From positions 1-64,000 of the forward strand of contig NZ_JADGIK010000005.1 in assembly GCF_015234135.1 (NCBI RefSeq): 64,000 nt of DNA. The letters are read 5' to 3'. Made by a program: the position numbers and the translations under genes. A model generated the notes under the pieces. It worked only from the letters and a program-made list of their open reading frames with translations. It did no database searches and was not told the origin of the DNA. Positions 1 through 64,000 of this stretch are shown here, one piece after another. Origin of the DNA: Faecalibacter rhinopitheci (lineage in GTDB: Bacteria > Bacteroidota > Bacteroidia > Flavobacteriales > Weeksellaceae). Each line of letters starts with the position of its first letter. Position 1 is the stretch's first letter.

Positions 1-156
1 GCGTTAGCTTCTATGTTTTACAACTTCGAATTTCCTTTAGCTCTATTATTTAAGGATTGACCTAATTTGTATTCGGCTTTTATTTCTTTCGTCTTATATT
101 ATAATTTCAAATGAACTTCTCATTAATATGCAAACAGCTTTCGTTGTTTGCGGTTG

Positions 157-185
157 CAAAGGTAATACTTATTTTTAAACTACAA
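157..185 (-). promoter_or_regulatory. promoter firing out of the left edge (P proximal)
   Basis: On the minus strand, -33 TTG (185-183) is followed after 18 bases by a perfect -7 box TACCTTTG (164-157). This matches the Bacteroidota consensus TTG-N17..23-TAnnTTTG. The transcript would start near 152 and leave the window. It contains a GTTCATTTGAA stretch (about 105-120, minus) resembling the GTTCTTTGA sequence often found in Bacteroidota rRNA leaders, so an rRNA operon is a plausible target. That target is inference. Confidence 0.6.
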
Positions 186-274
186 AATATTTTTTAAATA
201 AATTCTGAAGTTTTTATTCTAATTATTCCTCGCTTTTCAATTTACAATACTACTCGTCTTTCGTATTGAGAGTG

Positions 275-306
275 CAAATATAAGATGCTTTATTTTAACT
301 TTCCAA
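275..306 (-). promoter_or_regulatory. promoter firing out of the left edge (P distal)
   Basis: A second minus-strand promoter lies 118 bases upstream of the first: TTG at 306-304, spacer of 21, -7 box TATATTTG at 282-275. Tandem promoters in front of one transcript are typical of rRNA operons and rare elsewhere, which supports but does not prove the rRNA reading. Confidence 0.5.
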
Positions 307-629
307 ATGGTATTTACAATTATTTTACATTAATACTTTAAATCACTGAATATGAGATTTATATTTTTTAAAATAAATTTTACCACACTTGAAATTATGT
401 ATAAATATACAATTTCATGCATTATCCATACTTTATCTAGGGAATATCTTGCCAGTATGTACCAAGTGAAGAATAATTGGAAATACCTTAAAATAACTAT
501 TCTTATTTTAATTAATACTCATCCGAACGAACACCGAACAAGCTCTGGAGAAAGTATAGAGGAATCTATATATTTAAAATTATGAAACAACTAGTATTAT
601 TTTAATAAATACTGATAGAATCATTATAG

Positions 630-1586
630 TTAAACATTATAGTTATCATCATCTTTTTCTTTTGTATTTGTCTGAGCTAATTTATCTATAAATGAAACTT
701 GACGAAGTTTAGAATTTTTAGTTGGTAAAATTGGAAATCCTTTAAACTCTGCGTACACTTTTGTGAATTTAGCCCCAAGATACATAATGGTCGCTACATA
801 ATATATCCATAATAGTAAAATAACAAGTGATCCTGCGGATCCAAAGATTGTAGAATATCGTGTATTAGATAAATATATACCGATTAAATACTTAGCTATA
901 AAAAACAATACGGCTGTAAATATTGCCCCTATGAATGCAGGTTTTGTTTTTATTATTGCATCGGGCAATACCTTGAAAAGAATATAAAATATTAGTACCG
1001 ATATCAGTATACTTAATGCGTTGTTGATTAAAATAAGGGAAGTTTTATTTAGAGACATATTAAATGAAATTGTATTTAATATATCTTCACCAAAACTTAC
1101 TAAAACGCTGTTGAGAATTACTGTAGAAATAAGTAGTAAACCTAATGCTAATATAACTAGAAATGAAAGTCCACGGTTTATAATAAATTTTATCCACGCT
1201 CTTTTTGGAACTGCTTCTACTCTCCAAATTAAGTTTAGTGAATCTTGCATATCAGTAAACATAGTAGTAGAACCAAAAAGCAAAACTCCAATACCGATGT
1301 ATAATGCTAATGAACTATCTCCAGATAGAGTAGAGTTTGTTACAAAATTTTGTACAGCTAATGCTACATCTGGACCAACTATATTTTTTAATTCATAATA
1401 CATTCTATTTTCTATTGCATCTTTTTTATAAAATAAACTTGCGCTAGAAATTATTATAATAAGAAGTGGTGATAGAGAAAATAATGCATAATAAGTTAAA
1501 GATGCACTCATTTTCATAATACGATCCTCTCCAAACTCAATTATAGTCTGTTTTAATATTTTGAAATAAAATTTAATTTTATCCAT
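630..1586 (-). CDS. YihY/BrkB family inner-membrane protein
   Basis: A 318-residue polytopic membrane protein of the YihY/virulence factor BrkB family, once misnamed ribonuclease BN. The N-terminal family signature is visible near residues 30-45 (LTYYALFSLSPLLIIIIS), followed by about five more hydrophobic segments and a charged Lys/Asp-rich C-terminal tail. The molecular role of the family is not settled; transport or envelope functions have been proposed. It is monocistronic in appearance: the upstream pdhC gene ends in a strong terminator (about 1623-1657) before this start. A TATCTTTA sequence near 1600 on the minus strand is a near match to a -7 box. Family assignment is firm, function is not. 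Confidence 0.9.
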   Translation of the reverse strand: MDKIKFYFKILKQTIIEFGEDRIMKMSASLTYYALFSLSPLLIIIISSASLFYKKDAIENRMYYELKNIVGPDVALAVQNFVTNSTLSGDSSLALYIGIGVLLFGSTTMFTDMQDSLNLIWRVEAVPKRAWIKFIINRGLSFLVILALGLLLISTVILNSVLVSFGEDILNTISFNMSLNKTSLILINNALSILISVLIFYILFKVLPDAIIKTKPAFIGAIFTAVLFFIAKYLIGIYLSNTRYSTIFGSAGSLVILLLWIYYVATIMYLGAKFTKVYAEFKGFPILPTKNSKLRQVSFIDKLAQTNTKEKDDDNYNV

Positions 1587-1622
1587 AGTGGTGGTTTAAT
1601 ATTAAAGATACAAATCTTAAAT

Positions 1623-1657
1623 AAAAAAAGCCATTCAAATTTGAATGGCTTTTTTAA
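1623..1657 (-). terminator. intrinsic terminator after pdhC
   Basis: A perfect palindrome of two 12-base arms (1628-1651, core AGCCATTCAAA/TTTGAATGGCT) is flanked by A and T runs. On the minus strand it sits just past the pdhC stop codon at 1679 and ends in a T run, so it ends the cdd-pdhA-pdhC transcript. Confidence 0.9.
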
Positions 1658-1678
1658 ATATTAATCAATCGAAAAAAA

Positions 1679-3313
1679 TTACACTAACATTGTAACTGGA
1701 TTCTCGATATACATTTTTAATGTTTGTAAGAATTGAGCCCCTGTTGCTCCGTCTACTGTACGGTGATCGCATGCTAACGACAACTTCATTGTGTTACCTA
1801 CAACGATTTGACCATTTTTAACGACAGGTTTCTCTATAATAGCACCTACTGATAAGATACAAGAGTTTGGTTGATTGATAATTGATGTAAATGATTCAAT
1901 TCCAAACATACCTAAATTAGATACAGAAAAAGTAGATTTATCCATTTCGTCTGCTTTTAACTTACGCTCTCTTGCACGTCCTGCATAATCTTTGATTTCT
2001 GCAGAAATCTGAGTAAATGATTTATGATCTGTATTTTTTACTACTGGAACTAATAAGCCATCTTCTACTGCAACTGCAACACCAATATTAATTGCTGCAT
2101 GTTGAACAATTTTATCATCGTGCCACGTTGCATTAACAGCTGGATGTTTACGTAAAGCCATAGCACTAGCTTTTACAACAATATCGTTAAAAGATACTTT
2201 TGTATTAGGTACTGCATTTAATTGCTTACGAGCCTCGATAGCATTATCCATATCTAATTCGATATTTAAATAGTAATGAGGTGCTGTAAATTTAGATTCA
2301 GCTAAACGTTTAGCAATTACTTTACGCATTTGAGAGTTCGGAATCTCTTGATCTTCTCCTGTAATAACTGGCTTATCTACTGAAGTAGCAACAGAAGGTT
2401 TAACCTCAGTCTTTGTTTCTGTAGATGAAACAGCTGGAGCAGATTTTGGATTTGCTTCAAAATTTTCAACATCTTTCTTTACGATACGACCTTGATCTCC
2501 TGATCCTTTTACTTCTCCTAAATTGATTCCTTTATCTTTTGCGATAGATTTAGCTAATGGTGATGCAAAAATACGGTCATTAGAAGATGAAGTTGGAGTA
2601 ACTTCTAATTCCACAACAACTGGTTTTTCATCATCAAGTACTTCAGTTGTAGCTGCAGTATCTTTTGCTTCCGGAACTTGACCTCCATTTGCAACAATTC
2701 CAGAAACATCTGTACCTGCTTCGCCTATAATTGCTAAAACAGTATCTACTGGAGCTGGTTCGTTTTCTTTAGCACCTTGATATAATAAAACACCATCGTA
2801 TTCAGATTCGAATTCTTGTACTGCTTTATCCGTTTCTATTTCTGCTAAGATATCACCTTCTTTTACCTCATCTCCTACATTTTTATGCCAAACTACAACT
2901 GTACCCTCTTCCATCGTATCAGATAAGCGAGGCATTGTAATTACATTTACATTTGTTGGAACTTCAGTTTTCACTTCAGTTTTTGGTTCTGAAGTTGTTT
3001 CTTCTTTAACCTCAACTACATTTTCTGTAGTTGTAGTTGGAGCTTCACCGTTAATTAAAGCTGAAATATCTTCACCTTCATTCCCAATGATTGCTAAAAC
3101 TGTATCAACTGGCGCAGCTTCATTTTCTTTTGCACCTTGGTATAATAATGTTCCATCAAATTCAGATTCGAATTCTTGGATAGCTTTATCAGTTTCTATT
3201 TCGGCAATAACATCACCTTCTGAAATTTTATCACCTACATTCTTATGCCACTTAACAACAGTTCCTTCCTCCATTGTGTCGCTTAAGCGCGGCATTGTAA
3301 TAATTTCTGCCAT
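1679..3313 (-). CDS. pdhC: pyruvate dehydrogenase complex E2, dihydrolipoamide acetyltransferase
   Basis: This 544-residue E2 subunit transfers the acetyl group from lipoamide to CoA in the cytosolic pyruvate dehydrogenase complex. Domain order is clear: two lipoyl domains, each with the ETDKA lipoylation motif (K43 and K163), Ala/Pro/Thr/Glu-rich linkers, a peripheral E1/E3-binding domain at about 248-285 (starts FASPLAKSIAKDKGI), and a C-terminal acyltransferase domain with the catalytic DHRTVDGA motif (H517, D521) at the extreme C terminus. Two lipoyl domains and pyruvate-type neighbours favour PDH over the 2-oxoglutarate enzyme. It starts 8 bases after pdhA. E1-beta is not adjacent, so it must be encoded elsewhere. 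Confidence 0.95.
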   Translation of the reverse strand: MAEIITMPRLSDTMEEGTVVKWHKNVGDKISEGDVIAEIETDKAIQEFESEFDGTLLYQGAKENEAAPVDTVLAIIGNEGEDISALINGEAPTTTTENVVEVKEETTSEPKTEVKTEVPTNVNVITMPRLSDTMEEGTVVVWHKNVGDEVKEGDILAEIETDKAVQEFESEYDGVLLYQGAKENEPAPVDTVLAIIGEAGTDVSGIVANGGQVPEAKDTAATTEVLDDEKPVVVELEVTPTSSSNDRIFASPLAKSIAKDKGINLGEVKGSGDQGRIVKKDVENFEANPKSAPAVSSTETKTEVKPSVATSVDKPVITGEDQEIPNSQMRKVIAKRLAESKFTAPHYYLNIELDMDNAIEARKQLNAVPNTKVSFNDIVVKASAMALRKHPAVNATWHDDKIVQHAAINIGVAVAVEDGLLVPVVKNTDHKSFTQISAEIKDYAGRARERKLKADEMDKSTFSVSNLGMFGIESFTSIINQPNSCILSVGAIIEKPVVKNGQIVVGNTMKLSLACDHRTVDGATGAQFLQTLKMYIENPVTMLV

Positions 3314-3321
3314 GGTTTTAT

Positions 3322-4323
3322 TTAGTTATTTTCAACTTTATCTAAGAATGGGTAATTCTCTTGAGAATAAATATGATCATACATCACATTTGGATCTGGG
3401 TAAGGAGAATTTTCTGCAAACTCAACACATTCTTCAACAGAAGCTTTAACTTCTTCTATCATTGCATCTAATTGCTCTTTTGTAGCCCAATTGTTAGCTA
3501 AAATTTGAGATTCAACAGTTAAGATTGGATCTTCTTGTTTATAAGCTTCTACTTCTTCTTTTGTACGGTAAAGTTCAGCATCAGACATAGAGTGTCCTCT
3601 GAAACGGTAAGTACGGATATCTAAGAATGTAGGTCCATCTCCACGACGAGCGCGCTCTAATGCTTCGTATGCAGCTTCCGCTACTTTTACGGGATCCATA
3701 CCATCTACAGCCATAGAAGGCATATCATATCCTAAACCTAATTTCCAAATATCTTCGTGATTAGCTGTACGTTTTACTGAAGTTCCCATTGCATATTGAT
3801 TGTTTTCACAAACAAATACAACTGGTAATTTCCAGTTCATTGCCATATTAAATGTTTCGTGTAATGTACCTTGACGTGTTGCACCATCTCCCATAAGACA
3901 AATAGTTACATGTTTACGGTCATTAAATTTATCTCCAAATGCAATTCCTGCACCTAAATTAATTTGACCTCCTACAATACCATGTCCTCCAAAGAAATTG
4001 TGTTCTTTACTAAAAACGTGCATAGATCCTCCTAATCCTTTAGAAGTACCTGTAGCTTTCCCACAAAGTTCTGCCATAATTCTTTTAGGATCTACTCCCA
4101 TAGCCATTGGCCATACGTGACAACGATACGCAGTTATCACTCTATCTTCAGGCTCCATTGCATGTAAAAAACCAGCTGGTAGTGCTTCTTGACCATTATA
4201 AAGATGTAAGAAACCACGTATTTTCTGTTTTAAATATAATGAACGACACTTATCTTCAAAGCGACGCCAGAAGTTCATATCGCGGTACCATTCAAGGTAT
4301 TTTTCCTGTGTTAAATTTTCCAT
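3322..4323 (-). CDS. pdhA: pyruvate dehydrogenase E1 component, alpha subunit
   Basis: A 333-residue E1-alpha subunit that decarboxylates pyruvate with thiamine diphosphate and passes the hydroxyethyl group to E2. The thiamine diphosphate motif runs from GDG (145-147) to the ENN at 173-175. The conserved YRFRGHSMSD loop, which carries the regulatory phosphoserine in mitochondrial homologues, is near residue 255. Length fits the alpha subunit of the heterotetrameric E1 type. It lies between cdd (55 bases upstream) and pdhC (8 bases downstream), consistent with one operon. The cofactor it needs is the product of the thiamine genes at 44.7-47.6 kb in this window. Confidence 0.95.
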   Translation of the reverse strand: MENLTQEKYLEWYRDMNFWRRFEDKCRSLYLKQKIRGFLHLYNGQEALPAGFLHAMEPEDRVITAYRCHVWPMAMGVDPKRIMAELCGKATGTSKGLGGSMHVFSKEHNFFGGHGIVGGQINLGAGIAFGDKFNDRKHVTICLMGDGATRQGTLHETFNMAMNWKLPVVFVCENNQYAMGTSVKRTANHEDIWKLGLGYDMPSMAVDGMDPVKVAEAAYEALERARRGDGPTFLDIRTYRFRGHSMSDAELYRTKEEVEAYKQEDPILTVESQILANNWATKEQLDAMIEEVKASVEECVEFAENSPYPDPNVMYDHIYSQENYPFLDKVENN

Positions 4324-4378
4324 AATTGCACAATTCGTTAGAACAAATTTAAACTAATCTTAGACGTGTGCAAAATTG

Positions 4379-4852
4379 CTAACCTAAAAAATCTTCAGTA
4401 AAATGTAATGGTAGTAAATCTTTAGCGCTATCTAACTTAATAATTTGCCCTTCGTTTCCTGATAAAAACAACTGTATATTATCGTTTTGCTTCTTTTCAA
4501 TTTCAAGAATGTATTGGCGACACATCCCACAAGGAGGTAAAGGAAAATTAATATTTATTGTAGAAACAGCTAGTTTTTTAACTTTAATATGGGGATAATT
4601 TGCATTTACATATGCTAAAAGTCCACGTTCTGCACAAGTTCCTACAGGGTAAGAGGCGTTTTCTTGGTTGCTGCTGGCAAATATTTGCCCATCTTCTAAC
4701 TCTACCGCTGCACCAACATGAAATTTTGAATAGGGCGCATATGCAGTTTTTGAAATCTCATTTGCGCGGGTAACTAGTAATTGATTATTTGTTGTCAACT
4801 CGTTCAAACCCTCAAAAGTTTCGTATTCGAAGCTTATTTTTTCTTTTTTCAT
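4379..4852 (-). CDS. cdd: cytidine deaminase
   Basis: A 157-residue cytidine/deoxycytidine deaminase of pyrimidine salvage. The zinc site is complete: C73-A-E75 (the CAE form of tetrameric deaminases, E75 the proton shuttle) and PCGMC with C108 and C111. The substrate segment FHVGAAVE precedes it. The N terminus carries about 20 residues more than the shortest family members. Transcribed in line with pdhA, 55 bases apart with no terminator visible between, so co-transcription is likely, although the two functions are unrelated. Confidence 0.93.
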   Translation of the reverse strand: MKKEKISFEYETFEGLNELTTNNQLLVTRANEISKTAYAPYSKFHVGAAVELEDGQIFASSNQENASYPVGTCAERGLLAYVNANYPHIKVKKLAVSTININFPLPPCGMCRQYILEIEKKQNDNIQLFLSGNEGQIIKLDSAKDLLPLHFTEDFLG

Positions 4853-4963
4853 ATAGCTTTAGGTAGAATATAGATCCTATCCTTTTTAAAATTAAACATT
4901 TAAAACCCTTTTGCTATTTTATTCTCTAGAAAAAGGAAGTAAATTTATAAAAAAATAGTTGTT

Positions 4964-6481
4964 ATGTTGAAGAAAATTTTCGGAAGTGCAATTTTTGGTG
5001 TTTCTGCACAAACAATTACCATTGAAGTAAATATTGACCAAGGCGTAGGCTATCACTTGGTTGGTTTACCAGACTCTGCTATTAAAGAAAGTAATTTTCG
5101 TATTCAGGCCGCATTAAAAAATATAGGTTATAAAATTCCTGGCAAAAAAATTACCATTAATATGGCACCTGCCGATTTACAAAAAGAAGGTTCTTCTTAT
5201 GATCTGACAATAGCGATTGGTATTCTATGTGCTTCTGAACAAATTCAACATCAATCTATCGAAGAATATATTATAATGGGCGAATTATCTTTAGATGGTT
5301 CTCTACGCCCTATTAAAGGAGCTTTACCTATTGCGATACAAGCCAAAGAAGAAGGTTTTACAGGATTTATATTACCTAAGCAAAATGCAGATGAAGCTGC
5401 CGTAGTACAAGGTATAAATGTCTATGGAGTAGAAAATATTTTAGAAGTTATTGAATTTCTTAACGGCGATAAAGATCTACAACCTCATCACTTTGATTTA
5501 AAAGATCATTCTTTACAAGAATTAAATAAATATACACATTGCTTTTCTGATGTAAAAGGCCAAGAAAATGTAAAAAGAGCAATGGAAATTGCTGCAGCAG
5601 GAGGACATAATATTATTTTAATTGGACCTCCAGGAAGTGGAAAAACTATGTTAGCCAAAAGAATTGCTTCTATTTTACCCCCTATGACTATTGATGAATC
5701 TTTAGAAACTACTAAGATACATAGTGTAGCAGGAAAACTTGGGAATAGATCTTTAGTTTATAATAGACCATTTATTTCACCACATCATACAATTTCAGAT
5801 GTTGCTTTAGTTGGGGGAGGCTCTTATCCACAGCCTGGCGAAATTTCTTTAGCACATAATGGGGTTCTATTTTTGGATGAATTACCTGAATTTAAACGAT
5901 CTGTGCTTGAAGTAATGCGCCAACCTTTAGAAGATAGAGAAGTTACTATATCTAGAGCAAGGTTTACAGTAACCTACCCTTCTAGTTTTATGCTTGTTGC
6001 TTCGATGAATCCTAGTCCGAGTGGGTATTTTGCAGATGATCCTCAGAATACATCTTCCTTTCATGAAATGCAGCGATATATGAATAAGATTTCTGGTCCT
6101 TTACTAGATCGTATAGATTTACATATTGAAGTTACTCCAGTTCCTTTTGATGATTTATCTGAAGCTAGAAATGGAGAAAAAAGTATGAATGTACGTCAAC
6201 GAGTTATCAAAGCAAGAGAAATTCAGACCCAACGATATAAAAATTCTGGTATTCATTACAATTCTCAAATTGGTCCTAAGGAATTAGACAAATTTTGTAT
6301 TCTTGATGACGAATCTAAAAAACTTATTAAGACGGCAATGGAGCGGTTAAATTTATCCGCACGTGCATACGATAGAATTCTACGGGTTGCAAGAACCATT
6401 GCAGATCTTAGCCAATCAGAGGCAGTAAATGCCAAACATATTGCAGAAGCTATACAATATCGAAGTTTAGATAAAACCTAA
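4964..6481 (+). CDS. YifB/ComM-family Mg-chelatase-like AAA+ ATPase
   Basis: A 505-residue protein of the YifB family. An N-terminal ChlI-like domain (about 20-140) precedes an AAA+ module with Walker A GPPGSGKT (221-228), Walker B VLFLDELPEF (301-310) and a C-terminal ChlI-type helical domain. In Haemophilus and Vibrio the homologue ComM is a branch-migration helicase for integrating transformed DNA. Presence here could indicate the same, but many non-competent bacteria keep the gene. It is divergent from cdd and followed by a good terminator. Confidence 0.92.
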   Translation: MLKKIFGSAIFGVSAQTITIEVNIDQGVGYHLVGLPDSAIKESNFRIQAALKNIGYKIPGKKITINMAPADLQKEGSSYDLTIAIGILCASEQIQHQSIEEYIIMGELSLDGSLRPIKGALPIAIQAKEEGFTGFILPKQNADEAAVVQGINVYGVENILEVIEFLNGDKDLQPHHFDLKDHSLQELNKYTHCFSDVKGQENVKRAMEIAAAGGHNIILIGPPGSGKTMLAKRIASILPPMTIDESLETTKIHSVAGKLGNRSLVYNRPFISPHHTISDVALVGGGSYPQPGEISLAHNGVLFLDELPEFKRSVLEVMRQPLEDREVTISRARFTVTYPSSFMLVASMNPSPSGYFADDPQNTSSFHEMQRYMNKISGPLLDRIDLHIEVTPVPFDDLSEARNGEKSMNVRQRVIKAREIQTQRYKNSGIHYNSQIGPKELDKFCILDDESKKLIKTAMERLNLSARAYDRILRVARTIADLSQSEAVNAKHIAEAIQYRSLDKT

Positions 6482-6500
6482 ATTTAGTTCGCAAATAAAA

Positions 6501-6536
6501 AAAACCACATCCATTTAAGATGTGGTTTTTTTTATT
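6501..6536. terminator. terminator between convergent comM-like gene and phoH
   Basis: Stem AAAACCACATC (6501-6511) pairs with GATGTGGTTTT (6519-6529) around a 7-base loop, with a T run on the plus strand and an A run before it. It lies between two genes that meet tail to tail and can serve both. Confidence 0.88.
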
Positions 6537-7515
6537 ATTTCACAGAATTAATATCGAATTCTTCTCTTTCTTTATTTTCAGACTGTTTATATGCTTTTAG
6601 TATATCACGTACTAATTGATGTCTAACTACATCGCGTTCATCTAAAAATATAAACCCTATATCCTTTACGTCCTTTAATATTTGAATAGCTTCTCTTAAA
6701 CCCGACTTTTGTTTTGGAGGTAAGTCTATTTGATTAGGATCTCCTGTTATGATGAATTTAGATTTTTTCCCCATACGCGTTAAGAACATTTTCATTTGTG
6801 CATAGGTTGTATTTTGCGCTTCATCCAAAATCACAAAAGCATCATCTAAAGTTCGTCCTCTCATAAAAGCTAATGGAGCCACTTCTATTACACCTTTTTC
6901 AATATAACCCTGTAATTTTTCATGATGAATCATATCTTTTAAAGCATCGTATAATGGCTGAAGATATGGATCTAATTTATCTTTCATATCCCCAGGTAAA
7001 AAACCTAAATTTTCACCTGCTTCTACAGCTGGACGAGTTAGGATTATACGTCGTACCTCTTTATTTTTTAGCGCTTGTACTGCAAGAGCAACACTTGTAT
7101 ATGTTTTACCAGTTCCTGCAGGACCAATAGCAAATGTCATATCTTTTGAGTATACTTTTTCAACAAGTTTTACCTGTCCAGGCGTTTGAGGTTTTATCAT
7201 TTTCCCATTAACCCCATGTACAATAATCTCGTCCTCTTTTTTCATTTGTGCCATTTCTAGCTGATCTTCCATCATTATAATTTCAAGATCACGAGAATTC
7301 AGACGGTTATACTTTTGGATATGAGAAATAATTCTTACAATTTTTTGTTCAAAAATTTGTAATTCATCTTCATTTCCTAAGACAGTTAGTACTTTACCTC
7401 TACCAATTATTTTTAGCTTTGGATAATACTCTTTAATTCTTTTTAAATGCTCATTATTAATACCATAGAAGTCTTGAGCATTTATTTCGTTTAGTTCAAT
7501 ATTAATTTCAGTCAA
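6535..7515 (-). CDS. phoH: PhoH-like ATPase
   Basis: A 326-residue PhoH-family P-loop ATPase with Walker A GPAGTGKT (131-138) and Walker B FVILDEAQN (227-235). The N-terminal 110 residues form the KH-like region usual in the PhoH/YbeZ group. YbeZ-type proteins are linked to RNA metabolism and ribosome maturation next to the YbeY endonuclease; ybeY is not adjacent here. The last codons overlap the terminator of the convergent gene. Its promoter overlaps that of the divergent SAM hydrolase (a -7 box TATTTTTG at 7551-7544). Confidence 0.92.
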   Translation of the reverse strand: MTEINIELNEINAQDFYGINNEHLKRIKEYYPKLKIIGRGKVLTVLGNEDELQIFEQKIVRIISHIQKYNRLNSRDLEIIMMEDQLEMAQMKKEDEIIVHGVNGKMIKPQTPGQVKLVEKVYSKDMTFAIGPAGTGKTYTSVALAVQALKNKEVRRIILTRPAVEAGENLGFLPGDMKDKLDPYLQPLYDALKDMIHHEKLQGYIEKGVIEVAPLAFMRGRTLDDAFVILDEAQNTTYAQMKMFLTRMGKKSKFIITGDPNQIDLPPKQKSGLREAIQILKDVKDIGFIFLDERDVVRHQLVRDILKAYKQSENKEREEFDINSVK

Positions 7516-7529
7516 ATGTGATATTGTTT

Positions 7530-7564
7530 TTGGTTCACTAACACAAAAATAAACAATATATTTG
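7530..7564 (+). promoter_or_regulatory. promoter of the SAM hydrolase gene, overlapping the phoH promoter
   Basis: Plus strand TTG (7530-7532), spacer 24, and a perfect -7 box TATATTTG (7557-7564). On the other strand TATTTTTG (7551-7544) is the candidate -7 box for phoH. The two overlap, so the genes are probably transcribed in competition. The plus -7 box contains the in-frame TTG at 7562 and so rules out that codon as a start. Confidence 0.55.
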
Positions 7565-7582
7565 CTAAGTATTATAAGAATA

Positions 7583-8428
7583 ATGGCAATTATAACGTTA
7601 ACAACTGATTTTGGTATAAAAGATTATTTTGTATCCAGCGTAAAAGGTGCGATTCTAAAGGAATTGCCCGACGTTACTATTATTGATATTTCTCATCACG
7701 TAAGTCCTTTTGATATATCAGAAGCTGCCTACATTATTCGTAATTCATATGATGAATTTCCAAAAGGAAGTATCCATATCATTGGAGTTAATTCATTAAG
7801 TACACCAGACCAAAGACCTATATGTGCTCGAATAAATGGACACTATTTTATTTGTGGAGACAATGGAATCTTATCCTTGATTTGTCATAACGAATTACCA
7901 GAAGAAATTTACGAAATTACTATACATCCCGAAGGTATAGACAGCTTATTTCCTGTAAAAAACTGTTTTGTTCCTGTGGCTTGCCATTTAGCTAGAGGTG
8001 GTTTACCATCTTTACTAGGACCTAAACGAAATGAGATAAAACAACTTAATGAGTTGAAACCTGTTTACAGAGAAGATAAAGTCTTAATAGGCTATGTTAT
8101 CTATATCGATCATTTTGGAAATGTAGTTACTAATATTACGCGTAAACAATTTGATGAAGTAGCTGCTGGTCGTAAATACAATATTATTTTACGCCAGAAG
8201 GATTTTTCAATCACAGATATTAAGATCATCTATGATCATTACCATGATGTGATACATGATTTTAGTAAAGAATTTCAAGCAATGGGGCGTACTTTATGTG
8301 TATTTAATTCAGCTGGATTTTTAGAAGTAACACTTTATAAAAGTAATCCAGTGGTAAGTAGTGGTGCAAATCAACTGATGGGATTAAAGAAAGGAGATAC
8401 AATAACAGTTGAATTTGAGGATGAATAG
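7583..8428 (+). CDS. SAM hydrolase / SAM hydroxide adenosyltransferase (DUF62 family)
   Basis: A 281-residue protein of the family that includes fluorinase, chlorinase and the common SAM hydroxide adenosyltransferase, which splits S-adenosylmethionine into adenosine and methionine. The N-terminal TLTTDFGIKDYFV segment and IIDISHHV carry the family's Asp, Asp and His positions. Chlorinase and fluorinase are rare, so the hydrolase activity is the default reading. An in-frame TTG at 7562 would add seven residues, but it lies inside the -7 box, so the ATG at 7583 directly before the conserved domain is chosen. Confidence 0.85.
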   Translation: MAIITLTTDFGIKDYFVSSVKGAILKELPDVTIIDISHHVSPFDISEAAYIIRNSYDEFPKGSIHIIGVNSLSTPDQRPICARINGHYFICGDNGILSLICHNELPEEIYEITIHPEGIDSLFPVKNCFVPVACHLARGGLPSLLGPKRNEIKQLNELKPVYREDKVLIGYVIYIDHFGNVVTNITRKQFDEVAAGRKYNIILRQKDFSITDIKIIYDHYHDVIHDFSKEFQAMGRTLCVFNSAGFLEVTLYKSNPVVSSGANQLMGLKKGDTITVEFEDE

Positions 8429-8456
8429 TCCTTCGTATTAAAAGAATTTTAAATTT

Positions 8457-9002
8457 ATGGGATATAACTATCTTATATACAAAGCTATACATGTAATATT
8501 TGTCGTTAGCTATTTTGCAGGACTTTTTTACATCGTTCGCTTAATGATTTACCATACAGATACACAATCTATGGAAGAGCCAAAAAAATCTATTTTGGCA
8601 GAGCAATATAAATACATGAAAGATAGGCTATGGAATATTATTACAGTTCCTGCTTTTTCTATTATGATGATAATGGGTGGAAATATGTTGTACAAAAATC
8701 CCGCACTGTTAAATGCAGGATGGATGCAATTTAAACTCGGAGTTATCGTTTTACTAATAATTTATCATTTTTGGTGTTGGAAAACTATTCGTGAACAGAA
8801 GAAAGATATTCATAAATATACTTCAGTACGTTTACGTATGATGAACGAATTGGCTACAATAATTTTATTCGCTGTGGTATTTGCAGTGATACAAAAAGCT
8901 GGATTTGTACAACATTGGCCATGGGCTATTATTAGCTTTATATTCGTGGGTGTAATTATTATGGTAATTGTAAAAATTATTAATCGAAACAATAAAAATT
9001 AA
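8457..9002 (+). CDS. hemJ: HemJ-type protoporphyrinogen oxidase (CopD-like membrane protein)
   Basis: A 181-residue integral membrane protein of the UPF0093/HemJ family, the non-HemY, non-HemG enzyme that oxidises protoporphyrinogen IX to protoporphyrin IX. The first helix holds the conserved His (H12 in YKAIHVIFVVSYFAGLFYIVRL-like context). FKLGVIVLL supplies the conserved Lys and RMMNE the charged helix end. Four to five membrane helices are visible. It follows the SAM hydrolase by 28 bases and its stop is one base from the gldF start, so it is probably in the same transcript as gldF and gldG, without an obvious functional link. Confidence 0.8.
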   Translation: MGYNYLIYKAIHVIFVVSYFAGLFYIVRLMIYHTDTQSMEEPKKSILAEQYKYMKDRLWNIITVPAFSIMMIMGGNMLYKNPALLNAGWMQFKLGVIVLLIIYHFWCWKTIREQKKDIHKYTSVRLRMMNELATIILFAVVFAVIQKAGFVQHWPWAIISFIFVGVIIMVIVKIINRNNKN

Positions 9003-9003
9003 T

Positions 9004-9732
9004 ATGTGGACCATTTTTAAAAAAGAGTTTAATCAATTCTTTTTCGGATTCACAGCTTATTTAGCTGCTGCTGCTTTCATTCTTATTTCTGCTTTATTCT
9101 TATGGTTTTTTGATAATCAGTATAATGTTTTTAATATTGGAAATGCATCTTTAGGTAGTTTCTTTTTCATCGGACCTTGGATTTTAATGTTTATGATTCC
9201 AGCTCTAACTATGAAAATGATTGCAGAAGAGCAGACAAATGGCACATTATTGTGGCTATTCACACTACCTATAAAAAGCACTGAGATAATACTAGGAAAA
9301 TTTTTCGCAGTTATAAGTATCTTACTGTTTTGTTTACTAAGTACATTTTTATTTGTACTTACGCTAGAAAATTTTATCCATGCGGATCAAACCTTAGATT
9401 ATGGTGCGATATATAACGGATATTTTGGCTTATTTCTTTTAGGAAGTTTATTTACTGCCATTGGAATACTTACTTCTTCACTTTCCAAAAATCAAGTTAT
9501 GGCGTATGTATTTGCAGTCGTTTCTTGTTTTTTTATTTACTATGGTTTTGAAGGTTTGGCATCTTATAATTTATTAGGATCTGCTGACTATTATGTACAA
9601 AAAATAGGGAGTTATTCTCATTACCAACAATTTTTAAAAGGAATTCTAGATACAAGAGATTTGGGCTACTTTTTAATAATTATTGCTCTATTATTACAAT
9701 TCGCTAATATTAATTTACAATTAAAAAAATAG
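9004..9732 (+). CDS. gldF: gliding motility ABC transporter permease GldF
   Basis: A 242-residue ABC-2 type permease with six hydrophobic segments. It matches GldF in its WTIFKKEFNQFFFG start and in being directly followed by gldG (5 bases apart). In Flavobacterium johnsoniae GldF, GldG and the ATPase GldA form an ABC transporter needed for gliding. gldA is not in this window, as is usual for the group. The gene pair is also kept in non-gliding relatives, so it does not prove motility. Confidence 0.9.
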   Translation: MWTIFKKEFNQFFFGFTAYLAAAAFILISALFLWFFDNQYNVFNIGNASLGSFFFIGPWILMFMIPALTMKMIAEEQTNGTLLWLFTLPIKSTEIILGKFFAVISILLFCLLSTFLFVLTLENFIHADQTLDYGAIYNGYFGLFLLGSLFTAIGILTSSLSKNQVMAYVFAVVSCFFIYYGFEGLASYNLLGSADYYVQKIGSYSHYQQFLKGILDTRDLGYFLIIIALLLQFANINLQLKK

Positions 9733-9737
9733 TTAAC

Positions 9738-11408
9738 ATGAAGAGATTAAATAAAAAATCATTCGTTGTATTGGCTATCTTTTTTATGGTTTTAATTGTT
9801 AGTCAAGTTTTTTATAAACGCTTTGATCTAACACAAGACAAACGCTACACTTTAACTGAAACATCTAATTTACTTCTTGATAAAATTGATCACGATTTAC
9901 AGATAGACATTTTATTGGGTGGAGAGTTAACAGGTAATTATCGAATTTTAAAAAATGAAATTCAATTTTTGCTTGAAGAATTAAAAGAAAAAAATATTAA
10001 AATAAAATACCGTTTCGTTGATCCATTAGAAATGAATACAACTGAAATGGAAGAAGCAGGTATTGTTGCTGTTCCTATAAAAACAGATAAAGGTGTGCTT
10101 AATGTCTATCCTTACGCTCGATTATCGTATGGAGACAAAACAATTTGGATGGAAACATTAGCAAATGACCCATCTGTTGCTTTTGAAGATTTAGCAATTT
10201 CTTCTATAGAAAAATTAGAATATTTATTTGCTGAAAAAATTCAAAAAATTACCAATACCAACCGTAAAAAAATTGGATTCATTGTACATCATGATGAATT
10301 ACCTCAACAAAATATTGAAGGATTAGGTCGTGCGTTAACTGATAAATATGATGTTGATGTGTATCTAAATCCTATTATTAATAAAAAATTCTCTTTAGAT
10401 ATTGATGATATTGATAGCTTAAAGAAATTTGATGCCTTAATTGTTGCTAAACCAACACTACCCTTTTCTGATAAAGATAAAATGGTATTGGATCAATACA
10501 TAATGAATGGCGGTAAAATGCTTTGGGCAGTAGAAACGGTTGATGCAGAAATGGATTCTATTTTCCGCTCTGGTAAAATTGTAGCTTTTCCAAGGGATTT
10601 AAAAATTAGTGACTTCTTATTCAATTATGGTGTACGTATCCATAATACAGTTATCAAAGATTTAAACGGAGGTAAAATTGTATTAGCAGACGGAGAAACA
10701 GCCGGTAATGTAAGCTATAACTATTACACTTGGCCTTATTCTGAATTAGGACTAGCAGGAGATACAAATCCAATTACAGCTAGTATAGATCCGGTAATTT
10801 TTAGCTTTGCTAATCCTATTGAATTACTTGAAAATCCTAATGTAAAGCAAACTGTATTACTTAGTACAGCAGCTCAAACTACCATGAAACCTTCGTTAAA
10901 CTACATTTCATTAAATGAAGTAGAAATAGACGAAAACGAAGAATATAACATGGGCAAAATTCCTATGGCTGTATTGTTAGAAGGAAATTTTAATTCGGCT
11001 TATGCTTCACGTATCGAGCGTCAAGAAATCCCTAATTTTAAAGGGAAAACTACCAATGGTAAAATGATTGTACTTTCGGACGGAGATGTACTGAAAAATC
11101 ATTTATGGAGAGGAATGCCTATGCGATTAGGAGAAGATAAATACTCTGTACGACCGGATAATCCTAATGCTCGTCCAACGACCTATGCCAACCAGACATT
11201 TGTATTAAATGCAATGGATTATTTATTAGGTGATGAAGATTTCTTAGCTTTACGTAATCGTAAATTAGAAATTCCTCTTTTAAATGAAACACGTGTTTTG
11301 TCTGATAAAGAAAAATGGCAACAACTCAATTTAATCATTCCTACAGCAATTATTGCCCTATTAGGAGGATTAGGATATTTTATTCGTAAAAAGAAATACG
11401 CAAAATAA
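9738..11408 (+). CDS. gldG: gliding-associated ABC transporter auxiliary protein GldG
   Basis: A 556-residue protein with an N-terminal membrane anchor (about 8-27), a large extracytoplasmic part with the auxiliary ABC-transporter domain, including KIGFIVHHDELPQQ near 174-187 and MNGGKMLWAVE near 255-265, and a C-terminal membrane helix ending in RKKKYAK. This layout is that of GldG. It is separated from gldF by 5 bases and followed by a strong terminator, so it closes the hemJ-gldF-gldG unit. Confidence 0.9.
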   Translation: MKRLNKKSFVVLAIFFMVLIVSQVFYKRFDLTQDKRYTLTETSNLLLDKIDHDLQIDILLGGELTGNYRILKNEIQFLLEELKEKNIKIKYRFVDPLEMNTTEMEEAGIVAVPIKTDKGVLNVYPYARLSYGDKTIWMETLANDPSVAFEDLAISSIEKLEYLFAEKIQKITNTNRKKIGFIVHHDELPQQNIEGLGRALTDKYDVDVYLNPIINKKFSLDIDDIDSLKKFDALIVAKPTLPFSDKDKMVLDQYIMNGGKMLWAVETVDAEMDSIFRSGKIVAFPRDLKISDFLFNYGVRIHNTVIKDLNGGKIVLADGETAGNVSYNYYTWPYSELGLAGDTNPITASIDPVIFSFANPIELLENPNVKQTVLLSTAAQTTMKPSLNYISLNEVEIDENEEYNMGKIPMAVLLEGNFNSAYASRIERQEIPNFKGKTTNGKMIVLSDGDVLKNHLWRGMPMRLGEDKYSVRPDNPNARPTTYANQTFVLNAMDYLLGDEDFLALRNRKLEIPLLNETRVLSDKEKWQQLNLIIPTAIIALLGGLGYFIRKKKYAK

Positions 11409-11427
11409 TTATAAACATTAATTGTAT

Positions 11428-11462
11428 AATAGTCTAAGGAAATCTTAGACTATTTTTTTTTG
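11428..11462 (+). terminator. terminator after gldG
   Basis: Eleven-base stem AATAGTCTAAG/CTTAGACTATT (11428-11438 and 11444-11454), loop of 5, followed by a long T run. It lies 20 bases past the gldG stop. Confidence 0.92.
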
Positions 11463-11514
11463 TTATGATTAATTATGTAAGATTGATCGTATATTTAATT
11501 TAAACACAAAACGA

Positions 11515-11973
11515 ATGAAAATATATATTGTCTTACTTCCAGTTTTAATTCTATTTACGAATTGTGAACAACCAAAAAACACAAGTACTCTTTATAAAAA
11601 TGATGCAGGAGAAATTACAATCGGAAAAAACTTTGTAGTCGATCGTCCTATGGCCATTCTAATTATTCCTACAGAAGAATCTTTAAAAGAAACTGAGAAA
11701 GAAATTGGATTGGATAATTACCGCATTTATTATGATGATGGTGCGTCTATAATGAATGATGCAAATACAGTAATAGAAACAAATAATATTGAATCAATTT
11801 AAAAACTGAATAATGAAATCATAACCTTCGTAACAATTGATGGTAAAATATACGATGTAGATTTACGAGATAAAGCTTTTGTTACCTTATTATTCAATGG
11901 AAAAGAAGCTCCAAAAGAACTTTTTTCTGATAATTTAGAAACTGACGAACAGATTATAGATTATATGCAATAA
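11515..11973 (+). pseudogene. small lipoprotein gene interrupted by one in-frame stop
   Basis: The frame opens at 11515 with a lipoprotein signal (MKIYIVLLPVLILFTNC, lipid-accepting Cys at 17) and reads 95 codons to a TAA at 11800-11802. The same frame then continues without interruption for 56 more sense codons (KLNNEIITFVTIDGKIYD...) to a second TAA at 11971-11973, right at the start of a strong terminator. The downstream part has ordinary codon use and protein-like composition. The simplest reading is a 152-residue lipoprotein gene with one nonsense substitution (for example AAA or CAA to TAA) or a sequencing error. No family is recognised. If the first stop is used, a 95-residue truncated lipoprotein would be made. 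Confidence 0.65.
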
Positions 11974-12008
11974 AAAAATCCCTTCCATAAAAGGAAGGGA
12001 TTTTTTTA
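11974..12008. terminator. bidirectional terminator
   Basis: Stem AATCCCTTCC/GGAAGGGATT with a 6-base loop (about 11978-12002), A run before and T run after. It separates the lipoprotein gene from the convergent ferredoxin gene. Confidence 0.9.
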
Positions 12009-12026
12009 TATGTTTTAAAATAAGAT

Positions 12027-12377
12027 TTATTCTGCGTGTAAGAAAGCTTTCTTAGATAATAAACGTTCTTCACTTTCTACGTGAGCGTCATCTGGTACAC
12101 AACAATCTACCGGACAAACCGCAGCACATTGTGGTTCTTCGTGGAAACCTTTACACTCCGTACATTTATCAGGAACAATGTAATAAACTTCATCACTTAC
12201 TGGATCTTGTACTCCATCAGCATCATATTCTATCCCGTCAATATTAACAATAGAACCTGATAAAGATGTTCCTTCAGAATATTTCCAATCTACAGCAGCT
12301 TCATAAATTGCGTTGTTTGGACATTCTGGTTCACAAGCACCACAATTTATACATTCATCTGTTATAATAATTGCCAT
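12027..12377 (-). CDS. 4Fe-4S dicluster ferredoxin
   Basis: A 116-residue ferredoxin with two cluster motifs: CINCGACEPECP near residues 9-20, and a second set in CTECKGF...CAAVCPVDCC near 73-96. An insert of about 45 residues between the two cluster motifs (WKYSEGTSLSGSIVNIDGIE and following) is typical of the Bacteroidota form. It transfers electrons in the cytosol; the partner is unknown. It is divergent from the acyl-CoA reductase and the two promoters overlap, an arrangement that suggests joint control. Confidence 0.9.
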   Translation of the reverse strand: MAIIITDECINCGACEPECPNNAIYEAAVDWKYSEGTSLSGSIVNIDGIEYDADGVQDPVSDEVYYIVPDKCTECKGFHEEPQCAAVCPVDCCVPDDAHVESEERLLSKKAFLHAE

Positions 12378-12405
12378 TCTATCTGTTTTTTAATTCCTAC
12401 ATTTG
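12371..12405 (+). promoter_or_regulatory. promoter of the acyl-CoA reductase gene
   Basis: Plus strand TTG (12371-12373) and -7 box TACATTTG (12398-12405) with a 24-base spacer, slightly longer than the usual range. The TTG lies inside the ferredoxin coding start on the other strand. Confidence 0.45.
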
Positions 12406-12411
12406 TACTTA

Positions 12412-12444
12412 CAAAATTACATTTTATTTTTAGAATCATGACAA
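12412..12444 (-). promoter_or_regulatory. promoter of the ferredoxin gene
   Basis: Minus strand TTG (12444-12442), spacer 22, -7 box TAATTTTG (12419-12412). The -33 element falls inside the first codons of the divergent acyl-CoA reductase gene, so the two promoters overlap back to back. Confidence 0.55.
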
Positions 12445-13502
12445 TTGAACAAAGGATTTCAGCATTTAATGAATTATCTCAACTATTTAAATATATTACA
12501 AATAACGTTCAACCTACGTCAATAGAATTACACGAAAAATTTAAAGCTTTAGATGAAGAAATTGAATATGCTGTAAAGGATGCAGAAGCTTATAATAATT
12601 GGTTTACAAAAGAAAATGTTTTTTTCGCGTTAAGCAATTGGTCTGAAGCTCTAACGACAGAAAGCTTATCACAATGGATTGCTCCTTACAATTTTAAACC
12701 TACTGATAAAAATGTAGGAATTATCATGGCAGGAAATCTTCCATTAGTTGGTTTTCACGATTTGTTGGCAGTAGTTTTAGCAGATCATACCGCTTTAATT
12801 AAAACATCTTCTAAGGATGATAAGTTGATGAAATTTATTGTTAAATACTTATACACAATAAATGAAGATTTTAAAGATGTTCTTAAAATCATTGATCGTC
12901 TAAAAGATTTTGATGCTGTAATTGCAACAGGGAGTAATAACACAGCTCGTTATTTTGAACAATATTTTTCTAAAGTTCCTAATATTATTCGTAAAAACAG
13001 AACTTCGGTAGCTGTTTTAAATGGAACAGAAACTCCAGAAGAATTAAAAGCTTTAGGAAACGATATGTTTATGTATTTTGGTTTAGGATGTCGTAATATT
13101 ACTAAAGTATATTTTAAATCAGAAGAACAAATCCATCCATTTTTTGAAAGTATTTATGATTGGGGTGTAAAGGTTATTAATCATCCTAAATACGCCAACA
13201 ATTATGATTATAATCGAGCAATATACTTATTAGGTCAAGATAAATTTTTAGATAATAATTTTGTTCTTTTAAAGTATGATGAAAATTTACATTCTCCTAT
13301 CGCTGTCATTAATTATGAATTTTATGATGATGTAAATAAAGTAAAAGATTTTTTAAAGGAAAACACAGATCAAATCCAGTGCGTAGTTGGACATGATATG
13401 AAAGATAATCCAAACTATGTTGAATTTGGGAAAACCCAAACACCAACATTAACAGATTATGCGGATAACATTGATACCTTAAAATTCTTAGCAGAGATAT
13501 AA
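12438..13502 (+). CDS. acyl-CoA reductase (LuxC-like family)
   Basis: A 354-residue protein of the LuxC/acyl-CoA reductase family, an aldehyde-dehydrogenase-like fold that reduces acyl-CoA with NADPH. GIIMAGNLPLVGFHDLLAVV (near 94-113) is the nucleotide-binding stretch. The segment MYFGLGCRNITKVYF near 211-225 carries the Cys expected to form the thioester. The gene is shorter than LuxC of luminous bacteria (about 480). Pairing with a dicluster ferredoxin gene is common in Flavobacteriia; the physiological substrate is not known to me. Confidence 0.85.
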   Translation: MTIEQRISAFNELSQLFKYITNNVQPTSIELHEKFKALDEEIEYAVKDAEAYNNWFTKENVFFALSNWSEALTTESLSQWIAPYNFKPTDKNVGIIMAGNLPLVGFHDLLAVVLADHTALIKTSSKDDKLMKFIVKYLYTINEDFKDVLKIIDRLKDFDAVIATGSNNTARYFEQYFSKVPNIIRKNRTSVAVLNGTETPEELKALGNDMFMYFGLGCRNITKVYFKSEEQIHPFFESIYDWGVKVINHPKYANNYDYNRAIYLLGQDKFLDNNFVLLKYDENLHSPIAVINYEFYDDVNKVKDFLKENTDQIQCVVGHDMKDNPNYVEFGKTQTPTLTDYADNIDTLKFLAEI

Positions 13503-13505
13503 CTT

Positions 13506-13531
13506 AAAAACCTCCAATTGGAGGTTTTTTT
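13506..13531 (+). terminator. terminator after acyl-CoA reductase
   Basis: Palindrome CCTCCAATTGGAGG (13511-13524) in A/T flanks with a plus-strand T run, 4 bases after the stop codon. Confidence 0.9.
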
Positions 13532-13603
13532 ATTATATGAATGTTCTTAAACAACACTAGGATGACAATTAAACTCTCATGCGGAAAAAAGGAATGAATA
13601 GTT

Positions 13604-14641
13604 TTAAAAAATGTCATGGAAATTACTGTCCAAATCGATTGTTTTATTAAAAAATTGGAAAGGTTTTTCAGAGAAATTCCAAGTTGAAATTTTATGCATA
13701 AAATCAATTGGTAAATCTGGTCTATTTACATCTTTTAGATTCATTTTAAAACTCACTTCAGATTCTTTTAATACCCAGGAATTTTCATAAGGACGATATT
13801 TAATAGAAATTATACCGAACCTTTCTAAAAGTGTATTTTTATTGGTTTGAACAATATTATTTAAGTTCAATTGATATTCAACAACAGAAAATGTTTTCCT
13901 ATCAATTAAAAAATACGTTCTATCATTAATACCATTATCTAAAAAAATCTCAAACATTTCTTTGTCAGCATACACCGTTTTTTTTAATTCGCTTAATTTA
14001 TATTGATTTCGTAAAACTTGATTGTATGTAGATTTGATTGCATCTAAAATGTATAAGTTTTTAAAATAGTCTGACGTAACAAAAGACAACTGAACTGGTG
14101 CATTACCTTTAACAAGTCTATCCTTTACTATTCCGCTGGATTTTGCTTTAACTTTTCCTTTATCAAATTTCAATTGCAAATTAAGATTGATCGAATTATA
14201 ATATAATGTATCCATCTTAAAATCTTGAACTAAATCAACCAAAAAGTAATACTTATCTACATTATAATTAGCATTATAATTTCTAATCACATTTTTTAAA
14301 ATATCTTCTACTCTTAAGTTCGTTAGAAAAGCTTCACTTAGTTTGATTTCTTCTACTTTTTCTAATTTAATCGTTAATTCTGATTGTATATTACTTAAAC
14401 TGATTGAAGCGTTTTGATAATCTTTCATCGCCACAAACATTTCATCCTGCTTATCAATACCAGATAAGTCTATATTTACTTTGCCTTCGTTATTAGTACT
14501 AAAATATTTTGTAGAATGCATAAAATACAAATCAGCTTGCTTTAATGGTTGATTCGTAACATAATCCACCACTTTAATATTGATTTGTTGAGCATTACAA
14601 CAAGCAGTTATAATGATGAAAATGAATTGTAAATAGTTCAT
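13604..14641 (-). CDS. secreted protein with carboxypeptidase-regulatory-like N-terminal domain
   Basis: A 345-residue protein with a signal peptide (hydrophobic core to about residue 17, cut near NAQQ). It is followed by a beta-sandwich segment of the carboxypeptidase regulatory-like type (INIKVVDYVTNQPLKQADL and on, to about 90) and a long domain of unknown function. Such proteins sit in the periplasm or at the outer membrane. It follows the broken TonB-receptor-like gene by 94 bases, with a terminator in between, so it may have its own promoter. Part of the accessory locus 13604-18612; no specific function can be given. Confidence 0.6.
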   Translation of the reverse strand: MNYLQFIFIIITACCNAQQINIKVVDYVTNQPLKQADLYFMHSTKYFSTNNEGKVNIDLSGIDKQDEMFVAMKDYQNASISLSNIQSELTIKLEKVEEIKLSEAFLTNLRVEDILKNVIRNYNANYNVDKYYFLVDLVQDFKMDTLYYNSINLNLQLKFDKGKVKAKSSGIVKDRLVKGNAPVQLSFVTSDYFKNLYILDAIKSTYNQVLRNQYKLSELKKTVYADKEMFEIFLDNGINDRTYFLIDRKTFSVVEYQLNLNNIVQTNKNTLLERFGIISIKYRPYENSWVLKESEVSFKMNLKDVNRPDLPIDFMHKISTWNFSEKPFQFFNKTIDLDSNFHDIF

Positions 14642-14686
14642 TTATTTAAGATAAGAATTCGTAACGAAAAATTTCTAATTTTAAGG

Positions 14687-14720
14687 AAAAAAAAAGCCTC
14701 CTAATAGGAGGTTTTCTTTT
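14687..14720. terminator. terminator after the receptor-like gene
   Basis: Stem CCTCCT/AGGAGG (14697-14702 and 14706-14711), loop AAT, with a T run of nine on the minus strand and a shorter one on the plus strand. Both flanking genes are read on the minus strand, so it ends the receptor-like gene at 14736. Confidence 0.8.
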
Positions 14721-14735
14721 ATTTTAACCAATTTT

Positions 14736-17361
14736 TTAAAATGTGAATCGAGTTGTTAACATAATTTGCGTTGGGCGTAATTGATACTGGTATCGCATTT
14801 CATAATATGAGCTTAATGTATTTTGAAAATAAAATTTTTCATTGAATACATTATAAGCCGACAATTCGAAATCGATTTTCTTTTTCTTTAAGGTATATCG
14901 ATACATTAAATCCCCAAAAAATGAATTTGGATTTGATTTAGAGTCATCATTTATAAATGCATCTATATTCAATTTAATGTAATGACGTTTTGCTGGAAAA
15001 ATATGTAAACCGAAGTGATGTTCTTGATTGATTATTTTTCTTGTAGATTGATTATCTACATTATTAATATAATTCAACCAATTGTATTTATACTCTAACG
15101 TTAACCAACTTATTTTTCTGTATTTTATTTCTGCATGAATACTTGTTAATTCATTTTTAACTTGAATAAAATTATTATTTAACAATTGAGCATGAGCCAT
15201 CCATTGCTGATGAATTCCAACTTCTAAATTAAATTTAGTTTTGGAAAAATATTGACTAAATTTTGCATTTAATCCATGAGAAACCTGATTATTCTTTCTT
15301 TTCAACAACCTGTAAAATTGTACTGGCGTCTGCATTGTATAGATAATTATTAAGCAACGTATTTTCTGTCCACGAATAATTATAGCCAAAATTTACAAAT
15401 CTTGCTTTTATTGCATTCTTATATTCCGCTATTATCGATGAATTCCATGAATCACGTTCGTTTAATTTTCCATCTCGTTGTTGAATCGAATTGTAATTGT
15501 ATAACATATAATTTTCATGAAGACTTCCTAAACTTCCTAAACTTTGTTTAAATGCATTACTCGCTCGCAGTTCCCAAAAATTAGATATTTTGTACGACAA
15601 AAATAAATTTGGATTAACAAATAAACGATTCAATTGATCCTTTTTAGAAATTGTTTGTAATTTCAAGTGGTTCATTTCAATCGGTACAGCCAATGTTGTT
15701 CTGAAATTTCCTTTTTTATATTCGAAGCGATTCTCCCAATAATAATTAAATTTTGACCAATTCACATCATTTGAAAAATTTTCTCCTGCCATGATTTGAT
15801 TGGCATAAAGTCTACTTTCCATCGTTTGATTGATATAACTAAATCCAAGTTTCGAATGCATCGAAAATGCTTTTATTCCTTTAGTAAATTCGATAAAATT
15901 ATTTGTATTGAATTTATTAAAATTCACCCGTTGATAAGCATGTTGATAAGATTGATTATTATTAATGAATTCCGTAAAAACACCTGGAGTAATGGCTAAT
16001 TCTTCTTGATAATCTTTGTATGAAAATAACGATCGAAAATTAACTAATTGTTTCCCTACTTTCTTAATGATCTTGAAATTATTAGCCAATTCCTGATTAG
16101 GTTTTTGCAAAACTTGATCAATTAATTCATCTTCTCGTTTCAAATAACCATGACGACGATTCCAAGTTCCTTTAAATTCTAATTCGTTTTGCAAAAAATT
16201 ATCCGAACTGTTGCGTAATAAAGTGGCTTTCGCTACAAAATCTTCGGTTTGTATATGATTTCGTTTTTGTTCATTAAGCACAATATTTCCTGTGGGCAGA
16301 AAATATTGTGTGGAACTTTCGCCCATTCGTTTTTGATAATCGTTGGTATACGACAGATTAAAACGTAAATCTAACTCTTTATCTAATTTGTATAAATGGT
16401 TCCAGCTTCCCAACTGAACTGAATTGTTCAGCCACCTTTTTTCATTAAAATTTGGTGTTTGAACTCCTGAAATACCTAACCAACCTTCGTTAGAAAAACG
16501 CTCTGAATTATTGATTAAATCTTCGAATGATAAAATAGCCAATTGTTTCGTCACATCTTCTCCTCTATTGTTGGCTTGGTAAGAACCAATCATTTGTTGT
16601 TTTTTCGTAAACAACATTGGCGTTACATTAGCTTGATAAAGTACAGGCGAAACTCCTAAACCAATTTCAGCTTTACCTGAATATGTTATCTTATTTTTTA
16701 ATTTGATGTTTAGCGCTGCCTTAGAACTGACAACCAAACTATCTAACATTTTAATGGGTTGATGATTTTCTAAAATCTGAACTTTATCTACCGCATCGGC
16801 CGATAAGTTTTCGTTTGCCAAGGCATATTTTCCACCCAAAAGATCCATTCCTTCAATATAGTATTTGTTGATCGGTTCTCCTTGGTACAAAATTCGACCA
16901 GAAGATTCGATTTCTATCCCTGGCATTTTCTTAATGACATCTGCAATTGTACGATCTTGTATATCTTTAAAGTTGGTAACATCGTAAGCAATAGTGTCGC
17001 CTTTTTTACGAATTGCGGGTTGTTTTATATTAACTTCTTTTAACTCGATAGCTTTTTCTTGTAGCGTAAAATTAAAATCAGAAGTAGATTCATTCACTAA
17101 TTCGGAAGTAAAGGCATAATTCATAGCACGAACTTTTACCTCGTACATATCGTATACCGTTTCCTTTATTTCTAACGAAAATTTACCATCCGATTTAGTA
17201 ATACTATATACCAACGTTTTGTCTTCTTCGTTAGGCGATAAGATGACACTAGCGCCTGCAACAGGTTCTCCCTTTTCGTTGATGATGGTTCCTGAAATTT
17301 TTAACTGAGCAAAAATAACATGGGCAAGAATAAAAAATAATAGTGTTAATTGTGGCTTCAA
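14736..17361 (-). pseudogene. TonB-receptor-like outer-membrane protein, frameshifted
   Basis: Read on the minus strand, a 690-codon frame (17361-15289) carries a signal peptide, a carboxypeptidase-regulatory-like domain (about 20-105), a plug-like domain (MPGIEIESSGRILYQGEPIN near 145-164, then DAVDKVQILENHQPIKML), and much of a beta-barrel. It ends in ...LQVVEKKE at 15289. The barrel continues at once in the next frame (NNQVSHGLNAKFSQYF and on) to 14736, ending in Phe as outer-membrane barrels do. The total span of 2626 bases is one more than a multiple of three, so a single extra base in the purine tract at 15292-15302 explains it. Repaired length is 874 residues. It could be a real phase-variable or dead gene, or a sequencing error. 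The cargo is unknown. Confidence 0.82.
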
Positions 17362-17500
17362 ATTTATCTTTTTTTTAGAATGTCATATTTAAATCTTTTT
17401 CTATATGCAAGTTTACTTTTTTCAAGTCCAATCATTTTGAAAGAAAGAATCAGTTTTGTAGTTAATATCTCAGGTCACTTTATACAATTGATGAGGTCAT

Positions 17501-17508
17501 CAAAAATA
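17501..17508 (-). promoter_or_regulatory. possible -7 box before the receptor-like gene
   Basis: TATTTTTG (17508-17501, minus) in the 178-base gap between the GLPGLI gene and the receptor-like gene. The nearest upstream TTG is 27 bases away, too far for a normal promoter, so support is weak. No terminator is seen in the gap, so read-through from the GLPGLI gene is also possible. Confidence 0.25.
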
Positions 17509-17539
17509 ACAGGATAAAATTCTAATCATAGGTTTCAAT

Positions 17540-18361
17540 TTATAATATAAAAGGTAGAGATGGATCTAAAAAAATATATTTCCTTTTTTTATGATTCTCC
17601 TCCATTTTTTTCACCTTCTCTTCCTCTAGTTGTAATCCTGCATTCATTAATAATTGAGGCGAATTATTCAATAGAATATTACCGTATTTAAATAGTTCTT
17701 TTGAAGATAAAAACTCAAAATCACCTTTTCTTCTAAAAGAAATTCCAGTCTCATAAAAATTATCCAGATTAGGTTTCATTTTATAATTGATCAATTCAAA
17801 TTGAAAAATTTTATTTTGGTCTTCTAATAAAACGATTGCTCCTGGTAATCCGTAAAATGTGTAAGGTGCTATTTGCATCGGAATTTCTTCTGTATAATAT
17901 GCAATCCATTCTCTATTTAAATATTTTGTAACCGCTTTTTTTAAAATACGATGCTGGTGATGGATTGTATCATTAGTTAAAGACCACTTTGGAAGAATTA
18001 GATCATCTACATTTGCTACTGCCTTATCAAATGTAAAAATCCATTTTTTTTTCTTCATTGTATTGAGATCCATTTCTATAGTCACATTATCAACCCGAGA
18101 AGTATAACTTTCAGTTGAATTAATTAATTCATTTGGATGAGTATATTTAATGTTTTTGGTATAAGCTATAGAATCTGAAATAATTCTGTTTTGAGCTCTA
18201 TAAAATCTTCCATTATTATTGACTAGAACACTAACAATTTCTGAATAGTTTTTTTTACTTAAACTATCTTTTTTAAAATTGTATAAATAATTAAATTCAA
18301 AAAATTGAGCTGAAAGGAAATGACTACTTACCAAAAGGAGTAGGGAAATTATTATTTTCAT
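17540..18361 (-). CDS. GLPGLI family secreted protein
   Basis: A 273-residue exported protein with a clear signal peptide (MKIIISLLLLVSSHFLSAQ). The family hallmark is present as YGLPGAIVLL at residues 170-179, preceded by IPMQIAPYTF as in other members. GLPGLI (Porph_ging) proteins are a Bacteroidota family of unknown function, often encoded beside a TonB-receptor-like gene with a regulatory-like N-terminal domain, exactly as here. A small secreted peptide gene lies 56 bases upstream. I infer one functional unit at the cell envelope. Confidence 0.85.
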   Translation of the reverse strand: MKIIISLLLLVSSHFLSAQFFEFNYLYNFKKDSLSKKNYSEIVSVLVNNNGRFYRAQNRIISDSIAYTKNIKYTHPNELINSTESYTSRVDNVTIEMDLNTMKKKKWIFTFDKAVANVDDLILPKWSLTNDTIHHQHRILKKAVTKYLNREWIAYYTEEIPMQIAPYTFYGLPGAIVLLEDQNKIFQFELINYKMKPNLDNFYETGISFRRKGDFEFLSSKELFKYGNILLNNSPQLLMNAGLQLEEEKVKKMEENHKKRKYIFLDPSLPFIL

Positions 18362-18417
18362 GAGATTTCTATTATAATAGTCCTGTTATTAATATAACAA
18401 GACTATTAAATTAATTA

Positions 18418-18612
18418 TTATTCACCATCTGTAGGTGCTTCCTGTTCTTCTTCACATGCTTTACTGGCAGCCTCTTTAGCTTTATCTGGATCTAATTCTC
18501 CATACCAACATAATATAAGTGCAATACCACAATCATTTTTAACTGAACTACATGTACGGTTTTGACCAAAAGCTAAAGTTCCGATAAGTGCGAAAGCACT
18601 TGCTAATACCAT
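18418..18612 (-). CDS. small secreted Cys-containing peptide, unrecognised
   Basis: A 64-residue product with a hydrophobic N terminus ending in LAFGQ (cleavage near residue 17), then a mature part of about 47 residues with four Cys (near 21, 28, 35 and 53), a hydrophobic IALILCW core and an acidic tail (EEEQEAPTDGE). The ATG at 18612 is the only usable start: in the same frame upstream only ACG and ATT precede a stop. I do not recognise a family. Position directly before a GLPGLI gene and a receptor-like gene makes it a candidate substrate or partner of that pair. A real gene is likely because of the signal peptide and codon use. Confidence 0.6.
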   Translation of the reverse strand: MVLASAFALIGTLAFGQNRTCSSVKNDCGIALILCWYGELDPDKAKEAASKACEEEQEAPTDGE

Positions 18613-18753
18613 TTTTTTCGTTTGTTTAGTAATTTAAATTCAATAATTAATTATAGTTTGCAACCTATAATTGTCTCATTAACGCTAATTACTTCAATAA
18701 TAATATACAAATATTTATGATCTTAATCAATTAAAAGCGAATAAATTAAACAT

Positions 18754-18780
18754 AAAAAAAGCTTCCCAAAAGGAAGCTTT
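18754..18780 (-). terminator. terminator upstream of ftsY locus boundary
   Basis: Stem AAAGCTTCC/GGAAGCTTT (18758-18766 and 18772-18780), loop of 5, T run on the minus strand. It lies 25 bases past the ftsY stop codon relative to the plus strand numbering of the neighbour at 18805, and would end ftsY transcripts. Confidence 0.85.
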
Positions 18781-18804
18781 AACTATATAAAAGTCTTAAA
18801 AAAC

Positions 18805-19767
18805 TTATTTTACTCTTTTAAAGAATGAATCCACAAACTCCATTTTATTAAAGGCTTGTAAATCATTAATTCCTTCTCCAACACCAATGTATTTTACTGG
18901 AATATTGAATTGATCCGAAATTCCGATGACTACACCACCTTTTGCAGTACCATCTAATTTAGTCACTGCTAACGAAGAAACTTCTGTTGCTTGTGTAAAT
19001 TGTTTGGCTTGCTCAAAAGCGTTTTGACCTGTAGAGCCATCTAATACCAACATCACTTCGTGAGGCGCATCTGGAATAACTTTTTGCATCACACGTTTTA
19101 TCTTAGACAACTCGTTCATTAAATTAACTTTGTTGTGTAAACGTCCTGCTGTATCAATTAAGACAACATCTGCATTTTGCGCAACTGCTGATTGGATAGT
19201 ATCAAATGCTACCGATGCAGGATCAGATCCCATCGCTTGTTTTACAATTGGTACACCAGCACGATCAGCCCAAATCACTAATTGATCAACTGCTGCTGCA
19301 CGGAATGTATCTGCTGCTCCTAATACAACTTTTAAACCTTGTGCTTTAAATTGTGAAGCTAATTTACCGATTGTTGTTGTTTTTCCTACTCCATTTACTC
19401 CCACGACCATAATTACATACGGAACGTTTTTCTTTGGAATTGAAAATCCAACCGAATCTTCAACGTTATTTTCAGATAATAATGATGCTATTTCTTCTCG
19501 TAAGATTTTATCTAATTCAGAAGTAGAAACATACTTATCACGTGCTACACGTTCTTCAATACGTTTAATAATTTTGATGGTAGTTTCAACACCTACATCA
19601 GAAGAAATTAACACTTCTTCTAAATCATCTAAAACCTCCTCATCTACTTTGGATTTACCAACAACAGCACGAGAGATTTTATCAAAGAAAGATGAACTAG
19701 ATTTTTCTAATCCTTCATCTAACTTTTCTTTGTTTTCTTTACCTAATATCTTTTTGAACCAACTCAT
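18805..19767 (-). CDS. ftsY: signal recognition particle receptor FtsY
   Basis: A 320-residue SRP-type GTPase that docks signal recognition particle-ribosome complexes at SecYEG. The NG domain is complete: GVNGVGKTT (123-131), DTFRAAA (153-159), DTAGR (205-209) and TKLDGTAKGG (269-278). The acidic A domain of Escherichia coli FtsY is missing; only a short charged N terminus precedes, as is common in this phylum. It follows the rpmB-rpmG-DUF4295 genes, with a terminator hairpin in between. Confidence 0.96.
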   Translation of the reverse strand: MSWFKKILGKENKEKLDEGLEKSSSSFFDKISRAVVGKSKVDEEVLDDLEEVLISSDVGVETTIKIIKRIEERVARDKYVSTSELDKILREEIASLLSENNVEDSVGFSIPKKNVPYVIMVVGVNGVGKTTTIGKLASQFKAQGLKVVLGAADTFRAAAVDQLVIWADRAGVPIVKQAMGSDPASVAFDTIQSAVAQNADVVLIDTAGRLHNKVNLMNELSKIKRVMQKVIPDAPHEVMLVLDGSTGQNAFEQAKQFTQATEVSSLAVTKLDGTAKGGVVIGISDQFNIPVKYIGVGEGINDLQAFNKMEFVDSFFKRVK

Positions 19768-19820
19768 TAAAAGTTAATTTATCTTAAATTTTGTACGAAG
19801 ATACAATAAATTAGAGGAAT

Positions 19821-19851
19821 AAAAAAAGCTGCTCTATGTGATAGAGCAGCT
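19821..19851 (-). terminator. terminator after the DUF4295 gene
   Basis: An 11-base stem AGCTGCTCTAT/ATAGAGCAGCT (19827-19837 and 19841-19851) with a tight 3-base loop and a T run on the minus strand. It lies between the small ribosomal genes and ftsY. Confidence 0.88.
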
Positions 19852-19885
19852 CTTATTATATTATAGTGTAAGTAATGCCAAAATA

Positions 19886-20035
19886 TTATTTCGCAAAGAA
19901 AGAATCTACTTCTTCAGCATTTACTACTTTTTCAACGAATACGTAAGCCCCAGATTTTGGAGATCTTACCATTCTAATTACTTTAGTCATTTTCTTTGAC
20001 CCTGTTTGTAATGTTGCTACGGTTTTCTTTGCCAT
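19886..20035 (-). CDS. DUF4295 family ribosome-associated small protein
   Basis: A 49-residue basic protein (MAKKTVATLQTGSKKMTKVI at the start, ending VDSFFAK). DUF4295 is a Bacteroidota-specific family always found after rpmG. I recall it being identified as a ribosomal protein (bL38) in the Flavobacterium johnsoniae ribosome structure. Here it starts 14 bases after rpmG and closes the rpmB-rpmG operon, which fits a ribosomal role. It is too short for a standard long-frame scan but unmistakable by sequence and place. Confidence 0.88.
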   Translation of the reverse strand: MAKKTVATLQTGSKKMTKVIRMVRSPKSGAYVFVEKVVNAEEVDSFFAK

Positions 20036-20049
20036 CGTCTAAAGTTTTA

Positions 20050-20232
20050 TTATTTAATCTCCTTGTGAACTGTATACTTTCTTAAAACTGGATTGAATTT
20101 TTTTAATTCAATACGGTCTGGAGTATTTTTCTTGTTTTTCGTAGTGATGTAGCGAGACATTCCTGGCATACCACTTTCTTTATGTTCTGTACATTCTAAG
20201 ATAACCTGTACTCTGTTTCCTTTTTTAGCCAT
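20050..20232 (-). CDS. rpmG: 50S ribosomal protein bL33
   Basis: Sixty residues, [19 protein letters not shown] at the start, of the large ribosomal subunit. Only one Cys (C14) remains of the four that bind zinc in the C+ form, so this is the zinc-free C- type. It lies between rpmB (11 bases upstream) and the DUF4295 gene. Confidence 0.95.
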
Positions 20233-20243
20233 GGTGTCCTAAA

Positions 20244-20480
20244 TTATTTGATTAAACCTTCTTTACGTGCACGTCTAACAGCCTCATCAACTCCTAATTT
20301 GTTGATAGTTTTTAAACCGTGTGCAGAAACTTTTAAATTAATCCACTCACCAGCTTCTGGCATAAAAAATTTCTTTGAGAACAAATTCACCTCAAATGTG
20401 CGCTTTGTTTTGTTGTTAGCATGAGAAACATTGTTCCCAACTAATCTTTTCTTACCTGTAATTTGACAAATTTTTGACAT
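20244..20480 (-). CDS. rpmB: 50S ribosomal protein bL28
   Basis: A 78-residue bL28 with the opening MSKICQITGKKRLVGNNVSH and the VSAHGLKTI segment. Zinc Cys pairs are absent (one Cys only). First gene of the rpmB-rpmG-DUF4295 operon. A near -7 box TTACTTTG (20519-20512, minus) followed by GCACTCC lies upstream and resembles the starts of the other ribosomal promoters in this window. Confidence 0.95.
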   Translation of the reverse strand: MSKICQITGKKRLVGNNVSHANNKTKRTFEVNLFSKKFFMPEAGEWINLKVSAHGLKTINKLGVDEAVRRARKEGLIK

Positions 20481-20555
20481 TTCCTTTTCTTGTCTTATTT
20501 TAAACGGAGTGCAAAGTAATAAAATATAAATTACTTAAGCAACTCTTTTAGGTTA

Positions 20556-22217
20556 TTATTTATTAATTTTTTTTGTACTCGGCTTGTATAGTAACTTCTG
20601 AGCGAAAGTATAAGCTAAGATAATTCCCATTACCATTAAAGCTATTCTCGCTAAATAATCACCATACTTCGAATAAAACGTTAAATCACTATTCATCAAT
20701 ACAGTACCGTTTAGGGCACCTTGCTCTCCATATGGAATAGATTTCATGATATCTCCTCGCTGATTCACGAAACCGGAAACTCCGGAGTTTGCTGATCGAA
20801 CAATAGCGCGTCTGTTTTCAATGGCTCTTAGATTACCATATAATAGTAATTGACGATGTCCATCGGTGTAGCCCCACCAAGAATCATTGGTCATCGTGAA
20901 TAAAACATTCGAACCAGCTCTCACATATTCTGCCACATACTCGCCATAAATAGATTCGTAACATATTACAGGAGCAACAGAAGCGTCGTTTGTTTTATTA
21001 TTAAAAACAGATCGATTAGGTTGTGTACCTAACGTTTTTGTTGTGCCGCCAAAGTTAAGCATAAATTCTCCAATAATTGGCATTAAAATGTTACGATATG
21101 GAAAATTTTCTACTCCTGGTACTAATTTAGATTTATGATACACTGAGATAGAATCGTTAGAATTGACTTGTAATGCCGAATTAAACGAATCATACCACAT
21201 AAGACCATCCTGAGATACTGACGCTGTTTCTGTTGCTAAACTAGACATTGGGTATATTCTGATGATAGAAGCTCCAGAAACAAAATTTAAATCCTTTTTT
21301 TGAGCAGTCCATTCTTTGATATCATTAATGATTAAATCATTATACATGTTATCAAATACCAAGGAAGATGATCCCGGAATTGCTGTTTCTGGTGCTACAA
21401 TAAATTGTGTTTCCGGTTTGATATTTTTTAAAGCTAAAGCTTTTATTTCATCATAAATTTCTAAACCTCCTTTTTCATATTTTTCTGTGTATGGATCTAA
21501 ATCTGGCTGAATAACTAACGCATGAAGTGGTTCTCCCTTCTCTTCATGTGTTGCATACATTATATAAGATATCCCAATAGGTATAGCAATCATAGGAATT
21601 ACATAAATTCCTAATTTGTTCACATATTTAAACTCTTTCTTATTTATATATGCTGTGATATAATAAAATGCTACAATGTTAACTAACCAAATCCACAAGG
21701 TTCCTCCAAATGTTCCTGTAAATTCATACCACTGTACCCACTCATAAAACTTAGCAAAACCATTACCTAAGTTAAACCATGGCCATGTTAATTCCCAGTT
21801 AAGATGTAATTTTTCAAAAGACATCCACACTGCAGGAAGAAAAATTAAACCATATATATTCCCTGCTTTTTTCTTTACCCAATGATACAATTGGAAAACA
21901 ATGGACATAAAAAGTGAATTAAATACAACAGGAATAGCATATGAAATCCAAGAATTATGAAAATCACCATTTGCATCTGCTTGTTGCGCATAGTGTAGCC
22001 ACCAAATAACTATGGCGTTCCAAATAAAAAATGTAAGATAGGATAACCCGAAAACCTTACGTGCTTTTTTCTTGTACTGTGCTCGTTGTGTTATTTGATG
22101 CTCTGCCAGCATTAAAGGCACAAATCCAAAAAATAATAACAATGGAAAACCATGTGATGGCCAACCTGCTGATAACAATAATCCTGAGATTATTGCATAT
22201 GCAATATATTTTTTCAT
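20556..22217 (-). CDS. lnt: apolipoprotein N-acyltransferase
   Basis: A 553-residue inner-membrane enzyme that adds the third acyl chain to lipoproteins. The N-terminal half has six or more membrane helices, followed by a nitrilase domain with the Glu-Lys-Cys triad at E277 (APETAIPG), K362 (YHKSKLVP) and C419 (VICYES). A final helix lies near 530. Substrates exist in this window: lipoproteins at 11515, 28195 and 63230. Confidence 0.95.
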   Translation of the reverse strand: MKKYIAYAIISGLLLSAGWPSHGFPLLLFFGFVPLMLAEHQITQRAQYKKKARKVFGLSYLTFFIWNAIVIWWLHYAQQADANGDFHNSWISYAIPVVFNSLFMSIVFQLYHWVKKKAGNIYGLIFLPAVWMSFEKLHLNWELTWPWFNLGNGFAKFYEWVQWYEFTGTFGGTLWIWLVNIVAFYYITAYINKKEFKYVNKLGIYVIPMIAIPIGISYIMYATHEEKGEPLHALVIQPDLDPYTEKYEKGGLEIYDEIKALALKNIKPETQFIVAPETAIPGSSSLVFDNMYNDLIINDIKEWTAQKKDLNFVSGASIIRIYPMSSLATETASVSQDGLMWYDSFNSALQVNSNDSISVYHKSKLVPGVENFPYRNILMPIIGEFMLNFGGTTKTLGTQPNRSVFNNKTNDASVAPVICYESIYGEYVAEYVRAGSNVLFTMTNDSWWGYTDGHRQLLLYGNLRAIENRRAIVRSANSGVSGFVNQRGDIMKSIPYGEQGALNGTVLMNSDLTFYSKYGDYLARIALMVMGIILAYTFAQKLLYKPSTKKINK

Positions 22218-22275
22218 GTTACAAATTTATAATTTCATTCTATAGAAAATGATGATTTTTATTTCTAATTCAGAT

Positions 22276-23919
22276 TTATTTAATTACAATTGTATGGATA
22301 TAATAATTAGGATCTGGATTTATATCAAAAGATGTTTTAAAAGAAGCATCTTTCAATTTTTTCCATTCTTTTGTAGGATATAATATTAGCTCACTGTTTT
22401 CTATTTGTAAAGGCATCGCAAAATCATCAACAATATCTACATATCTATAAAGATAGTATTCTCCCTCCTTTTTTAATTCTAAAACTGGTACGTTCTTAGT
22501 TCTTAGGTATTGATCAAAAAAGGCTTTCAAATCCAATCCAGCATGTTTTGAAATATACTGTTCAATTTGTTGTGTAGTAACCGTCTGATGGTAAAATTCT
22601 TTATTTAATCCTCTAAGAATTTCTCTAAATTTCACATCATCATTTAACCATGTTCTCAAAGTATGAATCATATTTGCACCTTTATTATACATATCTCCAG
22701 GACCTTCTTGGTTAACTCCGTATATACCAATTATAGGTTTTTCATTTGCTATAGACATACGTGTGCCACGTAGATACTCTGCTCCTGCTTTTTTCCCGTA
22801 GAGTGATTCTGTATAAAGTGATTCTGAGTAGGATGTAAATGATTCATGAATCCACATATCTGCAACATCTTTATTAGTAATATTATTCCCAAACCATTCG
22901 TGTCCAGCTTCATGTACAATGATAAAATCCCATTTTAGCCCCCAACCTGAGTTAGATAAATCTCGACCCAAATATCCATTCTCAAATTTGTTTCCATAAG
23001 CAATTGCAGATTGATGCTCCATTCCCAGATGCGGGCTTTCAACCATTTTGAAAGAATCTTCGTAGAATGGATATGGACCAAACCAATATTCAAAACTTTT
23101 TAACATCGACTTTGCTTGCTCAAATTGATGTTGGGCTTTCTCTAAATTATAATCTAATACATAATAATCTAAATCAAGTTCACCTTTTTCTCCTTGGTAA
23201 GTATCTTTAAAGTTTACGTATTTACCTATATAAGGTATAATGTTGTAATTGTTGATTGGATTAGTAACTCGCCATGTATAAGCGGTTTTATTTTTTATCT
23301 TTCTTTGACTGACTAATCGCCCATTTCCAACTCCAACCAAATCGTTTGGAACAATAATTTCTAAATCCATTCCTCTATTTGGTTCATCTCCTAAATAATC
23401 TTTATTAGGATACCAAACGCTGGCACCAATTCCTTGGCATGCTACTGACATCCATTCTCTGCCCTTCTCGTCTTTTTTGAAAATCCAACCTCCATCCCAA
23501 GGTGCATTTACTGCTTCTTTTGGCGTTCCTTCAAATTCTAATTTCAGCTCGTTTCCTTTTTGCTTGATTTTTTTACCAACATTTAAAAAAATAACATTTC
23601 CATCTGTAGCCCAAGCCTTTATTTGTTTTTTATTAATTTCTGCGGAAGTAATCTCCATAGGTTGCTGTAAATCAATTTGCAGAATATTGTTGGGTGATTC
23701 TTTAACTACATCAAAATTTATAATTGTAGTTCCTTTAATAGATTTTGTTTTAAAATCAGGTTCTACAGAAATTTTATAATGTTGTACATCCCACCAATCT
23801 CTATAAGACGTATTAGATCCTCTCAGCGTATCTTGAGAAGTAAATTCGCCTTTATTGTTTAAAATTTGAGCTTGCGCTTGAATGGCAAATACACTCAGAA
23901 TTAGTATTAATATCTTCAT
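22276..23919 (-). CDS. M1 family metallopeptidase (aminopeptidase-like), secreted
   Basis: A 547-residue gluzincin with a signal peptide (cut near QAQAQ). The zinc site is intact: HEAGH (336-340) and E359 in WIHES, spaced 18 residues on. The exopeptidase motif, usually GxMEN, reads GMEHQSA (299-305), with His in place of Asn; I believe this variant is common among Bacteroidota M1 members. The protein is much shorter than PepN (about 870), ending after the catalytic region with a short beta C-terminal part. It is divergent from the HExxH/CsaA fusion, with facing promoters. Confidence 0.92.
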   Translation of the reverse strand: MKILILILSVFAIQAQAQILNNKGEFTSQDTLRGSNTSYRDWWDVQHYKISVEPDFKTKSIKGTTIINFDVVKESPNNILQIDLQQPMEITSAEINKKQIKAWATDGNVIFLNVGKKIKQKGNELKLEFEGTPKEAVNAPWDGGWIFKKDEKGREWMSVACQGIGASVWYPNKDYLGDEPNRGMDLEIIVPNDLVGVGNGRLVSQRKIKNKTAYTWRVTNPINNYNIIPYIGKYVNFKDTYQGEKGELDLDYYVLDYNLEKAQHQFEQAKSMLKSFEYWFGPYPFYEDSFKMVESPHLGMEHQSAIAYGNKFENGYLGRDLSNSGWGLKWDFIIVHEAGHEWFGNNITNKDVADMWIHESFTSYSESLYTESLYGKKAGAEYLRGTRMSIANEKPIIGIYGVNQEGPGDMYNKGANMIHTLRTWLNDDVKFREILRGLNKEFYHQTVTTQQIEQYISKHAGLDLKAFFDQYLRTKNVPVLELKKEGEYYLYRYVDIVDDFAMPLQIENSELILYPTKEWKKLKDASFKTSFDINPDPNYYIHTIVIK

Positions 23920-23938
23920 AGCATTGTTAAAAACTTAT

Positions 23939-23960
23939 CAAAAATAAGATTATATATTTG
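23939..23960. promoter_or_regulatory. divergent -7 boxes between M1 peptidase and HExxH-CsaA genes
   Basis: The 63-base gap has a perfect -7 box on each strand: TATTTTTG (23946-23939, minus) and TATATTTG (23953-23960, plus). Neither has a TTG at the standard distance (the plus one is 26 bases away), so both may be weak or activator-dependent. Confidence 0.4.
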
Positions 23961-23982
23961 ATATATAACTTTAAATACTACT

Positions 23983-24840
23983 ATGATTAACCCTGAATTT
24001 ATAATAAAAATAGAAAATCTTAAAAAAAGGAATTTAACACTAGAAGCTCTACAAGAAATTTTACTCCAATTCGATTTACATCATCCTAAATTTGTGGGAT
24101 TTGCTTTCAGAGACGAGTTAAATCCTAAAGGACTATTATTAACTGCTGAAGGCACTGAAGAGACAGGAATTACAATAAAAGTCCCTAAAAATATTCTAGA
24201 TTTTGATATTTCTTTGATTGCGAATCTACTTATGCACGAAATGTATCACGTGTATCAACGCACAGGAGACAATCAAATCATAACGAGAGAAGAAAGGGAA
24301 TGGCAAGCATATAGAGAAATGATTTTTCATGAAAAATTTAAAAATATTCCGGCTCTTGATGAATTTTATATTCGACAATTTGCTGAAAAAGCTTTGACAT
24401 ATTATGATAGAATGTCAGATTTATTACAAGCAAAATATGCTGTTGAAAAAATACAACTACAAAAAATATTAAATGAAACTCATCCCATTCATCAAAACTT
24501 GAATGATGATGTTACAAATTACAATGTTTTTGAAAAAATTGATATACGTGTAGGGACTATATTAGAGGTTAATGATTTTGAAGAAAGTTATACTCCAGCT
24601 TATCAACTTACAATTGATTTTGGAATATTAGGAATTAAAAAAAGTTCAGCTAAAATAACTGACGTATATAAAAAAGAAGATTTAATCGGTAGACAAATTA
24701 TGGCGATAATTAATCTTAATTCCAAAGAAATAGAAACTTTAAAGAGCGAATGTTTTGTGATTGGAGTCCTTGGCAATAATCAAGACATTATCTTGTTAGA
24801 TCCCGCACGAAAAATAGAAAATGGGACAAAAATTGGCTAA
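23983..24840 (+). CDS. fusion of an HExxH putative metallopeptidase domain with a CsaA-type tRNA-binding domain
   Basis: A 285-residue protein with two parts. Residues 1-150 form an unrecognised domain with a zinc-peptidase signature, LLMHEMYHVYQ (H85, E86, H89), and a following EREWQAY in which E106 could be the third ligand. No signal peptide is present, so it would act in the cytosol. Residues 181-285 are a nearly full CsaA/tRNA-binding OB domain (FEKIDIRVGTILEV, IKKSSAKIT, CFVIGVLG, ending in KIENGTKIG). CsaA is a stand-alone dimer of about 110 residues in most bacteria. There is no stop or start signal between the halves. The role is unknown; a link to translation quality control is only a guess. 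Confidence 0.75.
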   Translation: MINPEFIIKIENLKKRNLTLEALQEILLQFDLHHPKFVGFAFRDELNPKGLLLTAEGTEETGITIKVPKNILDFDISLIANLLMHEMYHVYQRTGDNQIITREEREWQAYREMIFHEKFKNIPALDEFYIRQFAEKALTYYDRMSDLLQAKYAVEKIQLQKILNETHPIHQNLNDDVTNYNVFEKIDIRVGTILEVNDFEESYTPAYQLTIDFGILGIKKSSAKITDVYKKEDLIGRQIMAIINLNSKEIETLKSECFVIGVLGNNQDIILLDPARKIENGTKIG

Positions 24841-24939
24841 TAAAGTAATGTAAGTGCTTCTAAAACATATTAAAATGTCATAAACTCGTAGTTCATTTAA
24901 CGACGAAATAAGCATATTTATACTTTTTTATGGCTAAAT

Positions 24940-25013
24940 ATGACAACATGACATCATTTAATTATTGATTGTCATTTATTATCAGTTGGCACAAAGATTG
25001 TCTATAAAGATTC
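24940..25013 (+). promoter_or_regulatory. sigma-54-like promoter with upstream repeats, before dnaK
   Basis: TTGGCAC-AAAGA-TTGT at 24986-25001 matches the sigma-54 consensus TGGCAC-N5-TTGC except for the last base; the GG and the TTG are correctly spaced. The hexamer ATGACA or its complement occurs at 24940-24945, 24948-24953, 24970-24975 and 24876-24881, and two of them form an imperfect dyad (24948-24956 with 24966-24975). Such sites upstream of a -24/-12 promoter suggest an enhancer-binding activator. No TAnnTTTG box is seen in this 249-base gap. Confidence 0.5.
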
Positions 25014-25089
25014 GTTCTATGATTTTTAATTAATCTTGAACATTTTAAACGTATAAAAAAGAATCTTTAATTAAAAGAATAAAAATAAT

Positions 25090-26979
25090 ATGAGCAAAAT
25101 TATTGGAATTGATTTAGGTACTACAAACTCTTGTGTTTCTGTAATGGAAGGTAGCGAGCCAGTAGTAATCCCAAATGCAGAAGGAAAAAGAACTACTCCA
25201 TCTATCGTAGCATTCGTTGAAGGAGGAGAAAGAAAAGTCGGAGATTCAGCTAAACGTCAAGCCGTTACTAACCCTCACAAAACGATTTATTCTATCAAAC
25301 GTTTTATGGGAACTAAATTCAATACACAAGATACTGAAGGTGTTCCATATAATGTTGTAAAAGGAGATAACGATACACCACGTGTAGAAATTGATGGTCG
25401 TATGTATACTCCACAAGAAATCTCAGCGATGACTTTACAAAAAATGAAGAAAACTGCTGAAGATTACTTAGGACAAGAAGTTACAAGAGCCGTAATTACA
25501 GTTCCTGCTTACTTTAATGACGCACAACGTCAAGCAACTAAAGAAGCTGGAGAAATTGCTGGTTTAAAAGTTGAGCGTATCATCAATGAGCCTACTGCTG
25601 CTGCATTAGCTTACGGATTAGATAAAGCTACATCTGATAAAAAAATCGCTGTATATGATTTAGGTGGAGGAACATTTGATATCTCTATCTTAGAATTAGG
25701 AGATGGTGTATTTGAAGTATTATCTACAAACGGAGATACTCGTTTAGGAGGTGATGATTTTGATGATGCAATTATTGACTGGTTAGCAAACGAATTTAAA
25801 GCTGCTGAAAATGTAGATTTAAAGAAAGATGCAATGGCATTACAACGTTTACGTGAAGCTGCTGAAAAAGCTAAAATCGAGTTATCTTCTTCTGCACAAA
25901 CAGAAATTAACTTACCTTATATTACAGCAAACGAAACAGGTCCTAAACACTTAGTTCAGACTTTAACTCGCGCTAAATTTGATCAATTAACTGAAGATTT
26001 AGTACGTCGTTCTATGGAGCCATGTAAAAAAGCATTAAATGATGCTGGTTTATCTATCTCTGATATTGACGAAGTTATCTTAGTTGGTGGATCTACACGT
26101 ATCCCTAAAATCCAAGAAGAAGTAGAAAAATTCTTCGGTAAAAAACCATCTAAAGGAGTTAATCCTGATGAGGTTGTTGCTGTAGGAGCTGCTATCCAAG
26201 GAGGTGTATTAACAGGTGATGTAAAAGACGTATTATTATTAGACGTTACACCATTATCTTTAGGTATCGAAACTTTAGGTGGAGTTTTCACTAAATTAAT
26301 CGAATCTAATACAACTATTCCTACAAAGAAATCTGAGGTTTTCTCTACAGCGGTAGATAATCAGCCAGCGGTAACTTTAAGAATTGGTCAAGGTGAGCGT
26401 CCTTTATTCAATGATAACAAAGAAATCGGACATTTCGATTTAGTTGATATTCCACCAGCACAAAGAGGTGTTCCACAAATCGAAGTTACTTTTGACATCG
26501 ATGCGAATGGTATATTAAGTGTTTCTGCAAAAGATAAAGGAACTGGAAAAGAGCAATCAATCAAAATTGAGGCATCTTCTGGTTTATCTGAAGCGGATAT
26601 CGAAAGAATGAAACAAGAAGCGAAAGATAACGCTGCGAAAGATGAGGAAGCAAAAACGAAGATTGAAAAAATCAACGCTGCTGATGCATTAATTTTCCAA
26701 ACGGAAAAACAATTATCTGAATATGGAGAAAAAATTCCAGCTGATAAAAAACAACCAATTGAAGATGCATTAACTGAAGTTAAAGCTGCTCACGCTGCTG
26801 AAGACATTACAGCTATCGATGCTTCAATGGAGAAATTGAACACAGCTTGGAATGCTGCATCAGAAGAAATCTATGCTGCAATGAACGAAGGTCAACAAGG
26901 AGGAGCTCAAGCTCAACCAGGTGCTGGAGATGCTAAAGCAGATGGTGTTGAAGATGTAGACTTCGAAGAAGTTAAATAA
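25090..26979 (+). CDS. dnaK: chaperone protein DnaK (Hsp70)
   Basis: A 629-residue Hsp70. The nucleotide-binding domain begins [17 protein letters not shown] and holds the phosphate and adenosine motifs ([13 protein letters not shown] near 187-199, [10 protein letters not shown] near 334-343). The substrate-binding domain and helical lid follow, with a Gln/Gly/Ala-rich tail ending [10 protein letters not shown], a usual DnaK C terminus. It stands alone, without grpE or dnaJ next to it, behind a possible sigma-54 promoter and before a strong terminator. Confidence 0.98.
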
Positions 26980-26998
26980 TATTACATTCTTTTAAATA

Positions 26999-27032
26999 TA
27001 AAAAAAGGCTACCCATTTGGTAGCCTTTTTTT
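26999..27032. terminator. terminator between dnaK and a convergent gene
   Basis: Stem AAAGGCTACC/GGTAGCCTTT (27004-27013 and 27019-27028), loop of 5, A run before and T run after. It serves dnaK and the convergent Por-secreted gene. Confidence 0.92.
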
Positions 27033-27050
27033 AGTCTTATAATTTTAAAA

Positions 27051-27875
27051 TTATTTCTTTATAAACTTCTGTGTATCTCCGTCATTTATTTTTAAAATAT
27101 ACACACCTTTTGGTAAATCCTGTACCTCAACAGTTTTTATATTATTATAGTGATTTATTTTCTTTACCACTTCTCCTGTTTGATTAAAAATTTCTACCTT
27201 TTTAACTATTTCTGAAGAGCTAATATTTAATACTGATGTAGCTGGATTTGGATAAACTGAAACTTGTTTTTTAGACACATCATTAATTGATAAAGTTTGT
27301 TGTTGTATAGACACATTATCTATAACTGAAATCAACACCTCATTATAACTTGCATTTCTGTTTACTTCATATTTCAACATAAAACTTGTATCTGATTCTA
27401 TCTCAGAAGATGGAATAACTAAATCATAAGTTGTACAATCTGTAGTTGAAATAAAATTATCAGAGTTTAAATGCTGAATTTCTCTCCATGTTGTCCCTTG
27501 GTCTAATGAATATGATAAAGTAAAATATCCCCAATCTGTATCTTCAGGTACTGGCTCAAGAGCTGTTAACGTAGCATTTGCCTTTCCTATGATTACAGAA
27601 TAATTGATGTGTATATCTTGCCCATTATTTCCATAAATAATCGGAGAATACATATACTTTGGTCCCACACCGTATTGACCTAACATGGTTCCTAACAAAG
27701 CGCCAGCAGCGCTAGTACCTCCACAAAAATATTGAGTAGAAATTACAAAACGATCAATACCCGATTCTGGATTAGCCCAAGCATTATACTCAAAATCAAA
27801 ATCCTCGAAAACATTAATTTGTGCATTGGCACATAAACTACATAATAATCCTACTAAAAAAGTAAATTTTCTCAT
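27051..27875 (-). CDS. type IX-secreted protein with C-terminal sorting domain
   Basis: A 274-residue exported protein: signal peptide (MRKFTFLVGLLCSLCANAQ), a beta-rich middle of about 170 residues with no recognised fold, and a type A Por sorting domain from about 205 (VYPNPATSVLNIS, then GVYILKIND, ending in KKFIKK-like TQKFIKK). The sorting domain directs export through the type IX secretion system and is cleaved at the surface. Cargo function is unknown. A perfect dyad at 27900-27915 lies 25 bases upstream of the start. Confidence 0.85.
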   Translation of the reverse strand: MRKFTFLVGLLCSLCANAQINVFEDFDFEYNAWANPESGIDRFVISTQYFCGGTSAAGALLGTMLGQYGVGPKYMYSPIIYGNNGQDIHINYSVIIGKANATLTALEPVPEDTDWGYFTLSYSLDQGTTWREIQHLNSDNFISTTDCTTYDLVIPSSEIESDTSFMLKYEVNRNASYNEVLISVIDNVSIQQQTLSINDVSKKQVSVYPNPATSVLNISSSEIVKKVEIFNQTGEVVKKINHYNNIKTVEVQDLPKGVYILKINDGDTQKFIKK

Positions 27876-28194
27876 TATTGGTTCTTTTTAATTTTATAAA
27901 TTGATAGATATCAATAGAGATAAAATTAGAAGAACTATTTATGATATACTAGAACATATATTTCAAAATGGATGAATTTTAATAGTATTTTTATAAATTT
28001 TAAAACTTCAAAACTTTTGCTTTATCTTTCATAAACTAAAAATAGGACCTTGATTATCAATATAATTAAATGCTTTGAAACTTTACTTCTTCAACAATCC
28101 TAATTGAATTCTGTATAGATTGAATATTAATCATTATTTTTGGATTGATTTTGGCTTTAACACCAACTTTAGAAAATTAGAATTAAAAGAAACT
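27876..28194. other. 319-base divergent intergenic region
   Basis: Separates the Por-secreted protein (minus) from the DUF6263-like lipoprotein (plus). It holds the dyad ATTGATA-GA-TATCAAT (27900-27915) near the minus-strand start and a plus-strand -7 box TATTTTTG (28135-28142) without a TTG at the normal distance. An in-frame TTG at 28120 upstream of the lipoprotein start is not credible as a start because it precedes that -7 box. Nothing else is seen. Confidence 0.5.
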
Positions 28195-29271
28195 ATGAAA
28201 AAAATATTTTTAGCATCAGCTATTTTATTAACTGTTGTTGCATGTAAAAAAGATAACAAAACAGATGTTGTTGTTGGAAAAAATGAAGCTGGTCAAGAGT
28301 TAGTTGTTTCTGAGTCAGGTGATACAATTATAAAAACAGAAATTCAAAATGATACTGTTGCTAAACCTTTAGAAGTACATTCTGTAAGTGCGATTCAGAA
28401 AGGTGAAGATGACAAATATGACTTTAGATATAATTTAGAAAAAGGAAAAACGTATCCTTTGACCCTTACAATTAAAGGAACACATTCTGCTTCTGACGGA
28501 AAGCAAGATGTAAAAATGTCTAATGAAAGTAAAAAATCTATTGAATATACTGTAAAAGATATCAAAGATGGAGTTTATACATTAGAAGTGAAATCTAAAC
28601 ATTATAGTGAGAAAATGACAGATCCTACAGGAAAGTCTATTTCTTATGATACAAATTCTAGCAAACCTGCAGATAAAGATGTTGCGGTTTCTTGGAATAT
28701 TTATAAAGCAATGGTTGGTAAACCATATACAATGAAAATTGATCAAAAAGGAAAAGTAATTGCTGTAGATGGATTAGATAATATTCGTAAACAAATTGAA
28801 AATTCAGTTAAAAATCAATTAAGTGCAGAAGAACAAAAATTTATTAGTGAAATTCTTAAAAACTCTTTGAATAAAGAAGCTATTTCAGCACAATTTGAGG
28901 AAACAATGAATATTTATCCTAATAAGAAATTAAAATTAAACGAATCTTGGTCTGATAAACAAAATATAAACCAAGGACCAATGAAAGGAAGCACAGACTT
29001 AACACGTACTTTAGCGAATGTTGATACAAAGAATACTAAGATTACTGTAAAAGGTACTCAAAAATTAAGTGGATCTGAATCGCAAGAAGGTATGAAAATG
29101 AGTGCAAATGCGAATGCTGATGTAAATGGTACAATTTTGATAGACACACAATCAGGTTGGATCAATAATGTAAGTTTAACTAAAAAAGAGACGATGAAGC
29201 GCACAATGGAGATGAATGGTCAAAAACAAACTATGACAGAATCTGTTACGACGTCTACATCGGTAAATTAG
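28195..29271 (+). CDS. lipoprotein, DUF6263-like
   Basis: A 358-residue lipoprotein when begun at the ATG at 28195: MKKIFLASAILLTVVACKKD gives a signal peptide with a lipobox and Cys17. A longer frame from a TTG at 28120 would hide this signal and is rejected. The mature protein is Lys/Thr-rich and beta-strand-rich (KGKTYPLTLTIKG, YTVKDIKDGVYTLEVKSK) and resembles the DUF6263 family from memory. It begins a run of four closely spaced genes with DUF4834, YfhO and a glycosyltransferase. Confidence 0.72.
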   Translation: MKKIFLASAILLTVVACKKDNKTDVVVGKNEAGQELVVSESGDTIIKTEIQNDTVAKPLEVHSVSAIQKGEDDKYDFRYNLEKGKTYPLTLTIKGTHSASDGKQDVKMSNESKKSIEYTVKDIKDGVYTLEVKSKHYSEKMTDPTGKSISYDTNSSKPADKDVAVSWNIYKAMVGKPYTMKIDQKGKVIAVDGLDNIRKQIENSVKNQLSAEEQKFISEILKNSLNKEAISAQFEETMNIYPNKKLKLNESWSDKQNINQGPMKGSTDLTRTLANVDTKNTKITVKGTQKLSGSESQEGMKMSANANADVNGTILIDTQSGWINNVSLTKKETMKRTMEMNGQKQTMTESVTTSTSVN

Positions 29272-29275
29272 AGAC

Positions 29276-29539
29276 ATGAAAACAATTATTTGGATTATTA
29301 TATTAGGAATTATCTTCCTATTTGTATTTCGTTTTATAAGAAAAATATTAACGATTAAAAATGCATTTAAAAATGCCATGGATCAAGCGCAGCAATTTGG
29401 GGGACAACAACAAAATCCTTATAATGAGTCGTCGTATGAATCTGAGGATAGAAAAAATATTCCAATAGAAAAATCAAAATTTAACATTGAAGCAGAAACC
29501 GTAGATTTTGAAATAATCGAAGAAAAGAATGAAAAATAA
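29276..29539 (+). CDS. DUF4834 family membrane protein
   Basis: An 87-residue protein with one N-terminal membrane helix (TIIWIIILGIIFLFVFRFI), a short basic stretch and a hydrophilic Gln/Glu-rich tail ending in EIIEEKNEK. This matches DUF4834, a small Bacteroidota family of unknown function usually encoded before the YfhO-type protein. It starts 4 bases after the lipoprotein and overlaps the yfhO-like start by 11 bases, so translation is probably coupled. Confidence 0.8.
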   Translation: MKTIIWIIILGIIFLFVFRFIRKILTIKNAFKNAMDQAQQFGGQQQNPYNESSYESEDRKNIPIEKSKFNIEAETVDFEIIEEKNEK

Positions 29540-32177
29540 CAAGAATTTACTCTACATCCTTGGTTCCATCATTTTCTTTGCTCTTGTAGCATTGATATAT
29601 TGCGCACCAGTATTATCAGGAAAATCCATTATACAACCCGACATTATTAATTATCGCGGAAGTGCGGAAGAAATGTTAACTTATCAAGAGCAAACCAATG
29701 AACATGTTTATTGGTCTAATGCGATGTTTGGTGGTATGCCTACTTACCAAACAGGTGCACAATATGATTTTGATTTAATTAAAGGGATCGATAAAGTAAT
29801 TCGATTCTTACCAAGGCCTGCAGACTATATCTTTTTATTATTTTCAGGTTTTTTTATTCTTGGATTAACTCTATTTAAAAAATGGAAATATGCACTTACT
29901 GGATCAGTTTTTTTTGCAGTAGGTGCTTATTTCTTTATTATAATTGCTGCGGGACATAATGCAAAAGTTCATACAATTGCTTATTTCCCCCCTCTTGTGG
30001 CAGGAATTTTATTACTTTATCGTAAAAAGTATATTCCAGGTTTTGTGTTAACGACACTTTTCATGGGGTTACAATTGCAAGCCAACCATATCCAAATGAC
30101 ATTCTATCTGTTTCTTGTTATGTTGGTTTTTGTAATTTTTCAATTCTATTCAGATTTAAAAACAAAACAGATTCCAGCATTCTTTAAAGCGTCTGGATTA
30201 GTCGTTGTGGCATGTATAATAGCATTAGGGCTAAATGCATCACGATTGCTAGCTACTTATGAATACAGTAAAGAAACTACACGCGGTAAATCTGAAATGA
30301 CTTTGTTAAAAACTAATACAGACGGATTAGATCATGATTATATCACACAATGGAGTTATGGAAAATTAGAAACATTAAATCTTTTTATTCCTAATTTGAT
30401 GGGTGGTTCTTCAATGTCTACACAAGAAGATTTAAAAAATTATTATTCTCAATTACAGAGTTTAGCACAACAAGTTGGCGATGATGAATTTAACCAACAA
30501 GTTATTCAGGCTTTAGCACAACAACCTCGCTCTACATATTGGGGAGAACAACCTGGTACTTCAGGACCAGCTTATCAAGGAGCTATTGTAGTTTTCTTAT
30601 TTATACTAGGATTATTTTTAGTTCGTGGAAGATTTGGGAAATATAAATGGTGGTTATTATCAGCAACAATTCTGAGTATTTTATTAGCATGGGGAAAGAA
30701 TTTCCAGTTTCTAACGGATGTTTTCGTAGACTATTTCCCGATGTACGATAAGTTCCGTGCTGTATCATCTATACTTGTTATGGCAGAATTAACTATGCCT
30801 CTTTTAGCTATTATAACCGTATACTATTTTATCCAAGAAAATGATACAGCTGAGCATAAAACTAAGATGCTAACAATTGTTGGTGGTACAACCATAGGTA
30901 TTCTAGCTATTTTATATATAGGAGCCTCTGGTATTTTCTCTTTCCAATCTTCAAATGATACATCTTTCACAAGTCAATTTCTAAGTCTAATTGGAGAAGC
31001 TAATCCAAACGCAATAGGATTTTGGCAATCTATGCTAAAACAATTAGATGATGCACTTATAGCAGACCGTGTAGCAATGTTTAGAAGTGATACACTTCGT
31101 ACAATTATTTTTGTTTTATTAACTTTTGCTTTACTATATAGCTATCAAAAAAAATACATAAAAAATTCTACTATTGTTGTTTTATCGCTTGGAGCTTTAG
31201 CATTACTTGATGGATACACTGTAAACAAACGCTATTTTAACGATGATAATTTTGTTTCTAGTTACATCGTAGATAATCCTTTTCCAACAGAATTATCTGT
31301 AAAACTAGAATCTGAAGCAAACTCAAATAATAATGTAGCACAAATTGCTTATAAAGTTCCATTAAATAAAGCATTATCTAATCTAGCACAAAAAGATCAA
31401 TCACAGTTTAGAGTTTATAATACCACTCAAAGTACTTTTAATGATGCAGGAACTTCATTTTTCGTAAATTCTATTGGTGGTTACCATGCCGCTAAATTGG
31501 GGAAATACCAAGATCTTATTGATATTTACTTTTCAGGAGATGAACGTTTAAAACAATATGGAATTACTGATGAAAGCGGAATGATCAATGTTTTAAACAT
31601 GCTAAATACAAAATACATTATTCATGGAAATATTCAAGAACCAAAAATTGAATTAAATCCTACAGCATTTGGAAATGCTTGGTTTGTAGGTAATGTAAAA
31701 TCCGTAAATAATGCTAATGAAGAAATATTAGCACTAAACGATACATATTTAGACAAACAAGTTATTCTAAGAAATGAAATAGCACAAAACCTTCCAAAAG
31801 TAGCTGTTGATAGCACTGCAAGTATTCAATTAACTTCTTATACTCCTACAAAAATGGTGTATAAAGCTTCAACAAATACGGATCAAATTGCTGTATTTTC
31901 TGAAATTTATTATCCACACGGATGGAAAGCTTCAGTGGATGGAAAAGAAGTCGATATCTTAAAAGCAAACTATATTTTAAGAGCTTTACCAATCGCTAAA
32001 GGACAACATGAGATCGTTTTTACTTACGAACCACAAGTTATTACAACTGGTAAAACAATTATGTTAGTTTCTAATGCATTACTAATTATAGTAATTGTAG
32101 GAGGTACATTCTTAGGATACAAAAAGTGTAAAAAAGAAAATTATAATTTCAAAACTGAAGGAGCTCCAGTTGCTTAA
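29529..32177 (+). CDS. YfhO family membrane protein
   Basis: An 882-residue polytopic protein with about a dozen membrane helices, an extracytoplasmic loop, and a C-terminal periplasmic beta domain ending before a last helix (ALLIIVIVGGTFLGYKK). YfhO proteins resemble GT-C glycosyltransferases; in Gram-positive bacteria YfhO glycosylates lipoteichoic acid, while in Bacteroidota the acceptor is unknown. It is followed after 6 bases by a GT4-type glycosyltransferase, which supports a role in surface glycan assembly. Confidence 0.85.
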   Translation: MKNNKNLLYILGSIIFFALVALIYCAPVLSGKSIIQPDIINYRGSAEEMLTYQEQTNEHVYWSNAMFGGMPTYQTGAQYDFDLIKGIDKVIRFLPRPADYIFLLFSGFFILGLTLFKKWKYALTGSVFFAVGAYFFIIIAAGHNAKVHTIAYFPPLVAGILLLYRKKYIPGFVLTTLFMGLQLQANHIQMTFYLFLVMLVFVIFQFYSDLKTKQIPAFFKASGLVVVACIIALGLNASRLLATYEYSKETTRGKSEMTLLKTNTDGLDHDYITQWSYGKLETLNLFIPNLMGGSSMSTQEDLKNYYSQLQSLAQQVGDDEFNQQVIQALAQQPRSTYWGEQPGTSGPAYQGAIVVFLFILGLFLVRGRFGKYKWWLLSATILSILLAWGKNFQFLTDVFVDYFPMYDKFRAVSSILVMAELTMPLLAIITVYYFIQENDTAEHKTKMLTIVGGTTIGILAILYIGASGIFSFQSSNDTSFTSQFLSLIGEANPNAIGFWQSMLKQLDDALIADRVAMFRSDTLRTIIFVLLTFALLYSYQKKYIKNSTIVVLSLGALALLDGYTVNKRYFNDDNFVSSYIVDNPFPTELSVKLESEANSNNNVAQIAYKVPLNKALSNLAQKDQSQFRVYNTTQSTFNDAGTSFFVNSIGGYHAAKLGKYQDLIDIYFSGDERLKQYGITDESGMINVLNMLNTKYIIHGNIQEPKIELNPTAFGNAWFVGNVKSVNNANEEILALNDTYLDKQVILRNEIAQNLPKVAVDSTASIQLTSYTPTKMVYKASTNTDQIAVFSEIYYPHGWKASVDGKEVDILKANYILRALPIAKGQHEIVFTYEPQVITTGKTIMLVSNALLIIVIVGGTFLGYKKCKKENYNFKTEGAPVA

Positions 32178-32183
32178 TTTGAA

Positions 32184-33473
32184 ATGAAAAAAATATTAAT
32201 TATCACCTATTATTGGCCTCCTGCGGGAGGCCCTGGTGTTCAGAGATGGTTGAAGTTTACTAAGTATTTACCAGACTTTGGGTACAAACCTCATGTTTAT
32301 ATCCCTGAAAATCCTTCTTACCCAATTTTAGATCATACATTAGCAAAAGATATAAATCCTCAGGTTAAAATAATTAAAAATTCTATTTGGGAACCTTATC
32401 AGCTTGCAGAAAAATTAAATCCTAAAAATAAAGCATACAAGGGTGGGCATTTCGAAAAAAAAGAAAATCAATCTTTTATGTCGAAATTATCAGTTTTTAT
32501 TAGAGGAAATTTTTTTATTCCTGATGCTAGAAAGTTTTGGATTAAACCTTCAATTGCATTTTTAAAAGAATATATACAACAAGAAGGGATCGAAACTATT
32601 GTTACTTCTGGACCGCCTCATAGTATGCATCTTATTGGATTAGGATTAAAAAAAATAATTCCAAATTTAAACTGGATTGCAGATTTTAGAGATCCATGGA
32701 CTCAAATCAGTTATCACAAAGAGTTAAAACTGACAGCATGGGCTTCTAAAAAACATGACAAACTTGAACATGAAGTAATGACTAAATCTAATTTAGTCTT
32801 AGCAACAAGTTATACCGATGGAGAAAACTTTAAAAAAATAGGTGCTAAAAGAGTTGAAGTTATTACCAACGGGTTTGAAGAAGTAAAGATTGATACCCAA
32901 AAAGATCCAGATTTCTTTAATATCACTTATTCAGGTGGATTAGAAATGCTTCGAAATCCACTAGCTTTATGGCAAGCACTTTCTGTATTAATAAATCAAA
33001 ATTCATCTTTTAAACAAGACTTAAAATTAAATTTTTATGGTTCTTTGGCAGATGATGTAAAACAGAGTATTTTAAATTTAGGTTTAAATGATAATTTGAA
33101 AGTTCATGGTTATGTGTCACATCAAGAATCTTTAAATTCAATCAATAAAGCTAATATTTTAGTACTAACAAACTTTAATAATGAAGCTTCTAAAGGTATT
33201 ATTCCTGGGAAATTATTTGAGTACATGGCTACAAACAATCCCATTCTAGCGATAGGACCTGATAATGCAGATGTACAGAGGATTCTAGAAAAAACAAATT
33301 CTGGATATTATTTTAATCATCAAGAAACTGAAAATATTAAAAAGTTTATTTTACAACATTATAACAAATGGTTAGCGGATCCAAATTATAAATTTGAAAC
33401 AGATCAATCAGAAGTTATAAAGTTTAATCGTCGTAACTTAACCGAGAAATTAAGTCAAATAATATCAAAATAG
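32184..33473 (+). CDS. glycosyltransferase family 4 protein
   Basis: A 429-residue cytosolic GT-B fold enzyme. The N-terminal domain starts ILIITYYWPPAGGPGVQRW with the glycine-rich acceptor loop. The C-terminal nucleotide-sugar domain includes NFNNEASKGIIPGKLFEYMA (near 330-349) with the E of the EX7E motif. Donor and acceptor cannot be told from sequence. It is last in the four-gene run from 28195 and is followed by a terminator. Confidence 0.88.
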   Translation: MKKILIITYYWPPAGGPGVQRWLKFTKYLPDFGYKPHVYIPENPSYPILDHTLAKDINPQVKIIKNSIWEPYQLAEKLNPKNKAYKGGHFEKKENQSFMSKLSVFIRGNFFIPDARKFWIKPSIAFLKEYIQQEGIETIVTSGPPHSMHLIGLGLKKIIPNLNWIADFRDPWTQISYHKELKLTAWASKKHDKLEHEVMTKSNLVLATSYTDGENFKKIGAKRVEVITNGFEEVKIDTQKDPDFFNITYSGGLEMLRNPLALWQALSVLINQNSSFKQDLKLNFYGSLADDVKQSILNLGLNDNLKVHGYVSHQESLNSINKANILVLTNFNNEASKGIIPGKLFEYMATNNPILAIGPDNADVQRILEKTNSGYYFNHQETENIKKFILQHYNKWLADPNYKFETDQSEVIKFNRRNLTEKLSQIISK

Positions 33474-33500
33474 TCCTACTCCATAAGGGCTATTTTTTTT
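33467..33500 (+). terminator. terminator after the glycosyltransferase gene
   Basis: Stem AATAGTCC paired with GGGCTATT (one G-T pair) around an 11-base loop, followed by a run of nine or more T. The stem begins inside the last codon and stop of the gene. Confidence 0.75.
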
Positions 33501-33679
33501 TGGTTAAAAATCAATACTTTAACGATACTATATTATCGAGTTGACAATTTATAGCGTATTAAAATTTCAGCTTCATAAATTATTGTTGCTAAAATTATTA
33601 ATTTATAACATTTATCATAGTCGGATTAAGCATTTAATTCTTATTTTTAATTTGGAAAAAATATAAACTACAAATTAAA

Positions 33680-35944
33680 ATGAGCGACAACAGAAAAAGT
33701 GACGCATTGAATTACCATTCGATGGGTAAACCTGGGAAAATTGCAGTAGTACCTACTAAACCTACCAATACACAAAGAGATTTATCATTAGCATATTCGC
33801 CAGGTGTAGCAGAACCTTGTCTAGAAATAGAAAAAGATCCAGAGAATGCTTACAAATATACTGCAAAAGGAAATCTTGTTGCAGTGATAAGTAATGGTAC
33901 AGCTGTTTTGGGATTAGGAGATATTGGTGCATTAGCTTCTAAACCTGTGATGGAAGGAAAGGGTTTACTTTTTAAAATTTTTGCGGATATAGATGTTTTC
34001 GATATTGAATTAGATACGAAGAATGTAGATGAATTCATCAATACTGTAAAAGCATTGGAACCTACATTTGGTGGAATTAATTTAGAAGATATTAAAGCAC
34101 CAGAATGTTTTGAAATCGAAAGAAGATTAAAGGCCGAAATGAATATTCCGGTAATGCACGACGATCAGCATGGTACTGCGATAATATCTGGAGCTGCTTT
34201 AATAAATGCATGTGAGTTACAAGGAAAAGATATTTCACAAGTAAAAATTGTAGTAAATGGTGCTGGTGCTGCTGCCATATCTTGTACTGGTATGTATATT
34301 TCGGTTGGAGCAACTAAAGAAAATATTGTAATGTTGGATAGCAAAGGAGTTATCCGTAGAGATCGAGAAAATTTAGATCCGTCAAAAGCAGAATGGGCTA
34401 CAGCAAGAGATATATCTGCATTAGCTGATGCAGTAAAAGATGCTGATGTATTTATTGGTTTATCTGCTGCAGATGTACTGACTCCTGATATGTTGAATTC
34501 TATGGCTGATAATCCAATAGTCTTGGCTATGGCAAACCCAAATCCAGAAATTGCTTATGATACCGCTTTAGCTACTCGACAAGATTTAATTATGGGTACA
34601 GGACGATCAGATTACCCAAATCAGGTAAATAATGTGTTAGGCTTTCCATATATATTTAGAGGAGCATTAGATGTACGTTCTACTACGATTAACGAAGAAA
34701 TGAAAATTGCAGCAGTTCATGCAATTGCTGAACTAGCTAAACTTCCTGTACCAGAGGTCGTAGTACAAGCATACAATAATCACACTTTAAAATTTGGAAA
34801 AGATTACATTATACCAAAACCAAATGACCCAAGATTATTACCTGAAGTTTCGGCTGCAGTTGCAAAAGCAGCAATAGAAACAGGCGTTGCAAAAGAAATT
34901 ATTACTGATTTCGAAGAATATAAAAATTCTTTAATAAAACGTATTGGTAAAGAAAGTACAATCTTGCGTAACTTAACACAAACGGCGAAATCAAATCCAA
35001 AACGAGTTGTATTTGCAGAAGGTGACCGTTTCGAAATTTTACGTGCAGCTCAGATTGTAAAAGAAGAAAAAATTGCAACTCCTATAATTTTAGGGAAAAA
35101 ATCAAAAATTGAACAAATGATCAAAGATCATATGTTAGATTTAGACGGTGTCGAAATAATTGACCCTTTCACTGAAGAAGAAACAGATAGATATAAGAAA
35201 TTTTTAGATTTTGTATATACTAAACGTCAAAGAAAAGGAATTTCTGTTACTGATGCTAAAAAACTATTAAAGGATAGAAACTACTTTGGAGCATGTATGG
35301 TAGAATTTGGGTATGCTGATACAATGATATCTGGTATGACTAAAAATTATTCACAAGCTATACGACCAGCTTTAGAATTAATAGGTTCTAAAGATCATCA
35401 AAAAGTTGCAAGTATGTATATGATGTTAACTGAAAAAGGACCTATATTTTTAGGAGATACCACAGTTAATTTAAACCCAAGTACAGAAGAATTAGTAGGT
35501 ATTACTTTACAAATTAATGAAACGGTTAAGAAGTTTAAAATAGTTCCAAAAATTGGAATGCTATCTTATTCTAACTTTGGATCTAATAAAGGTGAAACAC
35601 CGGCTAAAGTTCAAAAAGCTGTAAATTATTTACATGAAAATCATCCTGCTGTAATTGTAGATGGAGATATCCAAGCAAATTTCGCTGTAAATAAAACCAA
35701 ATTAGAAACTAACTTTCCATTTTCTAAACTAAGCGGAACACATGCAAATACATTAATATTTCCTAATCTAGAATCTGCTAATATTTCTTATAAATTATTA
35801 CAAGAATTAGGAAATATAGAAGCAGTTGGACCAATATTAATAGGATTGAATAAACCTATTCATTTACTCCAATTAGACAGTAGTATTCGAGAGATTGTCA
35901 ATATGGTTACAATAGCAGTAATAGATGCTCAACAAACAAATTAA
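33680..35944 (+). CDS. maeB: NADP-dependent malic enzyme, MaeB type with phosphotransacetylase-like domain
   Basis: A 754-residue two-domain protein. Residues 1 to about 420 are malic enzyme (LAYSPGVAEPC, then MPVMHDDQHGTA for metal and malate binding, then VVNGAGAAAISC for NADP). Residues about 430-754 are a phosphotransacetylase-like domain (RVVFAEGDRFEILRAAQ, then GMLSYSNFGSNKG). In MaeB this second domain is regulatory, binding acetyl-CoA, rather than catalytic. It turns malate into pyruvate with NADPH, feeding the pyruvate dehydrogenase encoded at 1.7-4.3 kb. It appears to be a single-gene unit. Confidence 0.95.
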   Translation: MSDNRKSDALNYHSMGKPGKIAVVPTKPTNTQRDLSLAYSPGVAEPCLEIEKDPENAYKYTAKGNLVAVISNGTAVLGLGDIGALASKPVMEGKGLLFKIFADIDVFDIELDTKNVDEFINTVKALEPTFGGINLEDIKAPECFEIERRLKAEMNIPVMHDDQHGTAIISGAALINACELQGKDISQVKIVVNGAGAAAISCTGMYISVGATKENIVMLDSKGVIRRDRENLDPSKAEWATARDISALADAVKDADVFIGLSAADVLTPDMLNSMADNPIVLAMANPNPEIAYDTALATRQDLIMGTGRSDYPNQVNNVLGFPYIFRGALDVRSTTINEEMKIAAVHAIAELAKLPVPEVVVQAYNNHTLKFGKDYIIPKPNDPRLLPEVSAAVAKAAIETGVAKEIITDFEEYKNSLIKRIGKESTILRNLTQTAKSNPKRVVFAEGDRFEILRAAQIVKEEKIATPIILGKKSKIEQMIKDHMLDLDGVEIIDPFTEEETDRYKKFLDFVYTKRQRKGISVTDAKKLLKDRNYFGACMVEFGYADTMISGMTKNYSQAIRPALELIGSKDHQKVASMYMMLTEKGPIFLGDTTVNLNPSTEELVGITLQINETVKKFKIVPKIGMLSYSNFGSNKGETPAKVQKAVNYLHENHPAVIVDGDIQANFAVNKTKLETNFPFSKLSGTHANTLIFPNLESANISYKLLQELGNIEAVGPILIGLNKPIHLLQLDSSIREIVNMVTIAVIDAQQTN

Positions 35945-35956
35945 TTAAATTTACAA

Positions 35957-35991
35957 TAAAGCCTTTACTTTAAAACTAAAGGCTTATTTTT
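35957..35991 (+). terminator. terminator after maeB
   Basis: Stem AAGCCTTTA/TAAAGGCTT (35959-35967 and 35977-35985), loop of 9, T-rich tail. Confidence 0.85.
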
Positions 35992-36011
35992 ATCGCTTTA
36001 ATTAAATTAAT

Positions 36012-36932
36012 ATGAATAAAAACATTTACTACTCATTATGCCTATTAATGGCTAACACACTATCTTACGCACAAGAAAATATATCATTTGAAGAAAATGA
36101 AGGATACACTTTAGGAACAATAAACGAACAAAATGATTGGGAAGTTACTGAAGGACAAGATGGTTTCTTAACTAATCAGATTATAACTAATGAAAAGGCT
36201 AGCCAGGGAATATATTCTTTTAAAAATGGACATCAATCTGAATACAATTCACAGTGGATGGCTATTTTTGGTGCGAGTAAAACTTTTGAAACACCTTATA
36301 ATTACGATCAATTTAGTATTTCTTATGATGTATATGTAACTCAACGTAATGGTGCTGATTTCGAGTTTAACCTATATGGTATCAACTCTGCAAATGAATT
36401 TGTACCAGTTGTAGGAATTGGGATGGAAAATCGCGGCTACATTTATATTACTACAAGTGCAGACTATGATTTTGGATACGCAGATGCGGGTGAAAATTGG
36501 CCAATAAATGAATGGAATAATATAAAAATAGAAGTTAATTCAAATGAAATTAAATATTTTCTGAATAACACATTAATATATACTACACCGAACTTCTCTC
36601 AAGTAGATATAAAAGGACTAACGTTATTACATAACAATTATGGAGGAAATGCCTTCTACGATAATTTTAAAATTAACGAAATCGAATTAAATACTTCAGA
36701 AATTATTAAAAATGATATTGCAATCTATCCCAACCCTGTAAACAACCAACTTTTTATAAATACAGTTGAACATATAAAAAAGATTGAAATATATAATATT
36801 TTAGGTCAATTAGAGGCTTCTTCACATAACTTAAAGGAGATTAATACAACTACTCTAAACGCTGGGAATTATATTGCTAAAATCACTTTTAAAGATGGAA
36901 AAACAATGACGCGAAAATTTATTAAAAAATAG
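36012..36932 (+). CDS. type IX-secreted protein with a LamG-like domain and sorting domain
   Basis: A 306-residue exported protein: signal peptide (MNKNIYYSLCLLMANTLSYA), a beta-sandwich of about 190 residues with the look of a concanavalin/LamG domain (SISYDVYVTQ, then WNNIKIEVNSNEIKYFLNN, then GLTLLHNNYGGNAFYDNF), and a type A Por sorting domain (AIYPNPVNNQLFINT... ending MTRKFIKK). Such domains often bind carbohydrate; that is not shown here. Monocistronic, with a terminator shared with the convergent rplQ operon. Confidence 0.87.
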   Translation: MNKNIYYSLCLLMANTLSYAQENISFEENEGYTLGTINEQNDWEVTEGQDGFLTNQIITNEKASQGIYSFKNGHQSEYNSQWMAIFGASKTFETPYNYDQFSISYDVYVTQRNGADFEFNLYGINSANEFVPVVGIGMENRGYIYITTSADYDFGYADAGENWPINEWNNIKIEVNSNEIKYFLNNTLIYTTPNFSQVDIKGLTLLHNNYGGNAFYDNFKINEIELNTSEIIKNDIAIYPNPVNNQLFINTVEHIKKIEIYNILGQLEASSHNLKEINTTTLNAGNYIAKITFKDGKTMTRKFIKK

Positions 36933-36943
36933 CTTTATATAAA

Positions 36944-36976
36944 ATAAAAAGGACTCCAAATGGAGTCCTTTTTTTA
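36944..36976. terminator. bidirectional terminator at the end of the rpsH-rplQ operon
   Basis: Stem GGACTCCA/TGGAGTCC (36951-36958 and 36961-36968) extended by A/T flanks, 2-base centre, T runs on both strands. It ends both the Por-secreted gene and the ribosomal operon. Confidence 0.92.
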
Positions 36977-36992
36977 TCTATAATCGTTAAGA

Positions 36993-37466
36993 TTAAGCTT
37001 GTTCTTCGTTAGCTTCTGTAGCTGGAGTTTCCTCAACAGTTTCAGTTGCTTTTTTACGTCCACGACGAGTTGTTGCTTTTTTCTCAACTTTCGCGTTAGA
37101 ATAGATTTCATTGAAATCTACTAACTCGATCATAGCCATCTCAGCGCTATCACCTAAACGGAAACCAGTTCTGATGATACGAGTGTATCCACCTGGACGG
37201 TCTGCAATTTTAGGAGCTACTGTTCTGAATAATTCAGTAACGGCTTCTTTATTTTGTAAGTATGAGAAAACAACACGACGGTTGTTTGTATCGTCTGTTT
37301 TAGACTTTGTTAATAAAGGCTCAACGTATTTTTGTAAAGCCTTCGCTTTAGCTACAGTTGTATTAATTCTTTTGTAAGTGATTAATGATATAGCTAAGTT
37401 AGATAATAAAGCTCTTCTATGAGAGGCAGTTCTACCTAAATGATTGAATTTTTTTCCGTGTCTCAT
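36993..37466 (-). CDS. rplQ: 50S ribosomal protein bL17
   Basis: A 157-residue bL17 ([20 protein letters not shown] at the start). The core ends near residue 118; a Lys/Arg then Glu/Thr/Ala-rich extension of about 35 residues follows, as often seen in Bacteroidota. Last gene of the alpha part, 10 bases after rpoA, right before the bidirectional terminator. Confidence 0.97.
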
Positions 37467-37476
37467 TGTAATAATA

Positions 37477-38469
37477 TTATTCTACGTCTAACTTATATTT
37501 TACGATGTCCATTCCAAAGTTTAACCCTTTGCTGTCCACCAATTCTTCTAACTCAGTAAGAGATTTCTTACCAAAGTTTCTGAATTTCATTAAGTCAGAT
37601 TTTGCGAAAGAAACTAATTCGCCTAAAGTTTCAACTTCAGCTGCTTTTAAACAATTCAATGCTCTTACTGATAAATCCATATCCACCAATTTAGTTTTTA
37701 ATAATTGGCGCATATGTAATGCTTCTTCATCATAAGTCTCACCAGATGCTACTTCTTCTGCTTCAAGAGTGATTCTTTCATCAGAGAATAACATGAAATG
37801 GTGAATTAAGATTTTAGCTGTTTCAGTTAAAGCATCTTGTGGAGTTATAGAACCATCCGTAGTGATTTCTAAAACTAATTTTTCATAATCAGTTTTTTGC
37901 TCAACACGGTAGTTTTCAATTGCATATTTTACATTCTTAATAGGAGTGTAAATTGAATCAATTGCTATAGTACCAATTGGCGCAGAAGCCTTTTTATTCT
38001 CTTCAGCTGGTACGTATCCTCTACCTTTCTCAATCGTGAAAGTGATTGTCAAATTCACTTTTGAATCTAAGTTAGCGATTACTAATTCAGGGTTTAAAAC
38101 TTGAAAACCAGAGATAAACTTCCCTAAATCACCTGCTGTTAATTGATCTTGCCCTGAGATAGTAGCAGTTACAGTTTCAGCATCTGATTCATCAATTTGT
38201 TTCTTAAAACGAACCTTTTTCAGATTTAAAATGATCTCTGTAACATCTTCCACTACCCCTGGAATTGTTGAAAATTCGTGCTCTACTCCTTCAACTTTGA
38301 TTGAAGTAATTGCGAAACCTTCTAATGAAGAAAGTAATACTCTACGAAGAGCATTTCCAACAGTAATCCCATATCCTGGCTCTAATGGACGGAATTCAAA
38401 TTGTCCAAAGTTAGAATCAGATTCTACTAAGATTACCTTGTCAGGTTTGATGAAATTTAAAATAGTCAT
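37477..38469 (-). CDS. rpoA: RNA polymerase alpha subunit
   Basis: A 330-residue alpha subunit. The N-terminal dimer domain ([18 protein letters not shown] near 34-51) and C-terminal DNA-binding domain ([20 protein letters not shown] near 271-290, then [12 protein letters not shown]) are both complete. Lies between rpsD (22 bases) and rplQ in the usual alpha-operon order. Confidence 0.98.
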
Positions 38470-38491
38470 TTTATTAGTCTGATTTTAAGGT

Positions 38492-39094
38492 TTATTTAGA
38501 ATATAACTCGACGATTAATTGCTCTTTAATGTCTTCTGGAATTTGAACTCTTTCTGGAGTCTTTAAGAAAGTTCCTGAAGTTTGTTCGTTGTTCCATACT
38601 AACCAATCATATTCTCTACGAGAATTTAATGCGTTAGTAATAGGCGCTAAAGATTTAGATTTTTCTCTAACAGCAATAACATCACCAGCTTTTAATTGGT
38701 AAGATGGAATGTTTACTACTTCTCCGTTAACAGTAATATGTCTGTGAGAAACTAATTGACGAGCACCAGCACGAGAATTAGAAACTCCTAAACGGTATAC
38801 TACATTATCTAAACGAGATTCACATAATTGTAATAATACTTCACCTGTAATCCCTTTAGTAGCGTTAGCTTTTTTGTATAAGTTAGAAAATTGTTTTTCT
38901 AAAATACCGTAAGTATATTTTGCTTTTTGCTTTTCTGCTAATTGGATAGCATACTCAGATTTTTTAGCTCTTCTTTTGTTAGGTCCGTGTTGCCCTGGAG
39001 GATATTTCTTTTTCTCAAAAGATTTATCGTCTCCGAAAATTGGTTGACCAAATTTTCTTGCAATTTTTGTTTTAGGTCCTGTATATCTTGCCAT
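38492..39094 (-). CDS. rpsD: 30S ribosomal protein uS4
   Basis: Two hundred residues with the S4 RNA-binding domain ([20 protein letters not shown] near 90-109). The N-terminal zinc Cys set is absent, so this is the C- form. In many bacteria uS4 represses its own alpha operon; no such site was identified here. Confidence 0.97.
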
Positions 39095-39133
39095 GATTTA
39101 TTCTATTAAAATTAATTGTTAATAAAGAAAAGA

Positions 39134-39523
39134 TTATACTCTTCTCTTTTTAGGAGGACGACATCCGTTGTGTGGTAATGGAGTTACATCAACGATTTCA
39201 GAAACTTCGATTCCACTATTATGGATAGTTCTGATCGCAGACTCACGTCCTTGCCCTGGTCCTTTAACAAATACTTTTACTCTTCTTAATCCAGCTTCGT
39301 AAGCAACTGTTGTAGCGTCTTGAGCAGCAACTTGAGCAGCGTAAGGCGTGTTCTTTTTAGAACCACGGAATCCCATTTTACCTGCTGAAGACCAAGAAAT
39401 TACTTCACCATTTTTATTAGTTAAAGTAATGATAACATTATTAAACGATGCTTGAATATGAGCTTGTCCAGTAGCCTCAACAACTACTTTTCTTTTCTTA
39501 ACTACTTTTTGATTTTTTGCCAT
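39134..39523 (-). CDS. rpsK: 30S ribosomal protein uS11
   Basis: A 129-residue uS11, with [18 protein letters not shown] near the N terminus and the C-terminal [11 protein letters not shown]. Forms the platform of the small subunit. Located 11 bases after rpsM. Confidence 0.98.
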
Positions 39524-39534
39524 GATCCTATTTA

Positions 39535-39912
39535 TTATTTAGTGGCTTTTTTCTTGTTAGCAACTGTTTTCTTCTTACCTTTTCTTGTACGTGAGTTATT
39601 TTTAGTTCTTTGACCACGTAAAGGTAAACCAAGTCTGTGACGAATACCTCTTTGACATCCGATATCCATTAAACGTTTGATGTTTAATTGGATTTCTGAA
39701 CGTAATTCTCCTTCAACTTTAAAGTTGTCGTTGATTGACGCACGGATTGCATTGATCTCTTCGTCAGTCCATTCGCTAACTTTTTTATCTTCTGAGATGT
39801 TGTTCTCAGCTAAGATTGTAGAAGCTGTACTTCTACCGATACCGTAAATGTATGTAAGTCCGATTACCCCTCTTTTATTTTTAGGTAAATCTACACCTGA
39901 AATTCTTGCCAT
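39535..39912 (-). CDS. rpsM: 30S ribosomal protein uS13
   Basis: A 125-residue uS13 ([20 protein letters not shown] at the start, and [20 protein letters not shown] near the C terminus). A subunit-bridge protein of the small-subunit head. Located 12 bases after rpmJ. Confidence 0.98.
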
Positions 39913-39924
39913 AATTCTAAATAA

Positions 39925-40041
39925 TTAACCTTGTCTTTGTTTAAACTTAGGATTCTTTTTGTTGATCACATACAGACGTCCTTTACGACGCACAATTTTA
40001 CAGTCGGCGCTTCTCTTTTTAATGGATGCTCTAATTTTCAT
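39925..40041 (-). CDS. rpmJ: 50S ribosomal protein bL36, zinc-free form
   Basis: Thirty-eight residues, beginning [19 protein letters not shown] and ending NPKFKQRQG. Of the zinc ligands C11, C14, C27 and H33 of the C+ form only C14 remains (S11, N27, F33), so zinc cannot be held in the usual way. Too short for a long-frame scan. It lies 82 bases after infA, the largest gap of this half-operon, with no promoter consensus that I can see in it. Confidence 0.95.
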
Positions 40042-40123
40042 CTTTATAAATTTATCTATAATCCGATAGAACTAATATTACCTATTAATCCTATCTCCAG
40101 TCATTATTAAATATCTTAAATTA

Positions 40124-40339
40124 TTAGTAACGATATGAAATACGCCCTTTACTTAAATCATATGGAGACATTTCGATTTTCACCTTATCTCCTGGTAATA
40201 ATTTAATGTAGTGCATACGCATCTTACCAGAAATATTACATGTAACGACATGTCCATTTTCTAATTCAACACGGAACATTGCATTTGATAATGCTTCTGT
40301 AATTGTTCCGTCTTGTTCAATATGTTTTTGTTTAGCCAT
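40124..40339 (-). CDS. infA: translation initiation factor IF-1
   Basis: A 71-residue OB-fold factor ([20 protein letters not shown] near the start, then [18 protein letters not shown], ending GRISYRY). It blocks the A site during initiation. In the standard place after secY. Confidence 0.98.
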
Positions 40340-40351
40340 TTTAATTTTAAA

Positions 40352-41725
40352 TTAAGCTATATCACTTGATGTTCTTCCTGACGACATTAATCCGTCATAA
40401 CGATGGTTCAGTAAATAAGTATTGATTTGCTGTACTGTATCAAGAATCACACCAACCATAATTAACATTGATGTACCTCCGAAGAACATAGCTAAATTTT
40501 GTTCAACACCTAATAATTTAACAATCGCTGGCAAAACAGCAAGCAAAGTTAATAAAATTGCTCCAGGTAACGTAATTTTTGATAAAATATCATCTAAAAA
40601 ATCTGCAGTTTCTTTACCAGGTCTAATTCCTGGGATGATTCCTCCATTTCGTTTTAGATCTTCAGCCATTTGATTTACAGGAATTGTAATTGCTGTATAG
40701 AAATAAGTAAAGATGATAATTAAAAATCCGAAGATTAAATTATACTCTAACGTAAATGGATCTGCCATTTTTGTAAAGAATTGTTTTATTACACTATCGT
40801 CCTCTAAAACATAACTTGCTAGTGTTCCTGGTAAAAACATAATTGCTTGTGCAAAGATAATAGGCATTACACCAGCAGCATTTACCTTTAAAGGAATATA
40901 AGAACGTACAGAATCTGTTACTGATCTCATATATGAACTACTTGATGTTTGTGCTCTTTTTACATATTGTACAGGTACTTTACGTACTGCTGCGACAATC
41001 ATAATACATAATGCAATTACAAGGATTAAACCTAACATCTCTAACAAAAAGATAATACCACCACTTGCATCTGTCTCAAATGCATTTAAAATAGCACGAG
41101 GTAAATCTGCTAAGATACCAACCATAATTAAGATTGAAATACCATTACCGATTCCCTTGTCTGTAATTTTTTCTCCCATCCACATCGAAAAGACTGTTCC
41201 TGTAATTAAAATGATTACTGAAGGAAACCAGAACCAAAAGTTCGATGGTGGAACTAAATAGAATGCATATGGTGATGCAGGATCAAATGGTAAAATCTGT
41301 GAAGTTACCAATGTAAGATAAGCTGGAGCTTGTACAAGACAAATTCCGATTGTTAACCAGCGAGTAATTTGATTTACTTTGTTTCTACCGCTTTCTCCTT
41401 CTTTTTGTAGTTTTTGAATGTAAGGAACCGCTAATCCCATTAATTGCACCACAATTGATGCAGAGATGTATGGCATTATTCCTAACGCCAAAACGGAAGC
41501 TCTACTAAAAGAACCTCCGGTAAAAGAGTTTAATAATCCTAAAATTCCAGAGTTTGCACTTGCTTGGTCTGCAACATAACGATTTACTTCGTTAATATCG
41601 ACACCTGGTAGCGGAATATAAGAACCTAATCTATAAACCAGAATTAAAAGAAAAGTTAAAAATAACTTTTCCTTTAATTCTTTTATGCTCCAGATATTTT
41701 TTATGGTCTGAATAAACCCTTTCAT
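40352..41725 (-). CDS. secY: protein translocase subunit SecY
   Basis: A 457-residue core of the SecYEG channel with ten membrane helices. The signatures IPLPGVDI (helix 1 to plug), LGIMPYISASIVVQL (helix 2) and GIIPGIRPG (loop) are all present. Located 13 bases after rplO, as in the spc operon of most bacteria. It works with FtsY (18.8 kb). Confidence 0.98.
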   Translation of the reverse strand: MKGFIQTIKNIWSIKELKEKLFLTFLLILVYRLGSYIPLPGVDINEVNRYVADQASANSGILGLLNSFTGGSFSRASVLALGIMPYISASIVVQLMGLAVPYIQKLQKEGESGRNKVNQITRWLTIGICLVQAPAYLTLVTSQILPFDPASPYAFYLVPPSNFWFWFPSVIILITGTVFSMWMGEKITDKGIGNGISILIMVGILADLPRAILNAFETDASGGIIFLLEMLGLILVIALCIMIVAAVRKVPVQYVKRAQTSSSSYMRSVTDSVRSYIPLKVNAAGVMPIIFAQAIMFLPGTLASYVLEDDSVIKQFFTKMADPFTLEYNLIFGFLIIIFTYFYTAITIPVNQMAEDLKRNGGIIPGIRPGKETADFLDDILSKITLPGAILLTLLAVLPAIVKLLGVEQNLAMFFGGTSMLIMVGVILDTVQQINTYLLNHRYDGLMSSGRTSSDIA

Positions 41726-41738
41726 CTATAAAAAAATA

Positions 41739-42197
41739 TTACTTAGCGTTAATTAATTCAACTTTACCTCCAACATTTTCAATAGCTGCTTGTGCAGTTT
41801 GAGTGAATTTGTCAGCTGTAATTGTAACTGTAGCTTTTAACTCACCACGACCTAAGATTTTAACTAAATCGTTTTTGTGAGCTAATCCTAACTGTACTAA
41901 AATTTCTTTGTTTAATGTATCCGTGATTTTGTTGTTATCAACTAATTCTTGGATAGTATCTAAATTGACTCCTTTATATTCAACACGGTTGATATTTTTG
42001 AAACCAAATTTTGGTAAACGTCTTTGTAAAGGCATCTGTCCACCCTCGAATCCGATTTTTCTTGAATAACCAGAACGAGATTTAGCACCTTTGTGTCCAC
42101 GACCTGCAGTCAAACCGTTTCCACTACCTTCACCTCTACCTTTACGGAATTTATTTTTTACTGAACCAGCAGCTGGTTTTAAATTACTTAAATTCAT
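41739..42197 (-). CDS. rplO: 50S ribosomal protein uL15
   Basis: A 152-residue uL15 with the Gly-rich basic N terminus ([20 protein letters not shown] near 20-39) that reaches into 23S rRNA and the globular C-terminal domain ending VELINAK. Located 24 bases after rpmD. Confidence 0.98.
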
Positions 42198-42221
42198 TTT
42201 TAATCTTTTAAAGGTTAGCGA

Positions 42222-42398
42222 TTAAGCTCTTTCTACTTGTACTAAATGTTGAATTTTACGGATCATCCCTTCAATTTGAGGAGTTGATTCATGTTCAACA
42301 ACTTGATTCATCTTTTTTAATCCTAAAGCTACTAAAGTTGCTTTTTGAGATTTATCACGATTGATAGCACTACGTGTTTGTTTTACTTTTACTTTCAT
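42222..42398 (-). CDS. rpmD: 50S ribosomal protein uL30
   Basis: Fifty-eight residues (MKVKVKQTRSAINRDKSQKA at the start, VEHESTPQIEGMIRKIQHLV towards the end), a small large-subunit protein. It is below the length cut-off of a standard scan but fills the gap between rpsE and rplO exactly, as expected in the spc order. Confidence 0.96.
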   Translation of the reverse strand: MKVKVKQTRSAINRDKSQKATLVALGLKKMNQVVEHESTPQIEGMIRKIQHLVQVERA

Positions 42399-42408
42399 GA
42401 TATTAATA

Positions 42409-42930
42409 TTAACCGTTAAACACTTTAGTTATAGAAATACCTCTTTGACGAGCGATAGTTTCTACTGAACGTAAGCTTAATAAAGCACGCATAGAAGCCT
42501 TAACTGCATTATGAGGGTTAGATGAACCTTTAGATTTAGATAATACATCTTTAATACCTACTGATTCTAATACTGCACGAACTGTACCACCAGCGATAAC
42601 TCCAGTACCTTTTGCAGCTGGTCTGATGAATACTTGCGCACCACCGAAACGAGCTTCTTGTTCATGAGGAATTGAATTTCCATTTAAAGGAATACGAACT
42701 AAGTTTTTCTTAGCATCTTCAATAGCTTTAGCAATTGCAGAAGCTACATCTTTAGATTTCCCTAAACCATAACCTACAACTCCATTTGCATCTCCTACAA
42801 CTACGATTGCAGAGAAACCAAATGCTCTACCTCCTTTTGTTACTTTAGTAACACGTTGTACTCCAACTAAACGGTCTTTTAAATCTAAACCTGTTGGTTT
42901 TACTCTTTCTACGTTTTTAAATCCTAACAT
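42409..42930 (-). CDS. rpsE: 30S ribosomal protein uS5
   Basis: A 173-residue uS5. The double-stranded-RNA-binding fold with [20 protein letters not shown] near 33-52 and the C-terminal domain with [18 protein letters not shown] are visible. It helps keep decoding accurate and unwinds mRNA at the entry site. Located 16 bases after rplR. Confidence 0.98.
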
Positions 42931-42946
42931 AATTTCTTTCTCTTTT

Positions 42947-43294
42947 TTAGAATTTTAATCCTCCTTCTCTAGCTCCATCAGCTAAAGCTTGAATTCTACC
43001 ATGATATACGAAACCGTTACGATCAAAAACTACAGTTTCAACTCCTTTAGCAATCGCTTTTGCAGCTAATGCTTTACCAACAGCTCCTGAGATTTCAGTT
43101 TTAGTTCCTTCGTACTTTTCTTCACGAGAAGATGCAGCAACGATAGTAACTCCTGAGTTATCATCAATGATTTGAGCGTAAATTTCTTTATTAGAACGGT
43201 AAACTGATAAACGTGGGTTTTCAGCAGTACCGAAAATATTACGACGTACGCGTCTTTTTATTTTTTGTCTTTTTTCAACTTTAGATAATGCCAT
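42947..43294 (-). CDS. rplR: 50S ribosomal protein uL18
   Basis: A 115-residue uL18 ([20 protein letters not shown] near 13-32, ending [13 protein letters not shown]). It binds 5S rRNA with uL5. Located 13 bases after rplF. Confidence 0.98.
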
Positions 43295-43307
43295 TTTTCA
43301 ATGATTT

Positions 43308-43853
43308 TTATGCAGATTTACCTGCTTTTCTTCTAATAATTTCTCCTACAAACTTGATACCTTTTCCTTTGTAAGGTTCTGGTTTACGGAAACCTCTTAC
43401 TTTAGCTACAATCATACCTAATAATTGGTTGTCATGTGATGATAAAGTAATAATTGGATTTTTACCTTTTTCAGTTAAAGTTTCAACTTTTACTTCAGCA
43501 GGAATTTCCATTACGACATTGTGAGAGAAACCTAATGACATATCTAATCTTTGTCCTTGGTTTGATGCTCTATAACCAACACCTACTAATTCTAATTGTT
43601 TTTTGAAACCTTCAGTTACACCGATAATCATGTTATTGATTAACGCACGGTATAAACCATGTAAAGCTCTGTTTTCTTTAGAATCATCTGGACGAACAAC
43701 TGTTAAAACTCCTTCTTCGATAGTAATATCAAAACCTTCTTTTACAGTTTGAACTAACGTTACATTGTTACCTTTAACAGTTACAACGTTATCTTTAAAT
43801 TCAACTGTAGCAGTAGCTGGTACATTGATGCTTGCTTTTCCTATTCTTGACAT
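43308..43853 (-). CDS. rplF: 50S ribosomal protein uL6
   Basis: A 181-residue uL6 made of two similar domains, with the C-terminal signature PEPYKGKGIKFVGE near 157-170. Located 19 bases after rpsH. Confidence 0.98.
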   Translation of the reverse strand: MSRIGKASINVPATATVEFKDNVVTVKGNNVTLVQTVKEGFDITIEEGVLTVVRPDDSKENRALHGLYRALINNMIIGVTEGFKKQLELVGVGYRASNQGQRLDMSLGFSHNVVMEIPAEVKVETLTEKGKNPIITLSSHDNQLLGMIVAKVRGFRKPEPYKGKGIKFVGEIIRRKAGKSA

Positions 43854-43872
43854 AATTACTTGCTTTTAAATA

Positions 43873-44274
43873 TTAGTAAACAAAACATAAAACCTCACCA
43901 CCAACATTCTCTTGACGAGCTTGTTTCTCAGTCATCACACCTTTAGAAGTAGAGATGATAGCGATACCTAAACCGTTTAATACACGAGGTAATTCTTTAG
44001 ATCCTGCATATTGACGTAAACCTGGAGTTGAAGCTCTTTTGATTTTACGGATAGCTGGTTCTTTAGTTACTTTGTCGTACTTTAAAGCAATTTTGATTGT
44101 ACCTTGAGGTTGATCTTGTCCTTCAAATTTGTAGTTTAAGATGTAACCTTGTTCAAATAAGATCTTAGTGATCTCTTTTTTGATTTTTGATGCAGGGATT
44201 TCCACAACTTTGTGTCCCGCCATCATTGCATTTCTAACGCGAGTTAGAAAATCTGAAATTGGATCTGTATACAT
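43873..44274 (-). CDS. rpsH: 30S ribosomal protein uS8
   Basis: A 133-residue uS8 starting [20 protein letters not shown] and ending [10 protein letters not shown] longer frame opens at 44343 but its first 23 codons lie inside the promoter and leader hairpin, so the ATG at 44274 is right. Normally it follows rpsN in the spc operon; here rpsN is 4 kb away behind a thiamine cluster, and rpsH is the first gene of a new operon with its own promoter at 44352-44380. In Escherichia coli uS8 represses spc translation at rplE; whether it controls its own leader here is open. Confidence 0.97.
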
Positions 44275-44290
44275 AAATAATTCTATAGTA

Positions 44291-44350
44291 TAGGGAGTTA
44301 CCCTACTTTTAAAATTAAAATTTAACCAAAATGCACTATGCATTTGGGTT
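44291..44350 (-). promoter_or_regulatory. rpsH operon 5' leader with two hairpins
   Basis: Just downstream of the promoter, a 12-base stem with one mismatch (44324-44335 with 44339-44350) closes on a 3-base loop. A second, shorter stem TAGGG/CCCTA (44291-44295 and 44301-44305) follows near the start codon. The first may be an RNA hairpin at the 5' end of the transcript or a DNA operator. No ribosome-binding-site interaction can be shown. Confidence 0.5.
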
Positions 44351-44351
44351 G

Positions 44352-44380
44352 CAAATATATTGCATATTTTTTAATTACAA
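44352..44380 (-). promoter_or_regulatory. promoter of the rpsH-rplQ operon
   Basis: Minus strand TTG (44380-44378), spacer of exactly 18, -7 box TATATTTG (44359-44352). This is the best consensus promoter in the window. It replaces read-through from the S10 operon, which is cut off by the thiamine cluster. The transcript would start near 44347. Confidence 0.8.
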
Positions 44381-44549
44381 ACAATTAATCTCAATAATTT
44401 ATTTTTAATCATTTTAGAATTAGGGATTAAGGTAAAACAGCCTATCGTAAAAATATATTTTTGAGAAATTAAGCATCAAAAACTACTTTTATAAACCATT
44501 CATCAAATTAATAAAATGAAAAAATAGCGTAATGTTGAAACTATTTATA

Positions 44550-44557
44550 TAAATTTG
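44550..44557 (+). promoter_or_regulatory. -7 box of the thiamine operon
   Basis: TAAATTTG on the plus strand matches TAnnTTTG and would start RNA at about 44562, exactly at the 5' end of the TPP aptamer. The nearest TTG (44535-44537) is only 12 bases upstream, so the -33 element is poor. Confidence 0.5.
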
Positions 44558-44559
44558 AT

Positions 44560-44640
44560 TTGGCTTTAGGGGTATTCTAAAAAGAATTGAGACAGTCCCT
44601 TTGAACCTGATACGGTTAACACCGACGTAGGGAAAAGCAA
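44560..44640 (+). ncRNA. TPP riboswitch (THI element)
   Basis: The conserved THI-box cores are present: TAGGGGT near 44567-44573, TTGAGAC at 44587-44593, CCCTTTGAACCTGATACGG at 44598-44616 and the closing CGACGTAGGGAAAAGCA to 44639. P1 can form between TTGGCTT (44560-44566) and AAGCAA (44635-44640). It binds thiamine diphosphate and lowers expression of the thi genes. It lies directly upstream of thiM, as is common. Confidence 0.93.
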
Positions 44641-44645
44641 TATTT

Positions 44646-44734
44646 ATGCAATTATTGATATAATTGTATGCTTTAATTTCAAAGAAAAATCCTCTTCAGC
44701 CATTAATTGTTTTATCATAATTATCAATTAATGG
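44646..44734 (+). promoter_or_regulatory. putative riboswitch expression platform sequestering the thiM start codon
   Basis: A perfect 10-base inverted repeat, CCATTAATTG (44700-44709) and CAATTAATGG (44725-44734), encloses a 15-base loop, and its 3' arm contains the thiM ATG (44731-44733). Upstream, CAATTAT/ATAATTG (44649-44655 and 44660-44666) forms another hairpin whose 5' arm can pair instead with TAATTG of 44704-44709. The two structures are therefore mutually exclusive, as needed for a translational switch. No U run follows, so transcription termination is unlikely. Confidence 0.6.
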
Positions 44735-45534
44735 AAAATCAAATCATTCAAAATTTACAGGCTGTACGAAAAAAAAATCCGCTCGTACACAACATTACCA
44801 ACTTTGTGGTTATGAACAATACAGCAAACGCACTTTTAGCAATTGGTGCATCTCCTGTTATGATTCATGCGCATAAAGAAATAGAAACTATTGTCGAAAT
44901 CTCCAATTCTTTGGTCATCAATATCGGAACTGCAGATGATTATTGGGCAGAAAGTATGTTGATCGCTGCTAAAAAAGCGAATCAAATTAATAAACCTTGG
45001 ATTTTAGATCCTGTTGGTGCTGGTATTTCAACTTTCAGAAATGATTTACTAAAAGAATTGTTGACTTATCAACCAACTGTTATACGAGGAAATGCTTCCG
45101 AGATTATGGCTTTAGATTCTTTCAGTCATATTCAAGGAAAAGGAGTCGATAGTTCGCATCAAAGTAATCAAGCATTGCAAGCTGCACAAAATTTGAATCA
45201 AAAATTTGATTCTATTATATGTATATCTGGCGCATCTGATTTTGTAGTTGACAATCATCAAATCGTAGAAATAAAAAATGGACACGAAATGATGACAAAA
45301 GTTACAGGTTTGGGTTGTTCGGCTACAGCTATTATTGGTGCTTTTATTGGTCTTAATGAAAATGCTTTTCTAGAAACAATCAGTGGTATGTCAATTTTTA
45401 GTTTGGCTGGAGAATTAGCGCAACAAAAAAGTAACGGACCTGGGAGCTTACAGATGAATTTGTATGATATTCTATATAATTTATCAGAAGAAGAAATTCG
45501 TTCACATTTGAGAATCTCTGTTTATGAAAATTAA
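44731..45534 (+). CDS. thiM: hydroxyethylthiazole kinase
   Basis: A 267-residue ribokinase-like enzyme that phosphorylates 4-methyl-5-(2-hydroxyethyl)thiazole for thiamine salvage. Family segments: NPLVHNITNFVVMNNTANAL near 17-36, WILDPVGAG near 90-98 and the anion hole VTGLGCSATAIIGAF near 191-205 with catalytic Cys. A TTG eight codons upstream lies inside the sequestering hairpin and is rejected. First gene after the TPP riboswitch; overlaps thiE by 11 bases. Confidence 0.95.
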   Translation: MENQIIQNLQAVRKKNPLVHNITNFVVMNNTANALLAIGASPVMIHAHKEIETIVEISNSLVINIGTADDYWAESMLIAAKKANQINKPWILDPVGAGISTFRNDLLKELLTYQPTVIRGNASEIMALDSFSHIQGKGVDSSHQSNQALQAAQNLNQKFDSIICISGASDFVVDNHQIVEIKNGHEMMTKVTGLGCSATAIIGAFIGLNENAFLETISGMSIFSLAGELAQQKSNGPGSLQMNLYDILYNLSEEEIRSHLRISVYEN

Positions 45535-46183
45535 TCCAGTTTTTCCTTATCCGTTATATTTAGTCATTTCAGAAAAAGATTGCATTCATCATCATTGGTT
45601 AGATATTGCGGAACAAGCAATTTTAGGTGGAGTTGACATCATTCAACTAAGAGAAAAAGATTGTACAACCAAAGAATATATCGCGAAAGCAACTGAACTA
45701 AAAAAAATTACAGATCATTACTCAATTCCATTGATTATCAATGATTCGTTAGAAGTTGCGACTACTGTTAATTCTTGGGGAATACATGTAGGAAGAACAG
45801 ATATTTCACCGTCCGAAATTATCAATCATCCAGACTCTCCAAAAAATATTGGTTGGTCGTTAGAAGTGATTGAGCAATTAAATGAAAATGAAATGCAATT
45901 TGTACATCATTTAGGTGTTAGTCCTATTTTCTCTACTCCAACCAAAACCAATACAATTTCTGAATGGGGTTATGAAGGATTACAAAATTTGAAACCAGAA
46001 ACTTCCAAACCTTTGATCACAATTGGAGGAATTAATGAAAATAATATTGCCAAAATTGTACAAGCTGGTGCAGATAGTGTTGCTATTGTTTCTGCCATTT
46101 GCGGAAGTAGTAATCCTAAAAGATCAGCACAAATTTTAAAACAAATTATCAATCACAATGAATACAATCCGAAAACCATATAG
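45524..46183 (+). CDS. thiE: thiamine phosphate synthase
   Basis: A 219-residue TIM-barrel enzyme that joins hydroxymethylpyrimidine diphosphate and thiazole phosphate. Motifs: GGVDIIQLREKD near 35-46 (pyrophosphate loop), LIINDSLEVA near 79-88, WGIHVGRTD near 92-100 and LITIGGINENN near 164-174. It overlaps thiM by 11 and thiD by 26 bases, so the cluster is translationally packed. Confidence 0.95.
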   Translation: MKINPVFPYPLYLVISEKDCIHHHWLDIAEQAILGGVDIIQLREKDCTTKEYIAKATELKKITDHYSIPLIINDSLEVATTVNSWGIHVGRTDISPSEIINHPDSPKNIGWSLEVIEQLNENEMQFVHHLGVSPIFSTPTKTNTISEWGYEGLQNLKPETSKPLITIGGINENNIAKIVQAGADSVAIVSAICGSSNPKRSAQILKQIINHNEYNPKTI

Positions 46184-46994
46184 TGTTTTAACCATTGCAG
46201 GTTTTGATGGAAGTGGCGGCGCAGGTATACAAGCTGACACCAAAACAATTTCCGCGCATGGTTGCTATGCAACAAATGTGTTGACAGCTTTACCAATTCA
46301 AAATACACAAGGCGTAAAAAATATTTACGAAATCCCAACCGAAGCTATTCGAGAACAAATTCAGTCTATTTTAGAAGATATTTATCCTGATGCAATAAAA
46401 ATTGGAATGGTTCATAGTGTCGAGTTAGTGAATATTATCTCGGAAGAACTTAAAGATTATAAGAATCCGATTGTTTACGATCCTGTAATGGTTGCGACAA
46501 GTGGACATCGATTAATCAAAAAAGAAACTATTGCAGCATGTGTTGAAAAACTTTTTCCTTTGGCAACACTTATTACACCAAATCTTGATGAAGCAAGTGT
46601 GTTGGTTAATCATAAAATAGATTCGACTGATTTGATGATTTCTTATGGAAAAAAAATTATGGATTTAGGTTGTCAAAATCTTTTATTGAAAGGAGGGCAT
46701 TTGGAGCAAGAAGAAATAGTGAGTTATTTATTTCAAAAAAATCAATCTGTCCAAAGTTATACTTCGCAAAAAATAGCGACCAAAAATACGCACGGTTCTG
46801 GTTGCTCTTTATCTTCTGCAATTGCAAGTAATTTAGCATTAGGATTTCCACTTTCAGAAAGTGTAGAATTGGCACAAAAATATATTGAGCAAGCAATTTT
46901 AGGAAGCAAAGACTTAACAATTGGCAAAGGAAATGGACCTTTAAATCATTTATTCAATCCTCAAAAATTAAAAACATATGACATTCACAACTAA
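46158..46994 (+). CDS. thiD: bifunctional hydroxymethylpyrimidine kinase / phosphomethylpyrimidine kinase
   Basis: A 278-residue ribokinase-fold enzyme that phosphorylates HMP twice. It opens with VLTIAGFDGSGGAGIQADTK and has the catalytic anion hole KNTHGSGCSLSSAIASN near 211-227 and VYDPVMVATSG near 110-120. Overlaps thiE by 26 and tenA by 17 bases. Confidence 0.95.
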   Translation: MNTIRKPYSVLTIAGFDGSGGAGIQADTKTISAHGCYATNVLTALPIQNTQGVKNIYEIPTEAIREQIQSILEDIYPDAIKIGMVHSVELVNIISEELKDYKNPIVYDPVMVATSGHRLIKKETIAACVEKLFPLATLITPNLDEASVLVNHKIDSTDLMISYGKKIMDLGCQNLLLKGGHLEQEEIVSYLFQKNQSVQSYTSQKIATKNTHGSGCSLSSAIASNLALGFPLSESVELAQKYIEQAILGSKDLTIGKGNGPLNHLFNPQKLKTYDIHN

Positions 46995-47640
46995 AGCTTG
47001 GAAAACAATCGCGCCTATTTATGATGATATTATAAATATGCCGTTTATAAAAGAATTACGAAATGGAACATTACCAATAGAAAAATTTCAGTTCTATATG
47101 TTACAAGACGCAAAATATTTAGAACATTTTGGTCGTGTATTAGCAGTGATTGGTGCAAAATCTGAAGACAATCAACAAGCAATTGATTTTTTCGAATTTG
47201 GTAAAAATGCCTTGATTGTAGAACGCGCTTTACACGAATCTTATTTCCAAGATTTTGGATTAGCACAAAATATCAGTATAGAAACACAACCTGTTTGTCA
47301 TCATTATTCGCATTTCTTAAAAAGCACCGTTACATTCGAACCTATCGAAGTTGCTTTGGCTGCAGTTTTACCTTGCTTCTGGATTTATAAGGAAGTAGGC
47401 GATGAAATCATCAAAAATCAATCAAAAGAAAATAATCCTTATCAAAAATGGATTGATACGTATAGCGGAGAAGATTTTGGCGAAGGTGTAAAAAAAGCAA
47501 AACAGTATGTTGACAAAATTGCAGAAGAAACAACTGATAAAATAAAAACGCAAATGCTAGAAGCTTTTGTAAAAGCAAGCGAATTAGAATTTCAGTTTTG
47601 GAATGCTGCTTATGAAAACATCACATGGAACAGAAAATAA
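46978..47640 (+). CDS. tenA: thiaminase II / aminopyrimidine aminohydrolase TenA
   Basis: A 220-residue all-helical TenA protein that deaminates aminopyrimidine breakdown products of thiamine so they can be reused as HMP. Segments: FQFYMLQDAKYLEHFGRVLA near 37-56, and AAVLPCFWIYKEVG near 130-143 with the nucleophilic Cys. It fits a salvage cluster that lacks thiC. Overlaps the HAD gene by 16 bases. Confidence 0.93.
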   Translation: MTFTTKAWKTIAPIYDDIINMPFIKELRNGTLPIEKFQFYMLQDAKYLEHFGRVLAVIGAKSEDNQQAIDFFEFGKNALIVERALHESYFQDFGLAQNISIETQPVCHHYSHFLKSTVTFEPIEVALAAVLPCFWIYKEVGDEIIKNQSKENNPYQKWIDTYSGEDFGEGVKKAKQYVDKIAEETTDKIKTQMLEAFVKASELEFQFWNAAYENITWNRK

Positions 47641-48263
47641 AAGCAATTTTTTTTGATTTTGACGGAGTAATTGTTGACAGTTTACAATTATGGAATTTGA
47701 TGTTTGAGGAAGTTGGGAAAACATACAAATTAAATGCAACTTGTTTACTTGAAAATGATGGATTGAATTTCACGACGAATGAAGCCATACAATTAATGCT
47801 AGAAAATCAGCAACGATTTACGACAGATTTATATGAAGAAATTATTGATTGGACTGAGTTATTTTATGTTGAACATTTTCATCATTATATAAAATTGAAT
47901 GATTATGTGATTGAGATGTTAGGAAATTTAAAATCAAATCACATTCAGATTCTTCTTGTTTCAAATTCATCGCGTAAACAGATAAATCATGCATTCAAGG
48001 TATTAAAACTCCATCCATATTTTGATCATACAATTACGGCTGATGATGTTTTGAAAGGGAAACCAGATGCAGAACCTTATTTAAAAGCTTTGTTATTATC
48101 CCAAAAACAAAAAGAAGAAATTATAGTAATCGAAGATTCGTTGACAGGAATAGATGCAGCAAAAAATGCAGGATTAACGTATAAAATATATAAACATCCC
48201 GACTATATTCAACATCCCAATTATTTAAGTGATTTTAGAGAAATCATCAAAATGATACAATAA
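47625..48263 (+). CDS. HAD superfamily phosphatase, possible thiamine-phosphate phosphatase
   Basis: A 212-residue HAD-IA hydrolase. Motif I FFDFDGVIVDS supplies D11 and D13, motif II is LLVSNSSRKQI near 104-114, and motif IV VIEDSLTGIDAAKNAG near 169-184. Being last in a tight thi operon suggests that it acts on thiamine phosphate (Bacteroidota often lack ThiL and use a phosphatase plus pyrophosphokinase) or on HMP phosphate. The substrate is inferred from place only. Confidence 0.8.
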   Translation: MEQKIKAIFFDFDGVIVDSLQLWNLMFEEVGKTYKLNATCLLENDGLNFTTNEAIQLMLENQQRFTTDLYEEIIDWTELFYVEHFHHYIKLNDYVIEMLGNLKSNHIQILLVSNSSRKQINHAFKVLKLHPYFDHTITADDVLKGKPDAEPYLKALLLSQKQKEEIIVIEDSLTGIDAAKNAGLTYKIYKHPDYIQHPNYLSDFREIIKMIQ

Positions 48264-48294
48264 AAAAATCCTTACTCAATAAAGAGTAAGGATT
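48262..48294 (-). terminator. terminator of the str-S10 operon at the thi junction
   Basis: An 11-base stem AATCCTTACTC/GAGTAAGGATT (48267-48277 and 48284-48294), loop of 6, followed on the minus strand by seven T. It ends transcripts coming from rpsN. On the plus strand the tail is A/T mixed, so it is weaker for the thi operon. Confidence 0.88.
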
Positions 48295-48318
48295 AATATA
48301 TTAATAGCTAATGGTATA

Positions 48319-48588
48319 TTACCAAGAAGCTTTTTTAACACCTGGGATTAACCCTTCGTTTGCCATCTCACGGAAAGTTACACGAGAGATCCCGAAAGTT
48401 CTCATGTATCCTCTTGGACGTCCTGTTAATTTACAACGGTTGTGTAAACGTACAGGAGAAGCGTTTTTAGGTAATTTTTGTAATGCTTCGTAATCACCAG
48501 CTTCTAATAAAGCAGTTCTTTTCGCAGCATATTTAGCAACTAATGCTTCTCTTTTGCGCTCACGCGCTTTCATTGATTCTTTAGCCAT
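48319..48588 (-). CDS. rpsN: 30S ribosomal protein uS14
   Basis: An 89-residue uS14 of the long, zinc-free type (a single Cys in [20 protein letters not shown] terminus PGVKKASW). In nearly all bacteria rpsH follows; here the operon stops and a terminator faces the thiamine genes. Starts 2 bases after rplE. Confidence 0.97.
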
Positions 48589-48590
48589 GA

Positions 48591-49154
48591 TTATTGTTCT
48601 TTAGTAAATGGTAATCCAAACTTAGCTAATAAAGCTTTCGCTTCTTTGTCTGTTGGTGCAGATGTAACAAATGTAATATCTAAACCTTGAATTTTCTTGA
48701 TTTTATCAATAGAAATTTCTGGGAAAATGATTTGTTCTTTGATACCTAAGTTATAGTTACCTCTACCATCAAATCCTGTTGAAGAAATTCCGTTAAAATC
48801 ACGTACACGTGGTAAAGACGCAGAAACTAAACGATCTAAGAATTCGTACATTTTCGAACCACGTAAAGTTACTTTTGCCCCAATTGGCATTCCTTTACGT
48901 AATTTGAAAGCTGCCTCATCTTTCTTAGAGATAGTTGCAACTGCTTTTTGACCTGTGATTAATTCTAACTCTTCGATAGCGTAATCAACGATTTTTTTAT
49001 CAGCTGTAGCAGCACCTAAACCTTGAGATAAAACAATTTTCTCTAGTTTAGGAACTTGCATAATTGATTTGTATCCAAATTCTTCCATTAAGGCAGATAC
49101 AATCTCTTCTTTATATTTAACCTGCGGACGAGGTGTGTATGTAGTTGTACTCAT
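48591..49154 (-). CDS. rplE: 50S ribosomal protein uL5
   Basis: A 187-residue uL5 starting [21 protein letters not shown] longer frame opens at 49184 but would overlap rplX by 29 bases; the ATG at 49154 fits one base after the rplX stop. [10 protein letters not shown] near 45-54 and [17 protein letters not shown] near 98-114 are family segments. Binds 5S rRNA. Confidence 0.97.
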
Positions 49155-49155
49155 C

Positions 49156-49470
49156 TTAGATAGCTTTACCTGATTTTTTAGCAATTCTTACTTTTTTTCC
49201 ATCAACCTCTTGGATAGCTACTTTAGTTGCTTTCCCAGTTTCAGGATCTACTAAAGCCAATTTGCATAAATAGATTTGAGCTTCTTTTTCTACAACTCCA
49301 CCTTGTGGATTCTGTGCGCTTGGCTTTACACGTTTTTTTGCGATATTAACCCCTTCAACGATAGCTTTAGCTTTGTCAGGGAATACGCGTAATACTGTTC
49401 CAGTTTGTCCTTTTGAAGAACCTGATAAAACAATTACTTTGTCTCCTTTTTTAATTTTTAACTTTGCCAT
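49156..49470 (-). CDS. rplX: 50S ribosomal protein uL24
   Basis: A 104-residue uL24 with the KOW motif at the N terminus ([20 protein letters not shown] near 7-26). An assembly initiator of the large subunit. Located 10 bases after rplN. Confidence 0.98.
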
Positions 49471-49480
49471 GTTGATCTTA

Positions 49481-49849
49481 TTATAATACCTCTGGGGCTA
49501 ATGATACAATTTTCATATATTCTTTATCACGTAACTCACGAGCAACTGGTCCGAATACACGAGTACCACGCATTTCTCCTTGAGTGTTTAATAATACACA
49601 AGCATTATCATCGAAACGGATATATGAACCGTCTTTTCTACGAACTTCTTTCTTAGTTCTAACTACAACAGCTTTAGATACAGCACCTTTCTTAACGTTT
49701 CCGTTTGGAGTTGCATCTTTAATAGCAACTACGATTTTGTCACCAACTGATGCGTATCTTCTTTTAGTACCACCTAAAACGCGGATTACTAATGCTTCAC
49801 GAGCTCCTGTGTTATCTGCAACTTTTAATCTAGATTCTTGTTGTAACAT
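49481..49849 (-). CDS. rplN: 50S ribosomal protein uL14
   Basis: A 122-residue uL14 ([20 protein letters not shown] at the start, [20 protein letters not shown] near the end). Located 9 bases after rpsQ. Confidence 0.98.
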
Positions 49850-49858
49850 AACTTATTA

Positions 49859-50113
49859 TTATTTAGCTCTTTCTATGATTTCTACTAATCTCCATCTTTT
49901 GTTCTTAGACAAAGGACGAGTCTCCATGATACGCACAGTGTCACCTTCGTTACACTCGTTAGCTTCGTCGTGCGCTGTATATTTCTTCGTTTTTAAAACG
50001 AATTTCCCATAGAATGGGTGCTTTTGTTTCTTAGTTTCAGCAATAACAATGGTTTTATCCATTTTATTAGATGTAACTAAACCTACTCTTTCTTTTCTTA
50101 ATTTTCTTTCCAT
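49859..50113 (-). CDS. rpsQ: 30S ribosomal protein uS17
   Basis: An 84-residue OB-fold protein ([20 protein letters not shown] near 11-30, [20 protein letters not shown] near 58-77). Located 16 bases after rpmC. Confidence 0.98.
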
Positions 50114-50129
50114 CAGTTACAGATTACTG

Positions 50130-50318
50130 TTATGATTGTTTTTCGTTTAATACAGTATTAAGACGAGCAATAGTTCTGCGTAAGTCTCTAATACCGATTG
50201 GATTTCCTACAGGAGAAACTGCGTTAGTTAATTTTAACGAATCGTAGTTTGCTTTTTCCTCAGCTAATTTAGCTTTGATCTCCTCTACGCTTAGATTTTT
50301 AATATCTGCTGCTTTCAT
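50130..50318 (-). CDS. rpmC: 50S ribosomal protein uL29
   Basis: A 62-residue helical protein (MKAADIKNLSVEEIKAKLAE at the start, PIGIRDLRRTIARLNTVLNE near the end) at the peptide exit site. Located 23 bases after rplP. Confidence 0.97.
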   Translation of the reverse strand: MKAADIKNLSVEEIKAKLAEEKANYDSLKLTNAVSPVGNPIGIRDLRRTIARLNTVLNEKQS

Positions 50319-50341
50319 TTTTTCTTAATTTTTAGAATTAA

Positions 50342-50761
50342 TTAATTTTGGAAATCACGTGCAACGATAAACCTAGTCTTAACAGGTAATTTCTGAGCTG
50401 CTAAACGCAATGCTTCAGTAGCAACCTCTAATGGCACACCTCCCACTTCGAAAATAATACGACCTGGTTGTACAGGAGCAACCCAGTATTCTGGAGCACC
50501 TTTACCTTTACCCATACGTACCTCTGCTGGTTTCTTAGTGATTGGTTTATCTGGAAATATTTTAATCCATAATTGACCTTCTCTCTTCATAAAACGAGTT
50601 GCTGCAATACGAGCTGCCTCGATTTGACGAGCTGTAATAAAAGCTTCGTCTAAAGATTTAATCCCGAAAGTCCCGTAAGCTAATTCAGTTCCTCTGTGAG
50701 AAACTCCTTTCATCTTACCTTTTTGGGTTTTTCTAAATTTTACTCTTCTCGGTGATAACAT
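50342..50761 (-). CDS. rplP: 50S ribosomal protein uL16
   Basis: A 139-residue uL16 ([20 protein letters not shown] at the start). The conserved [19 protein letters not shown] near 82-100 lies close to the A site; the Arg of this PxRMGKG-type stretch is the hydroxylated one in some bacteria. Located 37 bases after rpsC. Confidence 0.98.
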
Positions 50762-50798
50762 ATCTACTTAATTTCTTTATGTTAGTTATAAAACTAAA

Positions 50799-51515
50799 TT
50801 ATCGCTTTCTATTATTAGATCTTTCACCTCCTTTACCGCTAGATTTCTTTTGTTTCTTTTGTAATCCAACTAATGGAGATAATTCTCTCTTACCATATAC
50901 CTCACCTTTCATAACCCAAACTTTGATCCCTAAACGACCGTAAGTTGTGTGAGCTTCTGAGATGTGGTAATCAATGTCTGCACGGAATGTAGACAAAGGA
51001 ATACGTCCATCTTTGTAACTTTCAGAACGTGCCATTTCAGCTCCGTTTAAACGTCCAGAGATTTGAACTTTGATTCCTTCTGCATTCATACGCATTGCAG
51101 ATGTAATAGCCATTTTAATAGCACGACGGTAAGAAATACGATTCTCAATTTGACGAGCGATACTATCACCTACTAAGATTGCATCTAATTCAGGTCTTTT
51201 AATTTCAAAAATGTTAATTTGAACCTCTTTACCAGTGATTTTCTTTAACTCTTCTTTTAATTTATCAACCTCTTGTCCACCTTTACCAATAATGATACCT
51301 GGACGAGCAGTAGTTACAGTTACAGTAACTAATTTTAAAGTACGATCAATGTAAATACGAGAAACTCCGGCTTTAGATAAACGCGCTCTTAAATAAGTAC
51401 GAATTTTTGCATCTTCTGCGATCTTATCACCGTAATCATTTCCACCGTACCAGTTAGAATCCCATCCTCTGATGATACCTAAACGATTTCCGATTGGATT
51501 AGTCTTTTGTCCCAT
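50799..51515 (-). CDS. rpsC: 30S ribosomal protein uS3
   Basis: A 238-residue uS3 ([20 protein letters not shown] at the start). The KH domain has [18 protein letters not shown] near 74-91. The C-terminal tail is Ser/Lys/Gly-rich. Forms the mRNA entry tunnel. Located 4 bases after rplV. Confidence 0.98.
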
Positions 51516-51519
51516 ATTC

Positions 51520-51936
51520 TTAATCTTGTACTTTTTGTTTATCTTCCTTAGTTCCTAAAACCAAAGTTACATGGTTTGAACGTTTTCTGATTCTATGTGC
51601 TCTACCTTGAGGAGCAGTACGAATACGTTTTAATTGACGCGCACTGTCTACAGAGATTTCTTTAACATATAATCCAGCTTCTTCAACATCAGCTCCTTCG
51701 TTTTTAACTTGCCAGTTAGCGATAGCGCTTAATAACAATTTCTCTAAACGGATAGAAGCGTGGTTTTTAGTATATTTTAAAATACCTAAAGCTTTTTGAA
51801 TTTCAACTCCACGGATGATATCAACTACCAATCTCATTTTACGAGGAGAAGTAGGAACATTATTTAATTTCGCGAAAGCTACCTGCTTGTTAGCTTCTTT
51901 GATTCTTTCGTTACTTAATCTTTTTCTAGATCCCAT
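51520..51936 (-). CDS. rplV: 50S ribosomal protein uL22
   Basis: A 138-residue uL22; the core starts at about residue 17 ([20 protein letters not shown]), so the first 16 residues are a small N-terminal extension. [20 protein letters not shown] near 110-129 is the exit-tunnel hairpin region. Located 9 bases after rpsS. Confidence 0.97.
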
Positions 51937-51945
51937 GGCCTTCTA

Positions 51946-52224
51946 CTATTTTTTTCCTTTGTTTTTAGCTCCGGCATGACCTCTAAAAGTACGTGTAGGA
52001 GCGAACTCACCTAATTTATGACCTACCATATTCTCAGTAACATAAACTGGAATAAATTGCTTTCCATTATGAACAGCGATCGTTTGACCAACGAAATCAG
52101 GAGAAATCATTGATGCTCTAGACCAAGTTTTAATTACGTTTTTGCTACCCGATTCAACGTTTGCAAGAACTTTCTTTTCTAATTTATAGTGGATGAATGG
52201 TCCTTTTTTTAATGAACGTGCCAT
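51946..52224 (-). CDS. rpsS: 30S ribosomal protein uS19
   Basis: A 92-residue uS19 ([20 protein letters not shown] at the start, [20 protein letters not shown] near the end). Located 3 bases after rplB. Confidence 0.98.
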
Positions 52225-52227
52225 AAA

Positions 52228-53052
52228 TTATTTTTTTCTTCTTTCAACAATATATTTGTTCGACGACTTCTTTTTAGCTCTGGTTTTGTAACCTTTTGCT
52301 GGAATTCCGTTACGAGAACGAGGAATACCTCCGGTTGCACGACCTTCACCACCACCCATTGGGTGATCAACAGGGTTCATTACCATTGGTCTTGTTCTAG
52401 GACGACGACCTTGCCATCTTGAACGACCAGCTTTACCTGAAACCTCTAATTGGTGATCTGTATTAGATACCACACCAACAGTCGCTTTACACTCCACTAA
52501 AATCATTCTTGATTCACCACTAGGTAACTTAACGATAGCATATTTACCATCACGTGCAACTAATTGCGCATAAGTACCAGCACTTCTTGCCATAACAGCA
52601 CCTTGACCAGGACGTAACTCAATACAAGAGATTACTGTACCTAAAGGCATGTTTTTTAATTTCATGGCATTACCTACTTCTGGCTCAACATTGTCTCCTG
52701 AATAAATCACTTGACCTGCTTTTAAACCATTTTGAGCAATAATGTATCTCTTTTCTCCATCTTCGTAAGATAATAAAGCGATAAATGCAGTTCTGTTTGG
52801 ATCATATTGTACAGATTCAACAGTTGCAGCACCTTCTCTCTCACGTTTGAAGTCGATGATACGGTATTTTTGTTTGTGTCCACCACCGATATAACGCATT
52901 GTCATTTTACCAGTGTTGTTACGTCCACCCGATTTAGATTTTCCTTCGATTAATGTTTTCTCAGGCTTAGCGTTTTTATCAACAGCTGCGAATTCATTAA
53001 CTACTCTAAAACGTTGTCCTGGGGTGATAGGTTTTAATTTTCTTACTGACAT
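52228..53052 (-). CDS. rplB: 50S ribosomal protein uL2
   Basis: A 274-residue uL2 with the OB and SH3-like domains and the signature [14 protein letters not shown] near 225-238, whose His is needed near the peptidyl transferase centre. Located 15 bases after rplW. Confidence 0.98.
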
Positions 53053-53067
53053 TTTTTAATTCTTAAA

Positions 53068-53352
53068 TTATCCGAACAACTCAATTGCTTGACCTTCAGC
53101 TAAGCTAACGATCGCTTTTTTCATTTTATTTGTTTTTCCAGTTTGAAAACCTGTTTTTGTGTAACGAGTTTTAACCTTTGGAGCAGAAATTAAAGTACTA
53201 ACTGAAACTACATTCACACCGTAAGTTGCTTCAATAGCTTTTTTGATTTGAATCTTGTTAGCCTTTGTATCTACATAAAACGAATATTGCGCTAATAATT
53301 CACTATTACTAGTTGCTTTTTCTGAAATTACTGGTTTAATTAATATTCCCAT
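53068..53352 (-). CDS. rplW: 50S ribosomal protein uL23
   Basis: A 94-residue uL23 (MGILIKPVISEKATSNSELL at the start, YSFYVDTKANKIQIKKAIEA near 23-42). Docking site for signal recognition particle and trigger factor at the tunnel exit. Located 7 bases after rplD. Confidence 0.97.
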   Translation of the reverse strand: MGILIKPVISEKATSNSELLAQYSFYVDTKANKIQIKKAIEATYGVNVVSVSTLISAPKVKTRYTKTGFQTGKTNKMKKAIVSLAEGQAIELFG

Positions 53353-53359
53353 TTTCGTT

Positions 53360-53989
53360 TTATTTACTTAAATTTTCTTGTACCGACGCTAATGACCCTT
53401 CTAAAAAGATAATTTCAGAAGCATTGATTAAGTCGTAAACATTTAATTCTGAAGTAGTTACAACTTTAGTCTTTTGCAAATTGCGTGACGACAAATATAC
53501 GTTATTATTTGATTCACCCAATACGAATAAAGATTTTTTACCTTCTAATCCTAAATTAGATAATAAAGACTTAAATTCTTTAGTTTTTGGAGCTTCAAAT
53601 GTGAAGTTTTCAATAACTTTAATTTCGTTATCAGCTAATTTCTGAGATAATACAGATTTTTTAGCTAATCTCTTTTGAGCTTTGTTTAACTTGAAAGAGT
53701 AGTTTCTTGGACGTGGTCCGAAAACTCTACCTCCTCCACGGAAAACCGGAGATTTGATAGATCCCGCACGTGCAGTACCTGTACCCTTTTGTTTTTTGAT
53801 CTTACGAGTTGATCCCGCAATTTCAGCTCTTTCTTTTGATTTATGTGTTCCTTGGCGTTGAGCAGCTAAGTATTGTTTTACTTCTAAATACACTGTATGT
53901 GTAGATGGCTCAATTCCGAAGATTTGCTCGTCTAAAGAAACTGTTCTTCCAGTCTCTTGACCGTTTATGTTTAATACTACTACTTCCAT
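53360..53989 (-). CDS. rplD: 50S ribosomal protein uL4
   Basis: A 209-residue uL4 with the tunnel-loop stretch KKQKGTGTARAGSIKSPVFR near 69-88. Its start overlaps the rplC stop by one base. In Escherichia coli uL4 represses the S10 operon through its leader; the leader hairpin before rplC here might play such a part. Confidence 0.97.
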   Translation of the reverse strand: MEVVVLNINGQETGRTVSLDEQIFGIEPSTHTVYLEVKQYLAAQRQGTHKSKERAEIAGSTRKIKKQKGTGTARAGSIKSPVFRGGGRVFGPRPRNYSFKLNKAQKRLAKKSVLSQKLADNEIKVIENFTFEAPKTKEFKSLLSNLGLEGKKSLFVLGESNNNVYLSSRNLQKTKVVTTSELNVYDLINASEIIFLEGSLASVQENLSK

Positions 53990-54618
53990 TACTTGAATCT
54001 TCTAACGATTACGTATGAACTTTTTGGACCAGGTATAGCTCCTTTAATAATTAAAAGGTTTTTCTCTGTGTCTACTTTCAATACTTGTAAATTTTGAACG
54101 GTAATTTGTTTACCTCCCATTCTACCAGCCATACGCATTCCTTTGAATACACGTGATGGATCTGAACCAGCACCAATAGATCCTGGAGCTCTTAAACGGT
54201 TATGTTGTCCGTGTGTTGCTTGACCAACTCCACCGAAACCATGACGTTTAACAACACCTTGGAAACCTTTACCTTTAGAAGTACCTGTAACACTTACAAA
54301 TTCTCCTTCAGTTAATAAATCAACTGAAACGATATCTCCTAAATTTACTGAGTTTACAAATTCCTCACCGTAAAATTCAACTAATTTACGTTTTGGAGTT
54401 GTACCAGCTTTTTTGAAATGTCCTTGTAAAGCTTTAGTTGTGTTTTTTTCTTTTGCGTCATCGAAACCAAGTTGAGCAGCAACGTACCCATCTTTCTCTA
54501 AGGTTCTGACTTGAGTAACCACACATGGCCCAGCTTGTACGATAGTAACAGGAATGTTTTTTCCTTTCTCATCAAATAAGCTAGTCATGGCGATCTTTCT
54601 ACCAATGATACCTGACAT
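53989..54618 (-). CDS. rplC: 50S ribosomal protein uL3
   Basis: A 209-residue uL3 ([20 protein letters not shown] at the start, the central [18 protein letters not shown] near 113-130 and [14 protein letters not shown]-type glycine-rich segment with Gln modification site). It follows rpsJ by 111 bases, the longest gap of the str-S10 run, and that gap contains a -7 box and a terminator-like hairpin. Confidence 0.97.
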
Positions 54619-54646
54619 TGTTATAAATTTATTTAATTAATAATAT

Positions 54647-54714
54647 AAAATTTAAAGAAAACCTGCCGTTAGAGACGACAGGATTCTTCTATTTATTTTG
54701 AGATTGCAAATATA
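54647..54714 (-). promoter_or_regulatory. internal -7 box and attenuator-like hairpin before rplC
   Basis: In the rpsJ-rplC gap, a -7 box TATATTTG (54714-54707, minus) is followed by stem CCTGTCGT/ACGGCAGG (54682-54675 and 54669-54662, loop of 5) and then TTTTCTTT. The hairpin plus T tract has the form of an intrinsic terminator inside the leader of rplC, so it may be an attenuator for the S10 part of the operon. A TTG at a normal distance is absent (29 bases), so the promoter is less certain than the hairpin. Confidence 0.55.
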
Positions 54715-54729
54715 GTAAAAAAAATTTAA

Positions 54730-55035
54730 CTACACTTTAATTTCAACTTCAACTCCAGAAGGTAATTCTAACTTCATTAAAGCATCTACTGTTTTAGATG
54801 AAGAAGAATAAATATCTAATAATCTTTTGTGAGCTGATAATTGGAATTGTTCACGAGATTTTTTGTTAACGTGAGGAGATCTTAAAACTGTAAAGATTCT
54901 TTTATGAGTTGGTAATGGAATTGGACCATTAACAACAGCTCCTGTAGCTTTTACAGTTTTTACGATTTTTTCAGCTGATTTATCAACTAAACTATAATCG
55001 TAAGATTTTAATTTTATTCTGATTTTTTGACTCAT
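54730..55035 (-). CDS. rpsJ: 30S ribosomal protein uS10
   Basis: A 101-residue uS10 ([20 protein letters not shown] near 5-24, [20 protein letters not shown] near 43-62). It is also the NusE transcription factor subunit. Grouped with fusA (12 bases) and separated from rplC by the leader region, which splits the classic S10 order into rpsL-rpsG-fusA-rpsJ and rplC onward. Confidence 0.97.
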
Positions 55036-55047
55036 TTCTTAATTTAA

Positions 55048-57171
55048 TTAAGCGTTACCTTTTGCTTTAGCGATTACAGCTTCTGACACATTTGTTGGTG
55101 CAGGAGCATAATGATCGAATTCCATAGTTGATGTAGCACGACCTGAAGATAATGTACGTAATGATGTTACGTAACCGAACATTTCTGCTAATGGAACCAT
55201 AGCTTTAATAACTTTAGCGTTATTTCTATCATCCATTCCTGAAACTTGTCCACGTCTTCTGTTTAAATCTCCTACAACATCTCCCATGTTCTCTTCTGGA
55301 GTTAATACTTCTAACTTCATAATTGGCTCTAAAATTTGAGCACCAGCAGCTTTAGCAGCAGCTTTATACCCCATTTGAGCAGCTAATTCGAAAGATAGAG
55401 CATCAGAATCCACAGGGTGGAAAGATCCGTCTTTAACAGTAACTTTTAATGAATCCATTTCGAATCCAGCTAAAGGTCCATTTTTCATGGCAGCTTTAAA
55501 TCCTTTTTCGATAGAAGGGATATATTCTTTAGGAATGTTACCACCTTTAATTACAGATTCAAATTCTAATCCAGCTTTTCCTTCTTCTGCTGGTCCCATT
55601 GTGAAAACGATATCAGCAAATTTACCACGTCCACCAGATTGTTTTTTGTAAACTTCACGGTGTTCAGCTAATCTAGAGAAAGCTTCTTTGTATTCTACTT
55701 GAGGCTCACCTTGGTTAACTTCAACTTTGAACTCACGTCTTAAACGGTCAACGATGATATCTAAGTGTAACTCTCCCATTCCTGAGATAATAGTTTGCCC
55801 AGATGCTTCATCAGTACGAACAGTAAAAGTTGGATCTTCTTCAGCTAATTTAGCTAAAGCCATACCTAATTTATCAACGTCAGCTTTAGTTTTAGGCTCA
55901 ACCGCGATACCAATTACTGGATCTGGGAAGTCCATAGACTCTAATACGATAGGTGCTTTTTCATCACATAAAGTATCACCTGTTTTGATATCTTTAAATC
56001 CTACAGCAGCTCCAATATCACCAGCTTCAATAAATGGAATTGGCTCTTGTTTTTGCGCGTGCATTTGGAAGATACGAGAGATACGCTCTTTATTACCAGA
56101 ACGAGTGTTTAAAACATAAGAACCTGCATCTAAGCGTCCTGAATAAGCACGGAAGAATGCTAAACGACCTACGAATGGGTCAGTAGCAATTTTAAATGCT
56201 AATGCAGCAAACGGCTCTTCTACAGATGGTTTTCTGAAGATAGGCTCATCTGTTTTAGGATCTGTACCTGGAATCGCTTCTTTATCCATCGGAGATGGTA
56301 AGTAACGACATACAGCGTCTAACATAAACTGTACACCTTTGTTTTTAAACGAAGATCCACAAGTCATTGGAATGATAGACATATCTAAAGTAGCAGCACG
56401 TAATGCAGCGTGAACTTCATCCTCAGAGATAGAGTTTTCATCCTCCATATATTTCTCTAATAAGTTCTCGTCGTAAGCAGCTACTTCTTCAATTAATTGG
56501 CTACGGAATTGTTTAACGTCATCTAACATTTCTGTTGGAATATCAACTACATCAAAAGTTGCTCCGTTATTCTCTTCATGCCAAACAATCGCACGATTCT
56601 TAATTAAATCTACAACACCTTTAAAATCAGCTTCATCACCAATTGGTAAAACGATAGGAACAGCGTTTGATCCTAACATTTCGCGTACTTGACGACAAAC
56701 ATTTAAAAAGTCTGATCCTTGACGGTCCATTTTATTAACGAAACCTAAACGAGGAACTTTATAGTTATCTGCTAAACGCCAGTTTGTTTCAGACTGAGGC
56801 TCAACACCATCTACTGCAGAAAATAAGAATACTAAACCGTCTAACACACGTAAAGAACGGTTTACCTCTACTGTAAAGTCAACGTGACCAGGAGTGTCAA
56901 TAATATTGAAGTGGTAGTGGTTTGCACCTGGTAAAGGTTTCCCTTGCTCAGTTGGAAATGTCCAATCACAAGTAGTAGCAGCTGAAGTAATTGTAATACC
57001 ACGCTCTGCTTCTTGTTCCATCCAGTCCATTGTTGACGCACCTTCGTGAGTTTCACCAATTTTATGGTTTTTTCCAGTGTAAAATAAAATACGCTCTGTA
57101 GTAGTAGTTTTCCCTGCATCAATATGTGCAGCAATACCAATATTTCTAGTAAATAATAAGTCTCTTGCCAT
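55048..57171 (-). CDS. fusA: elongation factor G
   Basis: A 707-residue translocase GTPase with five domains. G motifs: AHIDAGKTT (15-23), DTPGH (92-96), NKMD (146-149). It follows rpsG by 6 bases. tuf, often the next gene of the str operon, is not present here; rpsJ follows instead. Confidence 0.98.
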
Positions 57172-57177
57172 TTTTTA

Positions 57178-57654
57178 CTAGAATCTGAAGTGTGAAAACG
57201 CTTTGTTAGCTTCTGCCATTTTGTGAGTATCTTGACGTTTTTTAACGGCAGATCCTTCTTCTTTAGCAGCAGCAATAATCTCTCCAGCTAATCTTTGTGC
57301 CATAGATTTCTCATTACGCTTACGTGAATAAGAAATTAACCACTTCATTGCAGTTGCAATTTTACGATCTGGACGAATCTCATTTGGAATTTGGAATGTA
57401 GCTCCACCTACACGGCGAGAACGTACTTCTACGTGAGGCATTACATTTGATAATGCTTCTTTCCAAATATCTAATGAAGATTTTTCAGCATCTTCTTTGC
57501 GAGAATCAACGATTTCTAACGCATCATAGAAGATTTTAAATGCCACAGATTTTTTACCATCGTACATTAAGTTATTAACGAAACGAGTCACTAACTGATC
57601 ATTAAATTTAGGATCTGGAAGTAAGGGTCTTTTTTTAGCTCTTGTCTTTCTCAT
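57178..57654 (-). CDS. rpsG: 30S ribosomal protein uS7
   Basis: A 158-residue uS7 ([20 protein letters not shown] near 10-29, [20 protein letters not shown]-type stretch with PNEIRPDRK near 100). It starts assembly of the small-subunit head. Located 11 bases after rpsL. Confidence 0.98.
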
Positions 57655-57665
57655 CTCTCCTTAAA

Positions 57666-58049
57666 TTATTTTTTAGCATCTTTAGGACGTTTAGCTCCAT
57701 ACTTACTTCTACGCTGAGTACGTCCGTTTACTCCTGCTGTGTCTAACGCTCCACGTACAATGTGGTAACGAACACCTGGTAAGTCTTTTACTCTTCCTCC
57801 TCTAACCAATACTATCGAGTGCTCTTGTAGGTTATGACCTTCACCACCGATGTACGCGTTAACTTCTTTCCCGTTAGTTAATCTAACACGAGCAACTTTA
57901 CGCATTGCTGAGTTAGGTTTTTTAGGGGTTGTAGTGTATACACGTGTACAAACACCGCGGCGTTGTGGACATGACTCCAAAGCAGCCGATTTACTCTTCT
58001 TGGTTAGTTTTTTTCTACCTTTTCTAACTAATTGTTGAATTGTTGGCAT
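57666..58049 (-). CDS. rpsL: 30S ribosomal protein uS12
   Basis: A 127-residue uS12 of the decoding centre. [13 protein letters not shown] near 39-51 has both Lys residues (43 and 44 counting Met) and [10 protein letters not shown] has its Lys, so all three streptomycin-relevant positions are wild type. First gene of the superoperon, with a strong promoter 48 bases upstream. Confidence 0.98.
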
Positions 58050-58079
58050 ACTAATTTACCTTTTAATTTTTTGAATTAA

Positions 58080-58126
58080 ACCCAATTTTGGGTCTGCAAA
58101 ACTACAAAAATTATCAGGAGTGACAA
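58080..58126 (-). promoter_or_regulatory. promoter of the str-S10 operon with 5' hairpin
   Basis: Minus strand TTG (58126-58124), spacer 19, -7 box TAGTTTTG (58104-58097); RNA would start near 58091. ACCCAA/TTGGGT (58080-58093) can form a 6-base hairpin right at the 5' end of the transcript. Confidence 0.75.
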
Positions 58127-58323
58127 ATTATTAACGCATTATTTTTTTGATTTTCTTATATTTATGAGAAATTATCAGTTTATACACACAAATTTTAAAA
58201 GAAATATTATTTAATAATTTAGCATCAGATTTACATTAATATCTTAACAATTAATCTAAAAGATTATTTAGCACATCCATTTTTACTTCAACGCAATTAC
58301 TATTTTTCAGACCTAAAAAATAT

Positions 58324-58358
58324 TTTACATTAACTTTACATAAGTTCATTTACTTTTG
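58324..58358 (+). promoter_or_regulatory. possible PHO box and promoter of the phosphate operon
   Basis: Two identical 7-base repeats TTTACAT (58324-58330 and 58335-58341) are separated by 4 bases, a period of 11, as in the PhoB box. They end 9 bases before a -7 box TACTTTTG (58351-58358), and there is no TTG at the normal -33 distance. This is the geometry of an activator-dependent promoter. The box sequence itself differs from the enterobacterial CTGTCAT. Confidence 0.5.
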
Positions 58359-58378
58359 CAACACAAAAACATTAAATA

Positions 58379-59023
58379 ATGTCAGTAAATTCATTTTTTA
58401 AATTATTTACACCAAGGGACAAAAAATTCTTCCCTTTGTTTGAAGAGTCTTCTAAAAGCTTGATTCAATTAGCAGAATTATTACACGAGTGTGTAAATGC
58501 ACCAGTTGAAGATCGTGAAGATTATTTTGCGCAAATTTCTAGCTTAGAAAGCAAAATTGAGTTTTTAACTCAAAAAACAAACTTAGAACTAGGTAGAAAT
58601 TTTATTACTCCGTTTGACAGAGAGGACATTTACTCTTTAATTAAATCTATTGATTATGTTGCAGACAACTTAAATGGAGCTGCAAATAGAATTAATATTT
58701 ACCAAGTAGAAAAAATCACAAAATCTATTCGAAAAATAACTGCTGTCAATTTAGAAGCATGTCAACTTATTGGAGAGGGTATTGAGAATTTAAAAGATTT
58801 TAAAGATCTAAACCGTGTTTATGAAATTTGTGAACGCATCAATAAGTTAGAAAACAAATCTGATCGTATTTTTGATAAAGCTGTTCAAGAAATTTTTGAA
58901 AATGAAACTGACGTAAAAAATATTATTAAATATAAAGAAGTATTGTCTTCATTAGAATCTGCAACTGATAAATGTAAAAGCGTTGCTAATATATTAGAAT
59001 CTGTTGCTGTTAAGCATTCATAA
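58379..59023 (+). CDS. DUF47 family PhoU-like protein
   Basis: A 214-residue all-helical protein of the DUF47 (PhoU-like, TIGR00153) family, recognisable from LFTPRDKKFFPLFEESSKSL near 9-28 and the long amphipathic helices that follow. DUF47 genes are typically paired with Pit transporters and are thought to regulate them. Pit genes follow after 29 bases. Confidence 0.9.
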   Translation: MSVNSFFKLFTPRDKKFFPLFEESSKSLIQLAELLHECVNAPVEDREDYFAQISSLESKIEFLTQKTNLELGRNFITPFDREDIYSLIKSIDYVADNLNGAANRINIYQVEKITKSIRKITAVNLEACQLIGEGIENLKDFKDLNRVYEICERINKLENKSDRIFDKAVQEIFENETDVKNIIKYKEVLSSLESATDKCKSVANILESVAVKHS

Positions 59024-59052
59024 ATCTTTAGTTATAAATATATCTTTTACGA

Positions 59053-60171
59053 ATGGAAATGATTAATGATCTGTTTAGTATTATTGATGGAATGTTATCT
59101 TCAAAAGCGGGAATATTTTTATTAGTAATTATTTTTCTAGCTTTTGTATTTGACTACATCAATGGATTTCATGATGCGGCAAATTCTATTGCAACGATTG
59201 TTGCAACAAAAGTATTAACACCTTTTCAAGCTGTATTATGGGCAGCGGGATTCAACTTTCTTGCTTATTTCATTTCTGTTTATTGGATTGGAGAATTTAA
59301 GATTGGTAATACAATTGCTAAATCAGTTAATGAAAATTTTATCACTTTAGAAGTTATATTAGCCGGAATTATTGCAGCCATCACTTGGAATTTAATAACA
59401 TGGAAATTTGGAATTCCTTCTTCTTCATCTCATACCCTAATTGGTGGATTTATTGGGGCTGCTTTAACAAATTCATTTATGAATCCTGACTTAGGATCTA
59501 TATGGGATGTTATTGTATATGGAAAAGTTTTACCTATATTCCTATTTATATTTTTAGCTCCATTGATCGGAATGATCTTGGCAAGTATACTTACTTTAAT
59601 CATTCTACAAATTTGTAAAAAAGCGAAACCCGCAGCTGCAGAATGGTGGTTTAAAAAACTTCAACTTGTTTCTTCTGCTTTATTTTCATTAGGACATGGT
59701 ATGAATGATGCCCAAAAAGTAATGGGTATTATTGGAGCAGCAGTAATTTTTTATCATCTGAATGTAGATTTAGATCCTGAATATTTAGCAACTGAGGATA
59801 AATTTGGTTATTTTGTTAGTCATTGGGGATGGGTTCCTATCACTTCTTTTATTGTAATTGCTGCAGGAACTATGGCAGGTGGTTGGAAAATCATTAAAAC
59901 TATGGGATCTAAAATCACAAAAGTTACCCCTTTAGAAGGAGTAGCATCTGAGACTGCAGGTGCAATTACATTGTATATTTCAGAACATTTTGGTATTCCT
60001 GTTTCAACAACACATACTATCACAGGATCTATAATTGGAGTTGGAATGACAAAACGAATCTCTGCAGTAAGATGGGGAGTAACCATAAGCTTACTTTGGG
60101 CATGGATATTAACTATTCCGGTTTCTGCTGTTATAGCTTCTATTTGTTATTTTATTATAACATTATTTTAG
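59053..60171 (+). CDS. inorganic phosphate transporter, Pit family (first copy)
   Basis: A 372-residue secondary phosphate transporter with about ten membrane helices in two inverted halves. The repeat signatures are GFHDAANSIATIVATK near 38-53 and GHGMNDAQKVMG near 215-226. PVSTTHTITGSIIGVG lies near the C terminus. It imports phosphate, often as a metal-phosphate complex, with a cation. A terminator hairpin separates it from a second, very similar gene. Confidence 0.93.
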   Translation: MEMINDLFSIIDGMLSSKAGIFLLVIIFLAFVFDYINGFHDAANSIATIVATKVLTPFQAVLWAAGFNFLAYFISVYWIGEFKIGNTIAKSVNENFITLEVILAGIIAAITWNLITWKFGIPSSSSHTLIGGFIGAALTNSFMNPDLGSIWDVIVYGKVLPIFLFIFLAPLIGMILASILTLIILQICKKAKPAAAEWWFKKLQLVSSALFSLGHGMNDAQKVMGIIGAAVIFYHLNVDLDPEYLATEDKFGYFVSHWGWVPITSFIVIAAGTMAGGWKIIKTMGSKITKVTPLEGVASETAGAITLYISEHFGIPVSTTHTITGSIIGVGMTKRISAVRWGVTISLLWAWILTIPVSAVIASICYFIITLF

Positions 60172-60202
60172 AGAAATATCTTTATTATATCATTATTTAT
60201 AC

Positions 60203-60234
60203 ATGGACTTAAATGAATTAAGTCCATTTTTTTT
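60203..60234 (+). terminator. terminator between the two pit genes
   Basis: A 10-base stem ATGGACTTAA/TTAAGTCCAT (60203-60212 and 60218-60227), loop of 5, followed by eight T. The 5' arm is repeated exactly as the first ten bases of the next gene (60277-60286), so the 3' arm could pair with either. Confidence 0.85.
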
Positions 60235-60276
60235 ATTTAACTTTACGCCCAATTTATTATTACTAGTACATATTTA

Positions 60277-61374
60277 ATGGACTTAACAATTTTATTCGTA
60301 ATTATCGGATTAGCAATTTTATTTGATTTCCTAAATGGATTTCATGATGCGGCAAATTCTATTGCAACAGTAGTAACTACAAAAGTACTAACACCTGTAC
60401 AAGCTGTTTTGTGGGCTGCATTTTTCAATTTCATCGCGTTTTTCATCGCTAAATTTATCATTGGAGAATTTGGAGTTGCAGACACCATAGCAAAAATTAT
60501 TAAAGAAGATGTAGTTACCAGTTTTGGAGCCAATCCATCTTTAGTAATCATAGCTGCCTTATCAGCTGCTATTACTTGGAATATTTTAACTTGGAAACTA
60601 GGTATTCCTTCTTCATCATCACATACCTTAATCGGAGGATTAGCAGGCGGTGCTTTAGCAGCTACTGGATTTGATTTTTCATCAATTAATGGATCTATTA
60701 TTTTAACAATTATTGCTTTTATTTTTGTTGCTCCGTTTATTGGACTATTTGCAGGTAATATTATTAACATCATAACGATTAATCTTTGTAGAAATATTAA
60801 ACCTCATAAAGCGGACACATGGTTTAAAAGGCTTCAACTTGTCTCTTCTGCTCTATTAAGTATTGGTCATGGTTTAAATGATTCACAAAAGGTAATGGGA
60901 GTTATTACATTTGCTTTGTTAGCAAATCAAACAGCTATTATTAATACAGATATGGATAATTGGTTTTTAAATGATGTTTTTCATTGGAAAGATTGGTTTA
61001 TAACAACTGATAGCACTGATATTCATGATTGGGTTCCCATTGTTTGTTTTACAGCTATTGCTATTGGAACATTAGGTGGTGGTATGAAAATTCTTAAAAC
61101 TATGGGTAATAAAATTACTAAGATTACTCCTATTGAAGGTTTCACAGCACAAACTGCTTCAGCTATTACTTTGTTTTTCACAGAACATATTAAAATGCCC
61201 GTTTCTACAACACATGTTATTACAGGATCTATTATTGGAGTCGGAATGACAAAACGTGTTTCTGCAGTTCGCTGGGGAGTTACTATAAGTTTATTATGGG
61301 CATGGATATTAACAATACCTGTTTCAGCATTAATCGCTACAGGATTTTATTTCCTTCTAAACTTGATTTTCTAA
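60277..61374 (+). CDS. inorganic phosphate transporter, Pit family (second copy)
   Basis: A 365-residue paralogue of the preceding transporter, with the same signatures (GFHDAANSIATVVTTK, GHGLNDSQKVMG) and a C-terminal stretch TGSIIGVGMTKR...SLLWAWILTIPVSA nearly identical to it. The centre differs most (an insertion with Asp/Trp between helices). A tandem duplication followed by divergence is the natural reading; the two may differ in affinity. Possibly transcribed by read-through of the terminator in between. Confidence 0.92.
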   Translation: MDLTILFVIIGLAILFDFLNGFHDAANSIATVVTTKVLTPVQAVLWAAFFNFIAFFIAKFIIGEFGVADTIAKIIKEDVVTSFGANPSLVIIAALSAAITWNILTWKLGIPSSSSHTLIGGLAGGALAATGFDFSSINGSIILTIIAFIFVAPFIGLFAGNIINIITINLCRNIKPHKADTWFKRLQLVSSALLSIGHGLNDSQKVMGVITFALLANQTAIINTDMDNWFLNDVFHWKDWFITTDSTDIHDWVPIVCFTAIAIGTLGGGMKILKTMGNKITKITPIEGFTAQTASAITLFFTEHIKMPVSTTHVITGSIIGVGMTKRVSAVRWGVTISLLWAWILTIPVSALIATGFYFLLNLIF

Positions 61375-61446
61375 AAAATAAATTTATATGTAATATGAAT
61401 ATTATTTCTTTTAAAAAGTCGTAGCATTTTATTTACATAATTTCAT

Positions 61447-61484
61447 AAAAAAACTCTCGCTTATAAAAGTGAGAGTTTTTTTTA
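61447..61484. terminator. terminator between pit and phosphohexomutase genes
   Basis: A 10-base stem ACTCTCGCTT/AAGTGAGAGT (61453-61462 and 61467-61476, one G-T pair), loop ATAA, A run before and T run after. Serves the two convergent genes. Confidence 0.88.
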
Positions 61485-61506
61485 TTTCTAATTAGTAAAG
61501 CTAATA

Positions 61507-63222
61507 TTATTTATTAAAATCAACTTTTAATTGTTCAATCTTAGCTAACAAGTTTTTTTGAACTTCTATATAATTCTCTTTTGTTTGTAAATCTGCACTT
61601 ACTGAAAAATAGTATTTAATTTTTGGTTCAGTTCCAGAAGGGCGACAAGCAACCTTACTTCCGTCTTCTGTATAGAAAATTAAAACATTCGATTTCGGAA
61701 TGTAAATCATCTTTTCCTCACCTGTAATTAAATTTTTCTCAATCGATGATTGGAAATCTTTAACACGAATTACTTTAGATCCTGCTAATTCTTTAGGGGC
61801 ATTTAAACGGAAATCAACCATCATATTAGCAATTAGCTCTGCTCCTTCTTTACCCGGTTTAACAATTGAAATTAAATCCTCTTGATAAGCTTTACCAATT
61901 CCAACATAAATATCGATTAACTTATTATATAAAGAACTTCCATTTGCTTTAGCGACTGCAGCTATTTCCGACACTAATAAGGCTGTTGTCACAGAATCTT
62001 TATCTCTTATGAAATCGCCAACCATAAATCCGAAAGACTCCTCACCACCTCCAATAAATTTCTCTTTACCTTCGAAAGTACGAATCATATCTGCAATCCA
62101 TTTAAATCCTGTTAATCCTACTTTACAATCAACGCCAAATTTAGAAGCAATATCATAGAAAATATCAGATGTTACAATGGTAGAACCTATAAACTCTTTT
62201 CCTGTAAGTTTACCTGCTTCTTGCCATTTCTCTAATAAGTAATAAGCAAGTACGGTATTCATTTGGTTACCGTTTAATAATACGATATCTCCATCGTTAT
62301 TTCGTGTTGCAACTCCTACTCTGTCTGCATCCGGATCAGTCCCAATAACAACATCCGCTCCAATAGCATTGGCTAAATCAACTGCCATAGTTAATGCTTC
62401 TGGCTCCTCTGGATTTGGAGAAACTACTGTTGGGAAATCTCCACTTGGAATTGCTTGTTCTGGCACTTGATGAACTTGAGTGAATCCAGCTTTTTCAAAA
62501 GCTGTTGGAGTAATAGCAACTGCAGTTCCATGAATTGATGTAAAAACAATTTTAATATCCTCTTTACCTTCTTTCGTAAAACTTCCGTTTTCTACACAAG
62601 CGTTGATAAATGCTTCATCAATTTCTTTACCTATGTAAGTAATTAAATCATCATTTCCTTCAAATTTGATTTCATCTACTTTTACATTCCCTACATTAGC
62701 GATTATTGCCTTGTCATGTGGAGGAACGATCTGAGCACCATCATTCCAATAAACTTTGTAACCATTGTAAATTGGTGGATTATGAGAAGCTGTTAATACT
62801 ATACCAGCATCACAACCTAAATGACGAACTGTAAATGATAATTCAGGTGTTGGACGAAATGATTCAAATAAATAAACTTTGATTCCATTAGCTGTTAAAA
62901 CATCAGCAACCATTTTCGCAAATTTGTCCGAATTATGTCGAACATCGTATGCGATTGCAACAGATTTTTCTTTTGAAGGAAATTCTTGATGTAAATAATT
63001 TGCTAATCCTTGCGTAGCTGAACCTAGGGTATATTTGTTTAAACGATTTGTTCCTACTCCCATAATTCCACGCATACCCCCTGTACCGAATTCTAAATCA
63101 CGATAAAATGAATCGTCTAATTCAGTAGGATTTGTATCGATTAAAGCTTGTACGGCAATTCTAGTTTCTGCATCATATGCATCAGAAAGCCATAATTGAG
63201 CTCTTTCTAAACTTGTACTCAT
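61507..63222 (-). CDS. phospho-sugar mutase (phosphoglucomutase/phosphomannomutase)
   Basis: A 571-residue alpha-D-phosphohexomutase that moves a phosphate between C1 and C6 of glucose or mannose. The phosphoserine loop VLTASHNPPIYNGYK has S146; the metal loop GTDPDADRVG is near 293-302; the sugar loop GGGEESFGF near 391-399; and the phosphate loop CRPSGTEPKIKYY near 534-546. Length suits the phosphoglucomutase-like PGM2 subgroup. Substrate preference cannot be told. It starts 7 bases after the GIN-domain lipoprotein. Confidence 0.92.
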   Translation of the reverse strand: MSTSLERAQLWLSDAYDAETRIAVQALIDTNPTELDDSFYRDLEFGTGGMRGIMGVGTNRLNKYTLGSATQGLANYLHQEFPSKEKSVAIAYDVRHNSDKFAKMVADVLTANGIKVYLFESFRPTPELSFTVRHLGCDAGIVLTASHNPPIYNGYKVYWNDGAQIVPPHDKAIIANVGNVKVDEIKFEGNDDLITYIGKEIDEAFINACVENGSFTKEGKEDIKIVFTSIHGTAVAITPTAFEKAGFTQVHQVPEQAIPSGDFPTVVSPNPEEPEALTMAVDLANAIGADVVIGTDPDADRVGVATRNNDGDIVLLNGNQMNTVLAYYLLEKWQEAGKLTGKEFIGSTIVTSDIFYDIASKFGVDCKVGLTGFKWIADMIRTFEGKEKFIGGGEESFGFMVGDFIRDKDSVTTALLVSEIAAVAKANGSSLYNKLIDIYVGIGKAYQEDLISIVKPGKEGAELIANMMVDFRLNAPKELAGSKVIRVKDFQSSIEKNLITGEEKMIYIPKSNVLIFYTEDGSKVACRPSGTEPKIKYYFSVSADLQTKENYIEVQKNLLAKIEQLKVDFNK

Positions 63223-63229
63223 TAAAAAG

Positions 63230-63934
63230 TTATTTTTTTATAACTTGAGCATTATCTGCAATCTTAGTGTCTTTCGATGGTTCACCTATATAAGTAATTA
63301 TCGAATTTCCTTTTGCTGATCCTGCTAAAGATTTTCTTGAATTGATATTTAAGATTGCATTATCTGAAGTGTAAATTTGAGCATCATTCGTTTCAAAATT
63401 AAATAATTCAGCTTTCGATTGATTTTCTCCTTTATAGACTAATGCAATTGCAGTTCCTTTTAAATTAACTAATGACTGGTCGTATGCAGATAATTTTAAA
63501 TTATTTGTAATTAAATACGAATTATCTATGGCAGATTGACTATTTGTACGGATTTCTAAATCATCAACATTTAAAGTTCCTGAAACTTGTAAAGATGTTT
63601 GACCAGATAAATTGATTTTTTTCAAATCTCTAGTCACATACACAAATACATCATAAGCCGTGTACTGATTAACTGTAGACGATTCATTAATTTTCAAACT
63701 ACCGTTCTTACCTTCTACGACTAAATTATCTAAAATATTCTGATGACTTTCAGCTTTTACTCCAACAGTATTTCCGGAAATTAATGTAACGTTACAATTA
63801 CAATTAACATCAAGCTCCGTAACTTGATCTACTGTAAAATTCTTTTGGGCAGTTGCTACACCATCACCATCTATTGAAGATGAACATCCGATAAGTGATA
63901 AAGCGATTAAGGAAAGTGTTAAAAGATTCTTCAT
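63230..63934 (-). CDS. GIN-domain (DUF2807) lipoprotein
   Basis: A 234-residue lipoprotein (MKNLLTLSLIALSLIGC, lipid-accepting Cys17) with a beta-helix-like head GIN domain: repeated short strands rich in Asn, Ser and Asp (LDVNCNCNVTLISGNTVGVK, then VSGTLNVDDLEI). The domain is common in Bacteroidota and its role is unknown. The two Cys at NCNC near 44-46 are unusual. Co-transcribed with the phosphohexomutase, with 7 bases between. No clear promoter is seen in the 66 bases left before the window edge. Confidence 0.82.
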   Translation of the reverse strand: MKNLLTLSLIALSLIGCSSSIDGDGVATAQKNFTVDQVTELDVNCNCNVTLISGNTVGVKAESHQNILDNLVVEGKNGSLKINESSTVNQYTAYDVFVYVTRDLKKINLSGQTSLQVSGTLNVDDLEIRTNSQSAIDNSYLITNNLKLSAYDQSLVNLKGTAIALVYKGENQSKAELFNFETNDAQIYTSDNAILNINSRKSLAGSAKGNSIITYIGEPSKDTKIADNAQVIKK

Positions 63935-64000
63935 AATTTAGGTTTTGGTGGTTAATCTAAGTTTAAAACTTTTTGAATACTATAAATTTTACGGTCTCTA

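Follow-up and report, generated by a model that had tools for sequence, protein, structure and literature searches.

We propose, at a probability of about three in four, that the junction of rpsN and rpsH in the S10-spc ribosomal protein gene cluster is a border between two transcription units which hosts a transferable thiamine salvage cassette, and that this cassette has been moved by recombination in its flanks. The S10-spc cluster often passes for a fixed block with vertical inheritance. The Weeksellaceae cluster has two joints that admit foreign genes, and one insert has crossed between genera at the same spot, so that even a very conserved stretch of ribosomal genes offers a site for gene gain and loss. 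The findings at the joint bear on marker-gene use and on exchange without mobile elements.

The window, that is, the whole 64,000-nucleotide stretch of the Faecalibacter rhinopitheci contig analysed here, carries its ribosomal protein genes on the minus strand in the order rpsL...rpsN, then rpsH...rplQ. Between rpsN and rpsH, on the plus strand, lie a TPP riboswitch, thiM, thiE, thiD, tenA and a HAD-superfamily hydrolase gene. A sequence-only reading of the window had described both the ribosomal gene order and the opposite-strand thi unit, and NCBIfam profiles with curated cut-offs and Rfam gathering scores bore it out. The first half, in which rplE matches at 279 bits (NCBIfam, above its curated cut-off), ends with rpsN (48319–48588, minus strand; PRK08881, 120 bits), one of the two conserved arms of the joint, followed by an intrinsic terminator with seven T (48262–48294, minus) like the hairpin of empty relatives. 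The second half begins with rpsH (43873–44274, minus; PRK00136, 180 bits), the conserved arm on the other side, and is preceded by a promoter, TTTG-N18-TATATTTG (44352–44381, minus), of Bacteroidota type. Both signals could be read in the sequence, in agreement with the view that each half is self-sufficient, with rpsN having its own terminator and rpsH its own promoter.

Within the island, the TPP aptamer (44558–44650, plus; RF00059) scored 75 bits against a gathering score of 54.3. It is followed by thiM (hydroxyethylthiazole kinase, 44731–45534, plus), matched over 44746–45534 by PRK09355 (333 bits) and TIGR00694 (286 bits), whose start, set by reading the sequence, is most likely the ATG at 44731. 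An inverted repeat, CCATTAATTG...CAATTAATGG (44700–44734, plus; also read by sequence), contains this start codon, recurs in all five islands found and may possibly be the expression platform of the riboswitch. The remaining plus-strand genes are thiE (thiamine phosphate synthase, 45524–46183; TIGR00693, 170 bits), thiD (HMP/HMP-P kinase, 46158–46994; TIGR00097, 307 bits), tenA (aminopyrimidine salvage, 46978–47640; TIGR04306, 157 bits, cut-off 130) and, last, the HAD hydrolase gene (47625–48263; Pfam HAD_2, 106 bits), the stop codon of which shares two bases with the T-run of the rpsN terminator. Misassembly is very unlikely as the cause of this arrangement, since three other Empedobacter assemblies have it, as does G049, a 2.27-Mb single-contig genome from another genus.

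ThiM, ThiD, ThiE and TenA of the window island all exceed their curated cut-offs. ThiC was found in none of the 14 Empedobacter genomes and TPK in all 14; without thiC the pyrimidine half of thiamine should not be made, and Empedobacter is likely a thiamine auxotroph. To judge from the gene families, the cassette would add precursor salvage to this probable auxotroph, with ThiM, ThiD, ThiE and TenA building thiamine phosphate from scavenged halves or breakdown products, and TPP presumably switching the cassette off. The HAD protein reached no equivalog cut-off in NCBIfam and matched hydrolases at the superfamily level alone. That it might be a needed thiamine-phosphate phosphatase, an idea that drew on the Bacteroides literature, is weakened by ThiL, which exceeds its cut-off in every one of the 14 Empedobacter genomes: ThiL phosphorylates thiamine phosphate directly, so that a phosphatase step is not required.

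The island has a patchy distribution. It occupies the rpsN–rpsH junction in four of 14 Empedobacter species (one genome per species, that of the window being counted among the four) and in one of three sampled genomes, G049, of the related genus g28, which is probably Weeksella. Among 148 sampled family genomes, thiM adjoins rpsH in five and occurs anywhere in 22. All five islands have an identical position, gene order and orientation. The Empedobacter falsenii genome G099 carries the island while its close relative G117 (ribosomal third-codon identity 97–100%) does not. Contrary to the expectation that only one clade would have thi genes here, the island is present in a g28 genome, and it is patchy within Empedobacter.

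Across 57 Weeksellaceae genomes, the rpsN–rpsH junction is one of two breakable joints in the cluster, rpsJ–rplC being the other. When the 25 junctions from rplC to rplQ were compared, inserts of more than 300 bp above the median were found at rpsN–rpsH in 10 of 54 genomes and at the other junctions only twice, both in G003. The cargo at this joint varies, comprising the thi island, five other inserts and two likely rearrangements. Inserts in G117, G055, G038 and G059 contain ORFs; that of G025 spans 674 bp and lacks a long ORF. The cluster halves of G092 and G009 lie on separate large contigs, at least 23 kb from contig ends, and these splits are likely rearrangements. By profile searches, none of the five island proteins is an integrase or belongs to a mobile element, as the sequence-only reading had held for the island, and no integrase was seen in the other joint inserts read by eye. 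In 114 of 115 genomes of the class outside the family, rpsN and rpsH share a contig; the median gap is 34 bp, and a single gap reaches 300 bp or more (923 bp, in G204). G172 has the two genes on two contigs. The synteny comparison proposed for this locus therefore places no such insertion throughout the class.

The spc operon had been thought to be cut by the island. However, a terminator after rpsN and a -7 box before rpsH were already present in all 10 empty junctions checked in Empedobacter and g28, five of which had the full promoter, TTTG...TATATTTG; since these signals pre-exist, no running operon was cut. Seen as sequence rather than as transcripts, the S10-spc cluster would consist of two transcription units meeting at the rpsN–rpsH border, rpsN being followed by a terminator and rpsH preceded by a promoter and leader. 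Little or nothing would then be cotranscribed across the border, so that the entry of DNA there would probably be harmless.

Rather than being old and settled, as first supposed, the island is patchy and, on the sequence comparisons, has clearly been transferred between Empedobacter brevis, E. falsenii and the g28 genome. For E. brevis and the g28 genome this conclusion follows from two observations. First, third-codon identity is 84% (81–91) over five thi genes, as against 45% (43–53) over the control genes, of which this genome provided only six. Second, the two have in common a similar, unusual terminator sequence of about 55 bp directly after the rpsN stop, the first 16 bases of which are absent from all other loci compared. 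Between E. brevis and E. falsenii the corresponding values are 95% (91–97) for thi and 66% (57–89, n = 36) for controls. In a thiM-thiE-thiD protein tree, E. brevis, E. falsenii and G049 form one group (100% support); the AU test rejects Empedobacter monophyly (p = 0.013). E. falsenii and its island-free relative G117 also agree in every base of the 58 bp that follow the rpsN stop and of the final 135 bp leading up to rpsH. Mosaic flanks are seen immediately at the rpsN stop and ahead of rpsH; crossovers are visible only as these mosaics, and at the gene level neither rpsN nor rpsH shows a foreign tract. We infer that the most likely route was homologous recombination in ribosomal-gene flanks, by which a riboswitch-controlled cassette could move between species or genera through conserved ribosomal sequence and without an integrase.

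The best surviving alternative, which we nonetheless regard as unlikely, is a single old insertion, made in a common ancestor of Empedobacter and g28, that passed down by vertical descent and disappeared from most of the later lineages. It would explain the same position and gene order of all five islands, their left-end non-coding sequence (similar by eye) and common start-codon repeat, but not the identities given above, which misfit vertical descent for both the E. brevis/G049 and the E. brevis/E. falsenii pairs. The tree likewise rejects it at the p-value given, and no riboswitch remnant reached the gathering score in a scan that covered the region in seven of the 10 Empedobacter genomes lacking the island. 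For the group of E. brevis, E. falsenii and G049 this alternative is already contradicted. It is better served by the window copy, whose divergence is not far from that of descent. Third-codon medians of the window thi genes against the other three Empedobacter are 64–65%, compared with 51–54% for controls, which puts them close to, or a little higher than, the upper end of the control ranges; with G049 the thi value is 62% and the six controls 44–51%. We see no clear sign of recent transfer of this copy, so it could have been inherited and the island lost elsewhere.

Independent insertions in each lineage, steered to one site by a site-specific element, seem less probable again: the joint does accept the differing inserts listed above, but neither these, by eye, nor the island proteins include an integrase, and gene order and orientation are common to all five thi islands. 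Least credible, and already contradicted, is one settled insertion splitting a running spc operon, which accords with the gene order of the window but not with the signals in empty relatives or with the third-codon evidence that the island moves.

Transfer by recombination in the flanks of a two-unit border has partial parallels. The system described in PMC5635113 (2017) is similar in that accessory genes occupy a constant border between core genes, no mobile element was seen, the flanks are mosaic and the cargo differs between genomes; what differs is that the thi border is within the S10-spc ribosomal cluster and that exchange extends to a second genus. In Gammaproteobacteria and Bacilli, insertions and exchanges in the rpoBC-str-S10-spc-alpha cluster have been described, including exchange of rpsN itself by recombination in Streptococcus pneumoniae (Genome Biol Evol 2021, PMC8046335, in the parts of that article covered here). 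There too, small gene sets have entered this cluster at operon borders; in those parts the sites are rpoBC-str, str-S10 and rplL-rsmC, whereas the thi insert stands at rpsN–rpsH, within spc, and has been transferred recently. The island's gene order matches thiM-thiE-thiD-tenA operons of Bacteroidota at Sphingobacterium and Chryseobacterium loci, from which it differs by the extra terminal HAD gene; among 80 of 140 thiM loci, ribosomal protein genes stood within flanks of up to 8 kb at the three Empedobacter loci only.

The second half-operon may have its own feedback. A hairpin in the rpsH leader (44279–44316, minus) has a core, AAGU-stem-AUACU, that resembles the uS8 site in helix 21 of the window genome's own 16S rRNA (AAGU-CAGUGG...CCAUUG-AUACU). 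It scored 54.9 bits with model R1, in which the window leader is included. The leader covariation score was 0.247 versus 0.115 in shuffled alignments (0/500), and three pairs changed on both sides versus 2.4 (241/500); covariation is the evidence for the predicted leader hairpin, with just three pairs varying on both sides. The motif occurs in 26 of 57 Weeksellaceae rpsH leaders versus 25 of 22,800 shuffles, and with at least four stem pairs it is missing from the other 31; outside rpsH leaders it occurs 10 times in 3.04 Mb scanned on both strands. All 25 R1 matches in 1.13 Mb from 62 sources are rpsH leaders from the set used to build R1, or identical to these. An R1 scan of 148 genomes of the order, under stricter filters and among the 45 candidates per genome shown, returned the window leader only (1/148), which does not imply absence elsewhere. 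None of 20 rpsH leaders of other families, chosen from the 115 for long gaps, contains the motif; several of the 20 have other hairpins by eye. Folding energy does not distinguish the leader (z-scores of -1.25, -0.73 and -2.24 for three leaders), and the predicted fold of two leaders and the consensus pairs GUAG with CUAU, not the uS8-like core.

We consider this hairpin a candidate uS8 feedback site of the second half-operon. A repressor protein works in trans anyway, and the claim that uS8 feedback to rplE must here act in trans loses its point where a uS8-site-like hairpin sits before rpsH itself. More tentatively, and with the odds somewhat against it, the joint may be an integrase-free docking bay, in which its own promoter and the candidate hairpin, as a mimic of the 16S rRNA uS8 site, free the second half-operon from upstream regulation; such independence would make docking possible, and with it the exchange of cassettes between genera, essential ribosomal genes serving as the homology arms. 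As in the E. coli spc operon (PMC10931766), an mRNA hairpin resembles the uS8 site in 16S helix 21, but the candidate here lies before rpsH rather than at rplE and stands behind a terminator–promoter border. It gives Bacteroidota a specific uS8 site candidate that experiments could probe.

In the window, thiM, thiE, thiD, tenA and a HAD hydrolase gene lie on the plus strand, with a TPP riboswitch (44558-44650, plus, 75 bits), between the minus-strand genes rpsH (43873-44274) and rpsN (48319-48588), and the ribosomal-protein genes keep their standard order on either side. Re-reading the window bore out the coordinates of the sequence-only reading and its terminator and promoter at rpsN and rpsH. 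That reading had the thiamine cluster cutting the spc operon; the arrangement is real, but the border appears to pre-exist. We compared ten empty junctions (210-394 bp) from Empedobacter and the related genus g28, and all ten contain a CCTTACTC...G(A/G)GTAAGG hairpin plus T-run after rpsN and a TATATTTG box ahead of rpsH, with the full promoter form, TTTG-N-TATATTTG, in five. Hairpin and box together suggest that, as far as sequence can say, the cluster is two transcription units at rpsN|rpsH, a joint that would have been there before the island. A thiamine-salvage island that can be transferred, and that is docked at a ribosomal border already in place, describes the locus better than an operon-cutting insertion does.

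The island has a narrow distribution. Among 148 Weeksellaceae genomes drawn from a larger group, 22 carry thiM, which adjoins rpsH in only five: the window genome, E. sedimenti, E. falsenii Q1655, E. brevis NBRC 14943 and the g28 genome G049 (probably Weeksella virosa). This amounts to four of the 14 Empedobacter and one of the three g28 genomes drawn; a further Empedobacter, G044, carries a distant thiM and thiD at another place in its genome. Outside the family, a short rpsN-rpsH gap is usual, as the earlier reading had supposed. Of 119 genomes in a class search, two had no match and two fell inside the family; in 114 of the remaining 115 both genes share a contig (median gap 34 bp), with a gap of at least 300 bp in one genome only (G204, 923 bp), while G172 has them on two contigs.

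Non-coding sequence at the left end, alike among the islands by eye, and an inverted repeat around the thiM start codon (window 44700-44734), present in all five, favour a single island over five separate insertion events. The repeat is possibly the expression platform of the riboswitch.

The same reading held the insertion to be old and settled, a view contradicted by third-codon identities of reciprocal-best genes, which indicate that the island moves between species and genera. Between E. brevis and G049, identity is 84% (81-91) for thi genes, against 45% (43-53, n = 6) for controls and 63% for ribosomal-cluster genes; E. falsenii and G049 give 87% and 46%, and E. brevis and E. falsenii 95% (91-97) and 66% (57-89, n = 36). 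In the thi protein tree, E. brevis, E. falsenii and G049 form a group with 100% support, within which E. brevis pairs with E. falsenii at only 60%; an AU test rejects Empedobacter monophyly (p = 0.013). E. sedimenti has a different, older allele (79% amino acid identity to E. brevis; controls 89%). For the window island, amino acid identity is 82% to the three remaining Empedobacter islands (controls 76-77%) and 79% to G049 (controls 68%), which puts it about equally far from both. The island's flanks form a mosaic. Immediately after the rpsN stop codon, E. brevis and G049 have an unusual terminator in common, while E. falsenii is identical to the island-free G117 over 58 bp after that codon and 135 bp before rpsH. 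No integrase or repeat was seen at the island. We favour exchange by homologous recombination within the ribosomal flanks, the mechanism described for integrase-free hotspots (PMC5635113).

ThiC was not found in any of the 14 Empedobacter genomes searched, all of which have thiamine pyrophosphokinase and ThiL. A weaker TPP match in the window's genome (L002 1508-1603, 45 bits, below cut-off) precedes a gene that by eye is TonB-receptor-like. Together these suggest that Empedobacter probably takes up thiamine, and that with the island it would also be able to salvage the two halves of the molecule.

The rpsH leader contains a covarying hairpin (44279-44316, minus; AAGU-stem-loop-stem-AUACU), which is a candidate for a new type of uS8 ribosomal leader found in some Weeksellaceae. 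Its variable inner stem is kept through compensatory changes (covariation score 0.247 versus 0.115 in shuffles, reached by 0/500; 95% of cells paired versus 90%), but only three pairs are changed on both sides versus 2.4 in shuffles, a value reached by 241/500. The genome's own 16S carries the same core, AAGU-CAGUGG...CCAUUG-AUACU, around what is presumably helix 21. Helix 21 binds uS8 (PMC10931766), and the leader hairpin may bind uS8 too. The core with at least four stem pairs occurs in 26/57 leaders versus 25/22800 shuffled ones, and in none of 20 rpsH leaders of other families. A model built from rpsH leaders (R1) was run against 62 sources totalling 1.13 Mb and gave 25 matches; every one is a leader of the building set or identical to one, so the result shows specificity only. 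Rfam at gathering score gave no match to the window's leader, S8 is absent from Table 1 of a 2020 catalogue of newly found ribosomal leaders (PMC7247131), and literature searches found no published description. By eye, rpsH leaders of other Bacteroidia families (L185-L203) have other conserved-looking hairpins lacking the uS8-like core, such as AUAAUUA-stem-UAACAUAU in several genomes.

Intergenic distances across 30 neighbouring genes were surveyed in 60 regions plus the window (57 genomes), counting as inserts those >300 bp over the median. Inserts occur at rpsN|rpsH in 10/54 genomes, a figure enriched because regions were picked to include long gaps already seen there, and at rpsJ|rplC in 9/28 (gaps 1.2-3.3 kb); the other 27 junctions have none except in G003 (rpsE-rplO and infA-rpsM), and this contrast, drawn between junctions of one set of genomes, suffers less from that choice. 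Cargo at rpsN|rpsH is the thi island in five genomes and, by eye, single hydrophobic ORFs in G117 and G055, two ORFs in G038 and three short ORFs, one lipoprotein-like, in G059; the G025 insert has no ORF of 60 codons. Empedobacter G092, and also G009, likely have a true split there: each half of the cluster is on a large contig of its own, well inside it (L015/L016, L103/L104). In G069, G079 and G088, rpsN and rpsH are on different contigs or one match is missing, which may reflect assembly gaps. The second weak joint, rpsJ|rplC, lies at 54619-54729 in the window (inserts at loci L143, L145, L138, L114 and L137), and the proteins encoded by its inserts in E. sedimenti (517 aa) and E. brevis (516 aa) resemble each other.
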